Shown here: piece after piece, positions 1 to 64,000 of the stretch | Numbering within the stretch: position 1 is the stretch's first letter | How the letters are laid out: every line of letters begins with the position of its first letter | From: Phycisphaerae bacterium | GTDB taxonomy: Bacteria; Planctomycetota; Phycisphaerae; Phycisphaerales; UBA1924 | Assembly: GCA_030426395.1 (NCBI GenBank) | Contig: JAUHYE010000005.1 | Span: 1-64,000, forward strand | DNA length: 64,000 bases | Direction of reading: 5' to 3' | Translations under genes and position numbers: made by a program | The notes under the pieces: model-generated | The model's input: only the letters and a program-made list of their open reading frames with translations | Told to the model about the DNA's origin: nothing | Database searches by the model: none

Positions 1-754
1 CGTAGATGTTCGAGACGGCGTTCACCTGGCTCTCGACCGCCGCGATGACCGAGGCCTCCGACGAGCCGCGCGAGAGGTAGAACTCGTGGTCGGTATCCAC
101 GGCGAGTTCGAGCAGCAGCGTCTCGTCGACGCCCGCTCCGGGGTTCTGATCCTGCTTCTGCAGCAGGCCGTCGAATGGGTTGGTGACGGTGCCACAGAAC
201 TTGCCCACGGTCGACAGGTCGTCCGAGTCACGGTGCACCACGTGCAGGGCGGCATCGGCGCCGGGCACACGTTCGTTCAGCGGCTGGACGATCCACACGT
301 CCTCGGCACGATCGCCAAGTGTGATGATCGCCGTCAGCGAGCCATTAAAGAAACCCGCGGTGATACGGCTGTCGGCCACACCGTCGACCGTGCCGCGATA
401 CGTCGTGGGCGCGGGCGGCACCACGCGCTTGTGCGAGCCGTCGTCCTGCTGCACCAGCACCTGGAAGTCAGGCGAGCGGTTATCGTGCGGCCAGAGATCG
501 AACGTCAAGGCCTCTTCGCCCAGCATCACGGTCGTGGTGATCGAGCCACGAGGGTCGACCTCAAAGTCCATGCGCTCGATCGAGTACTCGACGAGGTCGT
601 CGAACACCAGCGGCGACTGCTGCCCGGTGGCGGGCGGCGCACCCTCTTGCGAAAGAACGCCCTGGGCAAGCGAAACGGGCGCCGTGGCAAGGACCGCCGC
701 GGCAGACGCGAAAACGCCCGCGACCGTTGCGCGAGCCATTGAACGTTGGATCAT
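1..754 (-). CDS. Secreted M12B (reprolysin)-like metalloprotease, N-terminal part
   Basis: The first 251 codons are present; the rest lies beyond the left edge. ATG at 754 has a strong GGGGAGG ribosome site nine bases upstream. Residues 1-31 form a signal peptide (Arg-rich start, Ala/Val core, SLAQ end). Residues about 50-190 look like an M12B propeptide of paired strands (TYRGTVDGVADSRITAGFF at 118-136). They end in GKFCGTV (Cys187), which resembles the cysteine switch PKMCGV that keeps such proteases latent. A new domain then starts (LLLELAVDTDHEFY, 213-226, then VNAVSNIY), matching the first strand and helix of a metzincin catalytic domain. The zinc motif HExxHxxGxxH would be outside the window, so activity is inferred from the propeptide and domain start only. 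The long minus-strand frame is open to position 2. Confidence 0.65.
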   Translation of the reverse strand, partial: MIQRSMARATVAGVFASAAAVLATAPVSLAQGVLSQEGAPPATGQQSPLVFDDLVEYSIERMDFEVDPRGSITTTVMLGEEALTFDLWPHDNRSPDFQVLVQQDDGSHKRVVPPAPTTYRGTVDGVADSRITAGFFNGSLTAIITLGDRAEDVWIVQPLNERVPGADAALHVVHRDSDDLSTVGKFCGTVTNPFDGLLQKQDQNPGAGVDETLLLELAVDTDHEFYLSRGSSEASVIAAVESQVNAVSNIY

Positions 755-1045
755 CGTGTCCGACCTCCCCTGTTTTGCCCGGCCCGGGCTTGGTCCCGGC
801 CGAACGGGTTGACAGAACCCAAAAATGAGCACGCAGGCAGGCGCGCTCGGGGTCCATTGGGTACGACAGGGCATACTGGCCGCCCGCTCCGGGCGTTACG
901 GCCGCTTCCCGCCTGATACTCGCAACCTACCACGACGGAGCGCATCCGGCCAGCCCGAGCCGGCCACACTGTCGCAATTCTGTCGATTGCGGGCTTATCG
1001 GGCTTCGATATCTCTACCGGAACTCGGGTGCTTATGCTGGGCGCT

Positions 1046-2542
1046 ATGGCCGAAAGCAACTTAGACCGCCTCCGGGGGCTGATGCGCGTCACCAGCCAGC
1101 CGGCTATCACCATCGCCACAGCCGAGGAGGTCTACGCCCTCAACCTCGTGCGAGACGCTGCCGCCGATCAGGGCATGATGTGCCACCGCTGGACGCTCAC
1201 CGGCGGGCTGCAAGACGCCGCGATGGAGGACACCGGCCACTCGGACGACACGCAGCACGCCGAACGCGCGCTGCGCAAGATCGCGAGCGATCGTCAGCCG
1301 GGCGTGTACGTCATGCTCGACCTGGGCCACCACATCGACGAGGTGAAGGTCGCAAGGGCGCTGCGCGAGGCGCTCTTCCGCGCCAACGAGCAGGCCCAGC
1401 TAATCGTGCTCATCGACCACGAACGCATCAAGGCGCCCGTGCTCCGCCAATACGCCGCCGAGTTCGAGATCATGCCGCCCGATACCGAAGAGATCGAACG
1501 CCTCGTGCGCACGCAACTCCGCGCGCACCACCGGCACACGCCCATCGAGGTCGACGTCAAACGCAGCGAGTGGGACGCGATGATCCGCAACCTGCGGGGG
1601 CTCACCCGCCGGCAGATCAAGAACATCGTGGCCGAGGTCATTCGCGACGATCAGAGGTTCGACAGCGACGACCTGCCTCGCATCGTCGCGCGCAAGCGTG
1701 AGTACGTGAAGGCCGACGGATTGCTCGAGTTCATCGAGGCCCCCGCCACCCTTGACGACATCGGCGGTCTCAAGACGCTCAAGAAATGGCTCTCCAGCCG
1801 CCTGCTGACCACCGAGGCCGAAGCCGAGGAGCACGGGCTCGATTCGCCCCGCGGCGTGCTGATGCTCGGCGTGCAGGGCGCGGGCAAGAGCCTGTGCGCC
1901 AAGGCCATCAGCGCGGCATGGCATCGTCCGCTGCTGCGGCTCGACCCCACCGCCCTGTACGACCGCTTCGTCGGTTCGAGCGAGAGCCGCCTGCGGGCCG
2001 CGTTGCACCAGGCCGAGCTCATGGCCCCCATCATCCTGTGGATCGACGAGATCGAGAAGGGCTTCGCTTCGATGGGATCGGGCGGCACCGACGGCGGGCT
2101 CAGCCGCCGCATGTTCGGCAGCCTGCTCACCTGGATGCAGGAGCACCGCGAGCCGGTGTTCATCGTGGCAACGGCTAACGACATCGAGAGCCTGCCGCCC
2201 GAGTTGATGCGCAAGGGCCGCTTCGACGAGATCTTCTTCGTCGACCTCCCGGGCGAAGAGGGCCGCCGAGCGATCCTGGAGATCCACCTCCGCAAGCGTC
2301 GCCTCGACGCGGCCGACTTCGACCTGGAAAAGCTCATCGACGCCACCGACGGTTTCAGCGGCGCCGAGATCGAGCAGGGCATCATCGCCGCCCGGCACGA
2401 GGCATTCAGCCGCCGCGAAAAGGTCACCACCGACACCCTGCTCGGCGTGTTCGCGGCGAGCCCACCGCTAAGCGTGACGATGGCCGAAAAGGTCGCCCAG
2501 CTGCGTCACTGGGCGCAGGGGCGGTGTGTGATGGCGGACTGA
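1046..2542 (+). CDS. Ycf46-like AAA+ ATPase
   Basis: A 498-residue P-loop ATPase. The N-terminal ~240 residues are a non-catalytic domain (PGVYVMLDLGHHIDE, then a RecA-like helical region with TRRQIKNIV) typical of the cyanobacterial/plastid Ycf46 group. The AAA module follows: Walker A GVQGAGKS (about residues 275-282), Walker B IILWIDEIEKG, sensor-1 VATANDIESLPPE, arginine-finger region MRKGRFDEIFF and a C-terminal lid FSGAEIEQGI. Ycf46 proteins are soluble ATPases of poorly known role, tied to CO2 use or photosynthesis in cyanobacteria; none of that can be assumed here. In-frame GTG (1028) and ATG (1034) codons also exist; ATG 1046 (MAESNLDRL) is the most family-like start. The gene stands alone, convergent with the lipoprotein gene that ends at 2552. 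Confidence 0.85.
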   Translation: MAESNLDRLRGLMRVTSQPAITIATAEEVYALNLVRDAAADQGMMCHRWTLTGGLQDAAMEDTGHSDDTQHAERALRKIASDRQPGVYVMLDLGHHIDEVKVARALREALFRANEQAQLIVLIDHERIKAPVLRQYAAEFEIMPPDTEEIERLVRTQLRAHHRHTPIEVDVKRSEWDAMIRNLRGLTRRQIKNIVAEVIRDDQRFDSDDLPRIVARKREYVKADGLLEFIEAPATLDDIGGLKTLKKWLSSRLLTTEAEAEEHGLDSPRGVLMLGVQGAGKSLCAKAISAAWHRPLLRLDPTALYDRFVGSSESRLRAALHQAELMAPIILWIDEIEKGFASMGSGGTDGGLSRRMFGSLLTWMQEHREPVFIVATANDIESLPPELMRKGRFDEIFFVDLPGEEGRRAILEIHLRKRRLDAADFDLEKLIDATDGFSGAEIEQGIIAARHEAFSRREKVTTDTLLGVFAASPPLSVTMAEKVAQLRHWAQGRCVMAD

Positions 2543-2551
2543 CCCCGACGT

Positions 2552-3061
2552 TCAGCCATCCTGGAATTGCTTATTGTCGCTCTCGATCTCGAGCCACCAC
2601 TGTGGGATCTCGTCGCCCGTAGGCGAGTGGTACCAGCCCTCCAGCGTGCCGCGGACGAAGCGGAAGTAGACCGGCTCGTCGTGGATATAGCCGTAATCGG
2701 AACTCTCGTAGCGATACACCCGGCGATCGCGCACCTCGTACAACAGGACGTCCCCCGAGTCGTGCTTGCGCGAGCTGCGGAATACGGCCTCGGGGAAGAT
2801 CTTGCGGAATTGCTCCACAGTCGTGTCCGGGCCGAGCCTGCCCAGCCGGGCGTTCTCGGCCTGGCTGAAGCTGGGCACGTCGGACTTCGAACGCACGACC
2901 GGGGCGCGGTCCTGCTCGGCCGAGGTGAGCCGGGCTTTGTCCTCGACAATGTACTCCTTCTTGCCGCCGCCGATGGAGAAGACGCAGCCCTGGGCGGGTA
3001 GCACGGCGCTGATTAGGCCGGTGCCAACGAGGAGGCGGGTTCGCGTGGTGTTCGGTCGCAT
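2552..3061 (-). CDS. Probable lipoprotein, BamE/SmpA-like fold possible
   Basis: A 169-residue exported protein. ATG 3061 (MRPNTTRTRLL) is preceded by AGAAGGAA and gives a short positively charged N-terminus, a hydrophobic core and a lipobox-like LPAQGC, predicting lipidation of that Cys. Upstream in-frame codons would spoil the signal sequence. The mature part has GPDTTVEQFRKIFPEA followed by strands (DVLLYEVRDRRVYRY, PVYFRFVRGTLEGWY). This helix-then-strands order recalls the SmpA/BamE or PepSY-like small periplasmic domains, but the match is only by eye. Not recognised as any named protein. It ends ten bases from the AAA ATPase gene, which converges on it, and lies just downstream of the ABC permease gene with about 100 bp between. 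Confidence 0.6.
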   Translation of the reverse strand: MRPNTTRTRLLVGTGLISAVLPAQGCVFSIGGGKKEYIVEDKARLTSAEQDRAPVVRSKSDVPSFSQAENARLGRLGPDTTVEQFRKIFPEAVFRSSRKHDSGDVLLYEVRDRRVYRYESSDYGYIHDEPVYFRFVRGTLEGWYHSPTGDEIPQWWLEIESDNKQFQDG

Positions 3062-3164
3062 CGCAGTATTCCTTCTTCCTCTATGTGGGGAGGTCACGAG
3101 TCGGTCGTCTCATGATATATAGGAAGCGGGTGAGGTTAGTTTCAGCAAACTTAACGATTCCGGC

Positions 3165-4931
3165 TCAGACCCGGAAGATTGCCCCCATCTTCTTGCCCAG
3201 CAGGGCGCTTGCCCCCACAAGGGTCACTGTGAGCAGGGCCATGCCCCACACACCCATCGCGCTGGCGATATAGGGGCCATCCCCCTGCCGGTGGCTGAAC
3301 GCGTAGATGGCCCGGGTGATCGGCCAGTCGTCCTGCTTCTGGGCCAGCAGCAGGCTGTCGGAGACCTCGAGCATGCTGAAGGCGAACACCAGCAGCGCCC
3401 CGGCGATGATGTTGGCGACGATGAGCGGCAGCACCACGCTGCGGATAGCCCGCATCCGCGAGGCGCCGAGATTCAGGGCGGCCTCTTCCATCTCGCCACT
3501 CGTCTGCTCGAGCCCCGCCACCACGGCGCGCACGATGTACGGCAACCGGCGTACGGCGTACGCGAGAACAAGCAACGGGATGGGATTCGGATTCACGCCC
3601 ACGACCGAGACCACGCCGTCGAGGGGCGCGCCGATGTCGCCCAATCCGAAATTGACCGTGCCTCGGAAAGGCCACGCCAGGCTCACGGCGACGAACCCGA
3701 ATGCCAGCACCAACCCGGGCACCGCCAAGGGCAGCATGCAGAGCGTGTCGAGCACGCTCCGCCCCACCGCCCGCGTGCGCACGATGAGGTAGCCCACCGT
3801 CACCCCGATGGACACGTTCAGCAGCACGGCCAGGGCCGAGTAGAACAGGCTGTTGGCGATGGATCGGAAGGCCGCGTCGCTGCCCAGAGCCACGCCGTAG
3901 TGGGCCAGGGTGAAGCTCTTGGGCAGCAGGCTCTGGTACCACTGCCCCACGCCACTGACGCTCATGAGCACGACACCGATGTGCGGCGCGACGGCCAGGA
4001 TGGTGACGACCAGGAAGGCCGCCGCCGCCAGCCAACCCTTAGCCCCTTTGAGCGCGACCTCGCTGCTGGCCCGCGTCGCGCGGGTGCTCATCGCGTAGCC
4101 GCGGCGGCCGAAGGCCAGCTTTCCCGCGGCGTAGGCGATCAGCGAAGCGGCCAGCAGCACGAACGTGAGCGCGTAGGGACGGGCCGAGCCCTCGACCTCG
4201 CTGAGCCCATAGAAGATCTGCACCGACGTGACGCGGTCGTAGTCGAACATCAGCGGCGTGCCGAGCTCGGTGAACGCCCAGATGAAGACGATCGTCCCGC
4301 CAGCGAACAGGCCGGGGCGGATGAGCGGCAGCGTGACGCGCGTGAAGCGCCGCCACGGGCCCGCGCCGAGGTTCTCGGCCGCCTCGTTCATGGCCGGGTC
4401 AAGGTTGGCCAGGGCCGCGGTCGCATTCAGATAGAGGATCGGGTACAGGTGTAACGCCTGCACGATGATGACGCCCAAGCCCTTGGCCTCGCCCAGGATG
4501 TCCCAGTTTGTGCCCAGCAGGGTGTTGAGCATGCCCTCTCGGCCCATGATGGCTCGGAAGCCGATGGCGCCGACGAACGGCGGCAAGATGAGGGGCACCA
4601 GGATCATCGCGCTGAAGGCGCCCTTCAGAGGAAAGCGGTGCCGGGCCGCAAGCAAAGCCAGCGGCACCGCGATAGCGGCGCTCAGCAGCGTGGTGCCGGT
4701 GGCAATCCATGAGGCGTTGAACAGGCCCTCGCGGGTGACCGGATCCCGGAACACACGCAGCACGTGGGTGAGCGTCCAATTGTCCAGCAACGTGGCGTCA
4801 CTGGTTGGGTCAACAGCGAACCCACCACGGATGGTCAGCACGATCGGATAGATGAGTGACAGGCCCAGGAACGCGATGAGCAGCACGACCAGCGTCTGCT
4901 CGATGAGCCGGCGCAGGGTCAGGGCGTGCAT
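3165..4931 (-). CDS. ABC transporter permease, two fused permease domains (FbpB/ThiP type)
   Basis: A 588-residue integral membrane protein with about twelve hydrophobic segments arranged as two tandem BPD_transp_1 domains. Each half carries the cytoplasmic EAA loop that contacts the ATPase: EAAENLGAGPWRRFTRVTLP in the first and EEAALNLGASRMRAIRSVVLP in the second. This duplicated layout is typical of importers for Fe(III), thiamine, 2-aminoethylphosphonate and similar small ligands (FbpB/SfuB/ThiP). The substrate cannot be told, because no ATP-binding or binding-protein gene lies beside it. The start is four bases after the stop of the M16-like gene at 4936, so the two are almost certainly cotranscribed. 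ATG 4931 (MHALTLRRLIEQ) gives a sensible first membrane helix. Confidence 0.85.
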   Translation of the reverse strand: MHALTLRRLIEQTLVVLLIAFLGLSLIYPIVLTIRGGFAVDPTSDATLLDNWTLTHVLRVFRDPVTREGLFNASWIATGTTLLSAAIAVPLALLAARHRFPLKGAFSAMILVPLILPPFVGAIGFRAIMGREGMLNTLLGTNWDILGEAKGLGVIIVQALHLYPILYLNATAALANLDPAMNEAAENLGAGPWRRFTRVTLPLIRPGLFAGGTIVFIWAFTELGTPLMFDYDRVTSVQIFYGLSEVEGSARPYALTFVLLAASLIAYAAGKLAFGRRGYAMSTRATRASSEVALKGAKGWLAAAAFLVVTILAVAPHIGVVLMSVSGVGQWYQSLLPKSFTLAHYGVALGSDAAFRSIANSLFYSALAVLLNVSIGVTVGYLIVRTRAVGRSVLDTLCMLPLAVPGLVLAFGFVAVSLAWPFRGTVNFGLGDIGAPLDGVVSVVGVNPNPIPLLVLAYAVRRLPYIVRAVVAGLEQTSGEMEEAALNLGASRMRAIRSVVLPLIVANIIAGALLVFAFSMLEVSDSLLLAQKQDDWPITRAIYAFSHRQGDGPYIASAMGVWGMALLTVTLVGASALLGKKMGAIFRV

Positions 4932-4935
4932 GGGG

Positions 4936-6186
4936 TCAGGCCTCCGCCTTGGCGGGCTGGTTGCTCAAGGCCTGTCCCAACGTCAGCACGGTGGCCTCGC
5001 CGCGATCAAAATTCGCCAAGTGCTCGCACAACTTGGGCAGTGTGACGGCGTCGATCTCGGCCACGCGCTCCTCGAGCGTCCGGCAGCGGGCCAGCTTGCG
5101 GTAGTCGCTCGCCAGCGCCCCGGCTCGGGCGCCGGTCGATTCGCCGCCGAAGACGATGCGGGACTTGAGCCCAACACGGGCCCGCTCGAACTCTTGCTCG
5201 GTCGGAGCGCCGGCGGGCGTCGCCACGCGATCGAGTTCGGCCTGGAGTACCTCGAGCGACTCGGCGGCCCGCTCGGGCGTGGTGCCGACATAAGCGGTCA
5301 GCCAGCCGGTCTCTCGCTCGGCTGTGTACCCGGCGTGGACGGCGTAGCACAGCCCCCGCTTCTCGCGCACCTCGGTGAACAGCCGGCCCGACATGCCGCC
5401 GCTGAGTACCGCCGTCGCTAGTCGCTCGCACGCGGCCTCGGGCGTGCCGTCGCGCGGGGCGTCGCGGATCACAATCACCTGCACCTGGGCGCCGTCGTCA
5501 TCGACGTGGGCCCGGCCGCGCTGCGGCTGGCCGGTGGGCATGGGCTCGCTGGCCTGGCCGGTCCAGCCTTCGAGGGCTTTATTCAGAACATCCTGAGCGA
5601 GCAACGGATCGACGTCGCCCGCCAACGCGATGAGGCTGCCGCGGGGGACGAAGCCCGTACGCAGGTAGTCAACCGCGTCGGCGTGGGTGCAGGCCTCCAG
5701 GCCCTCGCGCGTGCCGTAGGTTGAGCGGTTCAGCGGTGGTGGGCGATGACGCGCCATCGCCTCGACACTCGCCCACTCCTGCGGGTCGTCGGTCAGCGCG
5801 TCGAGTTCTTGGAGGGCAAGGCTCTTGGCAGGGTCGAACGAGTCCGTCGCCATCGCCGGCCGCACGATCATGTCGGCCAGCAAGGGGATCGCCTTTGCCA
5901 GGTCCTGGCCTACGAACGTGGCACCCAGGCGGCTGGTGCGGACGCCGGTGTCCAAGCTCCGGCTGACGCCCGCCGCATCGAGCGCGTCGGCGTGCTGGCG
6001 CGAGTTGAGACCGCCCGCGCCGCGCTGGACCATCTCGGCCACGATGCCCGACAGGCCCAGTTTGTTCTCGGGCTCGGCGGCAGCGCCCGCGGGAAGGCTC
6101 CAGTTCAGGGCGCAGCTCTTCACGCCGGCCATGGGCTCGACCAGCAGCAACGCCCCGCACTCCAGTTCTCGGATCTCGATGGCCAT
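4936..6186 (-). CDS. M16 (pitrilysin) peptidase homologue lacking the HxxEH zinc site
   Basis: A 416-residue protein with both M16 domains. The N-terminal domain has the expected surroundings of the active site, but where catalytic members read GLSHFLEHM this protein reads GLSGIVAEMVQRG. Both zinc-ligand His residues and the catalytic Glu spacing are gone. The C-terminal domain is well kept, including GMSGRLFTEVREKRGLCYAV, which holds the Arg/Tyr pair that binds substrate. That pattern matches the non-catalytic subunit of heterodimeric M16 enzymes (for example the alpha subunit of mitochondrial processing peptidase). No catalytic M16 partner is in this window. It is first in an apparent operon with the ABC permease (4-bp gap). 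ATG 6186 starts directly at the domain (MAIEIRELECG), with no signal peptide, so it is probably cytoplasmic. Confidence 0.85.
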   Translation of the reverse strand: MAIEIRELECGALLLVEPMAGVKSCALNWSLPAGAAAEPENKLGLSGIVAEMVQRGAGGLNSRQHADALDAAGVSRSLDTGVRTSRLGATFVGQDLAKAIPLLADMIVRPAMATDSFDPAKSLALQELDALTDDPQEWASVEAMARHRPPPLNRSTYGTREGLEACTHADAVDYLRTGFVPRGSLIALAGDVDPLLAQDVLNKALEGWTGQASEPMPTGQPQRGRAHVDDDGAQVQVIVIRDAPRDGTPEAACERLATAVLSGGMSGRLFTEVREKRGLCYAVHAGYTAERETGWLTAYVGTTPERAAESLEVLQAELDRVATPAGAPTEQEFERARVGLKSRIVFGGESTGARAGALASDYRKLARCRTLEERVAEIDAVTLPKLCEHLANFDRGEATVLTLGQALSNQPAKAEA

Positions 6187-6338
6187 AGTTAGGCGCAGTT
6201 TAGCGGACGCTGGCGGAGCTGGCCCGCCGCCTCAGGACCGGCACGACCATCGCGATTTCACCCAATTCACGCCATCGCCGCCGCCAGAGCCCAAGCCGGG
6301 CGGCACGACAACCGATCCCATCCTTGAAGAGGGCCCTG

Positions 6339-7121
6339 ATGCCGAGTGAACGCTCCAGCCTGCGTCGGATCGTGGACGTGGTCGCCCTGGGCCTGTGCCT
6401 GGTGGCGGTCACGCTCGTGGTCATCCAACAGACCCGAAGTGATTCGGTCGAGAACGTCGTGACGCAGACCGAGTTGTCGCTTGCCCAGTTTCACTCAATC
6501 CTCAAGGTCCAGGCAACCACCAACGGCGTTGCCGTCAACGGCCGGGGCTGGCCCAACACCATCGAGGGCCATTGGTTCGAGGACGACCCGCCGCGCAACC
6601 ACCTGCTGACCGGCGATCGCCCGTGGGTCGAGCTCGCGCCGGCCGAAGACGCCGACCGCGACCACCCGGCCGACCCTGTCGCTTTCGATCTTGACGGCCA
6701 CAAGGCCGCCAGCTTCTGGTACAACCCGTATCGGGGCGTGGTACGCGCAAGAGTTGCGCCCCAGATCAACGAGGACGAGACCCTCGCGCTGTACAACCGC
6801 GTCAACGGGGTGTTCCTGGCCACACTGGCCCCCGAGGGCGGGCTGCGCAGCGCCGAGCAGGAGCACGACGAGGCCGAACGGCTGCGCGAGATCTCCGAGC
6901 GTGTGCGTCAGATGGCCGAGTCGACCGGCGCGGTCGTGGCGCCAGACACTGTCGTGAAGGTGCGACGCCTCGAACCCGAAGCCGAGCCCGAGCTTCCACC
7001 CGAGCCCGAAGCGCTGCACCAGAGCGAGCCCGACCCGGTCGAAGTCGATCCCGCACCAGAAACGACCGATGAGCCAAACGCCACTCCGAAGCCAGCCTCG
7101 GAGCCCCAAAAAAGGCCCTGA
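6339..7121 (+). CDS. Membrane-anchored protein of unknown function with Pro/Glu-rich tail
   Basis: A 260-residue protein, not recognised. One membrane helix follows a basic N-terminus (about residues 12-33, VVALGLCLVAVTLVVIQQ). A globular region of ~150 residues then has GVAVNGRGWPNTIEG and AASFWYNPYRGVVRARV, reminiscent in layout of pseudopilin-like proteins but without a prepilin peptidase site. A helical stretch (EQEHDEAERLREISERVR) leads into an acidic Pro/Glu-rich tail of about 60 residues that is likely disordered. ATG 6339 is preferred over the in-frame TTG 6324 because GAAGAGG lies about six bases upstream of it. Transcribed away from the M16-like gene. A 10-bp stem-loop just after the stop (about 7134-7160) has no T-tract. 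Confidence 0.6.
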   Translation: MPSERSSLRRIVDVVALGLCLVAVTLVVIQQTRSDSVENVVTQTELSLAQFHSILKVQATTNGVAVNGRGWPNTIEGHWFEDDPPRNHLLTGDRPWVELAPAEDADRDHPADPVAFDLDGHKAASFWYNPYRGVVRARVAPQINEDETLALYNRVNGVFLATLAPEGGLRSAEQEHDEAERLREISERVRQMAESTGAVVAPDTVVKVRRLEPEAEPELPPEPEALHQSEPDPVEVDPAPETTDEPNATPKPASEPQKRP

Positions 7122-8008
7122 GCGTGCGTAGAGGGGCTTTCGGGCGCATTCCGGAAGCCCTACGAAGCCAACGAGAACCCGTGCGCGCACGCCGGGCTTC
7201 CCAGCCTCCAGCGCCCGGGTGATGGTCTGGCCACGAGCCGCAAGCCGGGTAAAAGGTGCGCTCATGGAGCACGCCGCGCCGAGCGGAACTTCGGCGTTGG
7301 AGACGCTGCGCGCACCCGAAAGGCACACCGTTTCGATCCTGAAATCGGTCGCGTCGAAGGCGTCCGAAGGGGTGCCGAGTTTACCGGAACGACGTGTTTG
7401 GCGACCGAAGGTCAAAAAAATTTATCCGAAACGCAAGAAATTTTTCGGACCGTCCGAGAGCGTGCCGCGCGCTCGGCGGGGATGCTCGGCGCAACCGAAA
7501 TGGGCGTGTGGTCGGCCAACCCGGCGAACGGAACGCGAGGGATTGGCGGGCGCCCGCGCGAGTCGTCGGGGCGTGGCGTATGTGGAACTCGAATCGGGTC
7601 ATCGGCATCGTGTACCGCGCCGAAATGCGAGAAAACTTCGATGAATTCAATAGTTTTGCGTGCACACGCGGCAACGCGCATCCCGGCGCGTACGTGCTCG
7701 TCGTCGTCTTGAGAGGGGGATGCTCGTTCGTGGAAGCGAACGCCGCGGCTTCGTGGTCGTTTGGCTTCGAGGTGTCCCCACTGGGGTTGCGCGACGCGTC
7801 GTACGCGTGCTCTTGGTGGCTGGAAGGCGGTGCGCGAGGGTCAAAAAAAATGTGGACGAAACGGAAAGTTCTAGTAGACTACTCAAGCCGTATGGGGAAC
7901 AGACCCGATACACGCTGCGCGCGCCCTTTGTCCGCGGAGATGTCCGGCCCGCAATTTTGGCGCGTGTAGTAGCAAGGCGAAGCCGGACATCAGAGCAGGA
8001 GTTTGCTC
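7122..8008. other. Long non-coding stretch upstream of the histone H1-like gene
   Basis: About 0.89 kb without a convincing gene. Short frames on both strands are Arg/Ser-rich and differ from real genes here. Visible structure: an imperfect 10-bp stem-loop at 7134-7160; and a motif present twice, GGTCA followed by seven to eight A, a short variable spacer, then CGAAACGNAA (about 7410-7436 and 7839-7867). Each copy stands out as AT-rich in GC-rich DNA. The second copy, followed by TTCTAGTAGACTACTC, lies about 145 bp before the Lys/Ala-rich gene and could be part of its promoter. The duplication suggests tandem regulatory sites or an unannotated RNA. Confidence 0.4.
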
Positions 8009-8407
8009 ATGGCGAAGAAAGCCGCAAGGAAGAAGGCCACCCGCAAGAAGGCGGCCAAGAAGACGACCCGGAAGAAAGCGACCCGCAAGAAGGCCACTCG
8101 CAAGGCCGCCCCCCGCAAGACCGGCGCCCGGAAGAAGGCCGCCAAGAAGACCACGCGGAAGAAGGCGACTCGCAAAACCGCCACTCGCAAGAAGACGGCC
8201 AAGAAGGCAACCCGGAAGAAGGCTGCCAAGAAGACCACTCGCAAGAAGGCCACACGCAAGAAGGCGGCTCGCAAGAAGACCGCCAAGAAGGCCACTCGCA
8301 AGAAGGCGACCCGGAAGAAGGCCACACGCAAGACCGCCGCTCGCAAGACCGGCACGCGCAAGAAGGCCCGCCGCAAGGCCACCCGCCGCGCTCCGGCCGG
8401 CATGTAA
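8009..8407 (+). CDS. Histone H1-like Lys/Ala/Thr-repeat DNA-binding protein
   Basis: A 132-residue, extremely basic protein built almost entirely from short units of the type KKATRKKA / KKAAKKTTRKK. It has no acidic residues in the repeat and ends RRKATRRAPAGM. This matches the bacterial H1-like (AlgP, HC1/HC2-related) C-terminal-tail proteins that condense DNA. No globular domain is present, so it is the tail-only form. ATG 8009 is chosen over TTG 8003 because CAGGAG lies seven bases upstream. Frames on the opposite strand over the same bases are artefacts of the repeat. The gene stands alone after a long non-coding region. Role as a nucleoid protein is inferred from composition. Confidence 0.8.
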   Translation: MAKKAARKKATRKKAAKKTTRKKATRKKATRKAAPRKTGARKKAAKKTTRKKATRKTATRKKTAKKATRKKAAKKTTRKKATRKKAARKKTAKKATRKKATRKKATRKTAARKTGTRKKARRKATRRAPAGM

Positions 8408-8541
8408 AGCACTGGCGGCTCGGCCTTTTGGGTTCGGGCACGCCGTTGCGTACCAATCCATGGCGATGGTCTGGCTGACGCCAGATCATCGCCTTTTGTT
8501 TGGATACATCGGAACATCGCCGCGTCGGCAACAATCCCCGC

Positions 8542-9180
8542 ATGTCACCCATCGACGCCAGCGATCAGCAGCACGCGCGCATCCGGATGCTGGCGCACCT
8601 TGCGGGCGTCATGGTGTGCGATGCGGGCGCCGAGCCCTGCCGCCTGGTCGTTGCCGAGGCGGGCGGCTCGATCACGCTGCCCATGCACCGCGACCTGGAC
8701 GAAGCCGGGCACTGGTCGTTCGCCGCCCCACAAGAGATGGACCCGGCCATTGAACTCTCACTCGAAAGTGTAATTGGTAGCGACGACCTGCCAGACCCCG
8801 ACGAGATCGAAGCCGACCGTTGGCTGGCCTACCACGGCTCGACACCGCCGAAGTGTTGCTTGGTGTCGCTTGCAGTCTCGTTCGCCAGGTACGCGGATCA
8901 CGATGGGCGGACGCACGTGGCCGAGGATGTGCTGACGCCGAACCCCCTGCGAGCCCACGTGCCGGTGTTGTGCAAGTTGCTCAACGCCGACAAGGCGAAG
9001 CTGGCCGGCGCGTGCGCTCGCCATACCGGCGTGCGACCCGAGTCGCCCGTCGCGGTTGGCGTCGACGAGTGGGGCGTGCATGTGCGGGCGGCGTTCGACG
9101 TGCTGCGGTTGGGGTTCAAGGAGGCAGCGATGGACGAGGCGGCGGCGAGGGAGCGGATCGGGGAGGTGCTGGGTGGGTGA
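8542..9180 (+). CDS. Hypothetical protein, possible DUF2470/HugZ-like C-terminal domain
   Basis: A 212-residue soluble protein (MSPIDASDQQHARI; an in-frame ATG at 8500 would add 14 residues). The N-terminal half has short strands (CRLVVAEAGGSITLPMHRD) like a flavin split barrel. The C-terminal half reads VLCKLLNADKAKLAGACARH...PVAVGVDEWGVHVRA...LRLGF. This is similar in order to the DUF2470 domain of HugZ-type pyridoxamine-oxidase-like proteins (a helix with NAD, then a GxDxxGxxxR strand pair). The resemblance is weak and by eye, so no enzyme activity is claimed. Its last 8 bp overlap the start of the amidohydrolase gene, so the two are translationally coupled and probably act together. Confidence 0.5.
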   Translation: MSPIDASDQQHARIRMLAHLAGVMVCDAGAEPCRLVVAEAGGSITLPMHRDLDEAGHWSFAAPQEMDPAIELSLESVIGSDDLPDPDEIEADRWLAYHGSTPPKCCLVSLAVSFARYADHDGRTHVAEDVLTPNPLRAHVPVLCKLLNADKAKLAGACARHTGVRPESPVAVGVDEWGVHVRAAFDVLRLGFKEAAMDEAAARERIGEVLGG

Positions 9181-10426
9181 GCGGCCGGCACACCAACCGA
9201 AGGTAATGCGGGAAGCGCACGCGCACTTGCTGGCCCACGGGCGGGCAATGGACATGGTACAACTCGAGTCATGCACCACAGCCCAAGAGATGCTCGACGC
9301 CATAGCCGATGCGGCGGTCGGACGCGAACTGGTGCTGGCCCATGGCGCCCGCCCCGAATCGTGGCTCGAGCCGGGCTGGCCAACGCTCGACGAGTTGGAC
9401 TACGCGAGCCCCGAGACGAGCGTGGCGGTATGGTGCTTCGACTACCACGCCATGATGGTGAACTCGAACGCTCTGAATGCCATCGGCTTTGGCATCGACA
9501 CGCCAAATCCTGACGGCGGGCAGATTGGCCGGAAGCCCGATGGTGCGCTCTCTGGTGTCCTGTACGAAGCCTCGGCAGGTTTGGCGTGGAAGCAACTGGA
9601 GCCCAAGGGCATCGATGCCGGCGAGTTGCAGCGTTCGATCGATGACCTCGCCGAACACGGGTTCACGCATGTCCATGACCTCAAGGCCCAGCCCGGCCTC
9701 GGTGAAGCGTTCAAGTCGGTGCATATTCCACACGACTTCCGGCTCGTCCTCTACCCCCTCGTCCAAGACCTCCCCGAAACCCTGAAGACCCGCAGCGACT
9801 GGCAATCCGACCAGATCCGCCTCGGCGGGGGCAAGATCTTCGTCGATGGCACGCTCAACTCACGCACGGCGTGGATGCTGCATCCGTTCGCCGATGGGCG
9901 GGGCGAGCACCCCGCGGGCATGCAACTCATGAGCGACAAGTCCATCGAAGACGCCATCAGGCTGTGCGTGGGCGAGGGGCTGCAACTGACCGCCCACGCC
10001 ATCGGTGATGCGGCGGTGCGTGCCGTGCTCGATGCGGCCGAACGGGCGCGCGCGCCACGCGGGTCGGTTCGGATCGAGCACGCCGAAGTGATCGACGAGG
10101 CGGACGTGCCGCGCTTCGCCGAGCTTGGGGTCATTGCCAGCGTGCAGCCGTGCCATTTGCTCTACGACATCGAGGCTCTGAGGCGGGCATGCCCCGACCG
10201 GCTGGAACGCGTGCTACCCCTGCGCGAACTCATCGACAGCGGCCTGAAGCCGGGCCGGAACATCCTCTTCGGCAGCGACACGCCCATCGTCCGGCCCAAC
10301 CCCGAGGACTCGATCCTCGCGGCGACCAATCGGGGGCGGGCGGACATGGCCCTCGCTGAGGGCATTGCGCCGGGCCAGGCCATCTCTGAGGATGAGGCCT
10401 GGGCGTGCTTCGATGCCGACGCGTAG
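9173..10426 (+). CDS. Amidohydrolase family 3 (YtcJ-like) TIM barrel without the beta-sandwich
   Basis: A 417-residue metal-dependent hydrolase. GTG 9173 has an excellent GGGGAGG six to seven bases upstream, inside the end of the previous gene; ATG 9206 is the alternative. The sequence opens at the metal-binding strand (REAHAHLLAHGRAMDM, where relatives have DAHxHL). It continues with VHDLKAQPG, GGGKIFVDGTLNSRTAWM, the HAIGDAAVRAVLDA metal-ligand region, RIEHAEVIDEADV, SVQPCHLLYD and FGSDTPIVRPNPE, all typical of YtcJ-type amidohydrolases. Relatives are usually 500-550 residues because a beta-sandwich made from both ends surrounds the barrel. Here both ends are missing: it begins at the first barrel strand and stops at ISEDEAWACFDADA. 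Substrate unknown. Read as a shortened but possibly active enzyme. Confidence 0.75.
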   Translation: MGERPAHQPKVMREAHAHLLAHGRAMDMVQLESCTTAQEMLDAIADAAVGRELVLAHGARPESWLEPGWPTLDELDYASPETSVAVWCFDYHAMMVNSNALNAIGFGIDTPNPDGGQIGRKPDGALSGVLYEASAGLAWKQLEPKGIDAGELQRSIDDLAEHGFTHVHDLKAQPGLGEAFKSVHIPHDFRLVLYPLVQDLPETLKTRSDWQSDQIRLGGGKIFVDGTLNSRTAWMLHPFADGRGEHPAGMQLMSDKSIEDAIRLCVGEGLQLTAHAIGDAAVRAVLDAAERARAPRGSVRIEHAEVIDEADVPRFAELGVIASVQPCHLLYDIEALRRACPDRLERVLPLRELIDSGLKPGRNILFGSDTPIVRPNPEDSILAATNRGRADMALAEGIAPGQAISEDEAWACFDADA

Positions 10427-10463
10427 TAATACGCAGTTTCCCTGATTTTTCTGCGACATGGAA

Positions 10464-10493
10464 TTAGAATTGTTCTAAGCAGTTGTTTAAAAT
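10464..10493 (+). promoter_or_regulatory. Candidate promoter with overlapping 15-bp palindrome upstream of uvrB
   Basis: TTAGAATTGTTCTAA (10464-10478) is a perfect inverted repeat with 6-bp arms and a 3-base centre. It overlaps a weak -35 (TTAGAA) 18 bp from a good -10 (TAAAAT, 10488-10493). A symmetric site over the promoter of uvrB, a standard SOS gene, is what a LexA-type operator would look like. The sequence is not the Gram-positive, proteobacterial or other LexA box I know, so the regulator is an inference. Confidence 0.5.
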
Positions 10494-10499
10494 GTATCA

Positions 10500-10595
10500 A
10501 AGGTGCTATCGCACGGAGGAGTCCGAGCGAAGCACCAGGATATCTTCTCGCTCTCTCGGGCGGGCTCGGGCCTTCGGGTCGGGGCCCGCCTTTTG
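10500..10595 (+). ncRNA. Candidate ~95-nt structured leader RNA or sRNA before uvrB
   Basis: Transcription from the TAAAAT promoter would begin near 10500, directly at a long hairpin. GGTGCT(10502)-A-TCGC-A-CGGA-loop GGAG-TCCG-A-GCGA-AGCACC(10536) gives 14 pairs with one bulge and one A/A mismatch. About 20 nt later a second hairpin with a UUCG loop and a T-run ends the RNA (10559-10594). The compact two-hairpin form fits either a small RNA or an attenuated uvrB leader. The GGAG exposed in the first loop resembles CsrA/RsmA targets, which is a guess. It matches no riboswitch family I recognise. Confidence 0.5.
10559..10594 (+). terminator. Rho-independent terminator/attenuator in uvrB leader
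   Basis: The stem GGCGGGCTC (10559-10567) pairs with GGGCCCGCC (10582-10590). It extends through GGCC/GGTC to a UUCG tetraloop closed by C-G (10573-10576) and is followed by TTTT. It lies 30 bp before the uvrB ATG, so it either ends a small RNA or attenuates uvrB. Confidence 0.7.
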
Positions 10596-10623
10596 GCTTC
10601 GAACGATTTCCTACCGTTCCGCC

Positions 10624-12843
10624 ATGCCCCACCGCCCCTTCGAGATCGTCAGCCAGTTCAAGCCCATGGGCGACCAGCCCTCGGCGATCGAGGCATTGAC
10701 CGAGCGGCTGCGTTCGGGGGCCGATTCGGCCACGCTGCTGGGGGCCACGGGAACGGGCAAGACGTTCACGATGGCCAACGTCATCCAGCGGCTGGGCAAG
10801 CCCACGCTGATCATCAGCCACAATAAGACGCTGGCGGCCCAGCTCTACGAGGAGCTGCGGGAGTTCCTGCCGCACAACAGCGTCAACTACTTCGTGAGCT
10901 ACTACGACTACTACCAGCCCGAGGCGTATATACCCCAGAGAGACATCTATATCGAGAAGGACGCGAGCCGGAACGAAGACCTCGACCAGCTCCGCCTGGC
11001 CGCGACGAGCAACATCCTGAGCCGCCGGGATACGGTGGTCGTCGCCAGCGTGTCGTGCATCTTCGGCCTCGGTTCGCCCGAGGCGTACGGCGACAAGGTG
11101 CTGACCTTCAGCAAGGGCGTGCGCGTCGATCGGCGGCAGCTCTTCGCATCTCTGACTGCCATGCAGTACAAGCGGAGCGACTACGAGTTCAGTCGTGGGC
11201 GATTCCGGGCCCGCGGGGACGTCATCGAGGTGTGGCCCGCGTCGGAACGGTTCGCGGTCCGGCTCGACCTCTTCGGCGACGACCTGGATCGGCTGGAGCT
11301 CATCAACCCGACGTCGGGCGAGGTGCTGGCCGAGGAGGACACGTTCCACCTGTTCCCAGCCGTGCACTACGTGCTGCCCGAGGAGCAGCTCGAGACCATC
11401 GCCGACGACATCTCGCGGGAGCTGGACTCTCGCGTGCTCGAGTTGCGGAGCGAGGGCAAGCTGCTCGAGGCCCAGCGGTTGCTGGCCCGCACGAAGTATG
11501 ACCTGGACCTGATCAAAGAGACCGGGAGCTGCCCGGGTGTCGAGAATTACAGCCGCTTCTTCGATGGACGCATGCCAGGCGAGCGACCCTTCACGCTGCT
11601 GGATTACTTCGATTACGCACCGCGGCCAGGTATGGGCGAGGCGACGATGCTGCCGCGTGCGGAAACCAACGATCAACTGGTCCAGCGCGATGACAAGCGA
11701 CGTGCCGGACGGCCCAACATCGACGACTGGCTCGTGATCATCGACGAGAGCCACGTCACGCTGCCGCAGGTACGGGCGATGTTCAACGGCGACCGCATGC
11801 GCAAGGAGACGCTGGTCGAGCACGGCTTCCGGCTGAGCAGCGCGCTGGACAACCGGCCGCTGCGGTTCGAGGAGTTCGAGCGGGTCGTGCCGCAGATGAT
11901 GTTCGTGAGCGCGACGCCCGGGCCGTACGAACTCGAGCGTACGGGCGGGGAGATCGCCGAGCAGGTCATCCGCCCTACGGGCCTGCTGGACCCCGGCGTG
12001 GAGGTGAAGCCCGCCGACGGGCAGGTGCCGGATTTGCTGGAGGAGTGCAAGGCCGCCGTCGCGCGCGGGGATCGGGTGCTCGTCACGGCTCTTACGAAAC
12101 GATTGTGCGAGGATTTGGCAAGCTATCTCGACCAGAACGGCCTGCGGACGCGCTACCTGCACAGCGACATCGAGACGCTCGAACGGCTCGAGATCATCAC
12201 CGATTTACGAGAAGGCTCGTTCGACGTGCTGGTGGGCGTGAACTTGCTTCGGGAGGGCCTCGACCTGCCCGAGGTGGCGCTGGTAGCGATCCTGGACGCC
12301 GACAAGGAGGGTTTCCTGAGGAGCCCGACGAGCCTGATCCAGCTCATGGGCCGGGCGGCCCGCAACGTCAACGGCCGGGTCGTGATGTACGCCGACAAGA
12401 TGACGCCGGCGATGAAGAACGCGCTCGACGAGACCGACCGCCGCCGCGAGAAGCAGGTGGCGTATAACGAGAAGATGGGCATCACGCCCGCGACGATCCG
12501 CAAGGAGATCCGCCGCGGCATCGAGATGCAACTGCGAGCCCGCAAGACGGCGCGCGAGGCGGCCGGCACGGCCGAGGAGGCGTTCGACATCGCCGAGTTG
12601 ATGCGGGAACTCGAAGCCGAGATGCTTGAGGCGGCGCAGTCGTTGGAGTTCGAGAAGGCCGCTCGATTACGCGATCAGGCTCGGAAGCTCAAGGAACGGC
12701 TGGCCCAGGGCGACACGGCGAAGATACGACGCAGTGAACTCGATGAGGGCAAGCAGAACAAGCGGCAGCGGCGTAGCAAGGCCGGCAAGCCCGGAACTCC
12801 CGGCAGCAAGCCGACGAAACGCAAGAAGCGGACGAGCGGATGA
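10624..12843 (+). CDS. uvrB: UvrABC system protein B
   Basis: The DNA-damage recognition helicase-like subunit of nucleotide excision repair. It has 739 residues against about 670 in most bacteria. Seen: Walker A GATGTGKT (40-47), the beta-hairpin region YDYYQPEAYIPQRDIYIEKD, SVSCIFGLGSPE, the DEAD-box-like IIDESHVTLPQ, FVSATPGPYE, GVNLLREGLDLPE, QLMGRAARNVNG and the C-terminal UVR motif (ELEAEMLEAAQSLEFEKAARLRD) that binds UvrC. A roughly 35-40-residue insertion sits between LLDYF and the DESH box (around GEATMLPRAETNDQLVQRDD), and a basic tail follows the UVR domain. ATG 10624 (MPHRPFEIVSQFKPMG) is family-like although no ribosome site precedes it; upstream in-frame codons lie in the structured leader. 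The 3' end overlaps a small membrane-protein gene. Confidence 0.97.
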   Translation: MPHRPFEIVSQFKPMGDQPSAIEALTERLRSGADSATLLGATGTGKTFTMANVIQRLGKPTLIISHNKTLAAQLYEELREFLPHNSVNYFVSYYDYYQPEAYIPQRDIYIEKDASRNEDLDQLRLAATSNILSRRDTVVVASVSCIFGLGSPEAYGDKVLTFSKGVRVDRRQLFASLTAMQYKRSDYEFSRGRFRARGDVIEVWPASERFAVRLDLFGDDLDRLELINPTSGEVLAEEDTFHLFPAVHYVLPEEQLETIADDISRELDSRVLELRSEGKLLEAQRLLARTKYDLDLIKETGSCPGVENYSRFFDGRMPGERPFTLLDYFDYAPRPGMGEATMLPRAETNDQLVQRDDKRRAGRPNIDDWLVIIDESHVTLPQVRAMFNGDRMRKETLVEHGFRLSSALDNRPLRFEEFERVVPQMMFVSATPGPYELERTGGEIAEQVIRPTGLLDPGVEVKPADGQVPDLLEECKAAVARGDRVLVTALTKRLCEDLASYLDQNGLRTRYLHSDIETLERLEIITDLREGSFDVLVGVNLLREGLDLPEVALVAILDADKEGFLRSPTSLIQLMGRAARNVNGRVVMYADKMTPAMKNALDETDRRREKQVAYNEKMGITPATIRKEIRRGIEMQLRARKTAREAAGTAEEAFDIAELMRELEAEMLEAAQSLEFEKAARLRDQARKLKERLAQGDTAKIRRSELDEGKQNKRQRRSKAGKPGTPGSKPTKRKKRTSG

Positions 12844-12992
12844 AGACAAGAGAAAAACTCAAGACCTACTTCATCGGCTTCGGCATTGGGTTGATCTTGT
12901 GCGGCCTCATGCTGTACACGCGGTGGAAGTGGCACCAGGCCAATCCGCCGCCGCCTCAGCAACAGCAGGCCCCTATCCCCGCAGCGCCGTGA
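12840..12992 (+). CDS. 50-residue single-pass membrane protein coupled to uvrB
   Basis: ATG 12840 overlaps the uvrB stop as ATGA, so translation is probably coupled. The product starts MKTREKLKTYF, has one hydrophobic helix (about residues 11-26, FIGFGIGLILCGLMLY), then WKWH and a Pro/Gln-rich end PPPPQQQQAPIPAAP. No known family is recognised. The tight overlap, basic N-terminus and clean helix favour a real small protein. Its last 20 bp overlap the end of the convergent nnrD gene. Confidence 0.6.
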   Translation: MKTREKLKTYFIGFGIGLILCGLMLYTRWKWHQANPPPPQQQQAPIPAAP

Positions 12993-13935
12993 CCGCCTCG
13001 GGAAGCTCATCGGCCAGTTCGCCCGGTGTGAGGCCGGCGCTAGCGTGGTGCTTCTCTCGCCAGAGACGGGCCGCGTGAGAGTGTGCGACGACCGCGCAGC
13101 GGGCGATATCGAAGAGCGTAAGGCGGCCGTCGCTCGGCATGAGCTTCGCGCGATCGCCGAGCTTGGAGCGGGCGAGCTCGTGCGTTACAGGCCTCGCGTG
13201 CTGGGCGATGAGCCCGCCGATGAGGCCGGCCAGCACGTCGCCAGTGCCGCCGGTGGCGAGCGCCGAGTCGGCCGTGTCGTCGCTCCACGTCTGGATGCCG
13301 TCGCTCACGACGGTGCGCGCCCCCTTGAGTACGACGACACAACCGAGACGCTGGGCGAGTTGCTCTGCGGCCTGGGGGCGTTTGGCGTCATCGGTGGCGT
13401 TGGTGTCCATGCCCAACGCTTTTGCGAGCCTGGCGAACTCGCCGGGGTGGGGCGTGACGACGGCCGGGGCGTGGAAGTCGAGCGCGAGTTGCGGCGTCTC
13501 GCTGAGCTCGTTGAGCGCGTCGGCATCGACGACCACGGGTGTGAGCTTCTGCTGGATGGCACGCAATGCGAGCGCCGCTGGCCCCACGCCGCGACCGAGA
13601 CCGGGACCGATCACCATCGCGTCGGCTTCCTCGATCGCCTCGTCGAGCACCGCAACGGCGTCGCTGGCGATGATGGTGCCGTTGGCGTCGACAGGGAGCG
13701 CCCTGCCCGTGCAGTGGTCGGCCATCGTCAATGCTTCGTTGAGCACGCCCTCAGGGCACAGCAGACGCACGAGCCCCGCGCCCGCACGAGCCGCCGCCCG
13801 AGCCGAGAGCGCGGGTGCCCCAATCATCCGGCTGCCCGCGAGCGCACAGCCGCCCACGATGGCGACGCGGCCAAAGTCGCCCTTGTGCCCGGTATCCGCA
13901 CGCGCGGGCAGGCGCGGTGGCGGTAGATCGTTCAA
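12973..13935 (-). CDS. nnrD: ADP-dependent (S)-NAD(P)H-hydrate dehydratase
   Basis: Repairs hydrated NADH/NADPH by ADP-driven dehydration. 320 residues when started at TTG 13935, which overlaps the upstream stop as TTGA and has GGTGGAGG eight bases before it. Diagnostic motifs: HKGDFGRVAIVGG near the N-terminus, MVIGPGLGRG, VVVDADALN, VVTPHPGEFARL, VVVLKGARTVV, and the catalytic ATGGTGDVLAGLIGG. This is the ribokinase-like C-terminal half only. The NnrE epimerase domain fused to it in many bacteria is absent and must be encoded elsewhere if present. The upstream frame is open further but reads as Arg-rich antisense and is not counted. Cotranscribed with the transglutaminase-like gene. Confidence 0.92.
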   Translation of the reverse strand: MNDLPPPRLPARADTGHKGDFGRVAIVGGCALAGSRMIGAPALSARAAARAGAGLVRLLCPEGVLNEALTMADHCTGRALPVDANGTIIASDAVAVLDEAIEEADAMVIGPGLGRGVGPAALALRAIQQKLTPVVVDADALNELSETPQLALDFHAPAVVTPHPGEFARLAKALGMDTNATDDAKRPQAAEQLAQRLGCVVVLKGARTVVSDGIQTWSDDTADSALATGGTGDVLAGLIGGLIAQHARPVTHELARSKLGDRAKLMPSDGRLTLFDIARCAVVAHSHAARLWREKHHASAGLTPGELADELPEAVTALRG

Positions 13936-15359
13936 CGGATCGCCTCCACCTCGATCGAGATCGTGCCGAGTGTGGGCGCCAAGCCCTGCCACAGGTCGTT
14001 GGCGTTCGAACCATCGGAGATCGACAGCGCGATCTGGGCAACGTGCCTCGGGCGGAGACGCTGCGTGGCGTCGAGGTCGACCCAGTGTGCGCCGCCTTCG
14101 CTCTCGATCAGCGCCTGCGTCCACACATGGTACACGAACGCCGGCGGCGTGCCCGCGCCGCCGGGCTCGTAGCTCAGGCCGGCGACGAGCCTCGACGGGA
14201 TGCCCTGCGCTCGCAGCAGCGCGGCAAGGAGCGTGGCGTGCTCGGTGCAGTCGCCCTCGCGATTGCGTGCGACCGTGGCGGCGCTCGCCAGGGCGACGTC
14301 CAGGTTCTTGCGGGTGATGTAACGATGCACAAATGCCCGCAGCGTCTCGGCCTTGGCGGCCGGCGCGGCGCCATCGGGTAACTGCCTGGTCGCACGGTCG
14401 GCGAGTTGTGCCACGACCTCGTCATCGACCTCAAGCAACTGGGTAGCCGCGAGCCATGCCTCACGCTGCTCGGCGGTGGGCTCAACGGCTGGCCCGGGCT
14501 CGCCGAGGTCGATGGTCACACGCACGGCTCCATCGTCGACCCGATCGGCACGCTGCGGCCCGGTGGTCAGTGCGGGCGTGTGGGCGTTGCCCTTGAGCAC
14601 GAACGCGGCCGAACGCAGCCTTTGGTGGCCGCGGATGGCTCGCGAGGCTGAGATCCGCGTCGCGTCGATCAAGTCCGGCGGTTTGGCCAACGCCCGACGG
14701 GCGGTCGCCTCGTCGCTCAGGCGGATCTCCTGGACCACCGCGCCGATGGACGTGCGCGCCCGCACCAGGTTGCCATCCGCGTCGAGCCACTCGTCGACGA
14801 CTCGCTCTTCATCGCCGCGGCGGGTCTCGAACCGAACAGTCTCATGCCCGTCGATGGTCTCCTCGCCGATGCGTTCACGGCGCGTGGGGACAGGGTCGAG
14901 GCCGCTGAGCGGGTCGGCCACTTGCGTGCTGATGCTCGCTTCGCCGCTGGCGAGGCGCTCGGCCAGGTATCGCCGCTCGGCGTCGGGGCCGACGTACATG
15001 CCGTCGGGCGCCGGCTGGATAGTCTCCTGGCCGTCGTGCTCGACGGTCACCGAGCGCCCGTTGAAGCGCCAGGTGGTCTCGTCGGCCCGATCGCCCTCGA
15101 TTCGGCGACGCATGGAGTGCACGTTGCCGTTCGTGTGCTCGACGACCTCGCTGGTGAACGCGGTCACGACAACCGACCCCTGCCGCCCCACCGCGACGCG
15201 CATCTCGGTCCTCGTAGTGATCAACTCTCCGGCCTCGCGTTGCTCGACGCTCATCCAGCCGGCGGGCTGGCCCTGGAGCTCGACGACGTACCAACGGGTG
15301 TCCGCCAGTGATATCGCCGCACACATCAGAATGACCCAGATGGCAACGAGCCGTCGCAT
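13932..15359 (-). CDS. Exported transglutaminase-like (papain-fold) protein
   Basis: A 475-residue protein with a signal peptide (MRRLVAIWVILMCAAISLA, cleavage near LADTRW). The N-terminal ~290 residues are strand-rich and unrecognised (for example GMYVGPDAERRYLAERL). The C-terminal part is a transglutaminase-like core with a full triad: Cys in NREGDCTEHATLL, His in AFVYHVWTQALI and Asp in HWVDLDATQRL. Such domains in exported bacterial proteins act as cysteine peptidases or cross-linking enzymes on envelope substrates; the reaction here is not known. ATG 15359 is preferred over the in-frame codon at 15383 because it starts the signal peptide. Its stop overlaps the nnrD start; only 12 bp separate it from the divergent tatD. 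Confidence 0.8.
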   Translation of the reverse strand: MRRLVAIWVILMCAAISLADTRWYVVELQGQPAGWMSVEQREAGELITTRTEMRVAVGRQGSVVVTAFTSEVVEHTNGNVHSMRRRIEGDRADETTWRFNGRSVTVEHDGQETIQPAPDGMYVGPDAERRYLAERLASGEASISTQVADPLSGLDPVPTRRERIGEETIDGHETVRFETRRGDEERVVDEWLDADGNLVRARTSIGAVVQEIRLSDEATARRALAKPPDLIDATRISASRAIRGHQRLRSAAFVLKGNAHTPALTTGPQRADRVDDGAVRVTIDLGEPGPAVEPTAEQREAWLAATQLLEVDDEVVAQLADRATRQLPDGAAPAAKAETLRAFVHRYITRKNLDVALASAATVARNREGDCTEHATLLAALLRAQGIPSRLVAGLSYEPGGAGTPPAFVYHVWTQALIESEGGAHWVDLDATQRLRPRHVAQIALSISDGSNANDLWQGLAPTLGTISIEVEAIR

Positions 15360-15371
15360 TAACGCATCGTA

Positions 15372-16202
15372 GTGGCTCGCCACGGTGTACGGTTACCCGT
15401 GATCGACACCCACTGCCACCTGACCTTCCCCGATTTCGAGGGCCGCGTGCCCGAGGAACTGGCCGAGGCCGCCCGCCACGGCGTCGCCGGCTGCATCACC
15501 ATCAGCACGACACCGATGAACGCGCTCGAGTGCCTCCGGCTGGCCTCGACCTACCCCAACGTCTGGAGCAGCGCGGGCATCCATCCGCTCTACGCGGCGG
15601 AAGGGCCGTTCGACCTCACACCGCTGCGGCACTGCATCGCCCAGGACCGCTGCGTGGCGTGGGGCGAGCTCGGGCTGGATAACCACTACAGCGACCCGCC
15701 ACGCTCGCTCCAGGAGCCGGTGCTCCTTCAGCAACTCGCGATGATCCGCGAGATCGACAAGGCGGGCAAGGCCGGCGCGAACAAGCCCATCGTCGTCCAC
15801 TGCCGCGAGGCGTTCGACGACCTCATCCCGATCCTGCAAGCCAGCGGCATCTCGGGCGAGCGCTTCGTGTTCCACTGCTTCACGGCCGGGCCAAAAGAAG
15901 CCCGGCAGGTCCTCGACTTCGGCGCGATGATCAGCTACACCGGCGTTGCGACATACAACAACGCCAGGGAAGTGATGGAAGCCGCCGCGCTGACACCGGC
16001 CGACCGCATCATGGTCGAGACCGACGCGCCATACCTGAGCCCCCAGCCCGTGCGCGGGCAGCGGCCGTGCCGGCCGTGGATGGTCTCGCTGACCGCGAAG
16101 CTCGTCGCCGAGGCTCGGGGCGAGGCGTACGAGGACTTCGAGTCCATGACCGATGCGAACGCCGAGCGGTTCTTTGGGATCGAGATCCCAAAGAACGCGT
16201 AA
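15372..16202 (+). CDS. tatD: TatD-family metal-dependent hydrolase/DNase
   Basis: A TIM-barrel metal hydrolase of 276 residues (267 if GTG 15399 is the start, which would place VIDTHCHL at the N-terminus as in most relatives). Metal ligands: DTHCHLTFPDF, GIHPLYA, WGELGLDNHY (Glu), IVVHCREAFDDL (His), FHCFTAGPKEA (His) and VETDAPYLSPQP (Asp). The RGQRPCRPWM segment is usual for the family. TatD proteins have 3'-5' exonuclease activity on DNA/RNA and act in DNA repair or quality control. No ribosome site precedes either GTG. An 11-bp perfect hairpin lies in the last codons. Divergent from the transglutaminase-like gene. Confidence 0.93.
   Translation: MARHGVRLPVIDTHCHLTFPDFEGRVPEELAEAARHGVAGCITISTTPMNALECLRLASTYPNVWSSAGIHPLYAAEGPFDLTPLRHCIAQDRCVAWGELGLDNHYSDPPRSLQEPVLLQQLAMIREIDKAGKAGANKPIVVHCREAFDDLIPILQASGISGERFVFHCFTAGPKEARQVLDFGAMISYTGVATYNNAREVMEAAALTPADRIMVETDAPYLSPQPVRGQRPCRPWMVSLTAKLVAEARGEAYEDFESMTDANAERFFGIEIPKNA
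16170..16195. terminator. Bidirectional terminator hairpin inside the end of tatD
   Basis: TTCTTTGGGAT (16170-16180), loop CGAG, then ATCCCAAAGAA (16185-16195) form an 11-bp perfect stem. It lies between the convergent tatD and YpfJ-type genes and ends five bases before the tatD stop codon. No long T-tract follows on either strand, so termination is likely but not certain. Confidence 0.5.
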
Positions 16203-16208
16203 ACCCAA

Positions 16209-17126
16209 TCAGAGTCGCGTCGCCGAGAACGTATCGCCCGCCATCATGTCGCCGCTCTCGAACCCTCGCACGAACCAGCGGCGGCGCTGCTCGGACGTGC
16301 CGTGGGTGAACGAGTCGGGCACGACGTACCCCTGCGATTGCTTCTGCAGCCGATCGTCGCCCACGGCGGCGGCGGCCCGCATGGCCTCGTCGATGTCGCC
16401 CGGTTCGAGGATGCCCCAGCGTTCCTCGGCGTGGTGGGCCCACACGCCCGCGTAGAAGTCGGCCTGCAACTCGAGCCGCACCGAAAGGTCGTTGAACTCG
16501 CGCTGCTCGACTCGCCCTTTGGCGCCGTGCACCCGATCGGTCGCGCCCAGCAGGTGCTGCACATGGTGGCCCACCTCGTGGGCGAGCACGTACGCCTGGG
16601 CAAAGTCACCCGGCGCGCCCAGCCGCTCGGCGAGCTGGTCGTAGAAGCTCAGGTCGATGTAGATCTTGCGATCGGCCGGGCAATAGAACGGGCCCGTGGC
16701 CGCCGACGCGTAGCCGCAGCCAGACTCGGTCTGCCCCCGGAACAGCACGAGCACGGGCGGCTGGTAGGTCCGGCCCTGCCGGGCAAACAAGTCGCCCCAC
16801 ACCTGCTCGGTGTCGGCCAGCACGGTGGAGATGAATTCGGCCCGTTCGTCGTCGGCGGGGTCGATGGTGGCGCTCTGGCCGCCCAGCATGGGCCCGTTCG
16901 ACGGCCCTCCGGTGAGCACCGCCAGCGGGTTGCCGCCCAGCACCCAGACAAGGCCCATGATGACCAACAGAACGACGAGGCCACCGCCGCCGAGTTGCAC
17001 GCCGCGGGGCCCGCCACGCCCCCGGCCCGTGCCGGGGATCACGATGGGTCGCGAACGCCCGATTCTTCCGCTGCTGCGACGCCGATCGTCCACGTTGCGG
17101 CTCTGCCGCCGGCCCTTCCACTTCAT
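16209..17126 (-). CDS. YpfJ-type membrane-anchored neutral zinc metallopeptidase
   Basis: A 305-residue protein of the putative neutral zinc metallopeptidase family (YpfJ). ATG 17126 has GGAG upstream and starts with a basic tail (MKWKGRRQSRNVDDRR). A Gly-rich stretch and one membrane helix follow (about residues 50-66, LVVLLVIMGLVWVLGG). The zinc site is HEVGHHVQHLLG with a downstream Glu in LELQADFYAGVWAHH, and the family segments GCGYASAATGPFYCPADRKI and YIDLSFYDQL are intact. The expected active domain faces the periplasm. Substrate unknown. A small membrane-protein gene with the same orientation begins just upstream (17173-17403). Confidence 0.9.
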   Translation of the reverse strand: MKWKGRRQSRNVDDRRRSSGRIGRSRPIVIPGTGRGRGGPRGVQLGGGGLVVLLVIMGLVWVLGGNPLAVLTGGPSNGPMLGGQSATIDPADDERAEFISTVLADTEQVWGDLFARQGRTYQPPVLVLFRGQTESGCGYASAATGPFYCPADRKIYIDLSFYDQLAERLGAPGDFAQAYVLAHEVGHHVQHLLGATDRVHGAKGRVEQREFNDLSVRLELQADFYAGVWAHHAEERWGILEPGDIDEAMRAAAAVGDDRLQKQSQGYVVPDSFTHGTSEQRRRWFVRGFESGDMMAGDTFSATRL

Positions 17127-17172
17127 CGTGAGCTCCAAGGGCCGTGGGCGTACGCCCGCATCCAAGCCCTGA

Positions 17173-17403
17173 TCACGGATTGGCGACCTCGTGCGTCGCG
17201 GGCGCTTCGGCCAGGCCGCCACCAAACACCCAGGCCAGCGTGAGCGCCGATGCGGCCATCACGATCCCGCACCCGATCAGCTGCCACCACGGCGGCCGCC
17301 GGAGCCGACCCACGCCCGGCACCACCATCGGCCGGTAGGGTGAGCGATATCGAGCGTTGCGCTTCCCGCCCCGTGCCGCCGATCGTCGTACAGCCGTGTG
17401 CAT
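17173..17403 (-). CDS. Small single-pass membrane protein, unknown
   Basis: 76 residues: a strongly basic first half (MHTAVRRSAARGGKRNARY), one helix (about 41-60, LIGCGIVMAASALTLAWVF) and a short Ala/Pro/Glu end. GGGGGG lies shortly before ATG 17403. It has the same topology and spacing pattern as the start of the following YpfJ-type gene, 46 bp downstream, and is probably in one transcript with it. No family recognised. Confidence 0.5.
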   Translation of the reverse strand: MHTAVRRSAARGGKRNARYRSPYRPMVVPGVGRLRRPPWWQLIGCGIVMAASALTLAWVFGGGLAEAPATHEVANP

Positions 17404-17462
17404 GACGCCCCCCTTTTAAACCGTGAGAATTGCCCGTGCGAGTTCTCGTGTTGTTCCCCGTG

Positions 17463-17957
17463 CTAGGCCGTCCGCGCCGCGAAGTTGAGCCGCTGCTCGG
17501 CGATCTGCGTCAGCGTGCGGTCGGCGTGGCCCTCTTCTTCCAGCGTCGTGGTCAGCACCTCGGCGTCGTCGTGGCGGCCGAGCTTGCTGGCGAACGCGCG
17601 TGCCACGCCGTAGGCGGCCATCTCGTAGTGCTCCACGCGCTGGCACGCGGCAACGATGGCGGCGTTGCGCACGTCGTCGTCCTCGGTTTCCTGCAGCACG
17701 TCCGAGCCCTCCTTGATGAGCCCCTCGATGCCCTTGCACCTGTGGCCGCCGGGCTCGAAGTCGAGGTTCTCGAACAGCCGCTCGATGCGAGCCAGGTGCT
17801 CCTCGGTCTCCGCGCGGTGGCTCTCGAGGGCCTTCCTCAGCTCGTCGTCGGTGGCGGCCTTGATCATCTTGGGCAACGCGTCGAGGATCTGGCTCTCGGC
17901 GCTGTGCAGGTCCTTGAGTTCGTGGACGTAGAGTTTCTCGAGGCTGTCGATCTTCAT
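17463..17957 (-). CDS. Ferritin-like DUF892 (YciE/YciF) stress protein
   Basis: A 164-residue four-helix-bundle protein. It starts at the conserved MKIDSLEKLYVHELKDLHSAE and keeps the metal-site pattern of DUF892: Glu in HELKDLHSAE, EEHLARIERLFE, Glu/His in CQRVEHYEMAAYG and EEEGHADRTLTQIAEQRLN. Members are small cytoplasmic ferritin-like proteins induced by osmotic or general stress. ATG 17957 has GGGAGAA upstream. Length fits the family (about 160-170). Lies between the small membrane-protein gene and a strong terminator. Confidence 0.92.
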   Translation of the reverse strand: MKIDSLEKLYVHELKDLHSAESQILDALPKMIKAATDDELRKALESHRAETEEHLARIERLFENLDFEPGGHRCKGIEGLIKEGSDVLQETEDDDVRNAAIVAACQRVEHYEMAAYGVARAFASKLGRHDDAEVLTTTLEEEGHADRTLTQIAEQRLNFAARTA

Positions 17958-18086
17958 GGCGCGATTCTCCCTTGTGCACCCCCAGCCATTGACGCTACGG
18001 GAGCGTTCGGGCCGCGGGCAACGCGGGCCCGAATTATGAGATCGAATTCACGGCCGCCGCCAGCGCCGCGGCGTGTGCGCAGTAGA

Positions 18087-18126
18087 AACGCCCACGCGGG
18101 GAGCGAAACCCCGCATGGGCGTTTTT
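18087..18126 (-). terminator. Strong hairpin terminator, near-symmetric
   Basis: AAACGCCCACGCGGGG (18087-18102) and CCCCGCATGGGCGTTT (18109-18124) pair over 16 bp with one mismatch, flanked by TTTTT on the plus strand and by TTTC on the minus strand. It lies just after the minus-strand gene ending at 18144 and insulates it from the DUF892 gene. Confidence 0.75.
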
Positions 18127-18143
18127 GCGGCACAACGACGCGA

Positions 18144-18854
18144 TCAGGCCGCGCCGCTCTCTGGTGTGGTTGGCGTGCTGGCCGCCATCGGCCCGCCCTG
18201 GCTGCCCTGGACGCCGAAGTTGGCCTGGGCCACCGAGCTCCAGCCGCTGGCCCCGCCGTTGCTCAGCCGGGCGCGCACGCGGTACGTCGCGCGGCGCACG
18301 CCCACGGGCACGGTCTCATCGACGTAGCGCTTCTCGCTGACGAAGTCGAGGATGACCCACGGGCCCTCGGCCCCATCGAGCGATGTAAGGTTGCGCTGCA
18401 CGATGTACTGCGCCCCGCCGCCCGAAGTGACGTCCCACTCGAAGAGCACGGCGCCGTCGGCCCGCGTGACCGTCTCGCCGATGGTCGGCGCGGGCGGCGC
18501 GGGGCGTGGGGCGGGCGGCTTGGGCTCGGCGAAGCCGGCGCGGGCCCAGACGCCCGGGTCGTCGGTCGACTTGCCGTAGCCGTCGATGATGCCCATGTAA
18601 CTTCCCAGGAGCTTGAGCGCCTCGTCGTAGGCCTCGTCCTTCAACACGGTCGCCGATTCCGCCGCCTCGGCGGCCGAAATCTGCAAAGCGTGTCGATTTT
18701 CCAGTAATGTTACAGCGGCGTCGAAGGTATCGGCTTGAAGCTGCGTAAGGCCGATGTCCGGAAGCGCACCCTGCGTGCCCTTCCACGTGTTTGCCCGAGC
18801 CCGCATCCAGGCGATAAGGTCGGCCTGGCGGCTCGGATATCTGCGAGTCGTCAT
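18144..18854 (-). CDS. Hypothetical planctomycete protein with fibronectin III-like C-terminal domain
   Basis: A 236-residue protein with no signal peptide. Start ATG 18854 (MTTRRYPSRQADLIAWM) with GGAG seven bases upstream. Residues 1-110 are a helical domain (DIGLTQLQADTFDAAVTLL, ISAAEAAESATVLKDEAYD) of a kind common in planctomycete and verrucomicrobial proteins of unknown role. A Pro-rich linker (PKPPAPRPAPPAP) follows, then a beta-sandwich-like domain (ADGAVLFEWDVTSGGGAQY ... RRATYRVRARLSNGGASGWS) resembling a fibronectin type III fold. Function unknown; a binding or scaffold role is a guess. Transcription ends at the 18087-18126 hairpin. Confidence 0.65.
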   Translation of the reverse strand: MTTRRYPSRQADLIAWMRARANTWKGTQGALPDIGLTQLQADTFDAAVTLLENRHALQISAAEAAESATVLKDEAYDEALKLLGSYMGIIDGYGKSTDDPGVWARAGFAEPKPPAPRPAPPAPTIGETVTRADGAVLFEWDVTSGGGAQYIVQRNLTSLDGAEGPWVILDFVSEKRYVDETVPVGVRRATYRVRARLSNGGASGWSSVAQANFGVQGSQGGPMAASTPTTPESGAA

Positions 18855-19049
18855 CTTGACGCTCCATTCTTCTGCGTGGCCGGGCGACGAAACTCGAACA
18901 AGCCCGATCCACTCACCCGCCGGCGGCCCCCCGACAGACAGTTGTCGGGGCCAACACCGCCGGCCAGGAGTGATTTCGGGACGTTCGGAGGGCGACTTTA
19001 CTGGTTGTGCGGTTTTTGAGCAAAGATTTTTATAACCGCCATGACGGGA

Positions 19050-19069
19050 CATAAGGGTATATACTTATG
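19050..19069. promoter_or_regulatory. Palindromic site, possible operator of the XRE/ImmA gene
   Basis: CATAAGGGTATATACTTATG has 5-bp outer arms (CATAA/TTATG) around the self-complementary core GTATATAC. It lies 20 bp upstream of the -35 of the XRE/ImmA promoter in an AT-rich stretch and is a natural candidate for binding of a dimeric helix-turn-helix protein. Confidence 0.4.
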
Positions 19070-19088
19070 GTCCTGCGTGTGTATATTT

Positions 19089-19117
19089 TTGCCGAAGTTT
19101 CGGCGGATGCGTATAAT
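19089..19117 (+). promoter_or_regulatory. Sigma-70-type promoter of the XRE/ImmA gene with operator in the spacer
   Basis: TTGCCG (19089-19094), 17 bp, then consensus TATAAT (19112-19117), 23 bp before the ATG. The inverted repeat GCCGAAGTTTCGGC (19091-19104) covers the end of the -35 and the spacer, which would let the XRE protein repress its own gene. AAGGAG precedes the start codon. Confidence 0.65.
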
Positions 19118-19140
19118 CTTTTGAACAAGGAGCTACCCGC

Positions 19141-20295
19141 ATGAAGGACTCATCGGGCCAAACGGGCGTCTCCATCGGCGAGAAGCTCAAGCAGGCCAGG
19201 CAGGCCAAGGGTTGGTCAACGCGAACGACGGTGGAGAAGCTCCGCGCTCGTATCTCCTTGTCGCACGGCACTTTGGCCAACTACGAAAAGGGCACCACCC
19301 ACCCGCCGGTTGATGTCCTCGCACTGCTCGCCACGCTCTACGACCGGCCAATTAACTGGTTCCTCGGCAACCAACCCATCCTCCAGGGCGTCAAGTATCG
19401 CCACCTGAAGTCAAAGACCGGCGTGCGAGCCCGGCAGCAGTTCGAGGCCGAGTCGCAGCGGTGGCTCGACGCGTACTCCTCGCTCGAGTGCGCCCTCGAC
19501 CAACCGTTAAGGGCGGAGCACCAGACGTTAAGGGACCGTCTGGAGACGGCCAACGTGACAGACGCCACCGATTCACCTGTCGCCGCAGCGGGCCGACTTC
19601 GAGACGCGTTAGGACTTGATCATGAAGAGCCAGTTCAAAGCGTCATTGACATCCTTGAAGCGTCCAACGTGCGGACCATTGCCACGGACACCGAACTGGA
19701 AGTCGAGGGAATGGCCGCGAGGTTGGGCAACCAGTACGTAGTTGTGCTGAGCCAGCGGTCGTCCAATGACCGTATCCGCATGACGGCGGCGCACGAACTT
19801 GGGCACGTCTTGGCGGGTGACTGCGGCGACGAGCCGGAGTCCAAAGAAGAGGAATCGCGAGCGTTTGAGTTCGCGTCGCATTTCCTGCTCACTTCCAAGA
19901 TGCTTGCCGCGGCCTTCCGCCGTAAGTCCATGGTCGATCTGATGAACTTCAAGAAGCGGTACGGTATCTCAATGGCCGCCATGGTGTACCGCGCCCAGCA
20001 AGAGGGCACTATCACGGATGCTGAGGCCCGCAACTTGTGGATCGAGTTCTCCAAGCGAGGCTGGCGAAGAAATGAGCCTGGGCACGTTGGGCCGGACCGG
20101 CCAACCCGATTCGAAGCACTCGTGGAGTACGCGGTGTCTGAGCGTGGCTACGACTTTGCGCGAGTATCCGAAATCACAGGCGTGCGCGAGAACGAACTGC
20201 GCCGTCGCATCGATATGGTCCTGCACGCCGACACCATGTCGGACGATCTCGACGAGCCGCCGAGTTCGGGTCAGGGCCTGCGTCTAGTTGAGTGA
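19141..20295 (+). CDS. XRE-family regulator fused to ImmA/IrrE (M78) metallopeptidase domain
   Basis: A 384-residue two-domain protein. Residues 10-75 are an XRE helix-turn-helix (SIGEKLKQARQAKGWSTRTT ... LANYEKGTTHPPVDVLALLA). From about 150 a peptidase M78 domain follows, with HExxH at 218-222 (AAHELGHVLAG) and a downstream Glu in AFEFASHFLL as third ligand. The last ~100 residues are helical. Such proteins either cleave a repressor in response to DNA damage or mobile-element signals (ImmA/ImmR, IrrE/DdrO) or act as stand-alone regulators. AAGGAG is seven bases before ATG 19141. The promoter carries palindromes and a perfect 17-bp terminator follows. The frameshifted gene 100 bp downstream may be its partner or former partner. 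Confidence 0.88.
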   Translation: MKDSSGQTGVSIGEKLKQARQAKGWSTRTTVEKLRARISLSHGTLANYEKGTTHPPVDVLALLATLYDRPINWFLGNQPILQGVKYRHLKSKTGVRARQQFEAESQRWLDAYSSLECALDQPLRAEHQTLRDRLETANVTDATDSPVAAAGRLRDALGLDHEEPVQSVIDILEASNVRTIATDTELEVEGMAARLGNQYVVVLSQRSSNDRIRMTAAHELGHVLAGDCGDEPESKEEESRAFEFASHFLLTSKMLAAAFRRKSMVDLMNFKKRYGISMAAMVYRAQQEGTITDAEARNLWIEFSKRGWRRNEPGHVGPDRPTRFEALVEYAVSERGYDFARVSEITGVRENELRRRIDMVLHADTMSDDLDEPPSSGQGLRLVE

Positions 20296-20302
20296 TTCAT
20301 AA

Positions 20303-20340
20303 AACAGGAACGGGCACCGCGTGGTGCCCGTTCCTGTTTA
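20303..20340 (+). terminator. Perfect 17-bp hairpin terminator after the XRE/ImmA gene
   Basis: AAACAGGAACGGGCACC and GGTGCCCGTTCCTGTTT pair fully around loop GCGT, within 20302-20339; the right arm ends in TTT. It separates the regulator gene from the frameshifted gene. A second 8-bp inverted repeat (ATCGGGAT...ATCCCGAT) lies before that next gene. Confidence 0.85.
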
Positions 20341-20399
20341 TCTCACCTCGGGATCGGGATCAAGCTCAAACACAATCCCGATTCAAGGAGCCAGTATAC

Positions 20400-20952
20400 A
20401 TGGCAAAGCGGAAGACGTCCATTCGGTTGTCCCCTGATGAGGACAAGTTGCTTCGTGCGCTCTATCGGCATTTTGGCATCCCCGACGGCCAATTTGCCCA
20501 GCCCGGTGTTCTGGCAGCATTTCACGGACACCTTCAACGAAGCGACTGGCCGTGACTGCACGCCGGAGGAGCTCCTCCACTACATCATGTCCCGCCGCAA
20601 GTGGAATCGCGGCACGCCTGGTCGTTGGGAACCGCTCGGCAAGGATCATCAGCGTCTCCAGACGCCTTCGATGGAACTGCTCACGCCCGAACAGTGGGAA
20701 GTTGTGCACGAGATGTACGAGGGCTCTGGTGTCTCGGCCGATGTCCTCCTGACCGACGCTGAGGAGCGCCGCGCGTTCCTGCTTGAGTTTGTCAGGCGGA
20801 CGGGTGCCCACATCCCGGAGCTCGTCTTTGTGGCCGCCCTGGTGGCTCGCCGCAAGGACCATCTCCTGCCCCACTCGGAAGGCCCCGATGGTCCCCGGGA
20901 CGACGAGGAGAACCTCGGCTTTGGCGACATCGATGAGATCGATAACGCTTAG
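20400..20952 (+). pseudogene. Frameshifted planctomycete hypothetical gene downstream of XRE/ImmA
   Basis: ATG 20400 with AAGGAG nine bases upstream opens a good frame (MAKRKTSIRLSPDEDKLLRA ... FGIPDGQFAQ). It loses sense after about residue 34 and stops at 20555. The adjacent frame (one base later) continues the protein to the stop at 20952: VFWQHFTDTFNEATGRDC, LHYIMSRRKWNRG, LLTPEQWEVVHEMYEG, and an acidic end GFGDIDEIDNA. Dropping one C from CCC at 20501-20503 joins them into one ~184-residue protein whose layout (Lys-rich start, a helical TGR...PEE...HYI...RRK segment) I recall from uncharacterised planctomycete proteins. Either a true frameshift mutation, a sequencing error in a C-run, or less likely programmed shifting. 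Function unknown. Confidence 0.7.
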
Positions 20953-21430
20953 ACATAGCCGTAGCTAGGACAGGATATTGCGGCCCGGCCCGGCGCTTCA
21001 CAGCAGCGGGCCGGGCCATTCAATGCACTTGCGCCGTGGCTGTGCCGCGCCCGGATCAGTTTCCCCCGCGCCACGAATGGTCCCGGCAGCGCCCCGAACG
21101 ACCCCCGCCGCGCCCCAGGCCGGGTCAGGTGCGTCGGGATCGATGATGGGAGCGCCCTTGGGCGGTTCGGGCACGCCCGGGGTGGCGTGGGGCGCGCCCC
21201 GGCGGGCATCGGGCACGCCCCGGATGACCTCGGGCGCGCCCCGAAGGGTTCCGGGCGCGCCCGAAGCCTCTCAGGGCGCGCCCGAAATGATTTCGGGCGC
21301 ATTACCCCGCGAGCCCGAACCGCCCCCACGCCGCGTCAGGGCTGTTTTTCAGGGATATCCCGGTCGGGTTTTGATCAGAGTGGCACTTGTCGGATGTTTG
21401 GAGTAGAGTCGGTGCTGGATTCCCGGTTGC
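20953..21430. other. Intergenic stretch holding a 21-bp tandem array
   Basis: 478 bp between the frameshifted gene and the 3' end of mutL. Apart from the 21-bp array at 21047-21310 (listed separately), a short inverted repeat CCCGGCCCGGCGCTTC...GGGCCGGGCC near 20981-21017 could end transcription. No convincing gene: the frames that stay open do so because a 21-bp unit is a whole number of codons. Confidence 0.5.
21047..21310. repeat. 21-bp-period tandem array A (GCGCCCCG...TCGGGC units)
   Basis: Twelve consecutive 21-bp units begin at 21047, 21068, 21089, 21110, 21131, 21152, 21173, 21194, 21215, 21236, 21257 and 21278, with a partial unit at 21299. Each starts GCGCC(C) or ACGCCC(C); the later ones end TCGGGC or similar, so junctions create the palindrome GGGCGCGCCC. 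The middle 8-10 bases vary. The strict 21-base phase without fixed spacers is unlike CRISPR. In any frame it encodes a degenerate heptapeptide (plus strand GAPxxxx), but neither peptide has a start, ribosome site or domain. Confidence 0.85.
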
Positions 21431-23281
21431 TCACCGCCGCCCGAACATGCGTTCGAGGTCGCGCATCGTCAGCCGCACGGACGTCGGCCGGCCGTGCGGG
21501 CAGCTCGCGCTGCGTTCGACCTTCTCGCGGAGTTCCAGGAGGGCGCTCAGCTCCTGGTCGCTCAGGGCGTCGCCGGCCTTCACGGCGGCCTTGCAGGCCA
21601 TCATGTCCAGGACCTCTCTGAGCGCGTCTTCCTGGTCCGTCGGCAGGTCGTCCTTCTCGAGCAGGTCGCCCATGAACTCCGCCGGGTCGACGCCTCGGCT
21701 GAAGAGCAAACTCGGGAAGGCGTGCACGGCAACGCGCGTGGGGCCAGCGGCGGTGGCGTCGATGCCCAGGGTCTGGAGGATCGGGAGCAGGGCGTCCAGC
21801 TTCTCGGGCGCGTCGGCGACGCCGACCATCGCGGGGGTCAGCAGGCGTTGGCTTTCTAAGGCTCCCTGGCTGGCCACGCGGGCGCGCAGGGCCTCGAACA
21901 TGACCCGCTCGTGCAGCGCGTGCTGGTCGATGATGACCACGCCGTCGTCGTCGTGGGCGACGAGGTAGCTGTCGCGGATCTGCATCGCCCTTCGCATCCA
22001 CGGGCCGTCGGGGGCGCGATCGATGGCGGCGGGCTCTGGATTCTTATATTCGACTTCCGACGCGGGCCTCGGCTCGGGACGGTTCAGGACGGCGTGCGCC
22101 TCCGCCTCGGTGAAGCGATCGGCCGCCTCGCGTGCGGCCTGGGTCATTTCTGTTGCTTGAGGGCCCCGGAAGATCGCGCCGTCCGCCGGCACGAAGGGCT
22201 GCCAGGGGCGCACGCTCCTGGGGTTCACCTCTTCGAGCGACGCCGTGAGATCCTCGCCCGCGAGCGCCTCGCGCACCGAGCCGTGGACGGCGGCGTGGAT
22301 GGCCGACGAATCGCGGAATCGCACTTCCGCCTTGGCCGGGTGCACGTTCACGTCGACCATGCTCGGGTCCACATCGATCAACAGCACGGCGATCGGATGC
22401 TTGCCCGGCTCGATGAGCCCGCGGTAGGCCTCGCGCAGGGCGTGCGCGATGCTCGCGTCGCGGATGACGCGGCCGTTGAGCACGATCCACTGCCCCTTGG
22501 CGTTGCCGCGGGCCGCGTGGGGGCGGCCGACCAGGCCCCAGAGGTTCACGCTGTACGTCTCGGCGGCGATGCCGGTCGCCTCGATCATCGCTTCGGCCAG
22601 CTCTTCGCCCAGGATGGAACGGACACGCTGCGGCGCGCTCTGGTCGGCGGGTAATTCGAGCGTGGTGTGGCCATCGCACACCAGCGTGAAGCCGATCGCC
22701 GGCCGCGCGAGCGCGAGGCCCTTCACCGCGTCGACGCAGCGCTGCTTCTCCGTTTGCGCTGTACGCAAGAATTTACGGCGGGCTGGCGTGTTGAAGAAGA
22801 GGTTGCGCACCTCGATGACCGTGCCTGGCGCGCCGCTGGCGGGCCGTGGGCCTTCCACCCTGTTGCCCTCGACGACCAGTTCGCTGGCCTCGCTCGCGCC
22901 TCTCGTGCGCGAGCGGATGCGCAGGCGGCTCACGCTGGCGATGCTGGCCAGGGCCTCGCCGCGGAAGCCCATCGTGGCAACGGCGTCCAGGTCATCAGGC
23001 GAAGTAATCTTGCTCGTCGCGTGCGGCGCGACGGCCATGGGCAATTGCTCTGGGCTCATGCCGCAGCCGTCGTCGGCCACGCGCACAAGCTCGATGCCGC
23101 CGGCTTCCAGTTCGACGCGCACGCTCGTCGCCCCGGCGTCCAGGGCGTTCTCGACCAGTTCCTTGACGACCGACGCCGGCCGCTCGACGACCTCGCCCGC
23201 GGCGATCTGGTTGACCACCAGGGGGTCGAGGGCGCGGATCTCGGGGAGCGTTTCGTGCTGAACGGGGGGCATCCGGGGCAT
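21431..23281 (-). CDS. mutL: DNA mismatch repair protein MutL (endonuclease type)
   Basis: A 616-residue GHKL ATPase that links mismatch recognition to strand cutting. N-terminal motifs: VVNQIAAGEVVERPASVVKE, ELVENALDAGAT (motif I), VADDGCGM, THAT-like APHATSKI, MGFRGEALASI and NVHPAKAEVRFRD. After a ~90-residue linker the C-terminal domain carries the metal-dependent nicking motif DQHALHERVMFE (DQHAx2Ex4E, from about residue 452), ACKAAVKAG and the CPHGRPTSVRL end. This is therefore the nicking form found in bacteria without MutH, not the E. coli type. ATG 23281 or 23272 can serve. Only 30 bp separate it from the divergent nucleotidase gene. No mutS is nearby. Confidence 0.97.
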   Translation of the reverse strand: MPRMPPVQHETLPEIRALDPLVVNQIAAGEVVERPASVVKELVENALDAGATSVRVELEAGGIELVRVADDGCGMSPEQLPMAVAPHATSKITSPDDLDAVATMGFRGEALASIASVSRLRIRSRTRGASEASELVVEGNRVEGPRPASGAPGTVIEVRNLFFNTPARRKFLRTAQTEKQRCVDAVKGLALARPAIGFTLVCDGHTTLELPADQSAPQRVRSILGEELAEAMIEATGIAAETYSVNLWGLVGRPHAARGNAKGQWIVLNGRVIRDASIAHALREAYRGLIEPGKHPIAVLLIDVDPSMVDVNVHPAKAEVRFRDSSAIHAAVHGSVREALAGEDLTASLEEVNPRSVRPWQPFVPADGAIFRGPQATEMTQAAREAADRFTEAEAHAVLNRPEPRPASEVEYKNPEPAAIDRAPDGPWMRRAMQIRDSYLVAHDDDGVVIIDQHALHERVMFEALRARVASQGALESQRLLTPAMVGVADAPEKLDALLPILQTLGIDATAAGPTRVAVHAFPSLLFSRGVDPAEFMGDLLEKDDLPTDQEDALREVLDMMACKAAVKAGDALSDQELSALLELREKVERSASCPHGRPTSVRLTMRDLERMFGRR

Positions 23282-23311
23282 GGTAGGAGCGGCCCGGCCC
23301 TACGCTGCCCG

Positions 23312-24352
23312 ATGCCAACCAACAGCCACGCACACCACGCGATCGATACCGCTTCCTACGCCCGAGCCGCCCGCGAGGCGGTCTTCCAGGCCGCCGCCGT
23401 CTGCCGGGCGGTGCAGGCCCGGCTCGACGACCTGCGGGCCATCACCAAGGACGACAAGAGCCCGGTGACCATCGCCGACTTCGCCAGCCAGGCGGTCGTC
23501 GCCCGTGTCTTGCAGGAGCATCTGGGAGATTCCCTCGTGCTCGTGGGCGAGGAGGGCAGCGCCTACCTCCGCCAGCCCGAGCACGCGCCGCACCTGGCCG
23601 CCGCGCTCGAGGCCGCCCGCATCGTCTGGCCCGAGGCGACCGAGGAGGAGTTCCTGGCCGCCATCGACGTGGGCGACGCCGAGCCCACGGGCGACCACTG
23701 CTACTGGACGCTGGACCCCATCGACGGCACCAAGGGCTTTTTGCGCGGCCAGCAGTACGCCGTGGCGCTCGCGTGGCTGGACCACGGCGTGCCCGCGGTG
23801 GGCGCGATGGCCTGCCCCAACCTGCCCATCGCCCACGACGCCCCGCTGGACAAGGTCGACACCCACGGCAGCATCTACCTCAGCGTCGCCGGCGAGGGCA
23901 CGCTCGAGGCGCCGCTGAGCGACACGAAGGCCGACGCGACGCGCATCCTGCGGAGCGACGTGCCCGACGGACAGCCCGTCAGCGCCTGCATGTCGGTCGA
24001 GAAGGCCCACAGCAGCACCGACGACACGGCGCGCGTGATGGAACGCGTCGGCCCCGCGCGCGAGCCGGCGCGCCTGGACAGCCAGTGCAAGTACGCCGTC
24101 GTCGCGCGCGGCCAGGCCGATGTCTACCTGCGTCTGCCCACGAAGAAGGGCTACGTCGAGCGCATCTGGGACCACGCCGCCGGCGCCCTGGTCGCCACCG
24201 AGGCCGGCTGCGTCGTGAGCGACGCGGCGGGCCTGCCGCTGGACTTCACCCACGGCAAGGGCCTGGAACGCAACCGCGGCATCGTGTGCGCGCCGGCGGG
24301 CGTGCACACGCGGGTGGTGAAAGCGATCCAGGAACTCGGCTTGCTGGACTAA
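23312..24352 (+). CDS. cysQ: 3'(2'),5'-bisphosphate nucleotidase, HAL2/CysQ type
   Basis: A 346-residue member of the lithium-sensitive phosphatase superfamily. Removes the 3'-phosphate of PAP (adenosine 3',5'-bisphosphate) made in sulfate activation. Metal-site motifs: ITKDDKSPVTIADFASQ (N-terminal Asp), VLVGEEGSAYL (Glu), TLDPIDGTKGFLRGQQY and the final RIWDHAAGALVATEAGC (Asp). GFLRGQQYAVALA points to the Hal2 branch rather than inositol monophosphatases. ATG 23312 is the natural start (MPTNSHAHHAIDTASYAR); the frame is open far upstream only as mutL antisense. Its stop overlaps that of the convergent RsbU-like gene by 4 bp. The symbol follows function, not exact orthology. Confidence 0.88.
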   Translation: MPTNSHAHHAIDTASYARAAREAVFQAAAVCRAVQARLDDLRAITKDDKSPVTIADFASQAVVARVLQEHLGDSLVLVGEEGSAYLRQPEHAPHLAAALEAARIVWPEATEEEFLAAIDVGDAEPTGDHCYWTLDPIDGTKGFLRGQQYAVALAWLDHGVPAVGAMACPNLPIAHDAPLDKVDTHGSIYLSVAGEGTLEAPLSDTKADATRILRSDVPDGQPVSACMSVEKAHSSTDDTARVMERVGPAREPARLDSQCKYAVVARGQADVYLRLPTKKGYVERIWDHAAGALVATEAGCVVSDAAGLPLDFTHGKGLERNRGIVCAPAGVHTRVVKAIQELGLLD

Positions 24353-25623
24353 CGCTCCCGCATCACTACCAGCACGCACCGATCATCCACCACCTCTTCC
24401 TCGCTGAACGCCCCCACCGCCACGCGGATGGCCTCGGCGATGGCGTCCGGGTCGGCGTCGGCGTGCGCGATCGCCTCGTCCAGGCGTTCGACGCCGAACT
24501 GCTCGCGGTGCTCGTCGAAGGCCTCGATGATGCCGTCGGTGTAGAGCACCATGCACTCGCCGGGCTGCAGGATGCCCGTCGCGCCCAGCGTTTCGAGGTG
24601 CTCGAGGATTCCCAGCGGCGGGCTGGCGTTGCCCTCGATGGCCACGACCGTGCCGTCCTTGCGACGCACGCGCGGCACGTGATGCCCCGCGTTGGCGTAC
24701 ACGAAGCGACCCGTCTTGGGGTAGAACCCAACAAAGATCGCCGTCACGAAGCGCTCGCCCACGAAGCTCTCGTAGAGCACGCGGTTCACGTCGGTCACCA
24801 CCGTGCTGGCGGGCCGGCCGAACGCGCGGTACGCCAGCAGCACGCTGCGCAGCATGCCCATCGCCACCGATGCCGGTGGGCCGTGGCCCGACACGTCGGC
24901 AACGACGGCACCGAACTGCCCATCGCCGAAGTCGCGGAAGTCGTAGTAATCGCCCCCCACTTCCTCGCTGGGCTCGTACCACACGGCGAAGCGCAGCCCG
25001 TCGACCGTCGGCGGCGCGGGCGGCATGATCGAACGCTGCGCGTTGAGGATCGATGCGAGCGACGACGACAGGCGGTCGTTGAGCCCCGACACACGCTTCA
25101 CGAGGTCTTCACGCTCGCCGGCCATCGACATCAGGTTGACCATCTGCGTGAGCAGCAGCATCTCGGCCTCGCCCAGCTCCCAGGGCGTCGGCCGGAAGAA
25201 CACCACCCACTCCCACGCCTCGCCGCGCCGATAGATCGGCAGCACCACCGCGTGCGGCGGCAACACCCGACCGTCGAACAGCACCGCGTCGGCCGGGTGG
25301 GGCTCGATCTCGATCACGCTCGGGCGGTCGATGGCCGCGAAGCGAGCCAGTAAGCCGCCGTTCGAGCTGGCCGTTTCGCCCGGCTTCCACGAGCCCTCTG
25401 GCGTCAGGATGCGCGGGTCGAGGTCGCCCTCGGGCAGTTCGATGATGTTGTTGATGGTGTACCAGCCCGGTCGCTCGGCCTCGCGATCGAAGCCCAGGAA
25501 CAGCTCGGCCCCGAACATCGAACGCATCCGCCGCAGCAGGCGAAAGCCGTGCTCGGCCAGCGATGTCGCCTCGCTGGCCTCGCGCATGAGCTCGACGAAG
25601 TCGGTCGAACCCGTCATGAGCAT
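24349..25623 (-). CDS. RsbU-type PP2C (SpoIIE) phosphatase with N-terminal GAF-like sensor
   Basis: A 424-residue protein (from ATG 25623; ATG 25617 or an upstream codon at 25665 are alternatives). Residues 1-190 form a GAF-like sensory region (RMRSMFGAELFLGFDRE, VVLPIYRRGEAWEWVV) followed by a coiled-coil linker. The C-terminal SpoIIE/PP2C domain shows QRSIMPPAPPTVDGLRFAV, EEVGGDYYDF, VVADVSGHGPPAS, FVYANAGHHVPRV and VLYTDGIIEAFDE, including the Asp residues for Mn binding. Such enzymes dephosphorylate STAS anti-anti-sigma proteins and free an RsbW-type kinase's target. An RsbW-like/STAS pair lies about 6 kb away (31546-32507) and is a plausible, unproven partner. Confidence 0.9.
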   Translation of the reverse strand: MLMTGSTDFVELMREASEATSLAEHGFRLLRRMRSMFGAELFLGFDREAERPGWYTINNIIELPEGDLDPRILTPEGSWKPGETASSNGGLLARFAAIDRPSVIEIEPHPADAVLFDGRVLPPHAVVLPIYRRGEAWEWVVFFRPTPWELGEAEMLLLTQMVNLMSMAGEREDLVKRVSGLNDRLSSSLASILNAQRSIMPPAPPTVDGLRFAVWYEPSEEVGGDYYDFRDFGDGQFGAVVADVSGHGPPASVAMGMLRSVLLAYRAFGRPASTVVTDVNRVLYESFVGERFVTAIFVGFYPKTGRFVYANAGHHVPRVRRKDGTVVAIEGNASPPLGILEHLETLGATGILQPGECMVLYTDGIIEAFDEHREQFGVERLDEAIAHADADPDAIAEAIRVAVGAFSEEEVVDDRCVLVVMRER

Positions 25624-25689
25624 GGGGAAGGGGGCGGGCACCCCCAAGGGTACCCGCCGGCCCACCCGAAATTCCGTGTTTGGCCTCGA

Positions 25690-26580
25690 TTACCCGAGCA
25701 GATCGAGCACCCGGGCCTGGTTATCCAGACCCGCGCTGATCGCCGCCAGCGTCGCCTCGGTCTTGATGTTCCCCCGGATGAGCCGGGCGCTCTCCTCGGC
25801 GTAGTCGGCGTCGCGGATGAGCGACCGGGCATTGGAGAGCGACTCGATCTGGATGCCGATCGACGCCAGCTTGGGCGCGATGACGTGCTTGCCCAGGGCG
25901 CCGAGCGCGCCGAGCTGCTCGCCGACCTGCTCTCGGGCACGGGTCAGGATGCGTTGGGTCAGCGCCGGGTCGTTCAGCAGCGAGCCCACGCCGCCCGAAG
26001 CCACGTCGGTCAGCTTCACCTTGACGGCGTCGGGATCGACGATGATGTCGCCCGTCTCGGTCTCGGTAGGCTCGATGTCGTACACCTCGCCCAGCTCGGT
26101 CGGGTCGAGGCTGGCGATGGTCTCGGAAGTGCCATCGCCCAGCGGCACCGAGAACGAGCCGTCCAGCAGCTTCTGGTCATTGAAATTCGCGCCGCCGGCG
26201 ATGCGATCGATCGTCTGCATGATCGAGTCGAGCTCGAGTTGCATCGCCTCACGCTCGGCCTCGGACGTGCCCGCGGTGTTCGCCGCGGCGACGGCCAAGC
26301 CCTCGGCCTCGATCAGCAAGCCGGAGATCTCCGCGATCGCGCCCTCGGCGGTATTCACCACCGCCTGGCTGCGATCGAGCGCACGCCCCTCGGCTTCTAA
26401 TGAAGCCAGCGCAGCGCTGATCGCCTCGCTCGAGATCAACCCGGCCGGGTCGTCCGAAGCGCGGTTGATGCGCAGTCCCGTCGACAGGCGTTCGAGTGCG
26501 GTGTTGCGTTCGGCCTGGTTGATGCCCAAGATGCGCAGCCCCGTGTTGACCGGTGAATGTCCGACTCCGATCGGCCTCAT
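25690..26580 (-). CDS. Flagellin
   Basis: A 296-residue flagellar filament protein. The N-terminal D0/D1 signature is clear (NTALERLSTGLRINRASDDP, AGLISSEAISAAL, SQAVVNTAEGAIAEI), as is the C-terminal D1/D0 (ARSLIRDADYAEESARLIRG, ISAGLDNQARVLDLLG). The variable middle is short (about residues 140-215, acidic: IEPTETETGDIIVDPDAV), giving a compact flagellin. ATG 26580 (MRPIGVGHSPVNTGLRILG) starts a few residues longer than classic flagellins. No other flagellar gene is in the window, so it is a detached filament gene. The 194 bp upstream shows no clear sigma-28 promoter. Confidence 0.9.
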   Translation of the reverse strand: MRPIGVGHSPVNTGLRILGINQAERNTALERLSTGLRINRASDDPAGLISSEAISAALASLEAEGRALDRSQAVVNTAEGAIAEISGLLIEAEGLAVAAANTAGTSEAEREAMQLELDSIMQTIDRIAGGANFNDQKLLDGSFSVPLGDGTSETIASLDPTELGEVYDIEPTETETGDIIVDPDAVKVKLTDVASGGVGSLLNDPALTQRILTRAREQVGEQLGALGALGKHVIAPKLASIGIQIESLSNARSLIRDADYAEESARLIRGNIKTEATLAAISAGLDNQARVLDLLG

Positions 26581-26774
26581 GACGCGCCCTCCCTTGGCAC
26601 TCTGCCGTGGACGTTGCGCCTATTGCGCGCCGCCCACAACTCAACCAGTCGCTTCCGAGTAGGCATGGGCCCACACCAAACCGACGCACCGACGCGAAAT
26701 CGCGCCGGAGCGACCGGTCCGATCGGAGCGATCGGCGTTCCTGGGAGTACTATCGGGCCGAAGGAGAGGCGACT

Positions 26775-27707
26775 TCAGGCCGATTCGGCGGCCGGGCCAA
26801 AAAGACCCTCGACGAACGCCTCTGGGTCGAAGGGCTGCAAGTCCTCGGCCGTCTCGCCCACGCCGATGAATTTGACGGGCACGCCACAGGCCTCGCGGAC
26901 GGCGATGACCACGCCGCCCTTGGCCGTCCCGTCGAGCTTGGTGATCACAAGCCCCGATAACGGCACGGCCTTGGCGAAGTGCTCGGCCTGGGCCACGGCG
27001 TTCTGGCCGCTGGTCGAATCGAGCACCAATAGCGTCTCGTGCGGCGCGCCCTCGATGGACTTGCCGGCAACCTTGGCGATCTTCTCGAGCTGACGCATGA
27101 GCGACTCTTGCGTCTGCAAGCGCCCGGCGGTGTCGAGGATCACAATGTCAACCCCGCGCGACGCGCCGGCGGCGCACGCGTCGAACGCCACCGCCGCCGG
27201 ATCTCCACCCTGCTGCCCGCGCACCACGTCGACACCCATGCGCTCGGCCCAGACTTCGAGCTGGCGAACCGCACCGGCACGGAACGTATCGCACGCGCCA
27301 AGCAGCACGGTCTTGCCGTCCTCGCGAAGCGCGTGGCACAGCTTGGCGATGGTCGTGGTCTTGCCCACGCCATTGACGCCCGTGACCAACAGCACGGTCG
27401 GGCCCTCGGCGGCATAGTTCAGGCTCAGATCCTCGGGCGGCCACATGGCCGAAACCGAGCGCTTGAGGTAACCGATGGCATCCTCGCCCTTGGAGAGCTT
27501 GCCGGCCTTCACGTCGGCCCGCAAGCCGTCGATCAATCGCCGTGTGGCCTGCACGCCCACGTCGGCCCGCAGCAAGACTCCCTCGATTTCCTTGATGAGC
27601 GTCTCGTCGAGCCGACGGCCCGTAACCAGATCGCGCAATGGGTCGATGAGCACCGAGCGCGTGCGCTTCAGAGAGTCCTTGATCTTGCGGCCCAGAGACT
27701 TCAGCAC
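26775..27707 (-). CDS. ftsY: Signal recognition particle receptor FtsY
   Basis: A 310-residue SRP-type GTPase that receives ribosome-nascent chain-SRP complexes at the membrane. N domain residues 1-95 (LLRADVGVQATRRLI). NG core: G1 GVNGVGKTTTIAKL, G2 ACDTFRAGAVRQLEVW, G3 ILDTAGRLQTQ, G4 ITKLDGTAKGG, and the family end KFIGVGETAEDLQPFDPEAF. The acidic A domain of E. coli FtsY is missing, as in many bacteria; a short basic N-terminal helix (MLKSLGRKIKDSLKR) can bind lipid. Its start overlaps the end of nusB by 7 bp; last gene of a ribH-nusB-ftsY operon. Confidence 0.97.
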   Translation of the reverse strand: MLKSLGRKIKDSLKRTRSVLIDPLRDLVTGRRLDETLIKEIEGVLLRADVGVQATRRLIDGLRADVKAGKLSKGEDAIGYLKRSVSAMWPPEDLSLNYAAEGPTVLLVTGVNGVGKTTTIAKLCHALREDGKTVLLGACDTFRAGAVRQLEVWAERMGVDVVRGQQGGDPAAVAFDACAAGASRGVDIVILDTAGRLQTQESLMRQLEKIAKVAGKSIEGAPHETLLVLDSTSGQNAVAQAEHFAKAVPLSGLVITKLDGTAKGGVVIAVREACGVPVKFIGVGETAEDLQPFDPEAFVEGLFGPAAESA

Positions 27708-28192
27708 GCCTTGGGCTCCGCGGGGTCGATCGTGCTCGCGGGCTCGACGGTCTCGACCGTTTCCGCACCGGCCAGCTTGCGCATGGCCGCGTCGAGTAGC
27801 GCGTTCACGAAGCTTGGGCTCTTTTCCGTGCTGAATTGCCTGGCCATGTCGATCGCTTCATCAATAGCGACCTTGGGCGGCGCCTTGCTCGCGGCCATCT
27901 CGTGGTAGGCCAACCGAAGGATCGCCCGGTCCACTGCGGGCTGGCGAGACACGGGCCACGCCGGGCTGAGCTTCTCGAAGAGTTCATCGGCCTCGCGCCG
28001 GCCCGCGTACGCCTCGATCGCGAGTTTCTCGGCCTGGCGGAGTTCGCGGGCTTCCAGATCTTCACTCTCGTCCATCACCGATTCGCGCAGCGACTGGAGC
28101 AGCCGCTCGCCGGGCTTGTCCTGGGCCTTGTTGGCGTCGAGCCCGTAGAGAATCTGGAACGCCGCGATGCGCACGCGCTGGGCCGAGATCAT
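27701..28192 (-). CDS. nusB: Transcription antitermination factor NusB
   Basis: A 163-residue all-helical protein that binds boxA RNA with NusE/S10 during rRNA transcription. Seen: N-terminal RVRIAAFQILYGLD, the middle EKLSPAWPV, and the strongly conserved C-terminal PKVAIDEAIDMARQFSTEKS followed by PSFVNALLDA. A 20-residue Thr/Val/Pro tail follows. ATG 28192 overlaps the ribH stop by 4 bp (ATGA) and the stop overlaps ftsY by 7 bp, so translation is coupled on both sides. ribH-nusB adjacency is widespread in bacteria and supports both calls. Confidence 0.95.
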   Translation of the reverse strand: MISAQRVRIAAFQILYGLDANKAQDKPGERLLQSLRESVMDESEDLEARELRQAEKLAIEAYAGRREADELFEKLSPAWPVSRQPAVDRAILRLAYHEMAASKAPPKVAIDEAIDMARQFSTEKSPSFVNALLDAAMRKLAGAETVETVEPASTIDPAEPKAC

Positions 28193-28761
28193 GCCGACCC
28201 CTTGCCGTTGGCGCCCGCCATCGCGGCCGGCTTGTCAACCCCGCCAGCGAGCGGTGGCATGGCCGCGGGCGCGAGCATCTCGGGCCGGTTTTGCATCACC
28301 GCCATTCTCAATCGTCGAAGCTCGTCGATGGCTTCAAGGGCCGCACCCATCGCCTCGGACCCCTTGTTGCCCTTGGCCCCGCCGGCCCGGTCCCTGGCCT
28401 GCTGGTCGGTGCCGGCCGTGATGACGCCGAAGCACACCGGCACGCCCGTCTCGGCCGCCAGCCGCGAGAGCCCCTGGGCGACGGCGTCGTTGATGTGCCG
28501 GTCGTGGCTGGTCTCGCCGCGGATGACGCAGCCCAGGGCCACCACCGCCTCGAAGGCCCCTGTCCGCAGCGCGGCCGAGCTCATAGCCACCAACTCGAAG
28601 GCCCCTGGGGCCCGCAATACCGCCGGCCTGGCCCCGGGCCACCGCTTCTCGAGGGCCTCCAGGGCGCCCTTGAGCATGGGGCCGGTGATCGAGTGGTTGT
28701 ATCGGCTGACCACGATGGCCACCGGCGGGGCGTGCTGGGGATTGGGCTCGGCGTTCGGCAT
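28189..28761 (-). CDS. ribH: 6,7-dimethyl-8-ribityllumazine synthase
   Basis: Makes the penultimate riboflavin precursor from 5-amino-6-ribitylaminouracil and dihydroxybutanone phosphate. Motifs: VAIVVSRYNHSIT, RAPGAFELVAMS, VALGCVIRGETSHDRHIND (active-site His), VPVCFGVITA and NKGSEA. The family core is about 155 residues; this protein is 190 because of a C-terminal Ala/Pro/Gly-rich extension after LRRLRMAVMQNRPEM. One small change: GETSHD where many have GETxHF/Y. ATG 28761 is used; the frame remains open to 28812. First gene of the ribH-nusB-ftsY operon, 74 bp from the divergent UbiA gene. Confidence 0.95.
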   Translation of the reverse strand: MPNAEPNPQHAPPVAIVVSRYNHSITGPMLKGALEALEKRWPGARPAVLRAPGAFELVAMSSAALRTGAFEAVVALGCVIRGETSHDRHINDAVAQGLSRLAAETGVPVCFGVITAGTDQQARDRAGGAKGNKGSEAMGAALEAIDELRRLRMAVMQNRPEMLAPAAMPPLAGGVDKPAAMAGANGKGSA

Positions 28762-28835
28762 TATGCCATCGTAGGGCCGCCCGGCCGCCGCCCCGCCCCC
28801 CCTCTTACCCACTGCGGGGGCTGTACCATCGCCGC

Positions 28836-29828
28836 GTGCGGCAGCGCCTGGTCAAACTCACCGACGTCCTCCAGCTCACCCGCTTTGCCACGGCCTTCGC
28901 CGCGGTGGGCAACGTCTGGCTTGTCATCCTCTGGACGCGAGCCACCCCCGACGAGCTGACCTCGCTGCCCATCAACGCCCCGATGCGGACCGCCCCCCTG
29001 GCCCTGCTGCTGTTGGGCGGGGCCGTGGCCGCCATCGGCCTCTACGCCTTTACCCTCGGGCTCAACGACATCGTCGACCGCCGCCGCGACCGGGCCCTGG
29101 GGGCCGACCGCCCGATCCCCACCGGCCGCATCGGGCTCGACCTGGCGACCATCATCGTCGCCGGCTCGGTGTTCGCCGCCGTTCTGGGCGCATCTTTCTT
29201 CGGGACGGCCGCGGTCAGGCTCACCGTGCTGGTCGCCGCGGCGGCCCTGGCCTTCAACGTCGTGGGCAAGTTCGTGCCCGGGGCGGGCCCGCTGCTCCTG
29301 GGCCTGATCTTCGCCGGTCACATGGTGATCCCCAATATCCAGCTCCACTTCGTGTGGCCCGTGGTCGTCGTGATGACCCACGCGCTGGCGGTCGAGTGGG
29401 CGGCCTGGGTGGTCGGTCGGCGCAGCCCCTCCATGAGCCGCCGCGCCGTCGCGGCCATCACGCTGGGGTGGCTCTTCTGGACGTGCGTCATCCTGGCCAT
29501 CGGCTCGTACAACACCAGCGGCATGGCCACCTGGCCCGACTGGCCAAACCGCGTGAGCGCTCTGCTCATCGCCGCCCTGGCCGTCGCCTTCGTCATCTAC
29601 ATGACCCACAAAGTGCGCAAGACCGGCCCCGGACCGCGAGCCGCCGAGAAGCTCCGCCGCTACGGCGCCATCTGGCTCGTGCTCTACGGCGTGGTCTGGG
29701 TGCTCACCGAGGGCTACTGGATGGCTGCGGGCATCCTGGCCGGCCTTGGCGCCGTGGGGCTGATCGTCATGACCATCGCCCGCGAGGCGTACCACTTGGC
29801 GCACCAGCCACTCGGCTATCGGCGGTAA
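28836..29828 (+). CDS. UbiA-family prenyltransferase, membrane
   Basis: A 330-residue polytopic membrane protein (about eight or nine helices). GTG 28836 starts MRQRLVKLTDVLQLTRFATA. The Mg-prenyl-diphosphate motif is NDIVDRRRDRALGADRPIPT (NDxxDxxxD, about residues 77-96). The usual second DxxxD is replaced by a less clear region (about residue 180-200), so the acceptor cannot be guessed. UbiA proteins attach prenyl chains to quinone precursors, porphyrins or lipids. The gene stands alone, ends next to the zinc-ribbon membrane-protein gene, and is divergent from ribH. Confidence 0.8.
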   Translation: MRQRLVKLTDVLQLTRFATAFAAVGNVWLVILWTRATPDELTSLPINAPMRTAPLALLLLGGAVAAIGLYAFTLGLNDIVDRRRDRALGADRPIPTGRIGLDLATIIVAGSVFAAVLGASFFGTAAVRLTVLVAAAALAFNVVGKFVPGAGPLLLGLIFAGHMVIPNIQLHFVWPVVVVMTHALAVEWAAWVVGRRSPSMSRRAVAAITLGWLFWTCVILAIGSYNTSGMATWPDWPNRVSALLIAALAVAFVIYMTHKVRKTGPGPRAAEKLRRYGAIWLVLYGVVWVLTEGYWMAAGILAGLGAVGLIVMTIAREAYHLAHQPLGYRR

Positions 29829-30695
29829 CTACTTTTTCGTTCGACCGCACTCGGGGCAGGTCTTGCCGACAACCCGCCGGAGGTCGTAGCCGCATCGCAC
29901 GCACTGCCCGGCCATGCGGCGGCGGAGCGAGCGGAGGAGTTCGACGCCCCTGATGAGCGCGAACCACGAGCCGGCATAGACGATGGTGTTGGCGATCGCG
30001 GCTGGGGCGATGACGCCGAAGGGCAGCGAGAGTGCCACGATTGGCCCAATTTGAGGCTTGCGCTTGAGCGCGTCGATCGTGATCTGAGTCTCTTCGACGT
30101 CCGTCGTCTGCATGCCCGAACTTGTGTGCATGATCTCGTGGCCACTTATGCTCTCGAGCATCGGCATCGGCCATCCGACACGCGTCGCATACAGAAAGAA
30201 GTGATCCGCTTCCATCGCGGGCATCCGACCTTCCAGGTAGGGTGGCGGAAACGACGCAACCTGATCGTCGATACGTTGTGTAATCGCCAGCAACTTGCGG
30301 TAATTCTCGATGACGGTGCCCCGCTCCCAGCCCGCTTGCGCCTCGAACTCGGTGTACGCGTCCTCCATCTCATCCAGTGGAATTCGGTTCTCCTCTGCAT
30401 AAGCCGCGCCGCCAATTTCCAGCACTCGATCGGCCTTGCTCCGGTGGTGCTCCGAGATCTGATTCTCACCGTCGAGTCGATCGCCGCTCCAGCATTCGGT
30501 TTCCCAACCCGGGGATCGATTGAGCTCATGTTCGAGAAGCCAAGGTTCGACGACACCGATACCTTTCCCGATCCAAGTCGGAGGAGACCGGTACCAATCG
30601 GCCCACATACCAACCGCCAGCCCCCACGCCACCAGCCACGCGGTCACAAAACCAAGAACGATGCACCAGAGTGATCGGCGGATCCAGCGGGCCAT
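29829..30695 (-). CDS. Two-helix membrane protein with C-terminal planctomycete zinc ribbon
   Basis: A 288-residue protein. ATG 30695 (MARWIRRSLWCIVLGFV) begins a first membrane helix (about 8-30). A ~190-residue extracytoplasmic region follows with no known domain (ISGHEIMHTSSGMQ contains one HExxH-like HEIMH that lacks a supporting context). A second helix lies at about 225-250. The cytoplasmic tail ends in QCVRCGYDLRRVVGKTCPEC, a CxxCGYDLR...CPxC ribbon found at the ends of many planctomycete membrane proteins. Function unknown. Downstream of mlaE on the same strand, 44 bp apart, possibly last in that operon. Confidence 0.65.
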   Translation of the reverse strand: MARWIRRSLWCIVLGFVTAWLVAWGLAVGMWADWYRSPPTWIGKGIGVVEPWLLEHELNRSPGWETECWSGDRLDGENQISEHHRSKADRVLEIGGAAYAEENRIPLDEMEDAYTEFEAQAGWERGTVIENYRKLLAITQRIDDQVASFPPPYLEGRMPAMEADHFFLYATRVGWPMPMLESISGHEIMHTSSGMQTTDVEETQITIDALKRKPQIGPIVALSLPFGVIAPAAIANTIVYAGSWFALIRGVELLRSLRRRMAGQCVRCGYDLRRVVGKTCPECGRTKK

Positions 30696-30739
30696 AGGGA
30701 ATGCTACCGACCACCGGCCGGAAGGTTGCACGCACCGAT

Positions 30740-31543
30740 CTAGAACAACCCAAGTGCGTAGAAAATCGCCGTAAACACAAGGTCGGCCACCACCACCGCC
30801 ACGACGCTCTCGACCACGGTCCGCGTCGTCGCCGCGCCCACGCCCGCGGCTCCACCCGTCACGCGCAGGCCATTGGCACACGCGATGACGCCGATGAGCA
30901 GGCCGAATACCAGGCTCTTGGCCACGCCCGTACCGAAGTCGACGACCTTGACCTGGAAGAGCAGGTTCTGCCAATATACAACGAAGGGCAGGTCGATGAC
31001 GAGGATCGATACGCCTATGGAAGCGCCGATCGACACGAGGCTGGCGAACACCCCCAGCGCCGCCATGCAGGTGCACGTCGCGAACACGCGCGGCACGACC
31101 AGGAAGCGCACGGGGTTGAGCGCGTGCGCCTCGAGCGCTTCGATCTCTTCGCCCACCACCATCGTGCCGATCTCGGCGGTAATGGCCGCCCCGGCGTAGC
31201 CCGTCAGCACGATCGCGCTGATCAGCGGTCCGAGCTCGCGCAGCACGGCCACGCCGATGATGTTGGCCAGCTTGTCCTTCTGCCCAAGCTCGCCCAGCGG
31301 CGGGGCCATTTGCAGGCTCAAGATGAGCCCCACCGCCGCCGACACCAGGCAAATGATCGTGATCGAGCGCACGCCCACGCGGATGATCTGGGTGTTCAGG
31401 GCCGACGAGCCCATGCGGATCCGCGGGTCGAACACCGAGCGGAACAGCCACACGAACGCCTGCTTGAGCAGGACGAGCATGTCGCCCACGTGGTCGAGGG
31501 TTTGCAAGACAACCGCGCCCACGGCCCCGAGCAAGCGCACCAT
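30740..31543 (-). CDS. mlaE: MlaE-type ABC permease (lipid transport)
   Basis: A 267-residue membrane protein of the MlaE/YrbE family, the permease of Mla-type phospholipid transporters of didermal bacteria. The N-terminal amphipathic helix (TLDHVGDMLVLLKQAFVWLF) precedes five hydrophobic segments. The family core is present: VLRELGPLISAIVLTGYAG, AAITAEIGTMVVGEEIEAL, and the end CANGLRVTGGAAGVGAATTR. Start ATG 31543 is two bases after the stop of a STAS-domain gene, so the two are cotranscribed. No MlaF ATPase or MlaD follows; the ATPase must come from elsewhere in the genome. Confidence 0.9.
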   Translation of the reverse strand: MVRLLGAVGAVVLQTLDHVGDMLVLLKQAFVWLFRSVFDPRIRMGSSALNTQIIRVGVRSITIICLVSAAVGLILSLQMAPPLGELGQKDKLANIIGVAVLRELGPLISAIVLTGYAGAAITAEIGTMVVGEEIEALEAHALNPVRFLVVPRVFATCTCMAALGVFASLVSIGASIGVSILVIDLPFVVYWQNLLFQVKVVDFGTGVAKSLVFGLLIGVIACANGLRVTGGAAGVGAATTRTVVESVVAVVVADLVFTAIFYALGLF

Positions 31544-31545
31544 GC

Positions 31546-31926
31546 CTACACCGCCGAGGCGGCGTCGATCGCCTCATCCAACGACGAAGCCATGGGGAAG
31601 ACCGTGTCCAGGCGTGCGATCTCGAAGATCGAGCGCACCCGATCTTGCAGTGAGCACAGCACCAGGCCCACGCCCTTCTTGCGGCTGAGCTGCAGCCCGC
31701 GCACGAGCGTGGCCACGCCCGAGCTGTCCATGTACGTCACGCCCGACAGGTCCACCACTACCGCGCCCTTGCCCTTGATGCGGTTGATGGCGTCTTGCAG
31801 GGCGGTCTGCAGTTCGGGCGAGCGCATGATGTCGACCTCGCCGTCCATGCTCACGACCATCATGCCCGGCTGGTGCTCGCGGATGGCGATGTCGCCACCC
31901 TCCTGCTCGGCTCGCCCGTTGCTCAC
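31546..31926 (-). CDS. STAS-domain protein (anti-anti-sigma factor or MlaB-like)
   Basis: A 126-residue STAS protein. GTG 31926 overlaps the stop of the RsbW-like gene (GTGA) and has GGGAGGTGG upstream. Core: GMMVVSMDGEVDIMRSPEL, then KGAVVVDLSGVTYMDSSGVA with the phosphorylatable Ser in DSSG, RKKGVGLVLCSLQDRVRSIF and FEIARLDTVFPMASSLDEA. In an RsbW/RsbV pair this protein would bind the kinase when unphosphorylated. MlaB, the small subunit of Mla transporters, also has a STAS fold, and this gene sits 2 bp before mlaE. Context supports both readings; the intact DSSG favours RsbV-like control. Confidence 0.85.
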   Translation of the reverse strand: MSNGRAEQEGGDIAIREHQPGMMVVSMDGEVDIMRSPELQTALQDAINRIKGKGAVVVDLSGVTYMDSSGVATLVRGLQLSRKKGVGLVLCSLQDRVRSIFEIARLDTVFPMASSLDEAIDAASAV

Positions 31927-32507
31927 TGACCACCTCCCGCCGGCCCGCATTGATCCGCACGCTCCCCGGCCGGATGGGAAGTCTGAGTTGGCCCGCACGC
32001 CATGCCGCCGCAGTCCTGCGTCAACGCGCGAGCTCGCTGGGCACTCGGCCCGTCGAGCCGCTTGATCAGCGTCAGCCGCATGCCCGCGTGCTCCCGCGGT
32101 GCGTACTCGGCGCAATCGACCACCTGGCGGATGATGTGGACCCCAAGCCCGCCGGGGCGGATGTCGTCCAGGTCCCGCCCCTTGATCTTGGCGGGGTCGA
32201 TCTGCTTGGCCTCGTCCTCGATGACGATGCAGACGCCGGGGCCGTACTCGCCATCGTCGTCCAGCGGCCAGAGCTTCATCCAGATGGGACGGCCAAGTTC
32301 CTGCTGGTACCCGTGGCGGATGACGTTGCACAACGCCTCGTCGACCGCCAGAGCCAGATGCGAGCTGGAATCGTGCGAGAAGCCAAGCCGCTTGGCCACG
32401 CCGGCCACCATCTCGCGGACGCCGGCGAGGTACCGCACATCGCTGACCACCCGCAGGACGATGTCGGGCGGAGAATCCTGGACTGTGCTCGGGAGGCTGT
32501 CGGGCAT
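31923..32507 (-). CDS. RsbW-like serine kinase/anti-sigma factor (HATPase_c)
   Basis: A 194-residue GHKL ATPase. N box HLALAVDEALCNVIRHGYQQ (about residues 50-69), G1 region CIVIEDEAKQIDPAKI, and G2 RPGGLGVHIIRQVVDCAEY. These match RsbW/SpoIIAB anti-sigma kinases that phosphorylate a STAS partner and sequester a sigma factor. The last ~40 residues (from about GPSAQRARALTQ) are a Gly/Pro/Cys-containing extension not usual in the family. ATG 32507. Overlaps the STAS gene by 4 bp. No sigma factor gene is adjacent, as in many partner-switching systems that control non-sigma targets. Confidence 0.88.
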   Translation of the reverse strand: MPDSLPSTVQDSPPDIVLRVVSDVRYLAGVREMVAGVAKRLGFSHDSSSHLALAVDEALCNVIRHGYQQELGRPIWMKLWPLDDDGEYGPGVCIVIEDEAKQIDPAKIKGRDLDDIRPGGLGVHIIRQVVDCAEYAPREHAGMRLTLIKRLDGPSAQRARALTQDCGGMACGPTQTSHPAGERADQCGPAGGGQ

Positions 32508-32568
32508 GAGGTGATCGGGTTCCCCTGATTCGACTCACGATCCACGGGCTTGGGGCATCGGCGCACCA

Positions 32569-32919
32569 CTACCGGGTGTCCAGCCACTGCCTCCATCGGC
32601 CGATTGCCGTGCGGCGCTCAGCTTCCGGGGCCCAGGGATCGTAGCCGAAGCGTTCCCCGGCCGTTCTTTCGAGGGCGGCGATGGCCAGGGTCCGCAGGGC
32701 GGGGTCGTCCGACTCCAGCCCGTCGACCATGCCCCGAAGGTCTGCATCGGTAGGCTCCTCGGCGCTCGCGACAACCGCCCTGATGCGTGAGCCGGCGTCG
32801 GGAGCCTCGAAATCGGCCGGTAGCGACGCCCTGCAACCGACAAGGCCCGTCAGGCCACCCAGAGCAAGAACAAGCGGTACCCATCGCACCCCCCACGATA
32901 GTCCGCATGCTTCTCGCAT
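32569..32919 (-). CDS. Small HEAT-repeat lipoprotein
   Basis: A 116-residue protein with a lipoprotein signal: [13 protein letters not shown], a hydrophobic stretch [12 protein letters not shown], then the lipobox LVGC (Cys at about 29). The mature part is one or two HEAT-like helices ([38 protein letters not shown]) followed by [16 protein letters not shown]. The 'GYDP...A...RW..WL' ending recurs in planctomycete HEAT-repeat proteins. Function unknown; likely a periplasm-facing scaffold. ATG 32919; 49 bp from the divergent guaA. Confidence 0.6.
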
Positions 32920-32968
32920 CCGTTGGTATATGCTTCGCGCTTCCCCAATTTGCGGAGGCAGCCCCCAG

Positions 32969-34531
32969 ATGATCCCAACACCCACAGACGAGGTCGTCCT
33001 GATCGTCGACTTCGGCTCGCAGACGGCCCAGCTCATCGCCCGCCGCTGCCGAGAGCTCGGCGTGTGCGCCATGATGGTCTCGCCCAAGGCCACCGCCGCC
33101 GAGTTGGCCAAGGCCACACCCAAGGCCATCATCCTCTCGGGCGGCCCGGCCAGCATCGAGGACGAGGGCGCCCCTGCCTTGGCCGACGGGCTGCTCGACA
33201 TGGGCCTGCCGGTATTGGGCATCTGCTACGGCATGCAGATCGCCTGCCACAAGCTCGGCGCCCATGTCGAGAAGGCCGATCACCGCGAGTTCGGCCGCGC
33301 GGCGCTCGACGTGCTGGATAACAACGGCCTGCTCGGCGCTATCCCGAGCAAGACCACAGTGTGGATGTCCCACGGCGACCAGATCAGCGAGCTCAAGAGC
33401 CACGGGTTCAAGATCCTCGCCAAGACACCCACCTGCCCCGCAGCCGCCGTCGCTCACGTGCAGGACGGGGTCCGCTTCTACGGCGTGCAGTTCCACCCCG
33501 AGGTCACGCACACCCCCCACGGCATCGACATCCTCCGCAACTTCCTGTTCAACGTCGCCGGCTGCAAGGGCACCTGGCGGATGGCCGATTTCGCACAGAC
33601 CCAGCAAGAGCGCATCGCCGAAGCCGTAGGCGACCAGCGGGTCATCTGCGGGCTCTCGGGCGGTGTCGACTCGGCAGTCTGCGCGGCACTGCTGCACAAG
33701 TCCATCGGCGACCAGCTCACCTGCGTCTTCGTCGACACGGGCCTGCTGCGCAAGAACGAACGCGAGCTGGTCGAGACAACCTTCCGCGACCACTTCGACG
33801 TCGACCTGCGCGTCATCGATGCCGCCGACGACTTTCTGGGCGATCTCGCGGGCGTCACCGACCCACAGGAGAAGCGACGCCTCATCGGCCACCGCTTCAT
33901 CGAGGTCTTCAAGGACACCGCCAAGGACATCCCCAACGCCACCGTGCTGGCCCAGGGCACCCTCTACCCCGACGTCATCGAGAGCGGGCAGGGCCACGGC
34001 GGCGTGTCGGCCACCATCAAGCTGCACCACAACGTGGGCGGCCTGCCCGCCGAGCTCGGCTTCGCGCTCGTCGAGCCCCTGCGCGACCTCTTCAAGGACG
34101 AGGTCCGCACGCTGGGCGAGGTGCTGGGCCTGCCGAGCCAGATGGTGTGGCGCCACCCATTCCCGGGCCCGGGCCTGGCGGTCCGAGTGCTCGGCGAGGT
34201 GACGCGTGAGAAGCTAGCCGTCCTGCGCGAGTGCGACGAGATCGTGCTCGAAGAGATCATCTCGGCCCAGCTCTACCGCCAGACGAGCCAGGTGTTCGCC
34301 GTGCTCTTACCCGTACAGAGCGTGGGTGTGATGGGCGATGGCCGCACCTACGAGAACGCCGTCGCCGTCCGCGCCGTCGAGAGCGAGGACTTCATGACCG
34401 CCGACTGGGCCCGCCTGCCCTACGACGTGCTCGGTCGCATCAGCAACCGCATCATCAACGAGGTGCGCGGCGTAAACCGCGTGGTCTACGACATCTCGAG
34501 CAAGCCGCCCGCGACGATCGAGTGGGAATGA
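32969..34531 (+). CDS. guaA: GMP synthase (glutamine-hydrolysing)
   Basis: Converts XMP to GMP with glutamine and ATP. 520 residues, the normal length. Glutamine amidotransferase domain: [20 protein letters not shown], nucleophile Cys86 in GICYGMQ, and [13 protein letters not shown] (His/Glu). ATP-pyrophosphatase domain: P-loop [50 protein letters not shown]. Dimerisation domain: [16 protein letters not shown] and the C-terminal [23 protein letters not shown] 32969 with GGAGG upstream (12-bp spacing). Monocistronic; a hairpin at its stop serves the opposite-strand FG-rich gene. Confidence 0.98.
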
Positions 34532-34564
34532 AAAACAGGCCCGCGCCTTGGGGACGCGGGCCTG
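34531..34564 (-). terminator. Terminator of the FG-repeat gene
   Basis: CAGGCCCGCG (34536-34545) pairs with CGCGGGCCTG (34555-34564). Read on the minus strand the stem is followed by TTTTT (complement of 34531-34535), a standard rho-independent signal for the gene ending at 34589. It may also help end guaA from the other side. Confidence 0.8.
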
Positions 34565-34588
34565 CCGAAGAAGAAATCTCGATCCGAA

Positions 34589-35950
34589 TCAGGCGGCGTC
34601 GCGCTGGCTCACGTTGATCGTGGTGCCGGCGGCGCTGCGGAGCTCGCTCGGGGTGCCGTGCGAGGTGAAGCCCTGGCCCTGGAAGCCGTTGAAGACCGGG
34701 CCGGTGGTGCCGTAGGCGCCGACGAACGGCTGGCCGAAGCCCTGGCCAAAGTTCTGACCGACGACGGGAGTGTTCCAGCCCTGGTTGACGAACTGGCCGG
34801 CCACGAGTTGCGTGGGCAGGGTGTTGTAGCCGGTCAAGCCGAAGGGCAGGTAGCCGGTCTGGCCCTGGTTCAGGGTGGCGGTGCTGGTGCTGGTGCCGTT
34901 GCTGGTGGTGCTGGTGTTGCCGGTGATCGGGCTGATCGGGCTGAAGGTGCCATTGCCGCTCACGGGCGAGTAGCCGCTCACGCCCTGGCCGCTGTAGCCC
35001 GGGGTGCCGGTGTAGCCGCTGATCGGGCTGGGAGTGGTGCCGCCACCGAAGCCGGTGAAGCTGCCGACAGGCGAGCCGAAGCCGGCCAGGCCGGCCGGGC
35101 TGGTCCAGGGGGTGAAGCCACCGGTGATCGGCTGGCCAACAAGGCCGCCAAAGGGGGTCGAGGTCTGACCGCCGAAGATCGAGCCGATGGGCGAGAAACC
35201 GCCGAAGCCCGAGGTGATGTTGGGCGTGAAGCCGCTGGTCAGGCCGTTGTTCCAGCCCGTGTTCCAGCCGGTGTTGATGCCACCAAAGCCCCACGGGGTC
35301 GGGCCGAACTGGTTGAAGCTCTGGCCGCCGAAGGGCAGGCCGAAGGTCGAGCCGAAGGGGGTCGAGAACGACCCGAAGCGGCCGCCGAGGGTCGACCAAT
35401 CGCCGGTGAAGCCGGTGGGCAGGCCACCGAAGCCGCTGGCGAACGGAGTGTTGAACTGGCCGCCGAACGAACTGCTGATGGGCGAGAAGCCCGAGAAGCC
35501 GAAGGGCGTGCCGAACGAACCGAACTGGCCACCAAACTGGCTGCTGATGGGGCTACCAAACTGGCCGCCACCAAAGCCGAACTGGCCGGCGAACGGGGTG
35601 TTAAAACCTTGGTTCCAGATGGGCTGGCCGATGGTCGGCTGGCCGAAGCCGAAACTGTTGATGGGCGAACCAAAGAAGGGCGTGCTGGGCACGCCGAACT
35701 GGCCACCAAACTGGTTGGTGATGGGGCTACCAAACGGACCGGCGAAAGAACCGGGGATGGTGCCGAAATGGCTGCTGAACGGGGTCGAGAACGGACCGAA
35801 GCTGTTGTGATTGATCATGGGGCTTCCAATCTGGCCGAACACGGCGCTGCTGATGGGGCTGCTGAACGGAGAAACGAACGACGAAAAGAAGGGGGTGCCA
35901 CAGGGGCTCAACGGGGTGGCGCTCGCGGCGCCGCTGATCAGGCTGTTCAT
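34589..35950 (-). CDS. FG-repeat-rich low-complexity protein
   Basis: A 453-residue protein made almost only of Gly, Phe, Ser, Thr, Pro, Gln and Asn with about thirty Phe-Gly dipeptides (FGGQFG, PFGSP, GFGQP, SFGTPFGFSGFSP). No Lys and very few charged residues appear until the end (PSELRSAAG, NVSQRDAA). No signal peptide or membrane helix (MNSLISGAASATPLSPCGTP). Strong ribosome site AAGGAG before ATG 35950, a clean minus-strand terminator and no gaps in the frame show a real, probably highly expressed gene. Composition resembles FG nucleoporins and other phase-separating proteins. No homologue is recognised and no function is claimed. Confidence 0.75.
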   Translation of the reverse strand: MNSLISGAASATPLSPCGTPFFSSFVSPFSSPISSAVFGQIGSPMINHNSFGPFSTPFSSHFGTIPGSFAGPFGSPITNQFGGQFGVPSTPFFGSPINSFGFGQPTIGQPIWNQGFNTPFAGQFGFGGGQFGSPISSQFGGQFGSFGTPFGFSGFSPISSSFGGQFNTPFASGFGGLPTGFTGDWSTLGGRFGSFSTPFGSTFGLPFGGQSFNQFGPTPWGFGGINTGWNTGWNNGLTSGFTPNITSGFGGFSPIGSIFGGQTSTPFGGLVGQPITGGFTPWTSPAGLAGFGSPVGSFTGFGGGTTPSPISGYTGTPGYSGQGVSGYSPVSGNGTFSPISPITGNTSTTSNGTSTSTATLNQGQTGYLPFGLTGYNTLPTQLVAGQFVNQGWNTPVVGQNFGQGFGQPFVGAYGTTGPVFNGFQGQGFTSHGTPSELRSAAGTTINVSQRDAA

Positions 35951-36514
35951 GCGAACAACTCTCCTTGTCTGGCGCCAACCGCCTTCGGTCGGCGTCCGAG
36001 CCCCGGGAGCGCGCGACGATCGCGCAACCCCCATCGGGGCCCAACCTCGTGTCTCAACTGCGAACTGGCTCGACGTGCCGGCCGGCGTCCTGCCCTGGCT
36101 GGCACAACTAGTTTCGGCAACCCAGGCGGGGGACTTTGCCCGATCCTCCCAAACCACAATATTTTTTTGAAACGCGCAATTTTCGCCTGTGTGAGGCCAG
36201 CCTCCCACGCCTCCGCATGCCCGGATCTTGGGACTGGCGGCCGTGGCGGAACAAACCCGGGGCTCCAGGCGTCCAATCTCTGGCGGCCAAGCCATCGCCC
36301 GCCACCCTGCAACGCCTGCCCGGTTCAGTGGTATAGAGATGGAGCCCACAACCGGCGGCCCGGAGCCGCCGATACGATGAACCGGCGGCCACCCTCTGGC
36401 CGCGGAGACATCCGGGCAGGAAACCCCGGGCCTGAGCACCACCGCCAGGCCCGCACGCGCCGGCAGACGGGTGCCCCGCTTTCACCCGCCCGGCCGTCCG
36501 ATAAGGAGGCAGCC
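35951..36514. other. Divergent intergenic region of the FG-rich and STN-like genes
   Basis: 564 bp that hold the 5' control regions of two divergent genes. Ribosome sites lie at each end (AAGGAG before 35950 on the minus strand, AAGGAGG before 36515 on the plus strand). An AT-rich block around 36155-36185 (CAATATTTTTTTGAAACGCGCAATTTT) may contain promoter elements, but no clear -35/-10 pair is visible. No gene is seen. Confidence 0.5.
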
Positions 36515-37456
36515 ATGCGTCGCCCCAGTTCGTATCGCACCGTTTCCATGCTGGCACTCGCCGGGCTGATTTCCACGCCCGCGATCGCCCAGTCATCCAC
36601 CACGGCCAACGAGGCAGGTGCTCCCGCCCAGTACGCCTCCACCAGCACCCGGCCCGAGGCCGTCACGTTGTCGCGCATGATGAAGCCCATCACCGCCGAC
36701 TTCCAGGACCTGACGCTCAAGGCCGTCATGGACTACATCGTGCAGCAGACCGAGGCCAACCTCGAGATCTTCTGGATGGACGATCGCACCGGCATGGGCC
36801 TCGACCCCGAGCAGACCATCAGCCTCAAGGTCGAAAACCTCCCGGCCATCACCGTGCTCGAGCGGGTGCTGGCCAAGGCCGAGGACGCCTTCGGCGGCGG
36901 CAACAACTGGCAGATGACCGAGTGGGGCGAGATGCAGGTCGGCCCAACCAGCCGCCTGAACCGCTACAACCGTACCGAGATCTACGACATCAACGACCTG
37001 CTGCTCGTGCTGCCCGAGTATCCCGACGTGCCGACTATCGACCTCCAGCAGGCCCTCCAGAGCAGCCAGGGCGGCGGCGGACAAAGCCCCTTCCAAGACC
37101 AGGGCGACCAGCAGCCCGAAGAGGAAGACATCAAGGTTCGTGCCGAGGAGATCGTCAACCTCATCCAGGACCTGGTCGAGCCCGACCACTGGATCGAGAA
37201 TACCCGCGGCTCCATCCGCTACTTCAAGGGCACCATCATCGTGCGTGCTCCCGACTATGTGCATCGCGGCATCGTCGGCTACACCTACTGGCCCACGCGC
37301 CGCATCAGCGCCGTCGTCGAGGGCCGCCGCTACGTCACCATGGGTGTCGACACTGGCATTTCCACCATCGACGGCTTCGGCCAGCAGCCCGTGAGCGCTG
37401 TTGTCGGCGGACGCATCGTGACGAGCAACCCCGCAGACCCCGGCGGCGGCGGCTAA
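36515..37456 (+). CDS. Exported protein with STN (secretin/TonB short N-terminal)-like domain
   Basis: A 313-residue exported protein. ATG 36515 has an ideal AAGGAGG six bases upstream; upstream frame is FG-gene antisense. Signal peptide MRRPSSYRTVSMLALAGLIS with cleavage near AIAQSS. Residues about 50-120 (SRMMKPITADFQDLTLKAVM, YIVQQTEANLEIFW, LENLPAITVLERVLA-like segment) have the order of the STN domain found at the start of secretins and in many planctomycete proteins. The rest includes a Gln/Gly-rich acidic linker (QSPFQDQGDQQPEEEDIKVR), then VNLIQDLVEPDHWIENTRGS and YFKGTIIVRAPDYVHRGIVG, resembling a second secretin N-like repeat. No secretin pore domain follows. Role unknown. Confidence 0.7.
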   Translation: MRRPSSYRTVSMLALAGLISTPAIAQSSTTANEAGAPAQYASTSTRPEAVTLSRMMKPITADFQDLTLKAVMDYIVQQTEANLEIFWMDDRTGMGLDPEQTISLKVENLPAITVLERVLAKAEDAFGGGNNWQMTEWGEMQVGPTSRLNRYNRTEIYDINDLLLVLPEYPDVPTIDLQQALQSSQGGGGQSPFQDQGDQQPEEEDIKVRAEEIVNLIQDLVEPDHWIENTRGSIRYFKGTIIVRAPDYVHRGIVGYTYWPTRRISAVVEGRRYVTMGVDTGISTIDGFGQQPVSAVVGGRIVTSNPADPGGGG

Positions 37457-37514
37457 ACCCGCGTCGGAATACATCCAGCCAGAATCGCGATAGGCTCTGC
37501 CAAGGAGAACACCC

Positions 37515-37946
37515 ATGGCAGAGCCTCGCGTCGTTCGTGTCAGCATCGGCACCGACCACTACCACACCGACATCTCAGCCGGCGCGCACACGCTCGTGGC
37601 CGACGAACCAACCAGTGTCGGCGGCACCGACGATGGGCCAGACCCCTACGCCCTGCTGCTCTCGGCCCTTGGCGCATGCAAGGCCATCACCGTGCGCATG
37701 TACGCCGACCGCAAGGAATGGCCGCTGGACCGGCTCGAACTCGAACTGAGCCACCAGCGCGTGCACGCCAAGGACTGCGAAGACTGCGGCGAGGCCGATG
37801 GCATGATCAGCCTCATCGAGTGCACGCTCACCGCCCACGGCGACCTGACCGACGAGCAACGCTCACGCCTGACCGAGATCGCCGACAAGTGCCCCGTGCA
37901 CAAGACGATCACGGGTCCCAATCACATCCGCACCAAACTGGCATAG
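37515..37946 (+). CDS. OsmC-family peroxiredoxin-like protein
   Basis: A 143-residue OsmC/Ohr-fold protein that reduces organic hydroperoxides using two cysteines. Peroxidatic Cys in LLSALGACKAITVRMYADRK and resolving Cys in LTEIADKCPVHKTITGP, with the supporting GPDPYALLLSALG. Two extra cysteines in HAKDCEDCGEADG are not part of the family core. AAGGAG before ATG 37515. The last bases of the gene face the convergent acidic-protein gene 38 bp away. Belongs to the general OsmC group (YhfA-like), not clearly Ohr or OsmC proper. Confidence 0.9.
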   Translation: MAEPRVVRVSIGTDHYHTDISAGAHTLVADEPTSVGGTDDGPDPYALLLSALGACKAITVRMYADRKEWPLDRLELELSHQRVHAKDCEDCGEADGMISLIECTLTAHGDLTDEQRSRLTEIADKCPVHKTITGPNHIRTKLA

Positions 37947-37984
37947 GCGGTCCTTCCGAGCGGCGTGCTTGAGCATGCGGACCA

Positions 37985-39154
37985 TCACCGCTCGCTCGGC
38001 GCGACAATCGTCGGCTGCGGCGTCTCCGCCGCCGGCGCGGGTGGGTTGTGCCAGAGCATCAGATACGCCCACACGCAACCCGCCAGGAACGCCTGCACAA
38101 GGCCGACCCAACCCACGATCTGCTTGAGCTGCGGCTTGTCCTTCAGAGGCGCACTCGCACGCGTCGCGCCAGCCACGGCCAACTTGCCTGTCCGCACCAA
38201 CGCCGTCTCCGCAGCGGGCTTGGCGACACGCCACGCGCGATCGGCATGAAGCTTCCAACCGTGCTTGGGCACCGGCGCGGGGGCGACGGGCTTGGTGACA
38301 ATCTCTGGTTCCCCAGCAGGCTCGGGTTTCACTTCGGGGGCCACAGCCGCGGGAGCATGCCTTGGCTCGACCTTCGGCGCCTCGACTGGCTCGCTTGCCT
38401 TCTCCGTCTCGGGGGGCTCGTCTTCCGTGAGCTGCGCATCGGCCAGCGCCGCGAGCTGCTCGTCGAGCTCGCCGATCAGCTCGGCTTCGTCGGTGGGCAG
38501 GTTGGGCTTGCGCTCTGAGGCCGGCTCTGGCGCGGTTTCTACGGGCGGCGGAGGATCCTCGGGCAGTTCGAGCTGCTCGGCCGACTCGTCGACACCCATC
38601 TCGGCCAGCGGATCCTCGAACATCCCCGATGCGAGGAGCGATTCGAGTTCCTCGTCGAGCTCCTCTTCCAGACTCAGCGGCCCAACGGGCGCGCCGTCGA
38701 TGTCGTCACTCTCGGACGCTTCGGCGTAGGTCTCGGGTTCGATCAGCAGGCCATCGTCGATCTCGGTTTCGGCCTCCGCCTCGGGTTCAGGATCTGTGTC
38801 GTCAACAGCGCCGGGCTCGGCTTCATCGACGGGTTCGCTATCGACGTTCGCCGCTCGCTGTTCCACCACATTATCGAGCACGGCGTCTTCTAGCTCAGGT
38901 TCGGGGCCGACCTCATCCACCGCAACCGGCTCAGCCTCAGGCTCCTGTGCGTCGACTTCGGATTCGGGTGATTGTGCTGGGCTGGCCTCTGCCTTCGCCG
39001 CCGGCTCCTCGGCCAGCAACTCTTCAAGCGGTTTATCCAGATCCGACCCGATGCGGGCCACCTCGCTCGAGGAGGTCTCCAGCGCATCGAGCAGGGCGTC
39101 CAGCCGCTGGCCGATATCCTCGATCTTCGAGATGTCCTCGGCGTGTCGTGGCAT
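37985..39154 (-). CDS. Long acidic disordered protein with C-terminal membrane helix
   Basis: A 389-residue protein dominated by Glu, Asp, Ala and Pro from about residue 50 to 290 (EPEAEPVAVDEVGPEPELED, LEEELDEELESLLASGMFED). A short helical head comes first (MPRHAEDISKIEDIGQRLDA). Near the end the charge flips (LHADRAWRVAKPAAETALVR, KDKPQLKQIV) and one membrane helix follows (about 350-372, VGLVQAFLAGCVWAYLMLW). It would be tail-anchored with a long acidic cytoplasmic arm. No domain recognised. Repeated ALADAQ/ELDEQL helices suggest weak coiled coil. Divergent from rsmE by 100 bp. Confidence 0.6.
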   Translation of the reverse strand: MPRHAEDISKIEDIGQRLDALLDALETSSSEVARIGSDLDKPLEELLAEEPAAKAEASPAQSPESEVDAQEPEAEPVAVDEVGPEPELEDAVLDNVVEQRAANVDSEPVDEAEPGAVDDTDPEPEAEAETEIDDGLLIEPETYAEASESDDIDGAPVGPLSLEEELDEELESLLASGMFEDPLAEMGVDESAEQLELPEDPPPPVETAPEPASERKPNLPTDEAELIGELDEQLAALADAQLTEDEPPETEKASEPVEAPKVEPRHAPAAVAPEVKPEPAGEPEIVTKPVAPAPVPKHGWKLHADRAWRVAKPAAETALVRTGKLAVAGATRASAPLKDKPQLKQIVGWVGLVQAFLAGCVWAYLMLWHNPPAPAAETPQPTIVAPSER

Positions 39155-39254
39155 AGACCGCAGCGTTCATCGACCGAATCGGACCGCGACTGAAGATCTC
39201 GGACCTACCCATCTTTCCGTCCGAGAACCAGCCGTACAACCATAGAGCCCCGTC

Positions 39255-39983
39255 ATGCACCACCTCATCGTCGACAACCTCGATCCGGATCAGGCCCAGA
39301 TGGCCATCGAGGGCGAGCAGGCCCGGCACGCTGTGCGGGTCCGGCGGATGGAAACGGGCGAGCGACTCATCCTGATGGATGGTGCGGGCCGGATGGCCGA
39401 GGCGGCCGTTGAAAGTTCCGATAAAAACGGATTCCAGCATTCCTGGCGGCTCCTGGTGAAGATCACCCAGCACCACCAGCACCGCAGGCCCACTCCGGCT
39501 GTCCATGTGCTGTGCCCCGCGCCCAAGGGCGACCTGCTGGAAACCATGATCGACGAGCTCAGCCAGGTTGGGGCGTCCAGTTGGCGGCCGCTGGAAACCC
39601 AGCGAAGCGAGCGAGAGCCCCGGCAGGGCAAGATGGACCGCCTCGCCCGCATCGCTCAGGAGGCCGCCAAGCAGTGCGGGCGGCCCTGGTTCCTCGATCT
39701 CGAGCCGGCGATCTCGTTCGATGAGGCGCTGGAGCTGCCCGGAGCGGTTATCGCCGATTCAGGTGGGCAGCCTGCTGCACGGGTTTTTGCTGACGCCCCG
39801 GCGGAAGCTTGGTCGCGAGGCATCCACGTGCTGGTGGGCCCCGAGGGTGGTTTTTCGGACCGGGAGCGAGCAAAGGTGGCTGATGCCGGGTTACCCGTCG
39901 TGGGATTGGGGCCTCATGTGCTCCGCATCGGCACGGCGGCGGTGGTGGCGGCGAGTTCGTTCGTGATCGCCACGCGGTTGTGA
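39255..39983 (+). CDS. rsmE: 16S rRNA m3U1498 methyltransferase RsmE
   Basis: A 242-residue SPOUT methyltransferase that methylates U1498 of 16S rRNA. N-terminal PUA-like domain (EQARHAVRVRRMETGERLIL) and C-terminal knot: LCPAPKGDLLETMIDELSQV (catalytic-site region), RIAQEAAKQCGRPW (conserved QxxEQ-like helix), HVLVGPEGGFSDRERAKV (SAM loop) and LGPHVLRIGTAAVVAAS. Length fits the family. The usual LGxRILRxETA ending is LGPHVLRIGTA, a mild variation. ATG 39255. Monocistronic; the following gene starts 113 bp later. Confidence 0.95.
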   Translation: MHHLIVDNLDPDQAQMAIEGEQARHAVRVRRMETGERLILMDGAGRMAEAAVESSDKNGFQHSWRLLVKITQHHQHRRPTPAVHVLCPAPKGDLLETMIDELSQVGASSWRPLETQRSEREPRQGKMDRLARIAQEAAKQCGRPWFLDLEPAISFDEALELPGAVIADSGGQPAARVFADAPAEAWSRGIHVLVGPEGGFSDRERAKVADAGLPVVGLGPHVLRIGTAAVVAASSFVIATRL

Positions 39984-40096
39984 CAATTCGGATCGGAACG
40001 GGCGGACGCCTTGGACGTATCCCTTAGATAGTGCGCCCTTGTCAGGCGGGCGACGGTCGAGCCGATAGCCTGTCTATAGACCCCGGAGCCCGAGCC

Positions 40097-43000
40097 ATGG
40101 CCAGCACCCAAGCCGGACACGCCAGCGCTAAGAAGCTGCTTGGCCGCCTTTCGCGGATCCGCCGCGAGGCACGGCTGCTGCTCGTGTCCCGCCGCCTGGG
40201 CTGGACGATCGCCGCCGTGCTCGCGGGGCTGGCGATCGTCGGCCTGCTCGACTATGCGGCCCGGCTGCCCGAGTGGGTGCGCTACGCCGCGGTCTTCGGC
40301 GCGATCGCGGGTGCTGGCTGGGCCATCGTGAAGCTGGTGTGGCCCGCGTGGCGCATGAGCCCGAGCCTGACCGACCTGGCGCTGCGTCTCGAAAGCGGCC
40401 GGCCCGACCTCAAGGGTCGCCTGGCCAACGCCACCGACCTGGCACAAAGCGGAACGCTCGAGCCGCGGTACGAGTCGCTCATCGACAATCTCTCGCGTGA
40501 TTCGCTGCCCGACCTGATGAAGCGGCCGCCCACGCTCCGCGCACTGGGCGTGTGTCTACTCGTGGCCGCGTCGATCTCGACGTACGCCGCGATGCGGCCC
40601 GACATGGCCCAGCTGGGCGCGACGCGATTGCTCGCGCCGTGGGCCGGCGTGAAGTGGCCCTCGCGCACCGCCGTCGAACTGGCCGAGATGCCGCGCTTTC
40701 ATCCGCTGGGCGATCCGATCGCGATCCGCGGCCTGCTGACGCGCACCGACCGGCCCGTGGGCCGCACGCGCGTCGAGGCGTGGTATCGACTGGATGGCGG
40801 CGTACCGCAGAAGCTGGCGCTCACCAGCCAGGGCGCGCCCGCCAACGACGGCACCGCCGAGGTGTTCGAGCGGCTCGTGAACCCCGCGGCCGAAGCCTTG
40901 CGGCAAACCCAGCGTGTCACGATGGAGCTCTGGCTGCAAACCAGCGACGACCGCACCGACACGGCGACGATCGAGCTTGTTCGCCCACCGCGCGTGATCC
41001 AGGCGAGCGCACGCGTCGAGCCGCCGGCGTATGCGCAGGCCGCATCGGGTGCGCGCGTCCTTGGGCTTGGCAACCAGAGCGAGCGCGTGCCGCTGGCGCT
41101 GGGCGGCGAGGACACCGCCGTGCTCGGCCCCGTGCTCGCCGGCTCGGTCGTCGAAATCGACCTGCGATTCAACACCGCCGCGAGGCCAGACCTCTCGATC
41201 ACGGTGTCCGACGGCACCGGCGACGAGCAGGATACCAGCATCGAACCCATGGCCGATGGCTTGGGCGCGGTCGTGCGAGTCGAGGCCGACACGCCGGCGT
41301 CGCTGTCGATCGAGTTGAGCGATGAGCTGGGAATCACGTCGCGTCGACCGCTGGTGATCGCCTTGGACGTGCTGGCCGACGCCGACCCGACGGCGGCCGT
41401 CCTCGAACCCGAGCAGGACGAGTCGGTGCTGGCGACCGCGACGCTGCCCATGGTGGGTGAGGGTCGCGACGATTTCGGACTGGTTTCCGTGGTGCTGCTG
41501 GCCGAGCGTGCGACGCCCCCGGCCGGCAGCCAGGGCGCACCGCCCGAGCCCATGGGCGAAGCTATCGAGCTTGCACGCTGGAGCGACACGACCGCGCCCC
41601 TCGAAGCGCGCGCGGCGGCGGTGGTTGAACTTTCGCAGCTCGATCTGAACCCGCGCGATGAGTTGCTAGTCACCGCACTCGCCACCGACCTGCGTGGCGG
41701 CGATGCGGTCGAGTCGGCAACACGCCGCATCCGCATCATCGGCGAGAGCGAACTGGTCGACCAGCTTCGCGCCGAGATGGCGGCTGTTCGCGAGAGCGCC
41801 AAGCGGCTCGATCGCGCCCAGCGTGACGTGCTCGACGAGGCAACGCAACTTGGTGAGGCCCGCAATGCCAACGACGACGACGATTTGGCCCGCGACCAGG
41901 GTGACCTGACCGGCCAGCTCTCGAGACAGGCTGAGACGGTCCGCCAAGTCGCCGAACGTGCCGAACGCAATGCGCTGAGCGACCAGGAACTCGACGAACT
42001 CTTGCGGCTGGCACAGGAGCACCTGAACGCGGCCGCGGAGCAGTCGGATCGGGCCGAGGCATCGCTCGAGCAATCGGGCGGCGCACAGAGCGAAGCCGAG
42101 CAACAGCAGGCCCGAGAGGCCGCCGAGCGCGCACAAGAGCGGGTCCGCGATGAGTTGGGCGGGTTGGTTGGTTTGCTGTCTCGTGACGAAGACGAGTGGC
42201 TCGCGCGGCGTGACCTGGATCGGTTGATCGAGCAGCAGCGCGAGTTGCAGGAGCAGACAGCCGAGGCCGAAGCGCAGATGGCCGGCCGGTCGCTCGACCA
42301 GCTCTCGCAGGAGGAACGTTCGCGAGTGGAGCAGATCGCCCAGCGCCAGGCCGAGCTCGCGCGACGGGCGCAGGAAGCGCTCGACCAACTCGCCGACCGG
42401 GCCGAAGCGATCGCTGAGAGCGATCCAGCGCGCGCCGAAACGCTGCGCGAGGCGGCCGAGCGTGGCCGAGAGGGCGAGGCGCCCCGTGAGATGCAACAGG
42501 CATCCGAGCAGGCCGAGCAGAACCAGATGTCGTCGGCCCAGCAGAGCCAGCAGCGGGCGCTCGACGCGCTCGAGGACGTGACCGAGCGACTGGACGAGGC
42601 CGGGCAGGACCGCGACAAGGAACTGCGGCGCGTGCTGGCCGAGTTGTCGGCGGCAATCGAAGCCCTCATCGAGCGGCAAACAACGGAGATTCGCAAGCTC
42701 GAGATGTCGCAGGAGGCGCGCACGTTCGACGGGCTCGACCGGACGATGATCGGCCTCTCACGCGATACGGCGGCGCTCGCACAGGACCGGGCCGCGGGCG
42801 ACGAGGCTCTGGCGGGCATCGCACGCAAATTGCTTGATGCCGCCGAGGCGCAGGACGAGGCGATCGTCGCGCTGCGGTCGAACCCTGTCGACGACGCCAA
42901 CGCGCTGCTGCGTGAGCGCGAGAGCCTCGAGCGGCTGCAAGCGGCGCTCGACGAGGCCAACGCGATGGACGAGCAGGCCCGCCAGCGCGAGCTGCAACGC

Positions 43001-44293
43001 CAGCGGCAGGAGCTGCGCAAGGCCTACGCCGAGGCATTGGCCGCCCAAACGACCCTGCGTGACGAGACCGCTTCGTACGCCGACCAGGAGCTTTCGCGGC
43101 GGCAGCAGATCCTCGTACGCCGCCTCGGCGGACGGCAACGCAAGCTGCACGCCGAGCTCGACGACGTGCGTGAACGCACCGAAGGGCTGGACGAGGCGAC
43201 CGCGTTCCGGCTCGCGCACGATCGCATCGATCGCGCCGCCGAGCGTGCGGGCGAGTTGCTCGAAGATGGTACCGTGTCGGGCGACACGCTGTACTCGCAG
43301 GACACGATCGTCACGGTGCTGCGTGGATTGATCGAGGCCCTCGACAGCAGCACGCAACGGGGCGAGCAGGAATTCGCCGACGCCAATCAGGGTGGGCAGG
43401 GCGCGGGCCAGCCCGGGCAGCAGGGCGACGAAGAGGGTGTCGTGCCGCCGATGGCCGAATTGTTGTTGCTTCGCACCATGCAGGTCGAGGCGGCGCAGAT
43501 GACCCGGGCGATCGACGACGGTGTGCTCGGGCCCGAGCGCATCGAGGATGCCGGCCGCTTGCAGCGTGAGTTGAGCGAGGCCGCCAGCGAACTCGTGCAG
43601 CGTTTGAACGAGCAATCGCAGCAACAAAACCCCGGAGGTGTTGCGCCGCGGTGGCCGCTGGGCTTCGGTGTGCAGGAACAAGAGAACCAGCCCAGGGACC
43701 AAGAGAAGCGCGAGCCCCAGCAGGGCGGCGACGAGCCAACGCTCGACGAGTTGCTTGGCATCACCAACCCCGGCAACGTGAGTGAGCGACCAGACGGCGA
43801 CCTGGAACGGGAACTCGAGGGCGGATTGGCCGGCGCATTCCTGCGTGCGGTCGACCTGATGCAGCGGGCGACAACGCGGCTGGACACCGATCGCCAGACG
43901 GGCCTGGCGACGCAGCGTGTGCAAGAAGAGGCCATCGCCGCGCTCGACCAGCTCATCGAGGCCGCGCGCAACCAGCAGAACCAGCAACAACAGCAGCAGC
44001 AACAGCAACAACAGAACCAGCAGCAACAACAGCAGCAGGCTCCCCAGCAGCAGCAACAAGATCAGCAGCAGGGCCAACAGCAACAGCAGACAACCGACCC
44101 TCAGGGCATCCAAGGCCAGCCGCAACAAGGCGGGGCCTTGGGCGATGAAGCAGCTGTGGGCGCCACGTGGGGCGCTCTGCCGCCGCGCGTACGCGAGGCG
44201 CTGCGGCAGGGCTCTTCCGATGCCTACAGCGCGGTGTATCGGGCCATCACCGAGGCGTACTACCGTCGGTTGGCCGAGGAGGCTGGGAATTGA
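40097..44293 (+). CDS. Very large coiled-coil membrane protein with poly-Q C-terminal tail (DUF4175-like)
   Basis: A 1398-residue protein. After a basic N-terminus, two membrane helices lie at about 35-53 (TIAAVLAGLAIVGLLDY) and 61-82; a third is at about 150-165. Residues 180-560 form several strand-rich segments facing the periplasm (ARVEPPAYAQAASGARV, STDFGLVSVVLL-like repeats). Residues ~570-1080 are nearly continuous Glu/Arg/Gln/Ala helix, a long coiled coil. The tail has Gln/Asn runs (43975-44095, about residues 1292-1335) before EAAVGATWGALPPRVREALR and YYRRLAEEAGN, an ending shared by planctomycete and proteobacterial DUF4175-like proteins near MoxR/DUF58 loci. ATG 40097. Stop overlaps the next start (TTGA). 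Confidence 0.75.
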   Translation: MASTQAGHASAKKLLGRLSRIRREARLLLVSRRLGWTIAAVLAGLAIVGLLDYAARLPEWVRYAAVFGAIAGAGWAIVKLVWPAWRMSPSLTDLALRLESGRPDLKGRLANATDLAQSGTLEPRYESLIDNLSRDSLPDLMKRPPTLRALGVCLLVAASISTYAAMRPDMAQLGATRLLAPWAGVKWPSRTAVELAEMPRFHPLGDPIAIRGLLTRTDRPVGRTRVEAWYRLDGGVPQKLALTSQGAPANDGTAEVFERLVNPAAEALRQTQRVTMELWLQTSDDRTDTATIELVRPPRVIQASARVEPPAYAQAASGARVLGLGNQSERVPLALGGEDTAVLGPVLAGSVVEIDLRFNTAARPDLSITVSDGTGDEQDTSIEPMADGLGAVVRVEADTPASLSIELSDELGITSRRPLVIALDVLADADPTAAVLEPEQDESVLATATLPMVGEGRDDFGLVSVVLLAERATPPAGSQGAPPEPMGEAIELARWSDTTAPLEARAAAVVELSQLDLNPRDELLVTALATDLRGGDAVESATRRIRIIGESELVDQLRAEMAAVRESAKRLDRAQRDVLDEATQLGEARNANDDDDLARDQGDLTGQLSRQAETVRQVAERAERNALSDQELDELLRLAQEHLNAAAEQSDRAEASLEQSGGAQSEAEQQQAREAAERAQERVRDELGGLVGLLSRDEDEWLARRDLDRLIEQQRELQEQTAEAEAQMAGRSLDQLSQEERSRVEQIAQRQAELARRAQEALDQLADRAEAIAESDPARAETLREAAERGREGEAPREMQQASEQAEQNQMSSAQQSQQRALDALEDVTERLDEAGQDRDKELRRVLAELSAAIEALIERQTTEIRKLEMSQEARTFDGLDRTMIGLSRDTAALAQDRAAGDEALAGIARKLLDAAEAQDEAIVALRSNPVDDANALLRERESLERLQAALDEANAMDEQARQRELQRQRQELRKAYAEALAAQTTLRDETASYADQELSRRQQILVRRLGGRQRKLHAELDDVRERTEGLDEATAFRLAHDRIDRAAERAGELLEDGTVSGDTLYSQDTIVTVLRGLIEALDSSTQRGEQEFADANQGGQGAGQPGQQGDEEGVVPPMAELLLLRTMQVEAAQMTRAIDDGVLGPERIEDAGRLQRELSEAASELVQRLNEQSQQQNPGGVAPRWPLGFGVQEQENQPRDQEKREPQQGGDEPTLDELLGITNPGNVSERPDGDLERELEGGLAGAFLRAVDLMQRATTRLDTDRQTGLATQRVQEEAIAALDQLIEAARNQQNQQQQQQQQQQQNQQQQQQQAPQQQQQDQQQGQQQQQTTDPQGIQGQPQQGGALGDEAAVGATWGALPPRVREALRQGSSDAYSAVYRAITEAYYRRLAEEAGN

Positions 44294-45324
44294 GGCAAAT
44301 CGCGACCAGCCTGGTGATCATCGCGCTGAGCGGAACGGCACTGGCGCAAGAGGCCCCGGCGCCCGAAGCGCAGCCGTTGGTTGAGATCACGCCCGAGCTC
44401 GATGCGAGCATCTCGAAGGGGCTGACATTCCTGGCGAGCCAGCAGAACGACGACGGCTCGTTCGGCGATGGCTCGTGGGGGCGGGGCGTCGCGGTGACAT
44501 CGCTCGCGGCGCTGGCGTTCATGGCCGACGGGCAGATGCCCGGGCGCGGGCAGTATGGCGAGCACATCCGCAAGGCGCTCGACTACGTGCTCGATCGCTC
44601 GGGCGAGAGCGGGCTACTGGCCGACGACCAGGCGCCCAGCCCGATGTACGGGCACGGGTTCGCGGCGCTGTTCCTGGGCGAGGTCTACGGCATGAGCGGC
44701 GGTGACGAGGCGCTGCAAGAGCGGCTGCACGAAGCGCTCGTGAAGGCCGTGCGATTGATCGAACGCTCGCAGAACGAAGAGGGCGGCTGGCGGTACAACC
44801 CCGTGCCCAACGATGCCGACGTGAGCGTGACGATCTGCCAGGTGATGGCGCTGCGGTCGGCTCGCAACGCGGGCATCGAGGTGAGCAGCGAGGTAATCGA
44901 CAACGCGGTGGAGTACGTCAAGGCGTGCCAGAATCCCGACGGCGGATTCCGCTACCAGACCCGCAACGGATCGAGCGCGTGGCCTCGCTCTGCAGCGGGC
45001 GTGGCGACGCTGTACTACGCCGGCGAGTTCACCGACGAGGCGATCGACCCGGGCGTGAACTACCTCATCCGCGAGGCGCTGCCCGGGCAAGGCCTGCGTC
45101 GGGGGTACTTCTTCTACGGCCATTACTATGCCGTCCAGGCGATGTATCTGGCCGGCGGCGACGCGTGGCGCACCTGGTGGCCGGCGGCGCGCCGCGAACT
45201 CATCGACCTGCAGAGCCCGAACGGCGAGTGGCCCGATCGCACGGTGGGCACGGCTTATGGGACGGCTATGGCGCTCATTGTCTTGCAAATGCCCAAGCGA
45301 TACCTGCCGATCTATCAGAAGTGA
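44290..45324 (+). CDS. Exported squalene-cyclase/prenyltransferase-fold protein
   Basis: A 344-residue exported protein. TTG 44290 overlaps the preceding stop and has GAGGAGG eight bases upstream. Signal peptide RQIATSLVIIALSGTALAQ. The mature part consists of alpha/alpha-barrel repeats with QW-like motifs: GLTFLASQQNDDGSFGDGSW, LIERSQNEEGGWRYNP, VKACQNPDGGFRYQTRNG, LIDLQSPNGEWPDRT. These occur in terpene cyclases, prenyltransferase beta subunits and complement-like proteins. The catalytic DxDD of squalene-hopene cyclase is not seen, so it is probably a binding or scaffold member rather than a cyclase. Planctomycetes have many. Second gene of a three-gene operon with the large coiled-coil protein. 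Confidence 0.8.
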   Translation: MRQIATSLVIIALSGTALAQEAPAPEAQPLVEITPELDASISKGLTFLASQQNDDGSFGDGSWGRGVAVTSLAALAFMADGQMPGRGQYGEHIRKALDYVLDRSGESGLLADDQAPSPMYGHGFAALFLGEVYGMSGGDEALQERLHEALVKAVRLIERSQNEEGGWRYNPVPNDADVSVTICQVMALRSARNAGIEVSSEVIDNAVEYVKACQNPDGGFRYQTRNGSSAWPRSAAGVATLYYAGEFTDEAIDPGVNYLIREALPGQGLRRGYFFYGHYYAVQAMYLAGGDAWRTWWPAARRELIDLQSPNGEWPDRTVGTAYGTAMALIVLQMPKRYLPIYQK

Positions 45325-45340
45325 GCCTGCGAGGAAGAAC

Positions 45341-46549
45341 TTGATCAGACGCCCGAAGCAATCCGGAATGCGAGCAGCCGCGATCATGGCCGCACTGGCG
45401 CTGGCACCGTGCGTGCTGGCTCAGGCTTCGCCCGATCGCGTCGTGATAGACTCGGAACTCGGGCGACAGGTCGTGAACGAGGTACGCTTCGAGCCGGGAC
45501 GCATCTCGTTCGAGCGTGGAGGCGAGCGCGCGAGCGTGCCGCTGGATGGGTCGGTCGTGGCGCTGGTCGAGCCCGGCGGCCATGCACCCCGGCCGCGAGA
45601 TAGCTGGATCGAGCTTGCCGACGGGCAGCGTTTCGTGGGCATGCCGGTGTACCAGAGCACGTCCGAGGCGGCGGAGTCTGGCCCTGAGACCGGCGATATG
45701 GGGCTCAAGTGGAGCACGCCACTGCTGGGCACGCTGCATGTGCCGCTCGACGCGCTGCGGCGGGTCGTGCTCGACGAGAACGCTCCACAGGCCGAATACG
45801 ACGACCTCAACGACGTGCTCGTTCTGACCAACGGCGATCGGCCGCGCGGCCTGTTGGAGCGCGTGTGGCCCAACGTGGTGATCGACGTCGACGGCCAGAC
45901 CCGCGCCTTCGACCTGACCTCGGTTTCGTCGATCACGCTGGCCAACCCCAAGGCACGCAGCACCGGGTCTCGCGTGTGGCTCAGCGATGGGTCGGTCGTC
46001 GCGGTCGACCGCATCGAGACTGGCAGCGACGGCGTCACGCTCGACCTGGCCCCCCCGGTCGGCTCCGAGGACCAACTCCTGGCCTCGCTCACCATGAACG
46101 AGGTGCTGGCGGTCGCGTTCGAGAGCGGCGGCGTCCGGCCCCTGGCCGATCTGGGTGCTCCGAAGTGGGAAGCAATATCGGGCTGGACGCTGCCGCCTGT
46201 GGTAGGAGACCCCAACCGGACGCTCCTTGGCTCGGCCGAGGTCGAGCTCATCGGCCCGGTCTCGGCCTCGTGGGCGTTGCCATCGGACGCCCGCCGGGTC
46301 GCGATCCGTGCCCGGCTTCGCGACGACTGCCGCGTGTGGGGCGATTGTCAGGTAACGGTCCGAGTCGGCGAGGGTGAGGCGATCTCCCACCGCTTGTACG
46401 GTGATAGGCCCCAGGCGACCTTTACGATCGATCTGCCCGCTGGGGTCTCCGGCGACCTCGAGGTGCTCGTCGAGGAAGGACTCGGCGGCACGATCCAGGA
46501 TCGGGTGATGCTCGACGGGTTCATCCTGATGGCAACCGAGTCCGGGTAA
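45341..46549 (+). CDS. Exported protein of unknown function, beta-rich
   Basis: A 402-residue exported protein, third in the operon. TTG 45341 with GAGG six bases upstream gives a complete signal peptide (basic IRRPKQSGMRAAA, core IMAALALAPCVLA, cleavage near AQA). ATG 45368 is possible but shortens the basic region. The mature chain is all strands: RVVIDSELGRQVVNEVRFE, SWIELADGQRFVGMPVY, DDLNDVLVLTNGDRPRGLLE, SRVWLSDGSVVAVDRIE. These resemble repeated Sm-like or beta-barrel 'LxNGDRxxG' units found in planctomycete exported proteins near squalene-cyclase-like genes. The last ~100 residues look like a carbohydrate-binding jelly roll (VTVRVGEGEAISHRLYGD). No enzyme motif. Confidence 0.65.
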   Translation: MIRRPKQSGMRAAAIMAALALAPCVLAQASPDRVVIDSELGRQVVNEVRFEPGRISFERGGERASVPLDGSVVALVEPGGHAPRPRDSWIELADGQRFVGMPVYQSTSEAAESGPETGDMGLKWSTPLLGTLHVPLDALRRVVLDENAPQAEYDDLNDVLVLTNGDRPRGLLERVWPNVVIDVDGQTRAFDLTSVSSITLANPKARSTGSRVWLSDGSVVAVDRIETGSDGVTLDLAPPVGSEDQLLASLTMNEVLAVAFESGGVRPLADLGAPKWEAISGWTLPPVVGDPNRTLLGSAEVELIGPVSASWALPSDARRVAIRARLRDDCRVWGDCQVTVRVGEGEAISHRLYGDRPQATFTIDLPAGVSGDLEVLVEEGLGGTIQDRVMLDGFILMATESG

Positions 46550-46579
46550 TTGTCCGCATCGCGGGTTGGATTGGGCCTT

Positions 46580-46596
46580 TTGGCGCGGTTTTTGCG
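46580..46596 (+). promoter_or_regulatory. Near-consensus sigma-54 promoter upstream of PEP-CTERM gene
   Basis: TTGGCGCGGTTTTTGCG matches the sigma-54 consensus YTGGCACGRNNNTTGCW at 15 of 17 positions, with the GG at 46582-46583 and GC at 46594-46595 in exact -24/-12 spacing. The predicted start is near 46607, giving a leader of about 140 nt before ATG 46746. In proteobacteria PEP-CTERM genes are often sigma-54/PrsR controlled, which supports the match. Confidence 0.6.
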
Positions 46597-46745
46597 CCGG
46601 TTACTGGCCAAACCCTAATCCTGTTGTACCTTGCCACTGGAGAGATCGGTGGGTGTGTGCGCCCCACCGGCGTGAACGCGAGCGCGTCAGCGTTTGCCGT
46701 TGCGCGTTTCCATCATTCGTGCGAGCGCGCAACTGGGAGGTGCGG

Positions 46746-47432
46746 ATGTCACGCCTGTTGGCTGGGACTTTGGTTGGAGCGATTCTGGTGGCCGCGTCGT
46801 CGGCCACAGCCCAGATTTCGCCCGGTGACGCCGGCATCCGCACGATCGACGCCGACGAGACCGCCAGCGTGGCGCTCAAGGCGTTCTCCCGCAGCGGCCA
46901 GGAAGTCATCCACGGCAGCGAGCGGTCGATCCAGCTCGACCAGGCGTTCCAAGCCGTCGGCCCGCTGCTGGGCGGCCCGGATACGGTCGAGGCCAGGTGG
47001 TCCGAGATCCGTGGCGACGGGGTCAACGTGCTCCAGTTCGAGTTCCGCTCTCGCGATGGCAGTGCCCTGGTGCCCGCCGGCCACATGATCGGCGACGAGG
47101 AGGCCCAGTTCATCGGCTGGGAGATCGGCGTAAGCGACCCGATCGAGTTCCTCGACTTCACCGGCGACATCACCGTGACCGAGTACAAGATCTTTGTCAG
47201 CGAGAACGGTGGCATCGACTTCACGGTGTACGACCTGACCAGTTCCTTCCTGAATCCCTGGGAGGGCATGGACATGGGCCGCACGCTGCCGTTGCGGACG
47301 CCCGGCGGGCCGGTCGAGTACAACCTGATGATCGTGGAATACGAGTATGAGTACACGATCCCCGCTCCCGCGTCGCTGACGCTGCTGAGCGGCTTGGGCC
47401 TCGCGGGCCTGCGCCGCCGCCGCCGGGGCTGA
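46746..47432 (+). CDS. PEP-CTERM-like sorted surface protein
   Basis: A 228-residue exported protein. ATG 46746 has GGGAGGTG just upstream. Signal peptide MSRLLAGTLVGAILVAASS with cleavage near ATAQIS. The mature region is acidic and strand-rich (VLQFEFRSRDGSALVPAGHM, SDPIEFLDFTGDITVTEY) without a known domain. The C-terminus IPAPASLTLLSGLGLAGLRR is followed by an Arg-rich stop (RRRRG). This is the PEP-CTERM type: a Pro-rich motif, a hydrophobic helix and a basic cluster, recognised by exosortase, though 'PAPAS' replaces the canonical PEP. Preceded by a likely sigma-54 promoter. No exosortase gene in the window. Confidence 0.8.
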   Translation: MSRLLAGTLVGAILVAASSATAQISPGDAGIRTIDADETASVALKAFSRSGQEVIHGSERSIQLDQAFQAVGPLLGGPDTVEARWSEIRGDGVNVLQFEFRSRDGSALVPAGHMIGDEEAQFIGWEIGVSDPIEFLDFTGDITVTEYKIFVSENGGIDFTVYDLTSSFLNPWEGMDMGRTLPLRTPGGPVEYNLMIVEYEYEYTIPAPASLTLLSGLGLAGLRRRRRG

Positions 47433-47471
47433 TACCCGCCCCATCCTGGGAAGCCTGATCTATACTGGGCC

Positions 47472-48452
47472 ATGTGCATTCCGAGGCGCGTGGCCCTGTT
47501 CCTTTTGTGCGCTCTGGTTCTGGCCGGGCCGGCGCTCGCGCAGCGCGCCGAGCTCGAGCTCTCGCAGCAGGGCTGGGAGGCCGCTCAGGCCACCGAGCCC
47601 ATGGACGAAGACGAGGCCTATATCCGCGAGGCGTGGGCCCTGCTGCTCGGCGGCCACCCGAGCAAGGCCAAGAAGATGCTCAACCAGTGGCTGCGCGAGA
47701 ATCGGTCGGGCGCCAACCAATGGGTGCCGCTGGCCCTGCTCGTGCGCGGCGACGCCAAGGTGGCACTCGACGACGAGTACGAGGCGCTGTACGACTACGA
47801 GCAGATATCCACAAACTACGCGGGCAGCCCCGAATTCATCCAGGCCGCCGAGCGGACGATGGCCATCGCGATCGATTACATCGAGGGCAAGCGGCGCAAG
47901 TTCCTGGGCCTGCGCATCAGCAGCGCCCGGCGTGATGGCGAAGAGCTGCTCACACGCATCGCCGAGCGCTTGCCCGGCAGCCAGTTGGCCGAGCGAGCGA
48001 CGCTCGAACTCGGCGCGCACTACCGGCGGACGGGCGACTACGCCCTGGCCGGCCAGGTCTATGGCACGTTCCTCGAGGCGTATCCCACTTCGACGTTCTA
48101 CCGCGCCGTGCTCCTGGCCCGCATCGAGACGACCTTTGCCCAGTACAACGGGCCCGAGTACGACGGATCGGGGCTCATCGAGACCGAGGAGCTGCTCGAC
48201 GTGTACGAGAACAGGTACCCCGGCGACCTGGAAGTGCAGGCCGAACTGGACTCGCTGCGGGTGCGCATCGACGAGAGCCAGGGCCAGCAACTTCTGGAGA
48301 TGGCCAAGGTGTACTTCAAGCGCGGCGAGAAGGCCTCGGCCCGCTACACACTGCGGCGGCTGGTGAGCGACCACCCAAGGACGACCGCCGCCCAGGACGC
48401 GCTGGACATCCTGCGCGACCGCGGCTGGCTGGAACAGGGAGCGGGCTCGTGA
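47472..48452 (+). CDS. BamD-like tetratricopeptide outer-membrane assembly protein
   Basis: A 326-residue exported TPR protein. Signal peptide MCIPRRVALFLLCALVLAGP, cleavage near ALAQRA, without a lipobox. TPR-type helices: AWALLLGGHPSKAKKMLNQW, EYEALYDYEQISTNYAGSPE, GDYALAGQVYGTFLEAYPTS and FKRGEKASARYTLRRLVSDH. The order matches BamD/YfiO, the outer-membrane protein assembly factor that works with BamA, but BamD is normally a lipoprotein of about 240 residues. TATACT six bases before the ATG hints at a leaderless transcript. Its stop overlaps the start of the LptE-like gene (GTGA), pairing two outer-membrane biogenesis functions. Confidence 0.8.
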   Translation: MCIPRRVALFLLCALVLAGPALAQRAELELSQQGWEAAQATEPMDEDEAYIREAWALLLGGHPSKAKKMLNQWLRENRSGANQWVPLALLVRGDAKVALDDEYEALYDYEQISTNYAGSPEFIQAAERTMAIAIDYIEGKRRKFLGLRISSARRDGEELLTRIAERLPGSQLAERATLELGAHYRRTGDYALAGQVYGTFLEAYPTSTFYRAVLLARIETTFAQYNGPEYDGSGLIETEELLDVYENRYPGDLEVQAELDSLRVRIDESQGQQLLEMAKVYFKRGEKASARYTLRRLVSDHPRTTAAQDALDILRDRGWLEQGAGS

Positions 48453-48961
48453 GGGCGTTGCTGCTGGGCGTGGTGTTGGCGTTCGCTGCGATCTCAGCCG
48501 GCTGCGCGAGCGATCCGACGCAGGGCTACAGCTTCTCGTCGTCCTACGACGATCGGGTGAGCAGCATCGCGGTGAACGTGTTCCTGAACGAGACGTTCCA
48601 CCCCGGCCTCGAGAGCGACGTGACCGGGGCGCTCATCCGCCGCGTGCAACGCGACACGCCTTGGATGGTGACCGGCGCCGACACCGCGCAGACGATCCTC
48701 ACCGGCACCATCCGCGACGTGCAGATCCGCCGCCTCGCTCAGGACAGCGAGGGAGGTATCTCGCAGCAGGTCGCCGTGCGAGTGGTGGCCGACTTCGAGT
48801 GGCGCAGCAACGTCACGGGGCGGGTGCTGGCGCGCCAGATCAACGTCGCGGTGACCGAATCGTTCATCCCCGCGGCCGGTGAACCCATCGAAGTGGGGCT
48901 CTCGGCGGCCGCCGAGGAACTGGCCGGGGTGATTCTGGAAGCCATGCGTTCGGTATGGTAA
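48449..48961 (+). CDS. LptE-like LPS-assembly lipoprotein
   Basis: A 170-residue lipoprotein. GTG 48449 overlaps the preceding stop. Signal MRALLLGVVLAFAAISAGC with the lipobox ISAGC (Cys at 19). The mature region has the LptE/RlpB pattern: GYSFSSSYDDRVSSIAVNVF, LNETFHPGLESDVTGALIRR, TGTIRDVQIRRLAQDSEG and RVVADFEWRSNVTGRVLARQ, i.e. a strand/helix layout that plugs the LptD pore. LptE carries lipopolysaccharide to the outer leaflet; its presence implies an outer membrane, in line with planctomycete envelopes. Cotranscribed with the BamD-like gene. Confidence 0.8.
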   Translation: MRALLLGVVLAFAAISAGCASDPTQGYSFSSSYDDRVSSIAVNVFLNETFHPGLESDVTGALIRRVQRDTPWMVTGADTAQTILTGTIRDVQIRRLAQDSEGGISQQVAVRVVADFEWRSNVTGRVLARQINVAVTESFIPAAGEPIEVGLSAAAEELAGVILEAMRSVW

Positions 48962-49155
48962 CGATCCCTGCGGGCGAATCGGGCGTACAAGAGTCGAAAG
49001 AAGGTCCCGGAATGCAGCACGGGGCCCACGGGTTGGTATTGCCGGCACCCCTCGCGGCCGCCGGGCGGGCGCGAGACGGCCTCTAGGATGAGCACCCGTC
49101 GGGCCGATGCTCGTTGGAGACCAGTGCGATCGGGAGAGGCCGGCACGGAGAATCA

Positions 49156-51207
<2,052 letters not shown>

Positions 51208-51344
51208 GTCGAGCCCATCTTGGACCCGTACCTGCCAAGATGACACCTCGCCGATCCGTACTGTGAGGGCTGGCACCGCCGCACCCCCACTGCCGGACCT
51301 CTGGCGGGGGTCCCACCAAGCCCATCCACAGGCACGCGGCTTGT

Positions 51345-51836
51345 ATGCAACAGGGCGTGAAGCCCTCGGCTCCCATCCCGAACCAGCCCGGCCAGCCCCG
51401 GCTGAACCTGCTGCTGAGCGACGCCAGCCGGCCCGACCAGTCGTGGGCCGATCGGCTGCCGCCGCTGCTCGAGCCCATGGGCGTCCGCACCATGCGGGCC
51501 CACTCGGGGGCGGAGGCCACCAAGGTCATCTCCATGATGCCCATCCACATGGCCGTGGTCGACCTGGCCTTGCCCATGGATACCGGGTCGGCCGAGGACG
51601 GCGGGCTGCGGCTGCTGGAACTGCTCCGGCGGAGCGAGAGCCGGCCGCCCACGATCGTCATCCGACGGGCGAGGTCGGCCCGGGAGGCCAGCCGCGAGTC
51701 GATGCGGGCGCTGCTCGCCGACGCGTTCGCGGTGGTCGATCGCCCGAGCCACCACCGAGACGTCGAACTGTTACTGGAGGTGCTGCGCCGCGTGCTGGCG
51801 CGCCACTATCGGGGCCAATGGCCCGGAGCAACGTAA
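51345..51836 (+). CDS. Atypical response-regulator receiver-like protein
   Basis: A 163-residue protein with a CheY-like layout: LNLLLSDASRPDQSW, HMAVVDLALPMDTGSAEDGG (Asp in the phosphorylation position) and PPTIVIRRARSA. Two points are unusual. The acidic pair after the first strand is reduced to a single Asp, and the conserved Lys before the last helix is replaced by Arg. Phosphotransfer is therefore doubtful, as in pseudo-receivers. The N-terminal 20 residues (MQQGVKPSAPIPNQPGQPR) are disordered. No kinase gene nearby. Located between ftsH and groES. Confidence 0.7.
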   Translation: MQQGVKPSAPIPNQPGQPRLNLLLSDASRPDQSWADRLPPLLEPMGVRTMRAHSGAEATKVISMMPIHMAVVDLALPMDTGSAEDGGLRLLELLRRSESRPPTIVIRRARSAREASRESMRALLADAFAVVDRPSHHRDVELLLEVLRRVLARHYRGQWPGAT

Positions 51837-51845
51837 GCAACCGGC

Positions 51846-51894
51846 TCGCTCCGGTGGCCGACTGCCGTGGAGGGCGGGGCGGCCACCGGAGCGA
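51846..51894. repeat. 14-bp perfect inverted repeat upstream of groES
   Basis: TCGCTCCGGTGGCC (51846-51859) and GGCCACCGGAGCGA (51881-51894) are exact reverse complements separated by 21 bases. There is no T-tract, so it is an uncertain terminator for the receiver-like gene. It lies 92 bp before groES, where a CIRCE element (TTAGCACTC...GAGTGCTAA) would be expected in HrcA-regulated genes; none is seen. Confidence 0.65.
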
Positions 51895-51985
51895 ACGCAT
51901 CAAACCAGACTCGATCCTGATCCTGACCAACCACACACACCCAGCGCCCGAGTGAACCGGGCCCTTTGCAGAGGAGCGACGCACG

Positions 51986-52306
51986 ATGGCCGCAACGAAG
52001 ACCCGTAAGAAACTGAACATCCGCCCGCTGCACGACAAGATCATCGTGCGGCGTGACGAGGCCGAGAGCGTGACCGCCTCGGGCATCTTCCTGCCCGAGA
52101 GCAGCAAGGACCGCCCGAAGACCGGCGTGATCGAGGCCGTCGGCGACGGCGCGCTCAACACCGAGACCGGCGAGCGCATCCCGCTCGAGGTCAAGAAGGG
52201 CGACCGCATCATCTTCAGCAGTTACTCGGGCACCGAGGTCAAGCTCGAGGGCGACGAGCTGCTCATCATGACCGAGGCCGACGTGCTGGCGGTGCTCGAG
52301 GGCTGA
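51986..52306 (+). CDS. groES: Co-chaperonin GroES
   Basis: A 106-residue seven-fold lid for GroEL. Starts MAATKTRKKLNIRPLHDKII; the mobile loop that binds GroEL is ESVTASGIFLPESSKDRPKT; GVIEAVGDGALNTETGERIP and KKGDRIIFSSYSGTEVKLEG complete the fold; it ends LLIMTEADVLAVLEG. About ten residues longer than E. coli GroES through the basic N-terminus. AGAGGAG precedes ATG 51986. First gene of the groES - small ORF - groEL unit. Confidence 0.97.
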   Translation: MAATKTRKKLNIRPLHDKIIVRRDEAESVTASGIFLPESSKDRPKTGVIEAVGDGALNTETGERIPLEVKKGDRIIFSSYSGTEVKLEGDELLIMTEADVLAVLEG

Positions 52307-52337
52307 TTCGCTTCGCGACGGCGGAAGGGACTCGCCC

Positions 52338-52583
52338 ATGACCACCGACGAGCTGCGCGCAGCGCTCAAGGAACTCACCGGCGGGCGTGACGCCACGTTC
52401 GCCTTCCATCACACCGGCGAGCAGGCCAGCCTGCTGCTGGTGCCAAACGCGATGCTCGTGCCCGAGGAGGGCGACCACATGGTCAAGGTCACCGACGGGC
52501 AGAACATCGCCATCATCGACGCCGCGAGCGTGGCCTGGGTGCGGATCGGCCCGCCCCAACTGAACAGCCACTTGAACAAGTAA
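52338..52583 (+). CDS. Small protein encoded between groES and groEL
   Basis: An 81-residue protein: MTTDELRAALKELTGGRDAT, then FHHTGEQASLLLVPNAMLVP, HMVKVTDGQNIAIIDAASVA and a short end IGPPQLNSHLNK. Predicted as one N-terminal helix and a beta region; no membrane helix. No family recognised. It lies 31 bp after groES and 84 bp before groEL, same strand, so it is in the chaperonin transcript and may respond to heat shock. Codon use and composition match its neighbours, which argues for a real gene rather than chance. Confidence 0.6.
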   Translation: MTTDELRAALKELTGGRDATFAFHHTGEQASLLLVPNAMLVPEEGDHMVKVTDGQNIAIIDAASVAWVRIGPPQLNSHLNK

Positions 52584-52667
52584 GACATCGCCCGGGCCAA
52601 CGCCGGCGGGCACAACGAGCACACAACCGGCCCACACGGCCGCGAACGAACTTTGGGAGTGTGAACC

Positions 52668-54299
<1,632 letters not shown>

Positions 54300-54329
54300 T
54301 ACATACTAGTATATCAGTGTCTCTTTTTT

Positions 54330-54352
54330 AAGGCCGGCGATCCGGCCTTTTC
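54330..54352 (+). terminator. Rho-independent terminator after groEL
   Basis: AAGGCCGG (54330-54337), loop CGAT, CCGGCCTT (54342-54349), then TT. It closes the chaperonin operon three bases before the -35 of the next gene. Confidence 0.85.
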
Positions 54353-54354
54353 TC

Positions 54355-54383
54355 TTGACATTCTCTGTCGATCGGGCTATGTT
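54355..54383 (+). promoter_or_regulatory. Consensus promoter giving a leaderless ImmA/IrrE mRNA
   Basis: TTGACA (54355-54360), 17-bp spacer, TATGTT (54378-54383). The ATG at 54390 is about 7 bp after the -10, right where transcription should begin, and no ribosome site precedes it, so the mRNA is probably leaderless. Its -35 is far closer to the consensus than other promoters in the window. Confidence 0.7.
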
Positions 54384-54389
54384 AGCGCC

Positions 54390-54926
54390 ATGGAACACCT
54401 CAAGCGTCAGGGTATAACGTACGCTGAAGGATCCGCAGCAAGTCGCTTAGCGACTAACATATCCAAGGCGTCCATCGAAAAATATGCTGTAGCTGTTGCC
54501 AAAGAGCTCAACTTTGCTCCTGGAGATGATGTCTCCACTGTAGTTGAGATGCTGGGTGGCAAGGTTCACTATTTTGATACCGTGGACTTTCTTCAAGAAG
54601 ATCCCACTATCGTCGTGCATGGCGCGAACGACTTTGATGTTGTCCTCCCTAACCTTGGCAACACACGGCGAGATCGATTTACCTTAGCCCACGAGTTGGG
54701 CCACTACCTTTTGCATTCTCGACAAGGGGCCAATCCCATGTCGACCAACAGAAAAGGCTCCAATCGACTCGAATGGGAAGCAAACTGGTTTGCAGCCAGC
54801 TTCTTGATGCCCGAAAGCGAGTTCCGTCAGATGGTTTCTGACGAAAGCTCGAACGCCCATATTGCGCGACACTTTCGAGTTTCCGAAAGTGCGGTTGAAG
54901 TGCGCCGCAAGTCGCTGAATATCTGA
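54390..54926 (+). CDS. ImmA/IrrE-family (M78) metallopeptidase
   Basis: A 178-residue single-domain zinc peptidase. HExxH at 101-105 in RFTLAHELGHYLLHS and the third ligand Glu130 in RLEWEANWFAASFLMPESEF, followed by a short helical end that recalls the HTH-like tail of the family (HIARHFRVSESAVEVRRKSL). No XRE domain is present, so it may cleave a separate partner. Base and codon use are clearly AT-richer than the flanks (for example many A/T third positions), indicating recent acquisition. Followed 17 bp later by a cyclase-like gene on the same transcript. Family members act in mobile-element induction, toxin-antitoxin and damage responses. Confidence 0.9.
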   Translation: MEHLKRQGITYAEGSAASRLATNISKASIEKYAVAVAKELNFAPGDDVSTVVEMLGGKVHYFDTVDFLQEDPTIVVHGANDFDVVLPNLGNTRRDRFTLAHELGHYLLHSRQGANPMSTNRKGSNRLEWEANWFAASFLMPESEFRQMVSDESSNAHIARHFRVSESAVEVRRKSLNI

Positions 54927-54943
54927 GTATCGAGGAACGCGGC

Positions 54944-55912
54944 ATGACTTGGCAGTGCTGTCTCTTTGCCAGTGTAGATATATCAAATTCTACGGCATTT
55001 AAGCAGCAGCCTCGATCAAAGGGCAAGGATTGGGTACACCGCTTTCGTAATTTCTTCTCTGATTTTCCGCAAGAGATCAATCGTGCAGAAGACAATTATG
55101 GACGTGAACCAAGATTCCAATCCTGCAATGATGAACCATGGAAACTCTGGAAGTTCATTGGCGACGAAATTCTCGTCTGGGCAAACGTTCCAACAAGGTC
55201 ACATGTGTTTCTGCGGTTGCATTCCCTACTAAAAGCTGTTGATGAATATGAGACCCAGATACGGCTTGGCGCTCCGAGCCTTGGTCTAAAGACCACGGTT
55301 TGGCTCACTAATACGCCCTTGCCCAACACCGTGGTGGAGATTTCGCAAGCAGATCATGATGGCAAGCCAATCAAGGTTCGAGATTTTCTTGGACCAGGCA
55401 TTGATCTCGGCTTTCGACTTACTCGGTTCGCGGACAATCGGTTTGTACCGCTTTCGGCCGGACTCGCATTCGTCCTATGTAGCCAGCCCAGACCAGATCT
55501 CTTCGATGATCTGGCGATTGGATACTTGGGCCGCCAACCACTAAAGGGCGTGATGGACGGCAGGCCGTACCCAGTGTTCTTCATTGACCGCGCGCGTGGC
55601 GTGCAAACCAAAGAAGATGTTGTGCTGGGAAGAAATGTGAAAACCGAGCCTGCATCTGTCAGTGCATTTCTGCGCGAATTTTTTGAGAGGGAATCCGACC
55701 GACATTGCCCCTTCTTTCCAGCCGATACCGAATCGTTCTGGAATCAGATTCCGGATGAACTTACAACTCAGTGGGCTGCACTTCAAGAAGTGCAAAAGGA
55801 AAGCGACATGGCAGAAGAATCAGTCGCAAAGAAGGACGTCTCGGGAACTGAAAACGTAGACATTGAAGTCGTGATAAAGCGGCTAGATACCCAGCCTAAC
55901 AAGCGAGAGTAG
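54944..55912 (+). CDS. Class III nucleotidyl-cyclase-like protein
   Basis: A 322-residue protein with GAGGAAC before ATG 54944. Residues 1-180 have the order of a class III cyclase homology domain: first metal strand CCLFASVDISNSTAFK (Asp12), the beta-hairpin LWKFIGDEILVWANV (Asp74 in GDE), and a transition-state segment DFLGPGIDLGFRLTRFAD, where typical cyclases have a G..VN.AARL pattern (Asn becomes Asp154; Arg158 kept). Both metal Asp residues are intact, so catalysis is plausible. The remaining ~140 residues (PYPVFFIDRARGV ... ESFWNQIPDELTTQWAALQE) are unrecognised and end in a Lys/Glu tail. Pycsar-type cyclases belong to this superfamily, but no canonical effector is adjacent. Low GC; same insert as the ImmA gene. 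Confidence 0.65.
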   Translation: MTWQCCLFASVDISNSTAFKQQPRSKGKDWVHRFRNFFSDFPQEINRAEDNYGREPRFQSCNDEPWKLWKFIGDEILVWANVPTRSHVFLRLHSLLKAVDEYETQIRLGAPSLGLKTTVWLTNTPLPNTVVEISQADHDGKPIKVRDFLGPGIDLGFRLTRFADNRFVPLSAGLAFVLCSQPRPDLFDDLAIGYLGRQPLKGVMDGRPYPVFFIDRARGVQTKEDVVLGRNVKTEPASVSAFLREFFERESDRHCPFFPADTESFWNQIPDELTTQWAALQEVQKESDMAEESVAKKDVSGTENVDIEVVIKRLDTQPNKRE

Positions 55913-55924
55913 GGCGACATGCCC

Positions 55925-56170
55925 TCACGCCACCCCACCCCCCTCAAACACCCTTCCCAGCCCCACACCCCCCACCACGCACGCCGCGGCCAGCCCGAGC
56001 TGGGCCAGCACGCCGTGCGCGAGCATGGGCAGCACGCACAGCGCCAGGCCGGCGACGAGGATGGCCGGGCGCTCGGCCTTCTTGCCATACACGAACATCG
56101 CCATGCCCAGCAGGCCCACGAAGAGGCCGACGGCGATCTGGAGGGGTGACATCGAGCCGAAGAGTGGCAT
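55925..56170 (-). CDS. Small polytopic membrane protein ('amino acid transport protein'-like)
   Basis: An 81-residue protein (75 if ATG 56152 is used) of three hydrophobic helices: MSPLQIAVGLFVGLLGMAM, RPAILVAGLALCVLPML and LAQLGLAAACVVGGVGLGRV, separated by the loop VYGKKAE. This layout occurs in short bacterial proteins often labelled 'amino acid transport protein' without evidence. It ends 12 bp from the cyclase-like gene, which converges on it. The frame is open far upstream only because of the 21-bp array, whose heptapeptide repeats (SPPVRRG) should not be counted as protein. GC content is back to normal here, so the AT-rich insert ends between the two genes. Confidence 0.6.
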   Translation of the reverse strand: MPLFGSMSPLQIAVGLFVGLLGMAMFVYGKKAERPAILVAGLALCVLPMLAHGVLAQLGLAAACVVGGVGLGRVFEGGGVA

Positions 56171-56248
56171 GCCCCAGGTATCGGACCGAAGGCATCGGGC
56201 CTTGATCGCGGGCCCCGCCGCTGCCTTTCCGAACAGGACCGGGGCGTC

Positions 56249-56500
56249 CGGGACCGGTCGGGAGCCTCTGCGGACCTGTGGGAAGCCCTTCCGGACCAGT
56301 GGGGAGCCTCTCCGGACCGGTGGGGAGCCCCTCCGGACCAGTGGGGAGCCTCTCCGGACCAGTGGGGAGAGGCTCCGGACCAGTGGTGAGACTCTCCGGA
56401 CCGGTGGGGAGAGGCTCCGGACCGGTGGTGAGCCTCTCCGGACTGGTGGTGAGAGGCTCCCCACTGGAGGAAAATCGTTCCCGAGCGAAGAAAGACCGTA
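56249..56500. repeat. 21-bp-period tandem array B (CCGGACCAGTGGGGAGCCTCT units)
   Basis: Twelve 21-bp units begin at 56249, 56270, 56291, 56312, 56333, 56354, 56375, 56396, 56417, 56438, 56459 and 56480; the middle eight differ at only a few bases. Every unit opens at TCCGGACC. The last 7 bases occur as AGCCTCT or as its reverse complement AGAGGCT, so neighbouring units can form hairpins (for example AGCCTCTCC...GGAGAGGCT, 9 bp). Same period as array A but unrelated sequence. No spacers between units, so it is not CRISPR. Confidence 0.9.
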
Positions 56501-56750
56501 CCCGAGGGCTTCGGGGTTGTTCTCTGTTTGGATCGATCTGGCGGGTGTTCGGGTTGCGGGCCAGTTCCCACGCCCATCAAACGACCAGGGCCGCTCCCCC
56601 CATCTCGACAAAAGGAAGCGGCCCCGCCGTTCGGAAAAATATTTGGGCGCTCATGACAACCAGAACACGCCCGTGCCCCCGATATCGGGCGTGGGACAGG
56701 GCGGGGTTGAGTGGGTGGACGGTTACCGGAGGGTGGGCGGCCTCCCATCC

Positions 56751-56905
56751 CCTCCCCCGCTCCCAGCGGGGGAGGTGGCCCCGGTCTTCCGGGGTCGGAG
56801 GGGGTCTTAGACCATTCAGAGGTGTTGATCGTGCGCACGCGAACACGCGAAGACCCCCTCCGCCTCGGCGGACCTCGGCACCTCCCCCGCTGGGAGCGGG
56901 GGAGG
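56751..56905. repeat. Large imperfect palindromic element (REP/MITE-like)
   Basis: The left arm (56751-56808) opens with CCTCCCCCGCTCCCAGCGGG and ends CGGAGGGGGTCTT. The right arm (56850-56905) is its near reverse complement, ending GCTGGGAGCGGGGGAGG. About 27 bases at the outer end match exactly, then the middle diverges, then CGGAGGGGGTCTT matches again. The centre is a 41-base spacer. Each arm also forms its own hairpin (CCCCCGCT/AGCGGGGG). Such elements are usually dispersed; only this copy is visible here. It lies just after the end of the TPR/YggX gene on its strand. Confidence 0.75.
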
Positions 56906-56934
56906 GGGTTGGGTTGTGTCGCGCTTGGGCGTGC

Positions 56935-57555
56935 TTACCGGCTCCTGGCCAGCACCGCCTCGTCGACGCCCAGGTACTCGTGCATGTGCTGGTCGTAGGT
57001 CTCGGCGTCCTGGTCCTGGCTGAGATCAAGCCGCAGCTCGTTGATGACCTTCGTCCCCTGACCAATCCAGGCGTTCCAGGTCTCCTGGCTGATGTTCTCG
57101 TAGATCCACTGGCCAATGGGGCCCTTGAAGGGCGGGCGGGGGAGCTGGTGGCCGCGCTTGCCGGTGCGTTGGCAGATGAAGTCGCCCTCTTCGAGCTCGG
57201 CGGCGGTGGGCTTCTTGGTCTGGACTTCGGGGACGGGGGCGCCCAGGTCCTCGAGCATGGCCTTCATGGTGGTGGCGGGCATGCGGTCGCCGCGCTCGCT
57301 CGCGCTCTTGTAGCCCGTCGTGAGCAATTCGATGGCCTCTTCCTTGAGGTCGGCGGCGACGAGCTGCTCGCCGGCGAGCTGGTAGGCCTTGCTCATGGCG
57401 GGGTTGAGCTCGATGCACCGCATGTAGCTGGCGGCGGCCTCGCTGGGGCGATCGGCCTGGGCGTAAGCGTTGGCCAGCGAGAAGTGGGCCATGTCGTTGT
57501 CGGGGTCCTCCCGGCACATGTTCTCGAACTGGGCGATGCGGGTTTCCAGATCCAT
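56935..57555 (-). CDS. TPR protein fused to YggX-type Fe(II)-trafficking domain
   Basis: A 206-residue soluble protein. ATG 57555 has GAGGAG upstream. Residues 1-105 are three TPR-like helix pairs (MDLETRIAQFENMCREDPDN, MAHFSLANAYAQADRPSEAA, AMSKAYQLAGEQLVAADLKE). Residues ~125-200 match YggX, the small iron-trafficking and oxidative-protection protein: FICQRTGKRGHQL, then GPIGQWIYENISQETWNAWI, GQGTKVINELRLDLSQDQDA, YDQHMHEYLGVDE. In E. coli YggX this is [20 protein letters not shown]...INE. YggX is normally about 90 residues and free-standing; here it follows a TPR domain. Function in iron or Fe-S homeostasis is inferred. Confidence 0.82.
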   Translation of the reverse strand: MDLETRIAQFENMCREDPDNDMAHFSLANAYAQADRPSEAAASYMRCIELNPAMSKAYQLAGEQLVAADLKEEAIELLTTGYKSASERGDRMPATTMKAMLEDLGAPVPEVQTKKPTAAELEEGDFICQRTGKRGHQLPRPPFKGPIGQWIYENISQETWNAWIGQGTKVINELRLDLSQDQDAETYDQHMHEYLGVDEAVLARSR

Positions 57556-57726
57556 CGTGGCTCCTCGGGGCGTCGGAGTGGCTTTCAAGCGGGCTTGGTG
57601 CATCGTATGGGGAGGCGGCAGGGCGAGTCCGTCTCCGGCTACTTCCCCTTCCATCCCTTCAATCTACAGCCCCTCCCACCCCTCCCTCGCCGCAGGAGGG
57701 CTCCGCCCGACAAGGCGAATCTACAG

Positions 57727-57768
57727 CAGCGGCGGCCGAGCCTCCCTTAAGGTCCCCGGCCGCCGCTG
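57727..57768. terminator. 12-bp hairpin after the BON-domain gene
   Basis: CAGCGGCGGCCG (57727-57738) pairs with CGGCCGCCGCTG (57757-57768). It lies 33 bp beyond the stop of the minus-strand BON gene, but no T-tract follows on that strand, so it is an uncertain terminator. Confidence 0.4.
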
Positions 57769-57800
57769 GTTATTGGTGTGACGATGTCGCCGAAGCGGGA

Positions 57801-58916
57801 TCAGCGCCGGGCGCTGGCGGTGCTGCCGGCGGTGGTGGTCGTGGGCGTAGTCGTGTCGCCCGCCGAGCGCTTGTTCTCGACGTTGGTGCCGCTCTTGCCG
57901 GCCTGGCGGATGCTGCTGGCCGGCTGGGTGTCGCGGTCGCTCCACATATCGCGACCAGCGCCGTAGCCGTTGTCCGAGTCGGACGAGTTGGTGGAGCGCG
58001 AGCGGTCGCGGTCAACGTTCAGGCGGTTCTCGACGTCCTGCACGCCGTTGACGCTGGCGGCGATCCACTCGAACTCGTGCTTCTCGCCGCGATCGTGGAC
58101 GGTGCCGGTGAGCGTGACAACGTTGTCCTTGACGTCGATCTCGACCTCCGAGCAATCGCAGCCGCGGTCGACGAGCGTGTCGCAGACGATCTCCTTGAGG
58201 CGGTCGTCGCTGCGGGTGTAGTTCTTGGGGGCCTTGCCCTGGCGTTGCTGGCCGCCACCGATCGAGCCACTGCCCCAGCCCTGGTTCTGCTGGCCGTACG
58301 AGTGCTGGCCATACGACTGGGAGCCATACGTGGGCTGGTTGTACTGCTGGCCATAGCCCTGCTGGCTAGAACCCTGGTGGCCATAGCTATGCTGGCCGTA
58401 GTTCTGCTGGCCGTAACCGGATTGGCCGCTCTGGTAGCGCTGGCCTTCGTAGCCCTCGTAACTGGGGTTGCCCTGCGAGCCGGAGTGCTGGGCGCCGTAG
58501 CCCTGCTGCGGGTTCTGGCCGTACGGCTGATGGCCCTGGTTGCCCTGGTATTGCGTGCCGTACTGGCTCCCACCCTGGTGGCCCCAGGCCGGGCCCTGCT
58601 CGGAGCCGCCGTACTGGCGGTTCTGGTTTTGCCCGTAGCCCTGCTGGTATTGCTGGCCCTGTTGCCCTTGCTGGCCGTACTGGCCCTGGTTGTAGCCCCA
58701 GTCGTTGCCGCCGCGGTTGGCCTCGTACGCACCCTGAGCGCCGTACGGCTGCGAGCGCTGGCCCTGCTGGTATCCCCAGTCGCCGTTGGAAGCGCGCCCG
58801 CCGGGGCGCTCGTAGCTCCAATCGCCCTGGGGCTGGTTCTGCTCCTGCTGCGTGTCGTAGCGGCGGCCGCTGTTGCGGGTGCGGTCGTAATCACGGTCAT
58901 CGTTGTACCGGTTCAT
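57801..58916 (-). CDS. BON-domain protein with long Tyr/Gln/Gly-rich prion-like N-terminus
   Basis: A 371-residue protein. ATG 58916 with AGAGGA upstream. Residues ~10-235 consist of Gly, Gln, Tyr, Ser and Asn with repeated SYGQQ, GYGQQ and YGQHS units (QQGYGQQYNQPTYGSQSYGQ, NDWGYNQGQYGQQGQQGQQY), a composition like prion-like domains of RNA-binding proteins. Residues ~245-310 form a BON domain: DDRLKEIVCDTLVDRGCDCS, EVEIDVKDNVVTLTGTVHDR, FEWIAASVNGVQDVENRLNV. BON domains bind phospholipid surfaces in envelope proteins (OsmY). No signal peptide is visible, so cytoplasmic or membrane-facing is open. Tail Ser/Thr-rich. Function unknown. Confidence 0.75.
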   Translation of the reverse strand: MNRYNDDRDYDRTRNSGRRYDTQQEQNQPQGDWSYERPGGRASNGDWGYQQGQRSQPYGAQGAYEANRGGNDWGYNQGQYGQQGQQGQQYQQGYGQNQNRQYGGSEQGPAWGHQGGSQYGTQYQGNQGHQPYGQNPQQGYGAQHSGSQGNPSYEGYEGQRYQSGQSGYGQQNYGQHSYGHQGSSQQGYGQQYNQPTYGSQSYGQHSYGQQNQGWGSGSIGGGQQRQGKAPKNYTRSDDRLKEIVCDTLVDRGCDCSEVEIDVKDNVVTLTGTVHDRGEKHEFEWIAASVNGVQDVENRLNVDRDRSRSTNSSDSDNGYGAGRDMWSDRDTQPASSIRQAGKSGTNVENKRSAGDTTTPTTTTAGSTASARR

Positions 58917-59081
58917 GGTGCGTCCTCTTCTCGGCGGGCGGGGGCAACTCGCAGAGCCGGGCGACACGCCCGACGCTCGGTTGCGGCTCGGCCGGCCGCC
59001 GTGCATAAGAAATGATGCTCCTGGAACCGGTACTGGCGATGAACGGCCGGTAAATCGGGACTCATTCTGCCCAAGTTCACG

Positions 59082-59119
59082 TTTGCGTACTCGTTGATCC
59101 TGAGCGAGAACAACGCAAA
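59082..59119. repeat. Inverted repeat in the divergent BON/DUF1028 promoter region
   Basis: TTTGCGT (59082-59088) and ACGCAAA (59113-59119), with inner CTCG/CGAG pairs, form an imperfect stem between the divergent BON and DUF1028 genes. It could be a regulator site. A possible -10 (TATGCT) follows on the plus strand near 59149-59154, but no clear -35. Confidence 0.35.
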
Positions 59120-59193
59120 TTCGGCTTTCGGATTCGGGCGATTCGTGGTATGCTGGGTGGAACCGACCACGCGCCCATCGAAGGAGTTCCCCC

Positions 59194-61515
59194 ATGCCCG
59201 CACGAACCACGCTCGCCGCACTCTCCACCGCCACGATGCTCACCGCCGCGGGGACGGCGCACGCGACGTGGTCGATCCTGCTGGTGGACACCCGCACGGG
59301 CGAGATCGCCCTGGGCAGTGCGACGTGCCTGACGAGCTTCGACCTGCGGGCCAACACGCCGGTGATCATCACGGGTGTCGGCGCGGCGACGGCCCAGAGC
59401 TTCGTGGATTCGTCGGGGCGCAATCGCGTGCGCATCCGCGACGGGCTGGCGCGCGGATTGACGCCGGCGGAGATCCTGGCCGACCTTTCGACCTTTGACA
59501 CCGGGCACCAGACGCGGCAGTACGGCATCGTTGACACCACGGGATTGGCCGCCACGTTCAGTGGCACGAGCGCTTCGGAGTGGAAGGGCGGCCTCACGGG
59601 CGAGTTTGATGGCATCGTGTACGCCGTGCAAGGTAACATCTTGACCGGGCCTGCGGTGGTCGACGACGCGGTGGCGGCGATCATCGCGACGCCCGGCGAC
59701 CTGGCGGCCAAGCTCATGGCGGGGATGGAAGCGGCCCAGGCCGTCGGCGGCGACGGACGGTGCTCGTGCACGCCATTGCCCGTGCCCTGCGGCATGCCGC
59801 CCGCCGGCTTCCTCAAGAGCGCCGACATCGGCTACATGATGATCGCGCGCACGGGCGACACCGACGCGTGCAACGGCATCTACCAGCTCATCACCACCGT
59901 GCGCGACGTGACGGTGGGCGACGTCAACGGCGACGGCCTGCCCGACGCGCTCACGGCCGAGTCGGGCGGGAGCGCGCTGCGCATCCGCGATAACATATCC
60001 GGCGATGCCCTCGGCACCATGCCCGTGCTGGCCGATCCGCGCAGCGTGCCGACGCTCGGCCGCGTCGAGCGTGTGATCGTGGCCGACGCGACGGGGGATG
60101 GCGTTGCGGACCTTGTCGCCTACGACTCGCTGGCCGAGGCGGTCGCGGTGAGCGTGGGTGATGGCACCGGAGAGTTCAACGACCCCGTTGGCACCGACAT
60201 CGCCATCACACCCGGCGCGCTGCTGGCGATCGACCTCGACGGCGACGGCGGGGCGACGGACCTGTTCCTGGGGGCCGGCTCGGGCGGGCAGGCAGCGCTG
60301 CTGCGTAGCGACGGCACGGGCGGGTTCACCGTCGAGCCGCTGATGTTCGCGGGCGATCCGAGGCAGTGGGCCGTGGGCGACCTCAACGGCGATGGGCTCG
60401 ACGACGTGGGATACGTCACCAGCGGCGGGCTCGTCGCGGTGCTGCTGAACGACGGCGCGGGCGGCATCGCGCTGGGGCCCATCGGCGCGGGCGGCATCGA
60501 TGGCACGGCGCTCCAGGCCGCCGACGTGGACGGCGACGGTCGCGACGAGCTCATCGGCGTGAATCGGTCGAGCCGCGAGTTGGTGGTGCTGAGCCTGGAT
60601 GGCGGCTCGTTCTCGCAGATCAGTACATTGCTGCCACGAACGCCGAATTGGGCGGCCGTGGGCAGCGTGACGAGCGTCGACGCGGCGGAGATCGTGGTCA
60701 GTGTGAGCGATCCGGCCGCCGACCTGCTCACGTACCGCGTCGAGGCCGGCGCGCTCGAACTGGTCGACACGACGGGCACCGGGCTGATCTCTCGCAACTA
60801 CACGCTGGCCGACCTGACCGGCGACGGCTTCGACGAACTCGTCGGCACGACGGGAAGCAACTTGAGCGTCATCGGCAACCAGGGAGGCACCTTCGCCCCA
60901 GGCCCAGGCTGCGGCGCGGGTGATTACTTCATGAACTTCAATGTCGCGTTCCAGAGCCGCGGTGACCGCGATCCGGTGTTCCAACTCCGCGACGCGTTCG
61001 ACGCGTGGCGGAGCGATCTTGTCGGGCTCACCGACGCGGTCGCGAGCTCGGCCACGCTCGAAAGCGGCGCCATCGCGCCCGGCGAGAGCACGACGCTGCG
61101 CATCGAGCTGCGCGACTGGCAGGGCGAGGCGGCGAGCCGCAGCCTGGTCGTGCCGCAGGTCATCATCGGCGGGCCGCCCACGATCAGCCTGAGCACGCCC
61201 GTGTCGCTCGGCGACGGCGTGTGGGAGGTCGACCTGATGGCCACCGCCGGCAGCGATGCGGGGACGGCCGAGGTCACCATCATTATCGACGACGCCGGCG
61301 AGCGGCCGCTGACGCTGATGCCCCCGCCCACGCTGGAGGTCGGCGCCGCCTGCTACGCCGACCTCGACGGCGACGGCGAGCTGACGATCTTCGACTTCCT
61401 GGTGTTCCAGAACGCCTTCGACGCGGGCGACCCGATCGCGGATTGCGATGGGTCGGGGGTGCTGGATATCTTTGATTTTCTGTGTTTTCAGAATGCGTTT
61501 GGGGCGGGGTGTTGA
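59194..61515 (+). CDS. Exported DUF1028 protein with FG-GAP/VCBS repeats and GC-type dockerin end
   Basis: A 773-residue exported protein. GAAGGAG before ATG 59194. Signal peptide MPARTTLAALSTATMLTAAG, then cleavage near AHA|TWSILL. Residues ~25-230 are a DUF1028 domain (TWSILLVDTRTGEIALGSAT, GVGAATAQSFVD, IRDGLARGLTPAEILADL, FDGIVYAVQGNILTGPAVVD), a proposed Ntn-hydrolase fold; cleavage would expose Thr as its N-terminal residue. Residues 240-540 hold FG-GAP/VCBS-type Ca-binding repeats (TVGDVNGDGLPDAL, AVGDLNGDGLDDVGYV, QAADVDGDGRDELIG). The end is a GC-type dockerin pair (CYADLDGDGELTIFDFLVFQ, DCDGSGVLDIFDFLCFQNAF, final GAGC) that should anchor it to the surface or a scaffold. Confidence 0.85.
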   Translation: MPARTTLAALSTATMLTAAGTAHATWSILLVDTRTGEIALGSATCLTSFDLRANTPVIITGVGAATAQSFVDSSGRNRVRIRDGLARGLTPAEILADLSTFDTGHQTRQYGIVDTTGLAATFSGTSASEWKGGLTGEFDGIVYAVQGNILTGPAVVDDAVAAIIATPGDLAAKLMAGMEAAQAVGGDGRCSCTPLPVPCGMPPAGFLKSADIGYMMIARTGDTDACNGIYQLITTVRDVTVGDVNGDGLPDALTAESGGSALRIRDNISGDALGTMPVLADPRSVPTLGRVERVIVADATGDGVADLVAYDSLAEAVAVSVGDGTGEFNDPVGTDIAITPGALLAIDLDGDGGATDLFLGAGSGGQAALLRSDGTGGFTVEPLMFAGDPRQWAVGDLNGDGLDDVGYVTSGGLVAVLLNDGAGGIALGPIGAGGIDGTALQAADVDGDGRDELIGVNRSSRELVVLSLDGGSFSQISTLLPRTPNWAAVGSVTSVDAAEIVVSVSDPAADLLTYRVEAGALELVDTTGTGLISRNYTLADLTGDGFDELVGTTGSNLSVIGNQGGTFAPGPGCGAGDYFMNFNVAFQSRGDRDPVFQLRDAFDAWRSDLVGLTDAVASSATLESGAIAPGESTTLRIELRDWQGEAASRSLVVPQVIIGGPPTISLSTPVSLGDGVWEVDLMATAGSDAGTAEVTIIIDDAGERPLTLMPPPTLEVGAACYADLDGDGELTIFDFLVFQNAFDAGDPIADCDGSGVLDIFDFLCFQNAFGAGC

Positions 61516-61535
61516 GAGCGACTTGATTCAAGCGG

Positions 61536-62027
61536 TCAGTCATACTCCGGAAACGGCTCATCCAAACGCGACGGAACATCCGGCAAGGAGATGCTGATGT
61601 TTCCAAACGCTGAATCGCCCCCATGTACTTGCTTCAGAAAGCCACCAAAACGTGGATCCTCGCCGGTGATGTTGATGTGATCACCGTTGGATGACACGAA
61701 GTGAATGTGCCGCGGGGCCAGACCAACGAATGGGTAGTCGCAGGCATGCAACATCGTCCGCTCGCTTTTGTTGGGAGCCAGTCGAGCGGCTTCTATGGGT
61801 TGCTTCCAATCTATCCCGATATCGGCCAACGATTCTTTGAGTGATGCCGGAAATCGTTCATCGAACGACAATGCCAAGTTTCGACACTCGGCACAGTCGC
61901 AGCCGCCAAAGCCTGTCGGCACAGCCTGCTTGTGCTTTGCAGCAATGCGAACAGAAAGTGCTCGGGTCGCGTCAATATCGACAGTGATATCCGCTTTGCC
62001 GAGCCACTTCACTCGTGTGAAGCTCAC
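61536..62027 (-). CDS. Hypothetical protein coupled to thiolase, with CxCxxC motif
   Basis: A 163-residue protein not recognised. GTG 62027 overlaps the thiolase stop as GTGA with GGTGGAGG upstream. Features: VSFTRVKWLGKADITVDIDA, ALSVRIAAKHKQAV, FGGCDCAECRNLALSFDERF (C-x-C-x2-C, possible metal site), WKQPIEAARLAPNKSER and two His-containing strands (LAPRHIHFVSSNGDHINITG). Base composition is a little lower in GC than neighbours. A soluble cytoplasmic protein of unknown role. Coupling to acetyl-CoA acetyltransferase hints at a metabolic link, but nothing in the sequence proves it. Confidence 0.6.
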   Translation of the reverse strand: MSFTRVKWLGKADITVDIDATRALSVRIAAKHKQAVPTGFGGCDCAECRNLALSFDERFPASLKESLADIGIDWKQPIEAARLAPNKSERTMLHACDYPFVGLAPRHIHFVSSNGDHINITGEDPRFGGFLKQVHGGDSAFGNISISLPDVPSRLDEPFPEYD

Positions 62028-63226
62028 ATCGCCTCCACCACCATCGCCACACTGTTTCCCCCGCCCAGGCACAGCCCCGCCAACCCGCGCTTGGCGCCGG
62101 TGCGCTTCATCTGGTGGAGGAGGGTCGTCAGCACGCGGGCGCCCGAGCCGCCGATGGGGTGGCCCAGGGCGATGCCGCCGCCGGCGACGTTGAGCTTGTC
62201 TTCGGGGATGCCCAGCTCCTTGATGTTGCTGAGCACCTGGGCGGCGAAGGCCTCGTTGAGCTCGAACAGGTCGATGTCGTCGATGGTCAGGCCGGCCTTC
62301 TTCAGCACGTTCTGCACGCCGGTGACCGGGGCGGCGAAGATGTCCTTGGGCGCCACGCCGCTGGTGGCGTAGGCGATGACCTTGGCCATGGGCTTGATGC
62401 CAAGCTCGCTCGCCTTGCTCTCGCTCATGACGATGGTGGCCGCGGCGCCGTCGTTGATCTGGCTCGCGTTGCCGGCGGTCACGGTGCCCTCCTTGGGGTC
62501 GAAGGCCGGGCGCAGCTTGGCCAGGCCCTCGGCCGTGGTGCCGTTGCGGATGCCCTCGTCGACGGCGCACCCGCCTTCCATGCCGGGCTGCTTGCGGTTG
62601 CCAAGCTGCTCGCCGGTCAGGGGGATCATCTCGTCCTTGAACCAGCCCTCGGCCGTTGCCTTCTCGGCCCGCTGGTGGCTCTGGGCGGCGAAGCGGTCCT
62701 GCTCTTCGCGCGACACATCGAACTTACGGGCGATGTGGTCGGCCGCGTCGCCCATCATCCAGCACTCGAAGGCGCAGCGCAGGCCGTCGTGGGCCATGAC
62801 GTCGACGAGCTTGGTGTCGCCGAACTTGACGCCCATCCGCACATGGCTGAAGTGGGGCGAGCCGGTCATGTTCTCCATGCCGCCGGCCACGACGACCTCG
62901 TTGTCGCCGGCCTTGATCGACTGGGCGGCCATCATGACGGCCTCGAGGCCCGAGCCGCAGACCTTGTTGATGGTCTTGGCGCTCAGCGTGTCGGGCAGCC
63001 CGGCCTTGAGGCCCGCTTGACGGGCGGGGTTCTGGCCAAGCCCGGCTTGCAGCACGCAGCCCATGACGCACTCATCGACCATGTCGCCCTTCAGCGCGGG
63101 GACGGCGTCCAGCGCGGCCTTGATGGCGTAGGAACCCAGCACCGGACTGGGCGTGCTGGCGAGGCTGCCGAAGAACTTGCCGATGGGGGTGCGCTTGGCG
63201 GCGACAATAACAGGCTGGTTGCTCAT
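62024..63226 (-). CDS. Acetyl-CoA acetyltransferase (thiolase)
   Basis: A 400-residue biosynthetic-type thiolase that condenses or splits acetoacetyl-CoA. Nucleophile Cys in TINKVCGSGLEAVMMAAQSI (about residue 90), ELNEAFAAQVLSNIKELGIP, His in ALGHPIGGSGARVLTTLLHQ and second Cys in LAGLCLGGGNSVAMVVEAM. Covers loop residues GMENMTGSPHFSH and the CoA-site region QSHQRAEKATAEGWFKDEMI. Length fits AtoB/PhaA. GGAGAAAG precedes ATG 63226. Its stop overlaps the start of the downstream unknown gene. No PHB or mevalonate gene is near, so its pathway cannot be assigned. Confidence 0.95.
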   Translation of the reverse strand: MSNQPVIVAAKRTPIGKFFGSLASTPSPVLGSYAIKAALDAVPALKGDMVDECVMGCVLQAGLGQNPARQAGLKAGLPDTLSAKTINKVCGSGLEAVMMAAQSIKAGDNEVVVAGGMENMTGSPHFSHVRMGVKFGDTKLVDVMAHDGLRCAFECWMMGDAADHIARKFDVSREEQDRFAAQSHQRAEKATAEGWFKDEMIPLTGEQLGNRKQPGMEGGCAVDEGIRNGTTAEGLAKLRPAFDPKEGTVTAGNASQINDGAAATIVMSESKASELGIKPMAKVIAYATSGVAPKDIFAAPVTGVQNVLKKAGLTIDDIDLFELNEAFAAQVLSNIKELGIPEDKLNVAGGGIALGHPIGGSGARVLTTLLHQMKRTGAKRGLAGLCLGGGNSVAMVVEAM

Positions 63227-63352
63227 GCGGGCTTTCTCCGAGGGAAAGGCACGCCACAGGCGATCGGACCTCTGGCGGCGGTGTTTGGGTATCGGCCGGA
63301 TGCGGCAGGGCCGGGGGGCAGTATAGAGCCGAAGGACGCGTACGCTGGGCCC

Positions 63353-64000
63353 ATGAAAGCACCAACCTCCCTCGCCGCCGTGATGTTCTCCGCCGTTTCC
63401 GCGTTCGCCCAGTGCCCCGACTACGCCCTCGACGATGGCTCGGGTGGGTTCACCATCGGGCCCAGCGAGTTCGACGCGATGGTCACCTGGGGCAACTACT
63501 TCTTAGCCGACGCGGGGTGCCCGTGGCTGAGCGAGGTGAGCGTGTCGTTCCCCGGCAGCCTGCCCGAGGGCACGCCACTCACGGTGATCGTGTACGCCGA
63601 CCCGGACGGCGATGGCGACCCGACGAACGCCACCGTGCTCTCGGCTGCTTCGCACGCGTCGCAGGCGACCTCGACGAGCACCTTTGCGACGTACGCCATC
63701 CGGCCCACGCATGTTGGCGAGGGCGGCTTCTTCGTGGCGATCGCGGCGTTCGTGCCGCAACGGCAAGCCGTGGCCCGCATGGACCAGGACACGCTGGGCG
63801 TCAACTCCTGGCTGTTCTACGACGGCGAGTTGCTGCCAGACCTTGGGGCAGCGCCGTTTATCCTGCGCATGAGCGAGAGCCCCTTCAGCGGTACGTGGAT
63901 GGTCCGGGCCCATGGCGAGGCCAGCGGGTGCGTGGTCGACCTCGATGGCGACGGCCTGGCGACGACGTTCGACTTTCTGGCGTTCCAGAACGCGTTCGGG
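63353..64000 (+). CDS. Exported protein with GC-type dockerin, C-terminal end cut off
   Basis: 216 codons to the right edge. ATG 63353 (MKAPTSLAAVMFSAVSAFAQ, a signal peptide ending AFA|QCPD). The mature part is strand-rich (SGGFTIGPSEFDAMVTWGNY, GTPLTVIVYADPDGDGDPTN, HVGEGGFFVAIAAFVPQRQA, GTWMVRAHGEASGC) without a named domain. The last visible residues, CVVDLDGDGLATTFDFLAFQ then NAFG, are the first EF-like half of a GC-type dockerin, as in the gene at 59194. The second half lies outside the window. Such paired secreted proteins with the same anchor suggest a shared surface system in this organism. Confidence 0.75.
   Translation, partial: MKAPTSLAAVMFSAVSAFAQCPDYALDDGSGGFTIGPSEFDAMVTWGNYFLADAGCPWLSEVSVSFPGSLPEGTPLTVIVYADPDGDGDPTNATVLSAASHASQATSTSTFATYAIRPTHVGEGGFFVAIAAFVPQRQAVARMDQDTLGVNSWLFYDGELLPDLGAAPFILRMSESPFSGTWMVRAHGEASGCVVDLDGDGLATTFDFLAFQNAFG

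Follow-up and report, generated by a model that had tools for sequence, protein, structure and literature searches.

The interval between an amidohydrolase gene and uvrB, in a 64,000-nucleotide stretch of DNA from a Phycisphaerae bacterium (the whole stretch is hereafter referred to as the window), contains a palindrome followed by two hairpins, and the question that it raises is which gene these elements serve or once served. The initial annotation assigned them to uvrB, with the palindrome overlapping the −35 element of its promoter as a candidate SOS operator, and the RNA in its leader as a candidate small RNA (sRNA) or attenuator. The features of the interval and its flanks are as follows:

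8003–8407, + strand: gene for a histone H1-like protein, composed almost entirely of AKK/TRKK repeats
9056–10426, + strand: amidohydrolase gene (Amidohydro_3; Pfam PF07969, E = 3e-54), the neighbour conserved on the upstream side
10464–10478, no strand assigned: palindrome TTAGAATTGTTCTAA, putative PerR-type operator (exact match, same motif in relatives)
10488–10493, + strand: alternative −10-like hexamer TAAAAT, seen in the sequence, which would put the palindrome over the −35 position
10502–10536, + strand: 14-pair hairpin with the loop GGAG (folding z = −6.15 alone)
10547–10593, + strand: block with orthologues in the katA 3′ UTR and terminator of the sister species G004, and in a remnant in the related G003
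10558–10591, + strand: terminator-like hairpin with a UUCG cap; its 3′ end carries a short U-run, CCTTTTGG
10612–10617, + strand: TACCGT, −10-type hexamer of uvrB, 6 nt upstream of the ATG (10624)
10624–12843, + strand: uvrB (from its translation; conserved in 99 of the 101 genomes searched)

The palindrome is present as described in the initial annotation, in a single copy in the window, where none would be expected by chance (100 shuffles). It matches TTAGAA-N3-TTCTAA exactly, and has one mismatch if read as a 7-1-7 repeat. Its overlap with a −35 element is doubtful, as a promoter scan identified no sigma70-type promoter and the palindrome itself contains a −10-type hexamer, TAGAAT (10465–10470). 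The streptococcal Per box has been published as TTANAATNATTNTAA, and PerR binding has been demonstrated for promoters with TTAGAATTATTATAA and TTAGAATCATTTTAA (PMC2518855). The window box, a 15-bp inverted repeat, agrees with this consensus at every specified position except one, with G for A at position 9, and the same change is found in other boxes of the family. The motif suggests that 10464–10478 is most likely the operator of a PerR-like repressor of the Fur family.

The exact pattern TTAGAANNNTTCTAA was found at 26 sites, distributed over 22 of the 151 genomes; the reversed control gave 10 sites in seven genomes. The box loci of relatives were examined at one locus per relative (21 loci; ten proteins checked against Pfam, catalases identified by PF00199 coordinates and the rest by resemblance), and at 15 of the 21 the box preceded a gene linked to peroxide, iron storage or Fe-S clusters. 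The genes behind the box encoded catalase (four loci), KatG (two), AhpC-type peroxiredoxin (three), Dps (one), a ferritin-like protein (one), cysteine desulfurase (three), a NifU-like protein (one) and a DCC thiol oxidoreductase; the remaining five loci lacked genes of this kind. Within the genus, the box pattern (≤2 mismatches) precedes katG, a cysteine desulfurase gene and a Fur-family gene in several congeners. The same three targets were identified in the genome to which the window belongs: TTAGAATCATTCCAG precedes katG, CTGGAATGATTCTAA, read on the strand of the gene, precedes the cysteine desulfurase gene, and CTAGAATCCTTCCAA precedes a perR-like Fur-family gene, adjoining its start codon. 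Judging from the position of the motif, the box most likely marks a PerR-type regulon, in the relatives and in this genome. Short tandem-like repeats (GCCCGGGCAGAACTC and CTGACGACCGG) are located just upstream of katG (L156, about 1530–1700) and perR (L060) in the same genome.

This distribution bears directly on the SOS reading, according to which LexA would control uvrB through the box. The box adjoins uvrB, a common SOS gene, and the genome contains a lexA-like gene, but its recA and lexA genes have only background matches (best 7–8 of 14 positions within 250 nt), whereas peroxide and iron genes carry the motif. A search of this genome for the exact palindrome with up to three mismatches gave a count equal to that of the reversed control and no copy at recA, lexA or other repair genes; informative matches in this genome came from the symmetrical PerR-style pattern alone. 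Moreover, the uvrB genes of congeners have no box directly upstream, and the −10 motif of uvrB in the window lies about 135 nt downstream of the box, beyond the terminator. An SOS operator is scarcely credible in these circumstances. The part of the proposal that stands is the operator-like nature of the palindrome, in a compact unit ending in a terminator; its SOS identity does not.

Two Fur-family proteins are encoded in this genome, at L060 and L059, and the first is the candidate regulator:

1360–1836 of L060 (C109 of this genome), − strand: perR-like gene, 158 aa

The L060 protein aligned best with Bacillus subtilis PerR (2fe3; E = 3.6e-12). It keeps the ligand positions H37, D85, H91, H93 and D104, has the PerR-type Asn (VYN) and lacks the CxxC zinc motif, and its L059 paralogue carries the Fur/Zur-type VYR. 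Asp/Glu and Asn/Arg residues discriminate PerR from Fur, and PerRs that likewise lack the cysteine motif for the structural metal are known from another phylum, in Leptospira (LIMLP_10155 and LIMLP_05620; PMC8638851). In four congeners, the box is found at the start of the L060 gene itself. In the start region of the perR-like gene at L060, L158, L161 and L162, for all of which CxxC is absent, the box reads CTAGAATNNTTCCAA; TAGAAT is a possible −10 element there, and the ATG lies inside or just behind the box. On this arrangement, the perR-like gene is apparently autoregulated and near-leaderless.

The box might alternatively belong to another regulator of the Fur family (Fur, Irr or Zur-like, including the L059 paralogue) and convey an iron rather than a peroxide signal. 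Cysteine desulfurase and NifU-like genes are among the targets, and the L060 protein also matches Irr models, below their cut-offs. An iron signal has to be considered because the alphaproteobacterial Irr box is likewise TTAGAA-N3-TTCTAA. It is nevertheless unlikely, given the box at the start of the L060 gene, the PerR Asp/Asn hallmarks of its product, the VYR of L059 and the presence among the targets of catalase, katG, AhpC and Dps, the classic targets of PerR.

The predicted PerR-type regulon shares with those of Bacillus and Streptococcus the 15-bp operator, before catalase, AhpC, Dps and perR genes, and the type of regulator, with His/Asp ligands and Asp104 in the protein from this genome. 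It differs from them in the G at position 9, in a regulator with no CxxC structural zinc site, in the inclusion of cysteine desulfurase, and in that the window operator is not followed by a protein-coding gene of its own. A literature search on PerR in planctomycetes found none, and the literature found contains no description of a PerR-type regulon in the Phycisphaerales. The supposed new SOS operator gives way to a predicted PerR-type regulon in these planctomycetes, with its motif, its targets and a likely regulator that has no zinc site.

If the window box is a PerR operator, the gene that it served can be sought at the same locus in related species. The amidohydrolase gene is syntenic in G002–G006. 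In G004, it is followed by TTAGAATGATTCTAA, 55 nt, a catalase gene (katA; 512 aa, Pfam PF00199, ribosome-binding site AGAGGAGG) and the terminator block. In G003, it is followed by a weaker box-like sequence, TCAGAATCGTTCCAA, 65 nt and the terminator, with no catalase gene. The block at 10547–10593 is 91% identical over 47 nt to that of G004 and 94% identical to that of G003. This identity exceeds that expected from neutral drift since these species split, because the fourfold sites of uvrB are only about 60–64% identical among them (43–44 of 47 identities against the fourfold-site rate; binomial P about 5e-6 or less). Homology to G004 restarts 12 nt past the katA stop codon in G003 and 22 nt past it in the window. 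The terminator block is unique to the amidohydrolase-uvrB locus in the three genomes and is not, therefore, a repeated element. In G004, a gene with the C-terminus DFDGDGELTIFDFLAFQNAFDAGCP, located downstream of the terminator, converges with katA across this shared element (L082 and L083); this gene is a fragment in G003 and is absent from the window.

No PF00199 catalase was found in the assembly containing the window, which is 93% complete, so that one elsewhere could be missed; such catalases were identified in 44 of the 151 genomes searched. No coding remnants of katA were found in the window. Given the comparison of G004, G003 and the window, the simplest account of the locus is deletion of the catalase frame, with the operator and terminator left behind, and we consider it very probable that the palindrome and hairpins before uvrB are the orphaned control region and terminator of a lost catalase gene. 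The tree inferred from five neighbouring proteins, ((G000,G004),(G003,G005)), in which G000 is the genome of the window, implies that the frame was lost separately in G000 and G003, and that G005 lost the entire unit. As an alternative to repeated loss, acquisition of the catalase frame by G004 is formally possible. The genus was sampled with seven genomes; a search for further congeners yielded only L122, apparently of the same species as G006.

The uvrB gene itself appears to be independent of this unit. Of the 30 uvrB loci compared, from the window genome and from 29 relatives, 28 have a TAnnnT hexamer 4–9 nt (mostly 5–6 nt) ahead of the start codon, against a background of 0.9% at other ATG/GTG codons in the same loci. 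On the strength of this difference, uvrB most likely forms a separate transcription unit with a near-leaderless promoter of its own. In most of the family, uvrB appears to be near-leaderless (uvrB loci L015–L044).

This promoter motif argues against the placement of the RNA in the uvrB leader and, therefore, against its action there as a transcription attenuator or riboregulator. That reading draws on the presence of two hairpins before the uvrB ATG, the second of which is a terminator, but the unit is closed by this terminator of its own, and in G004 the box and terminator flank katA rather than uvrB, with the catalase frame between them. The distance from terminator to uvrB is about 0.4 kb in G003 and 1.75 kb in G004, and in G005 the amidohydrolase stop codon and the uvrB start are separated by only about 25 nt, with no trace of the feature between them. 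We consider attenuation of uvrB to be very unlikely.

The lost catalase gene also provides a context for the RNA. Deletion of the catalase frame would have left about 68 nt between operator and terminator, with a strong predicted fold (z = −4.5). Within this stretch, the 14-pair hairpin with the GGAG loop, as initially annotated, was recovered at 10502–10536, with 6 + 4 + 4 pairs, one bulged A and one A/A mismatch; the UUCG-capped element also proposed in the initial annotation is a terminator-like hairpin and is preceded by a pyrimidine-rich stretch, CTCGCTCTCTC. The whole RNA has a predicted folding energy of −54.6 kcal/mol (z = −3.5, versus shuffles). A Shine-Dalgarno-like GGAGGAG (10515–10521) lies within the first hairpin, 36 nt from the box, versus 39 nt from box to catalase ribosome-binding site in G004, and because these distances are similar, the hairpin may in part derive from the former catalase leader. 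The hairpin has no significant homology to the G004 leader or to the interval between box and terminator in G003 (p about 0.1 for G003). This G003 interval, from the one comparable genome, has no significant fold (z = −1.0); in this comparison neither the structure nor the sequence of the RNA body is conserved, and the terminator alone is kept. A gathering search of the 64-kb window against Rfam gave no match, a search of plasmids for similar DNA found nothing, and a search of the window's own genome for further copies of the RNA gave only short chance matches.

A non-coding transcript of about 95–120 nt between box and terminator is plausible from this arrangement. PerR carrying its metal would occupy the box and, because the box includes the −10-type TAGAAT, would block initiation by RNA polymerase. 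Following the PerR paradigm, peroxide would oxidise the repressor and release the box, and the freed promoter would yield the short RNA, ending at about 10594 at the old catalase terminator, with uvrB expressed independently from its own promoter.

Such an RNA could be functional: a peroxide-inducible sRNA under PerR, built from what were the promoter and terminator of the catalase gene, and maintained by selection once the frame had gone. The perfect match of the box to TTAGAA-N3-TTCTAA, the better preservation of box and terminator than of neutral sites in two lineages, the near-equal spacing between them (65 nt in G003 and 68 nt in the window), and the strong hairpin followed by CTCGCTCTCTC are all consistent with selection on the unit. 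Its hairpin is, however, not conserved in G003, the remnant is found in two genomes only, and it has neither a second copy in its own genome nor an Rfam match in the window. In addition, the terminator could have been retained for the upstream amidohydrolase gene, and the intact box would be explained if the catalase had been lost recently. A functional sRNA is thus a minority possibility, and we are doubtful that deletion of the catalase frame gave rise to a novel non-coding RNA, inducible by peroxide, that was retained and used, turning a protein gene into an sRNA gene. Like sRNAs regulated by Fur-family proteins, such as IsrR and PrrF, the window unit would consist of a short RNA and a terminator behind a Fur-family operator; unlike them, its RNA is predicted from the sequence, has a body that is not conserved, and would be derived from a lost catalase gene. 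Under the orphaned-catalase explanation, the locus exemplifies how loss of a stress gene can leave its operator and terminator intact on either side of non-coding sequence, and remnants of this kind could plausibly give rise to new small RNAs.

The box does not precede all catalase genes of the family: 4 of 30 scanned catalase loci scored 13–14 of 14, and the catalase boxes of G004 and G029, found by pattern, are additional to these four. Several box-less catalase genes (L104, L107, L112, L121 and L103) have an OxyR-like motif, ATAG-N7-CTAT, about 100–130 nt upstream. Based on these motifs, catalases in the family seem to be controlled by PerR in some genera and by OxyR in others.
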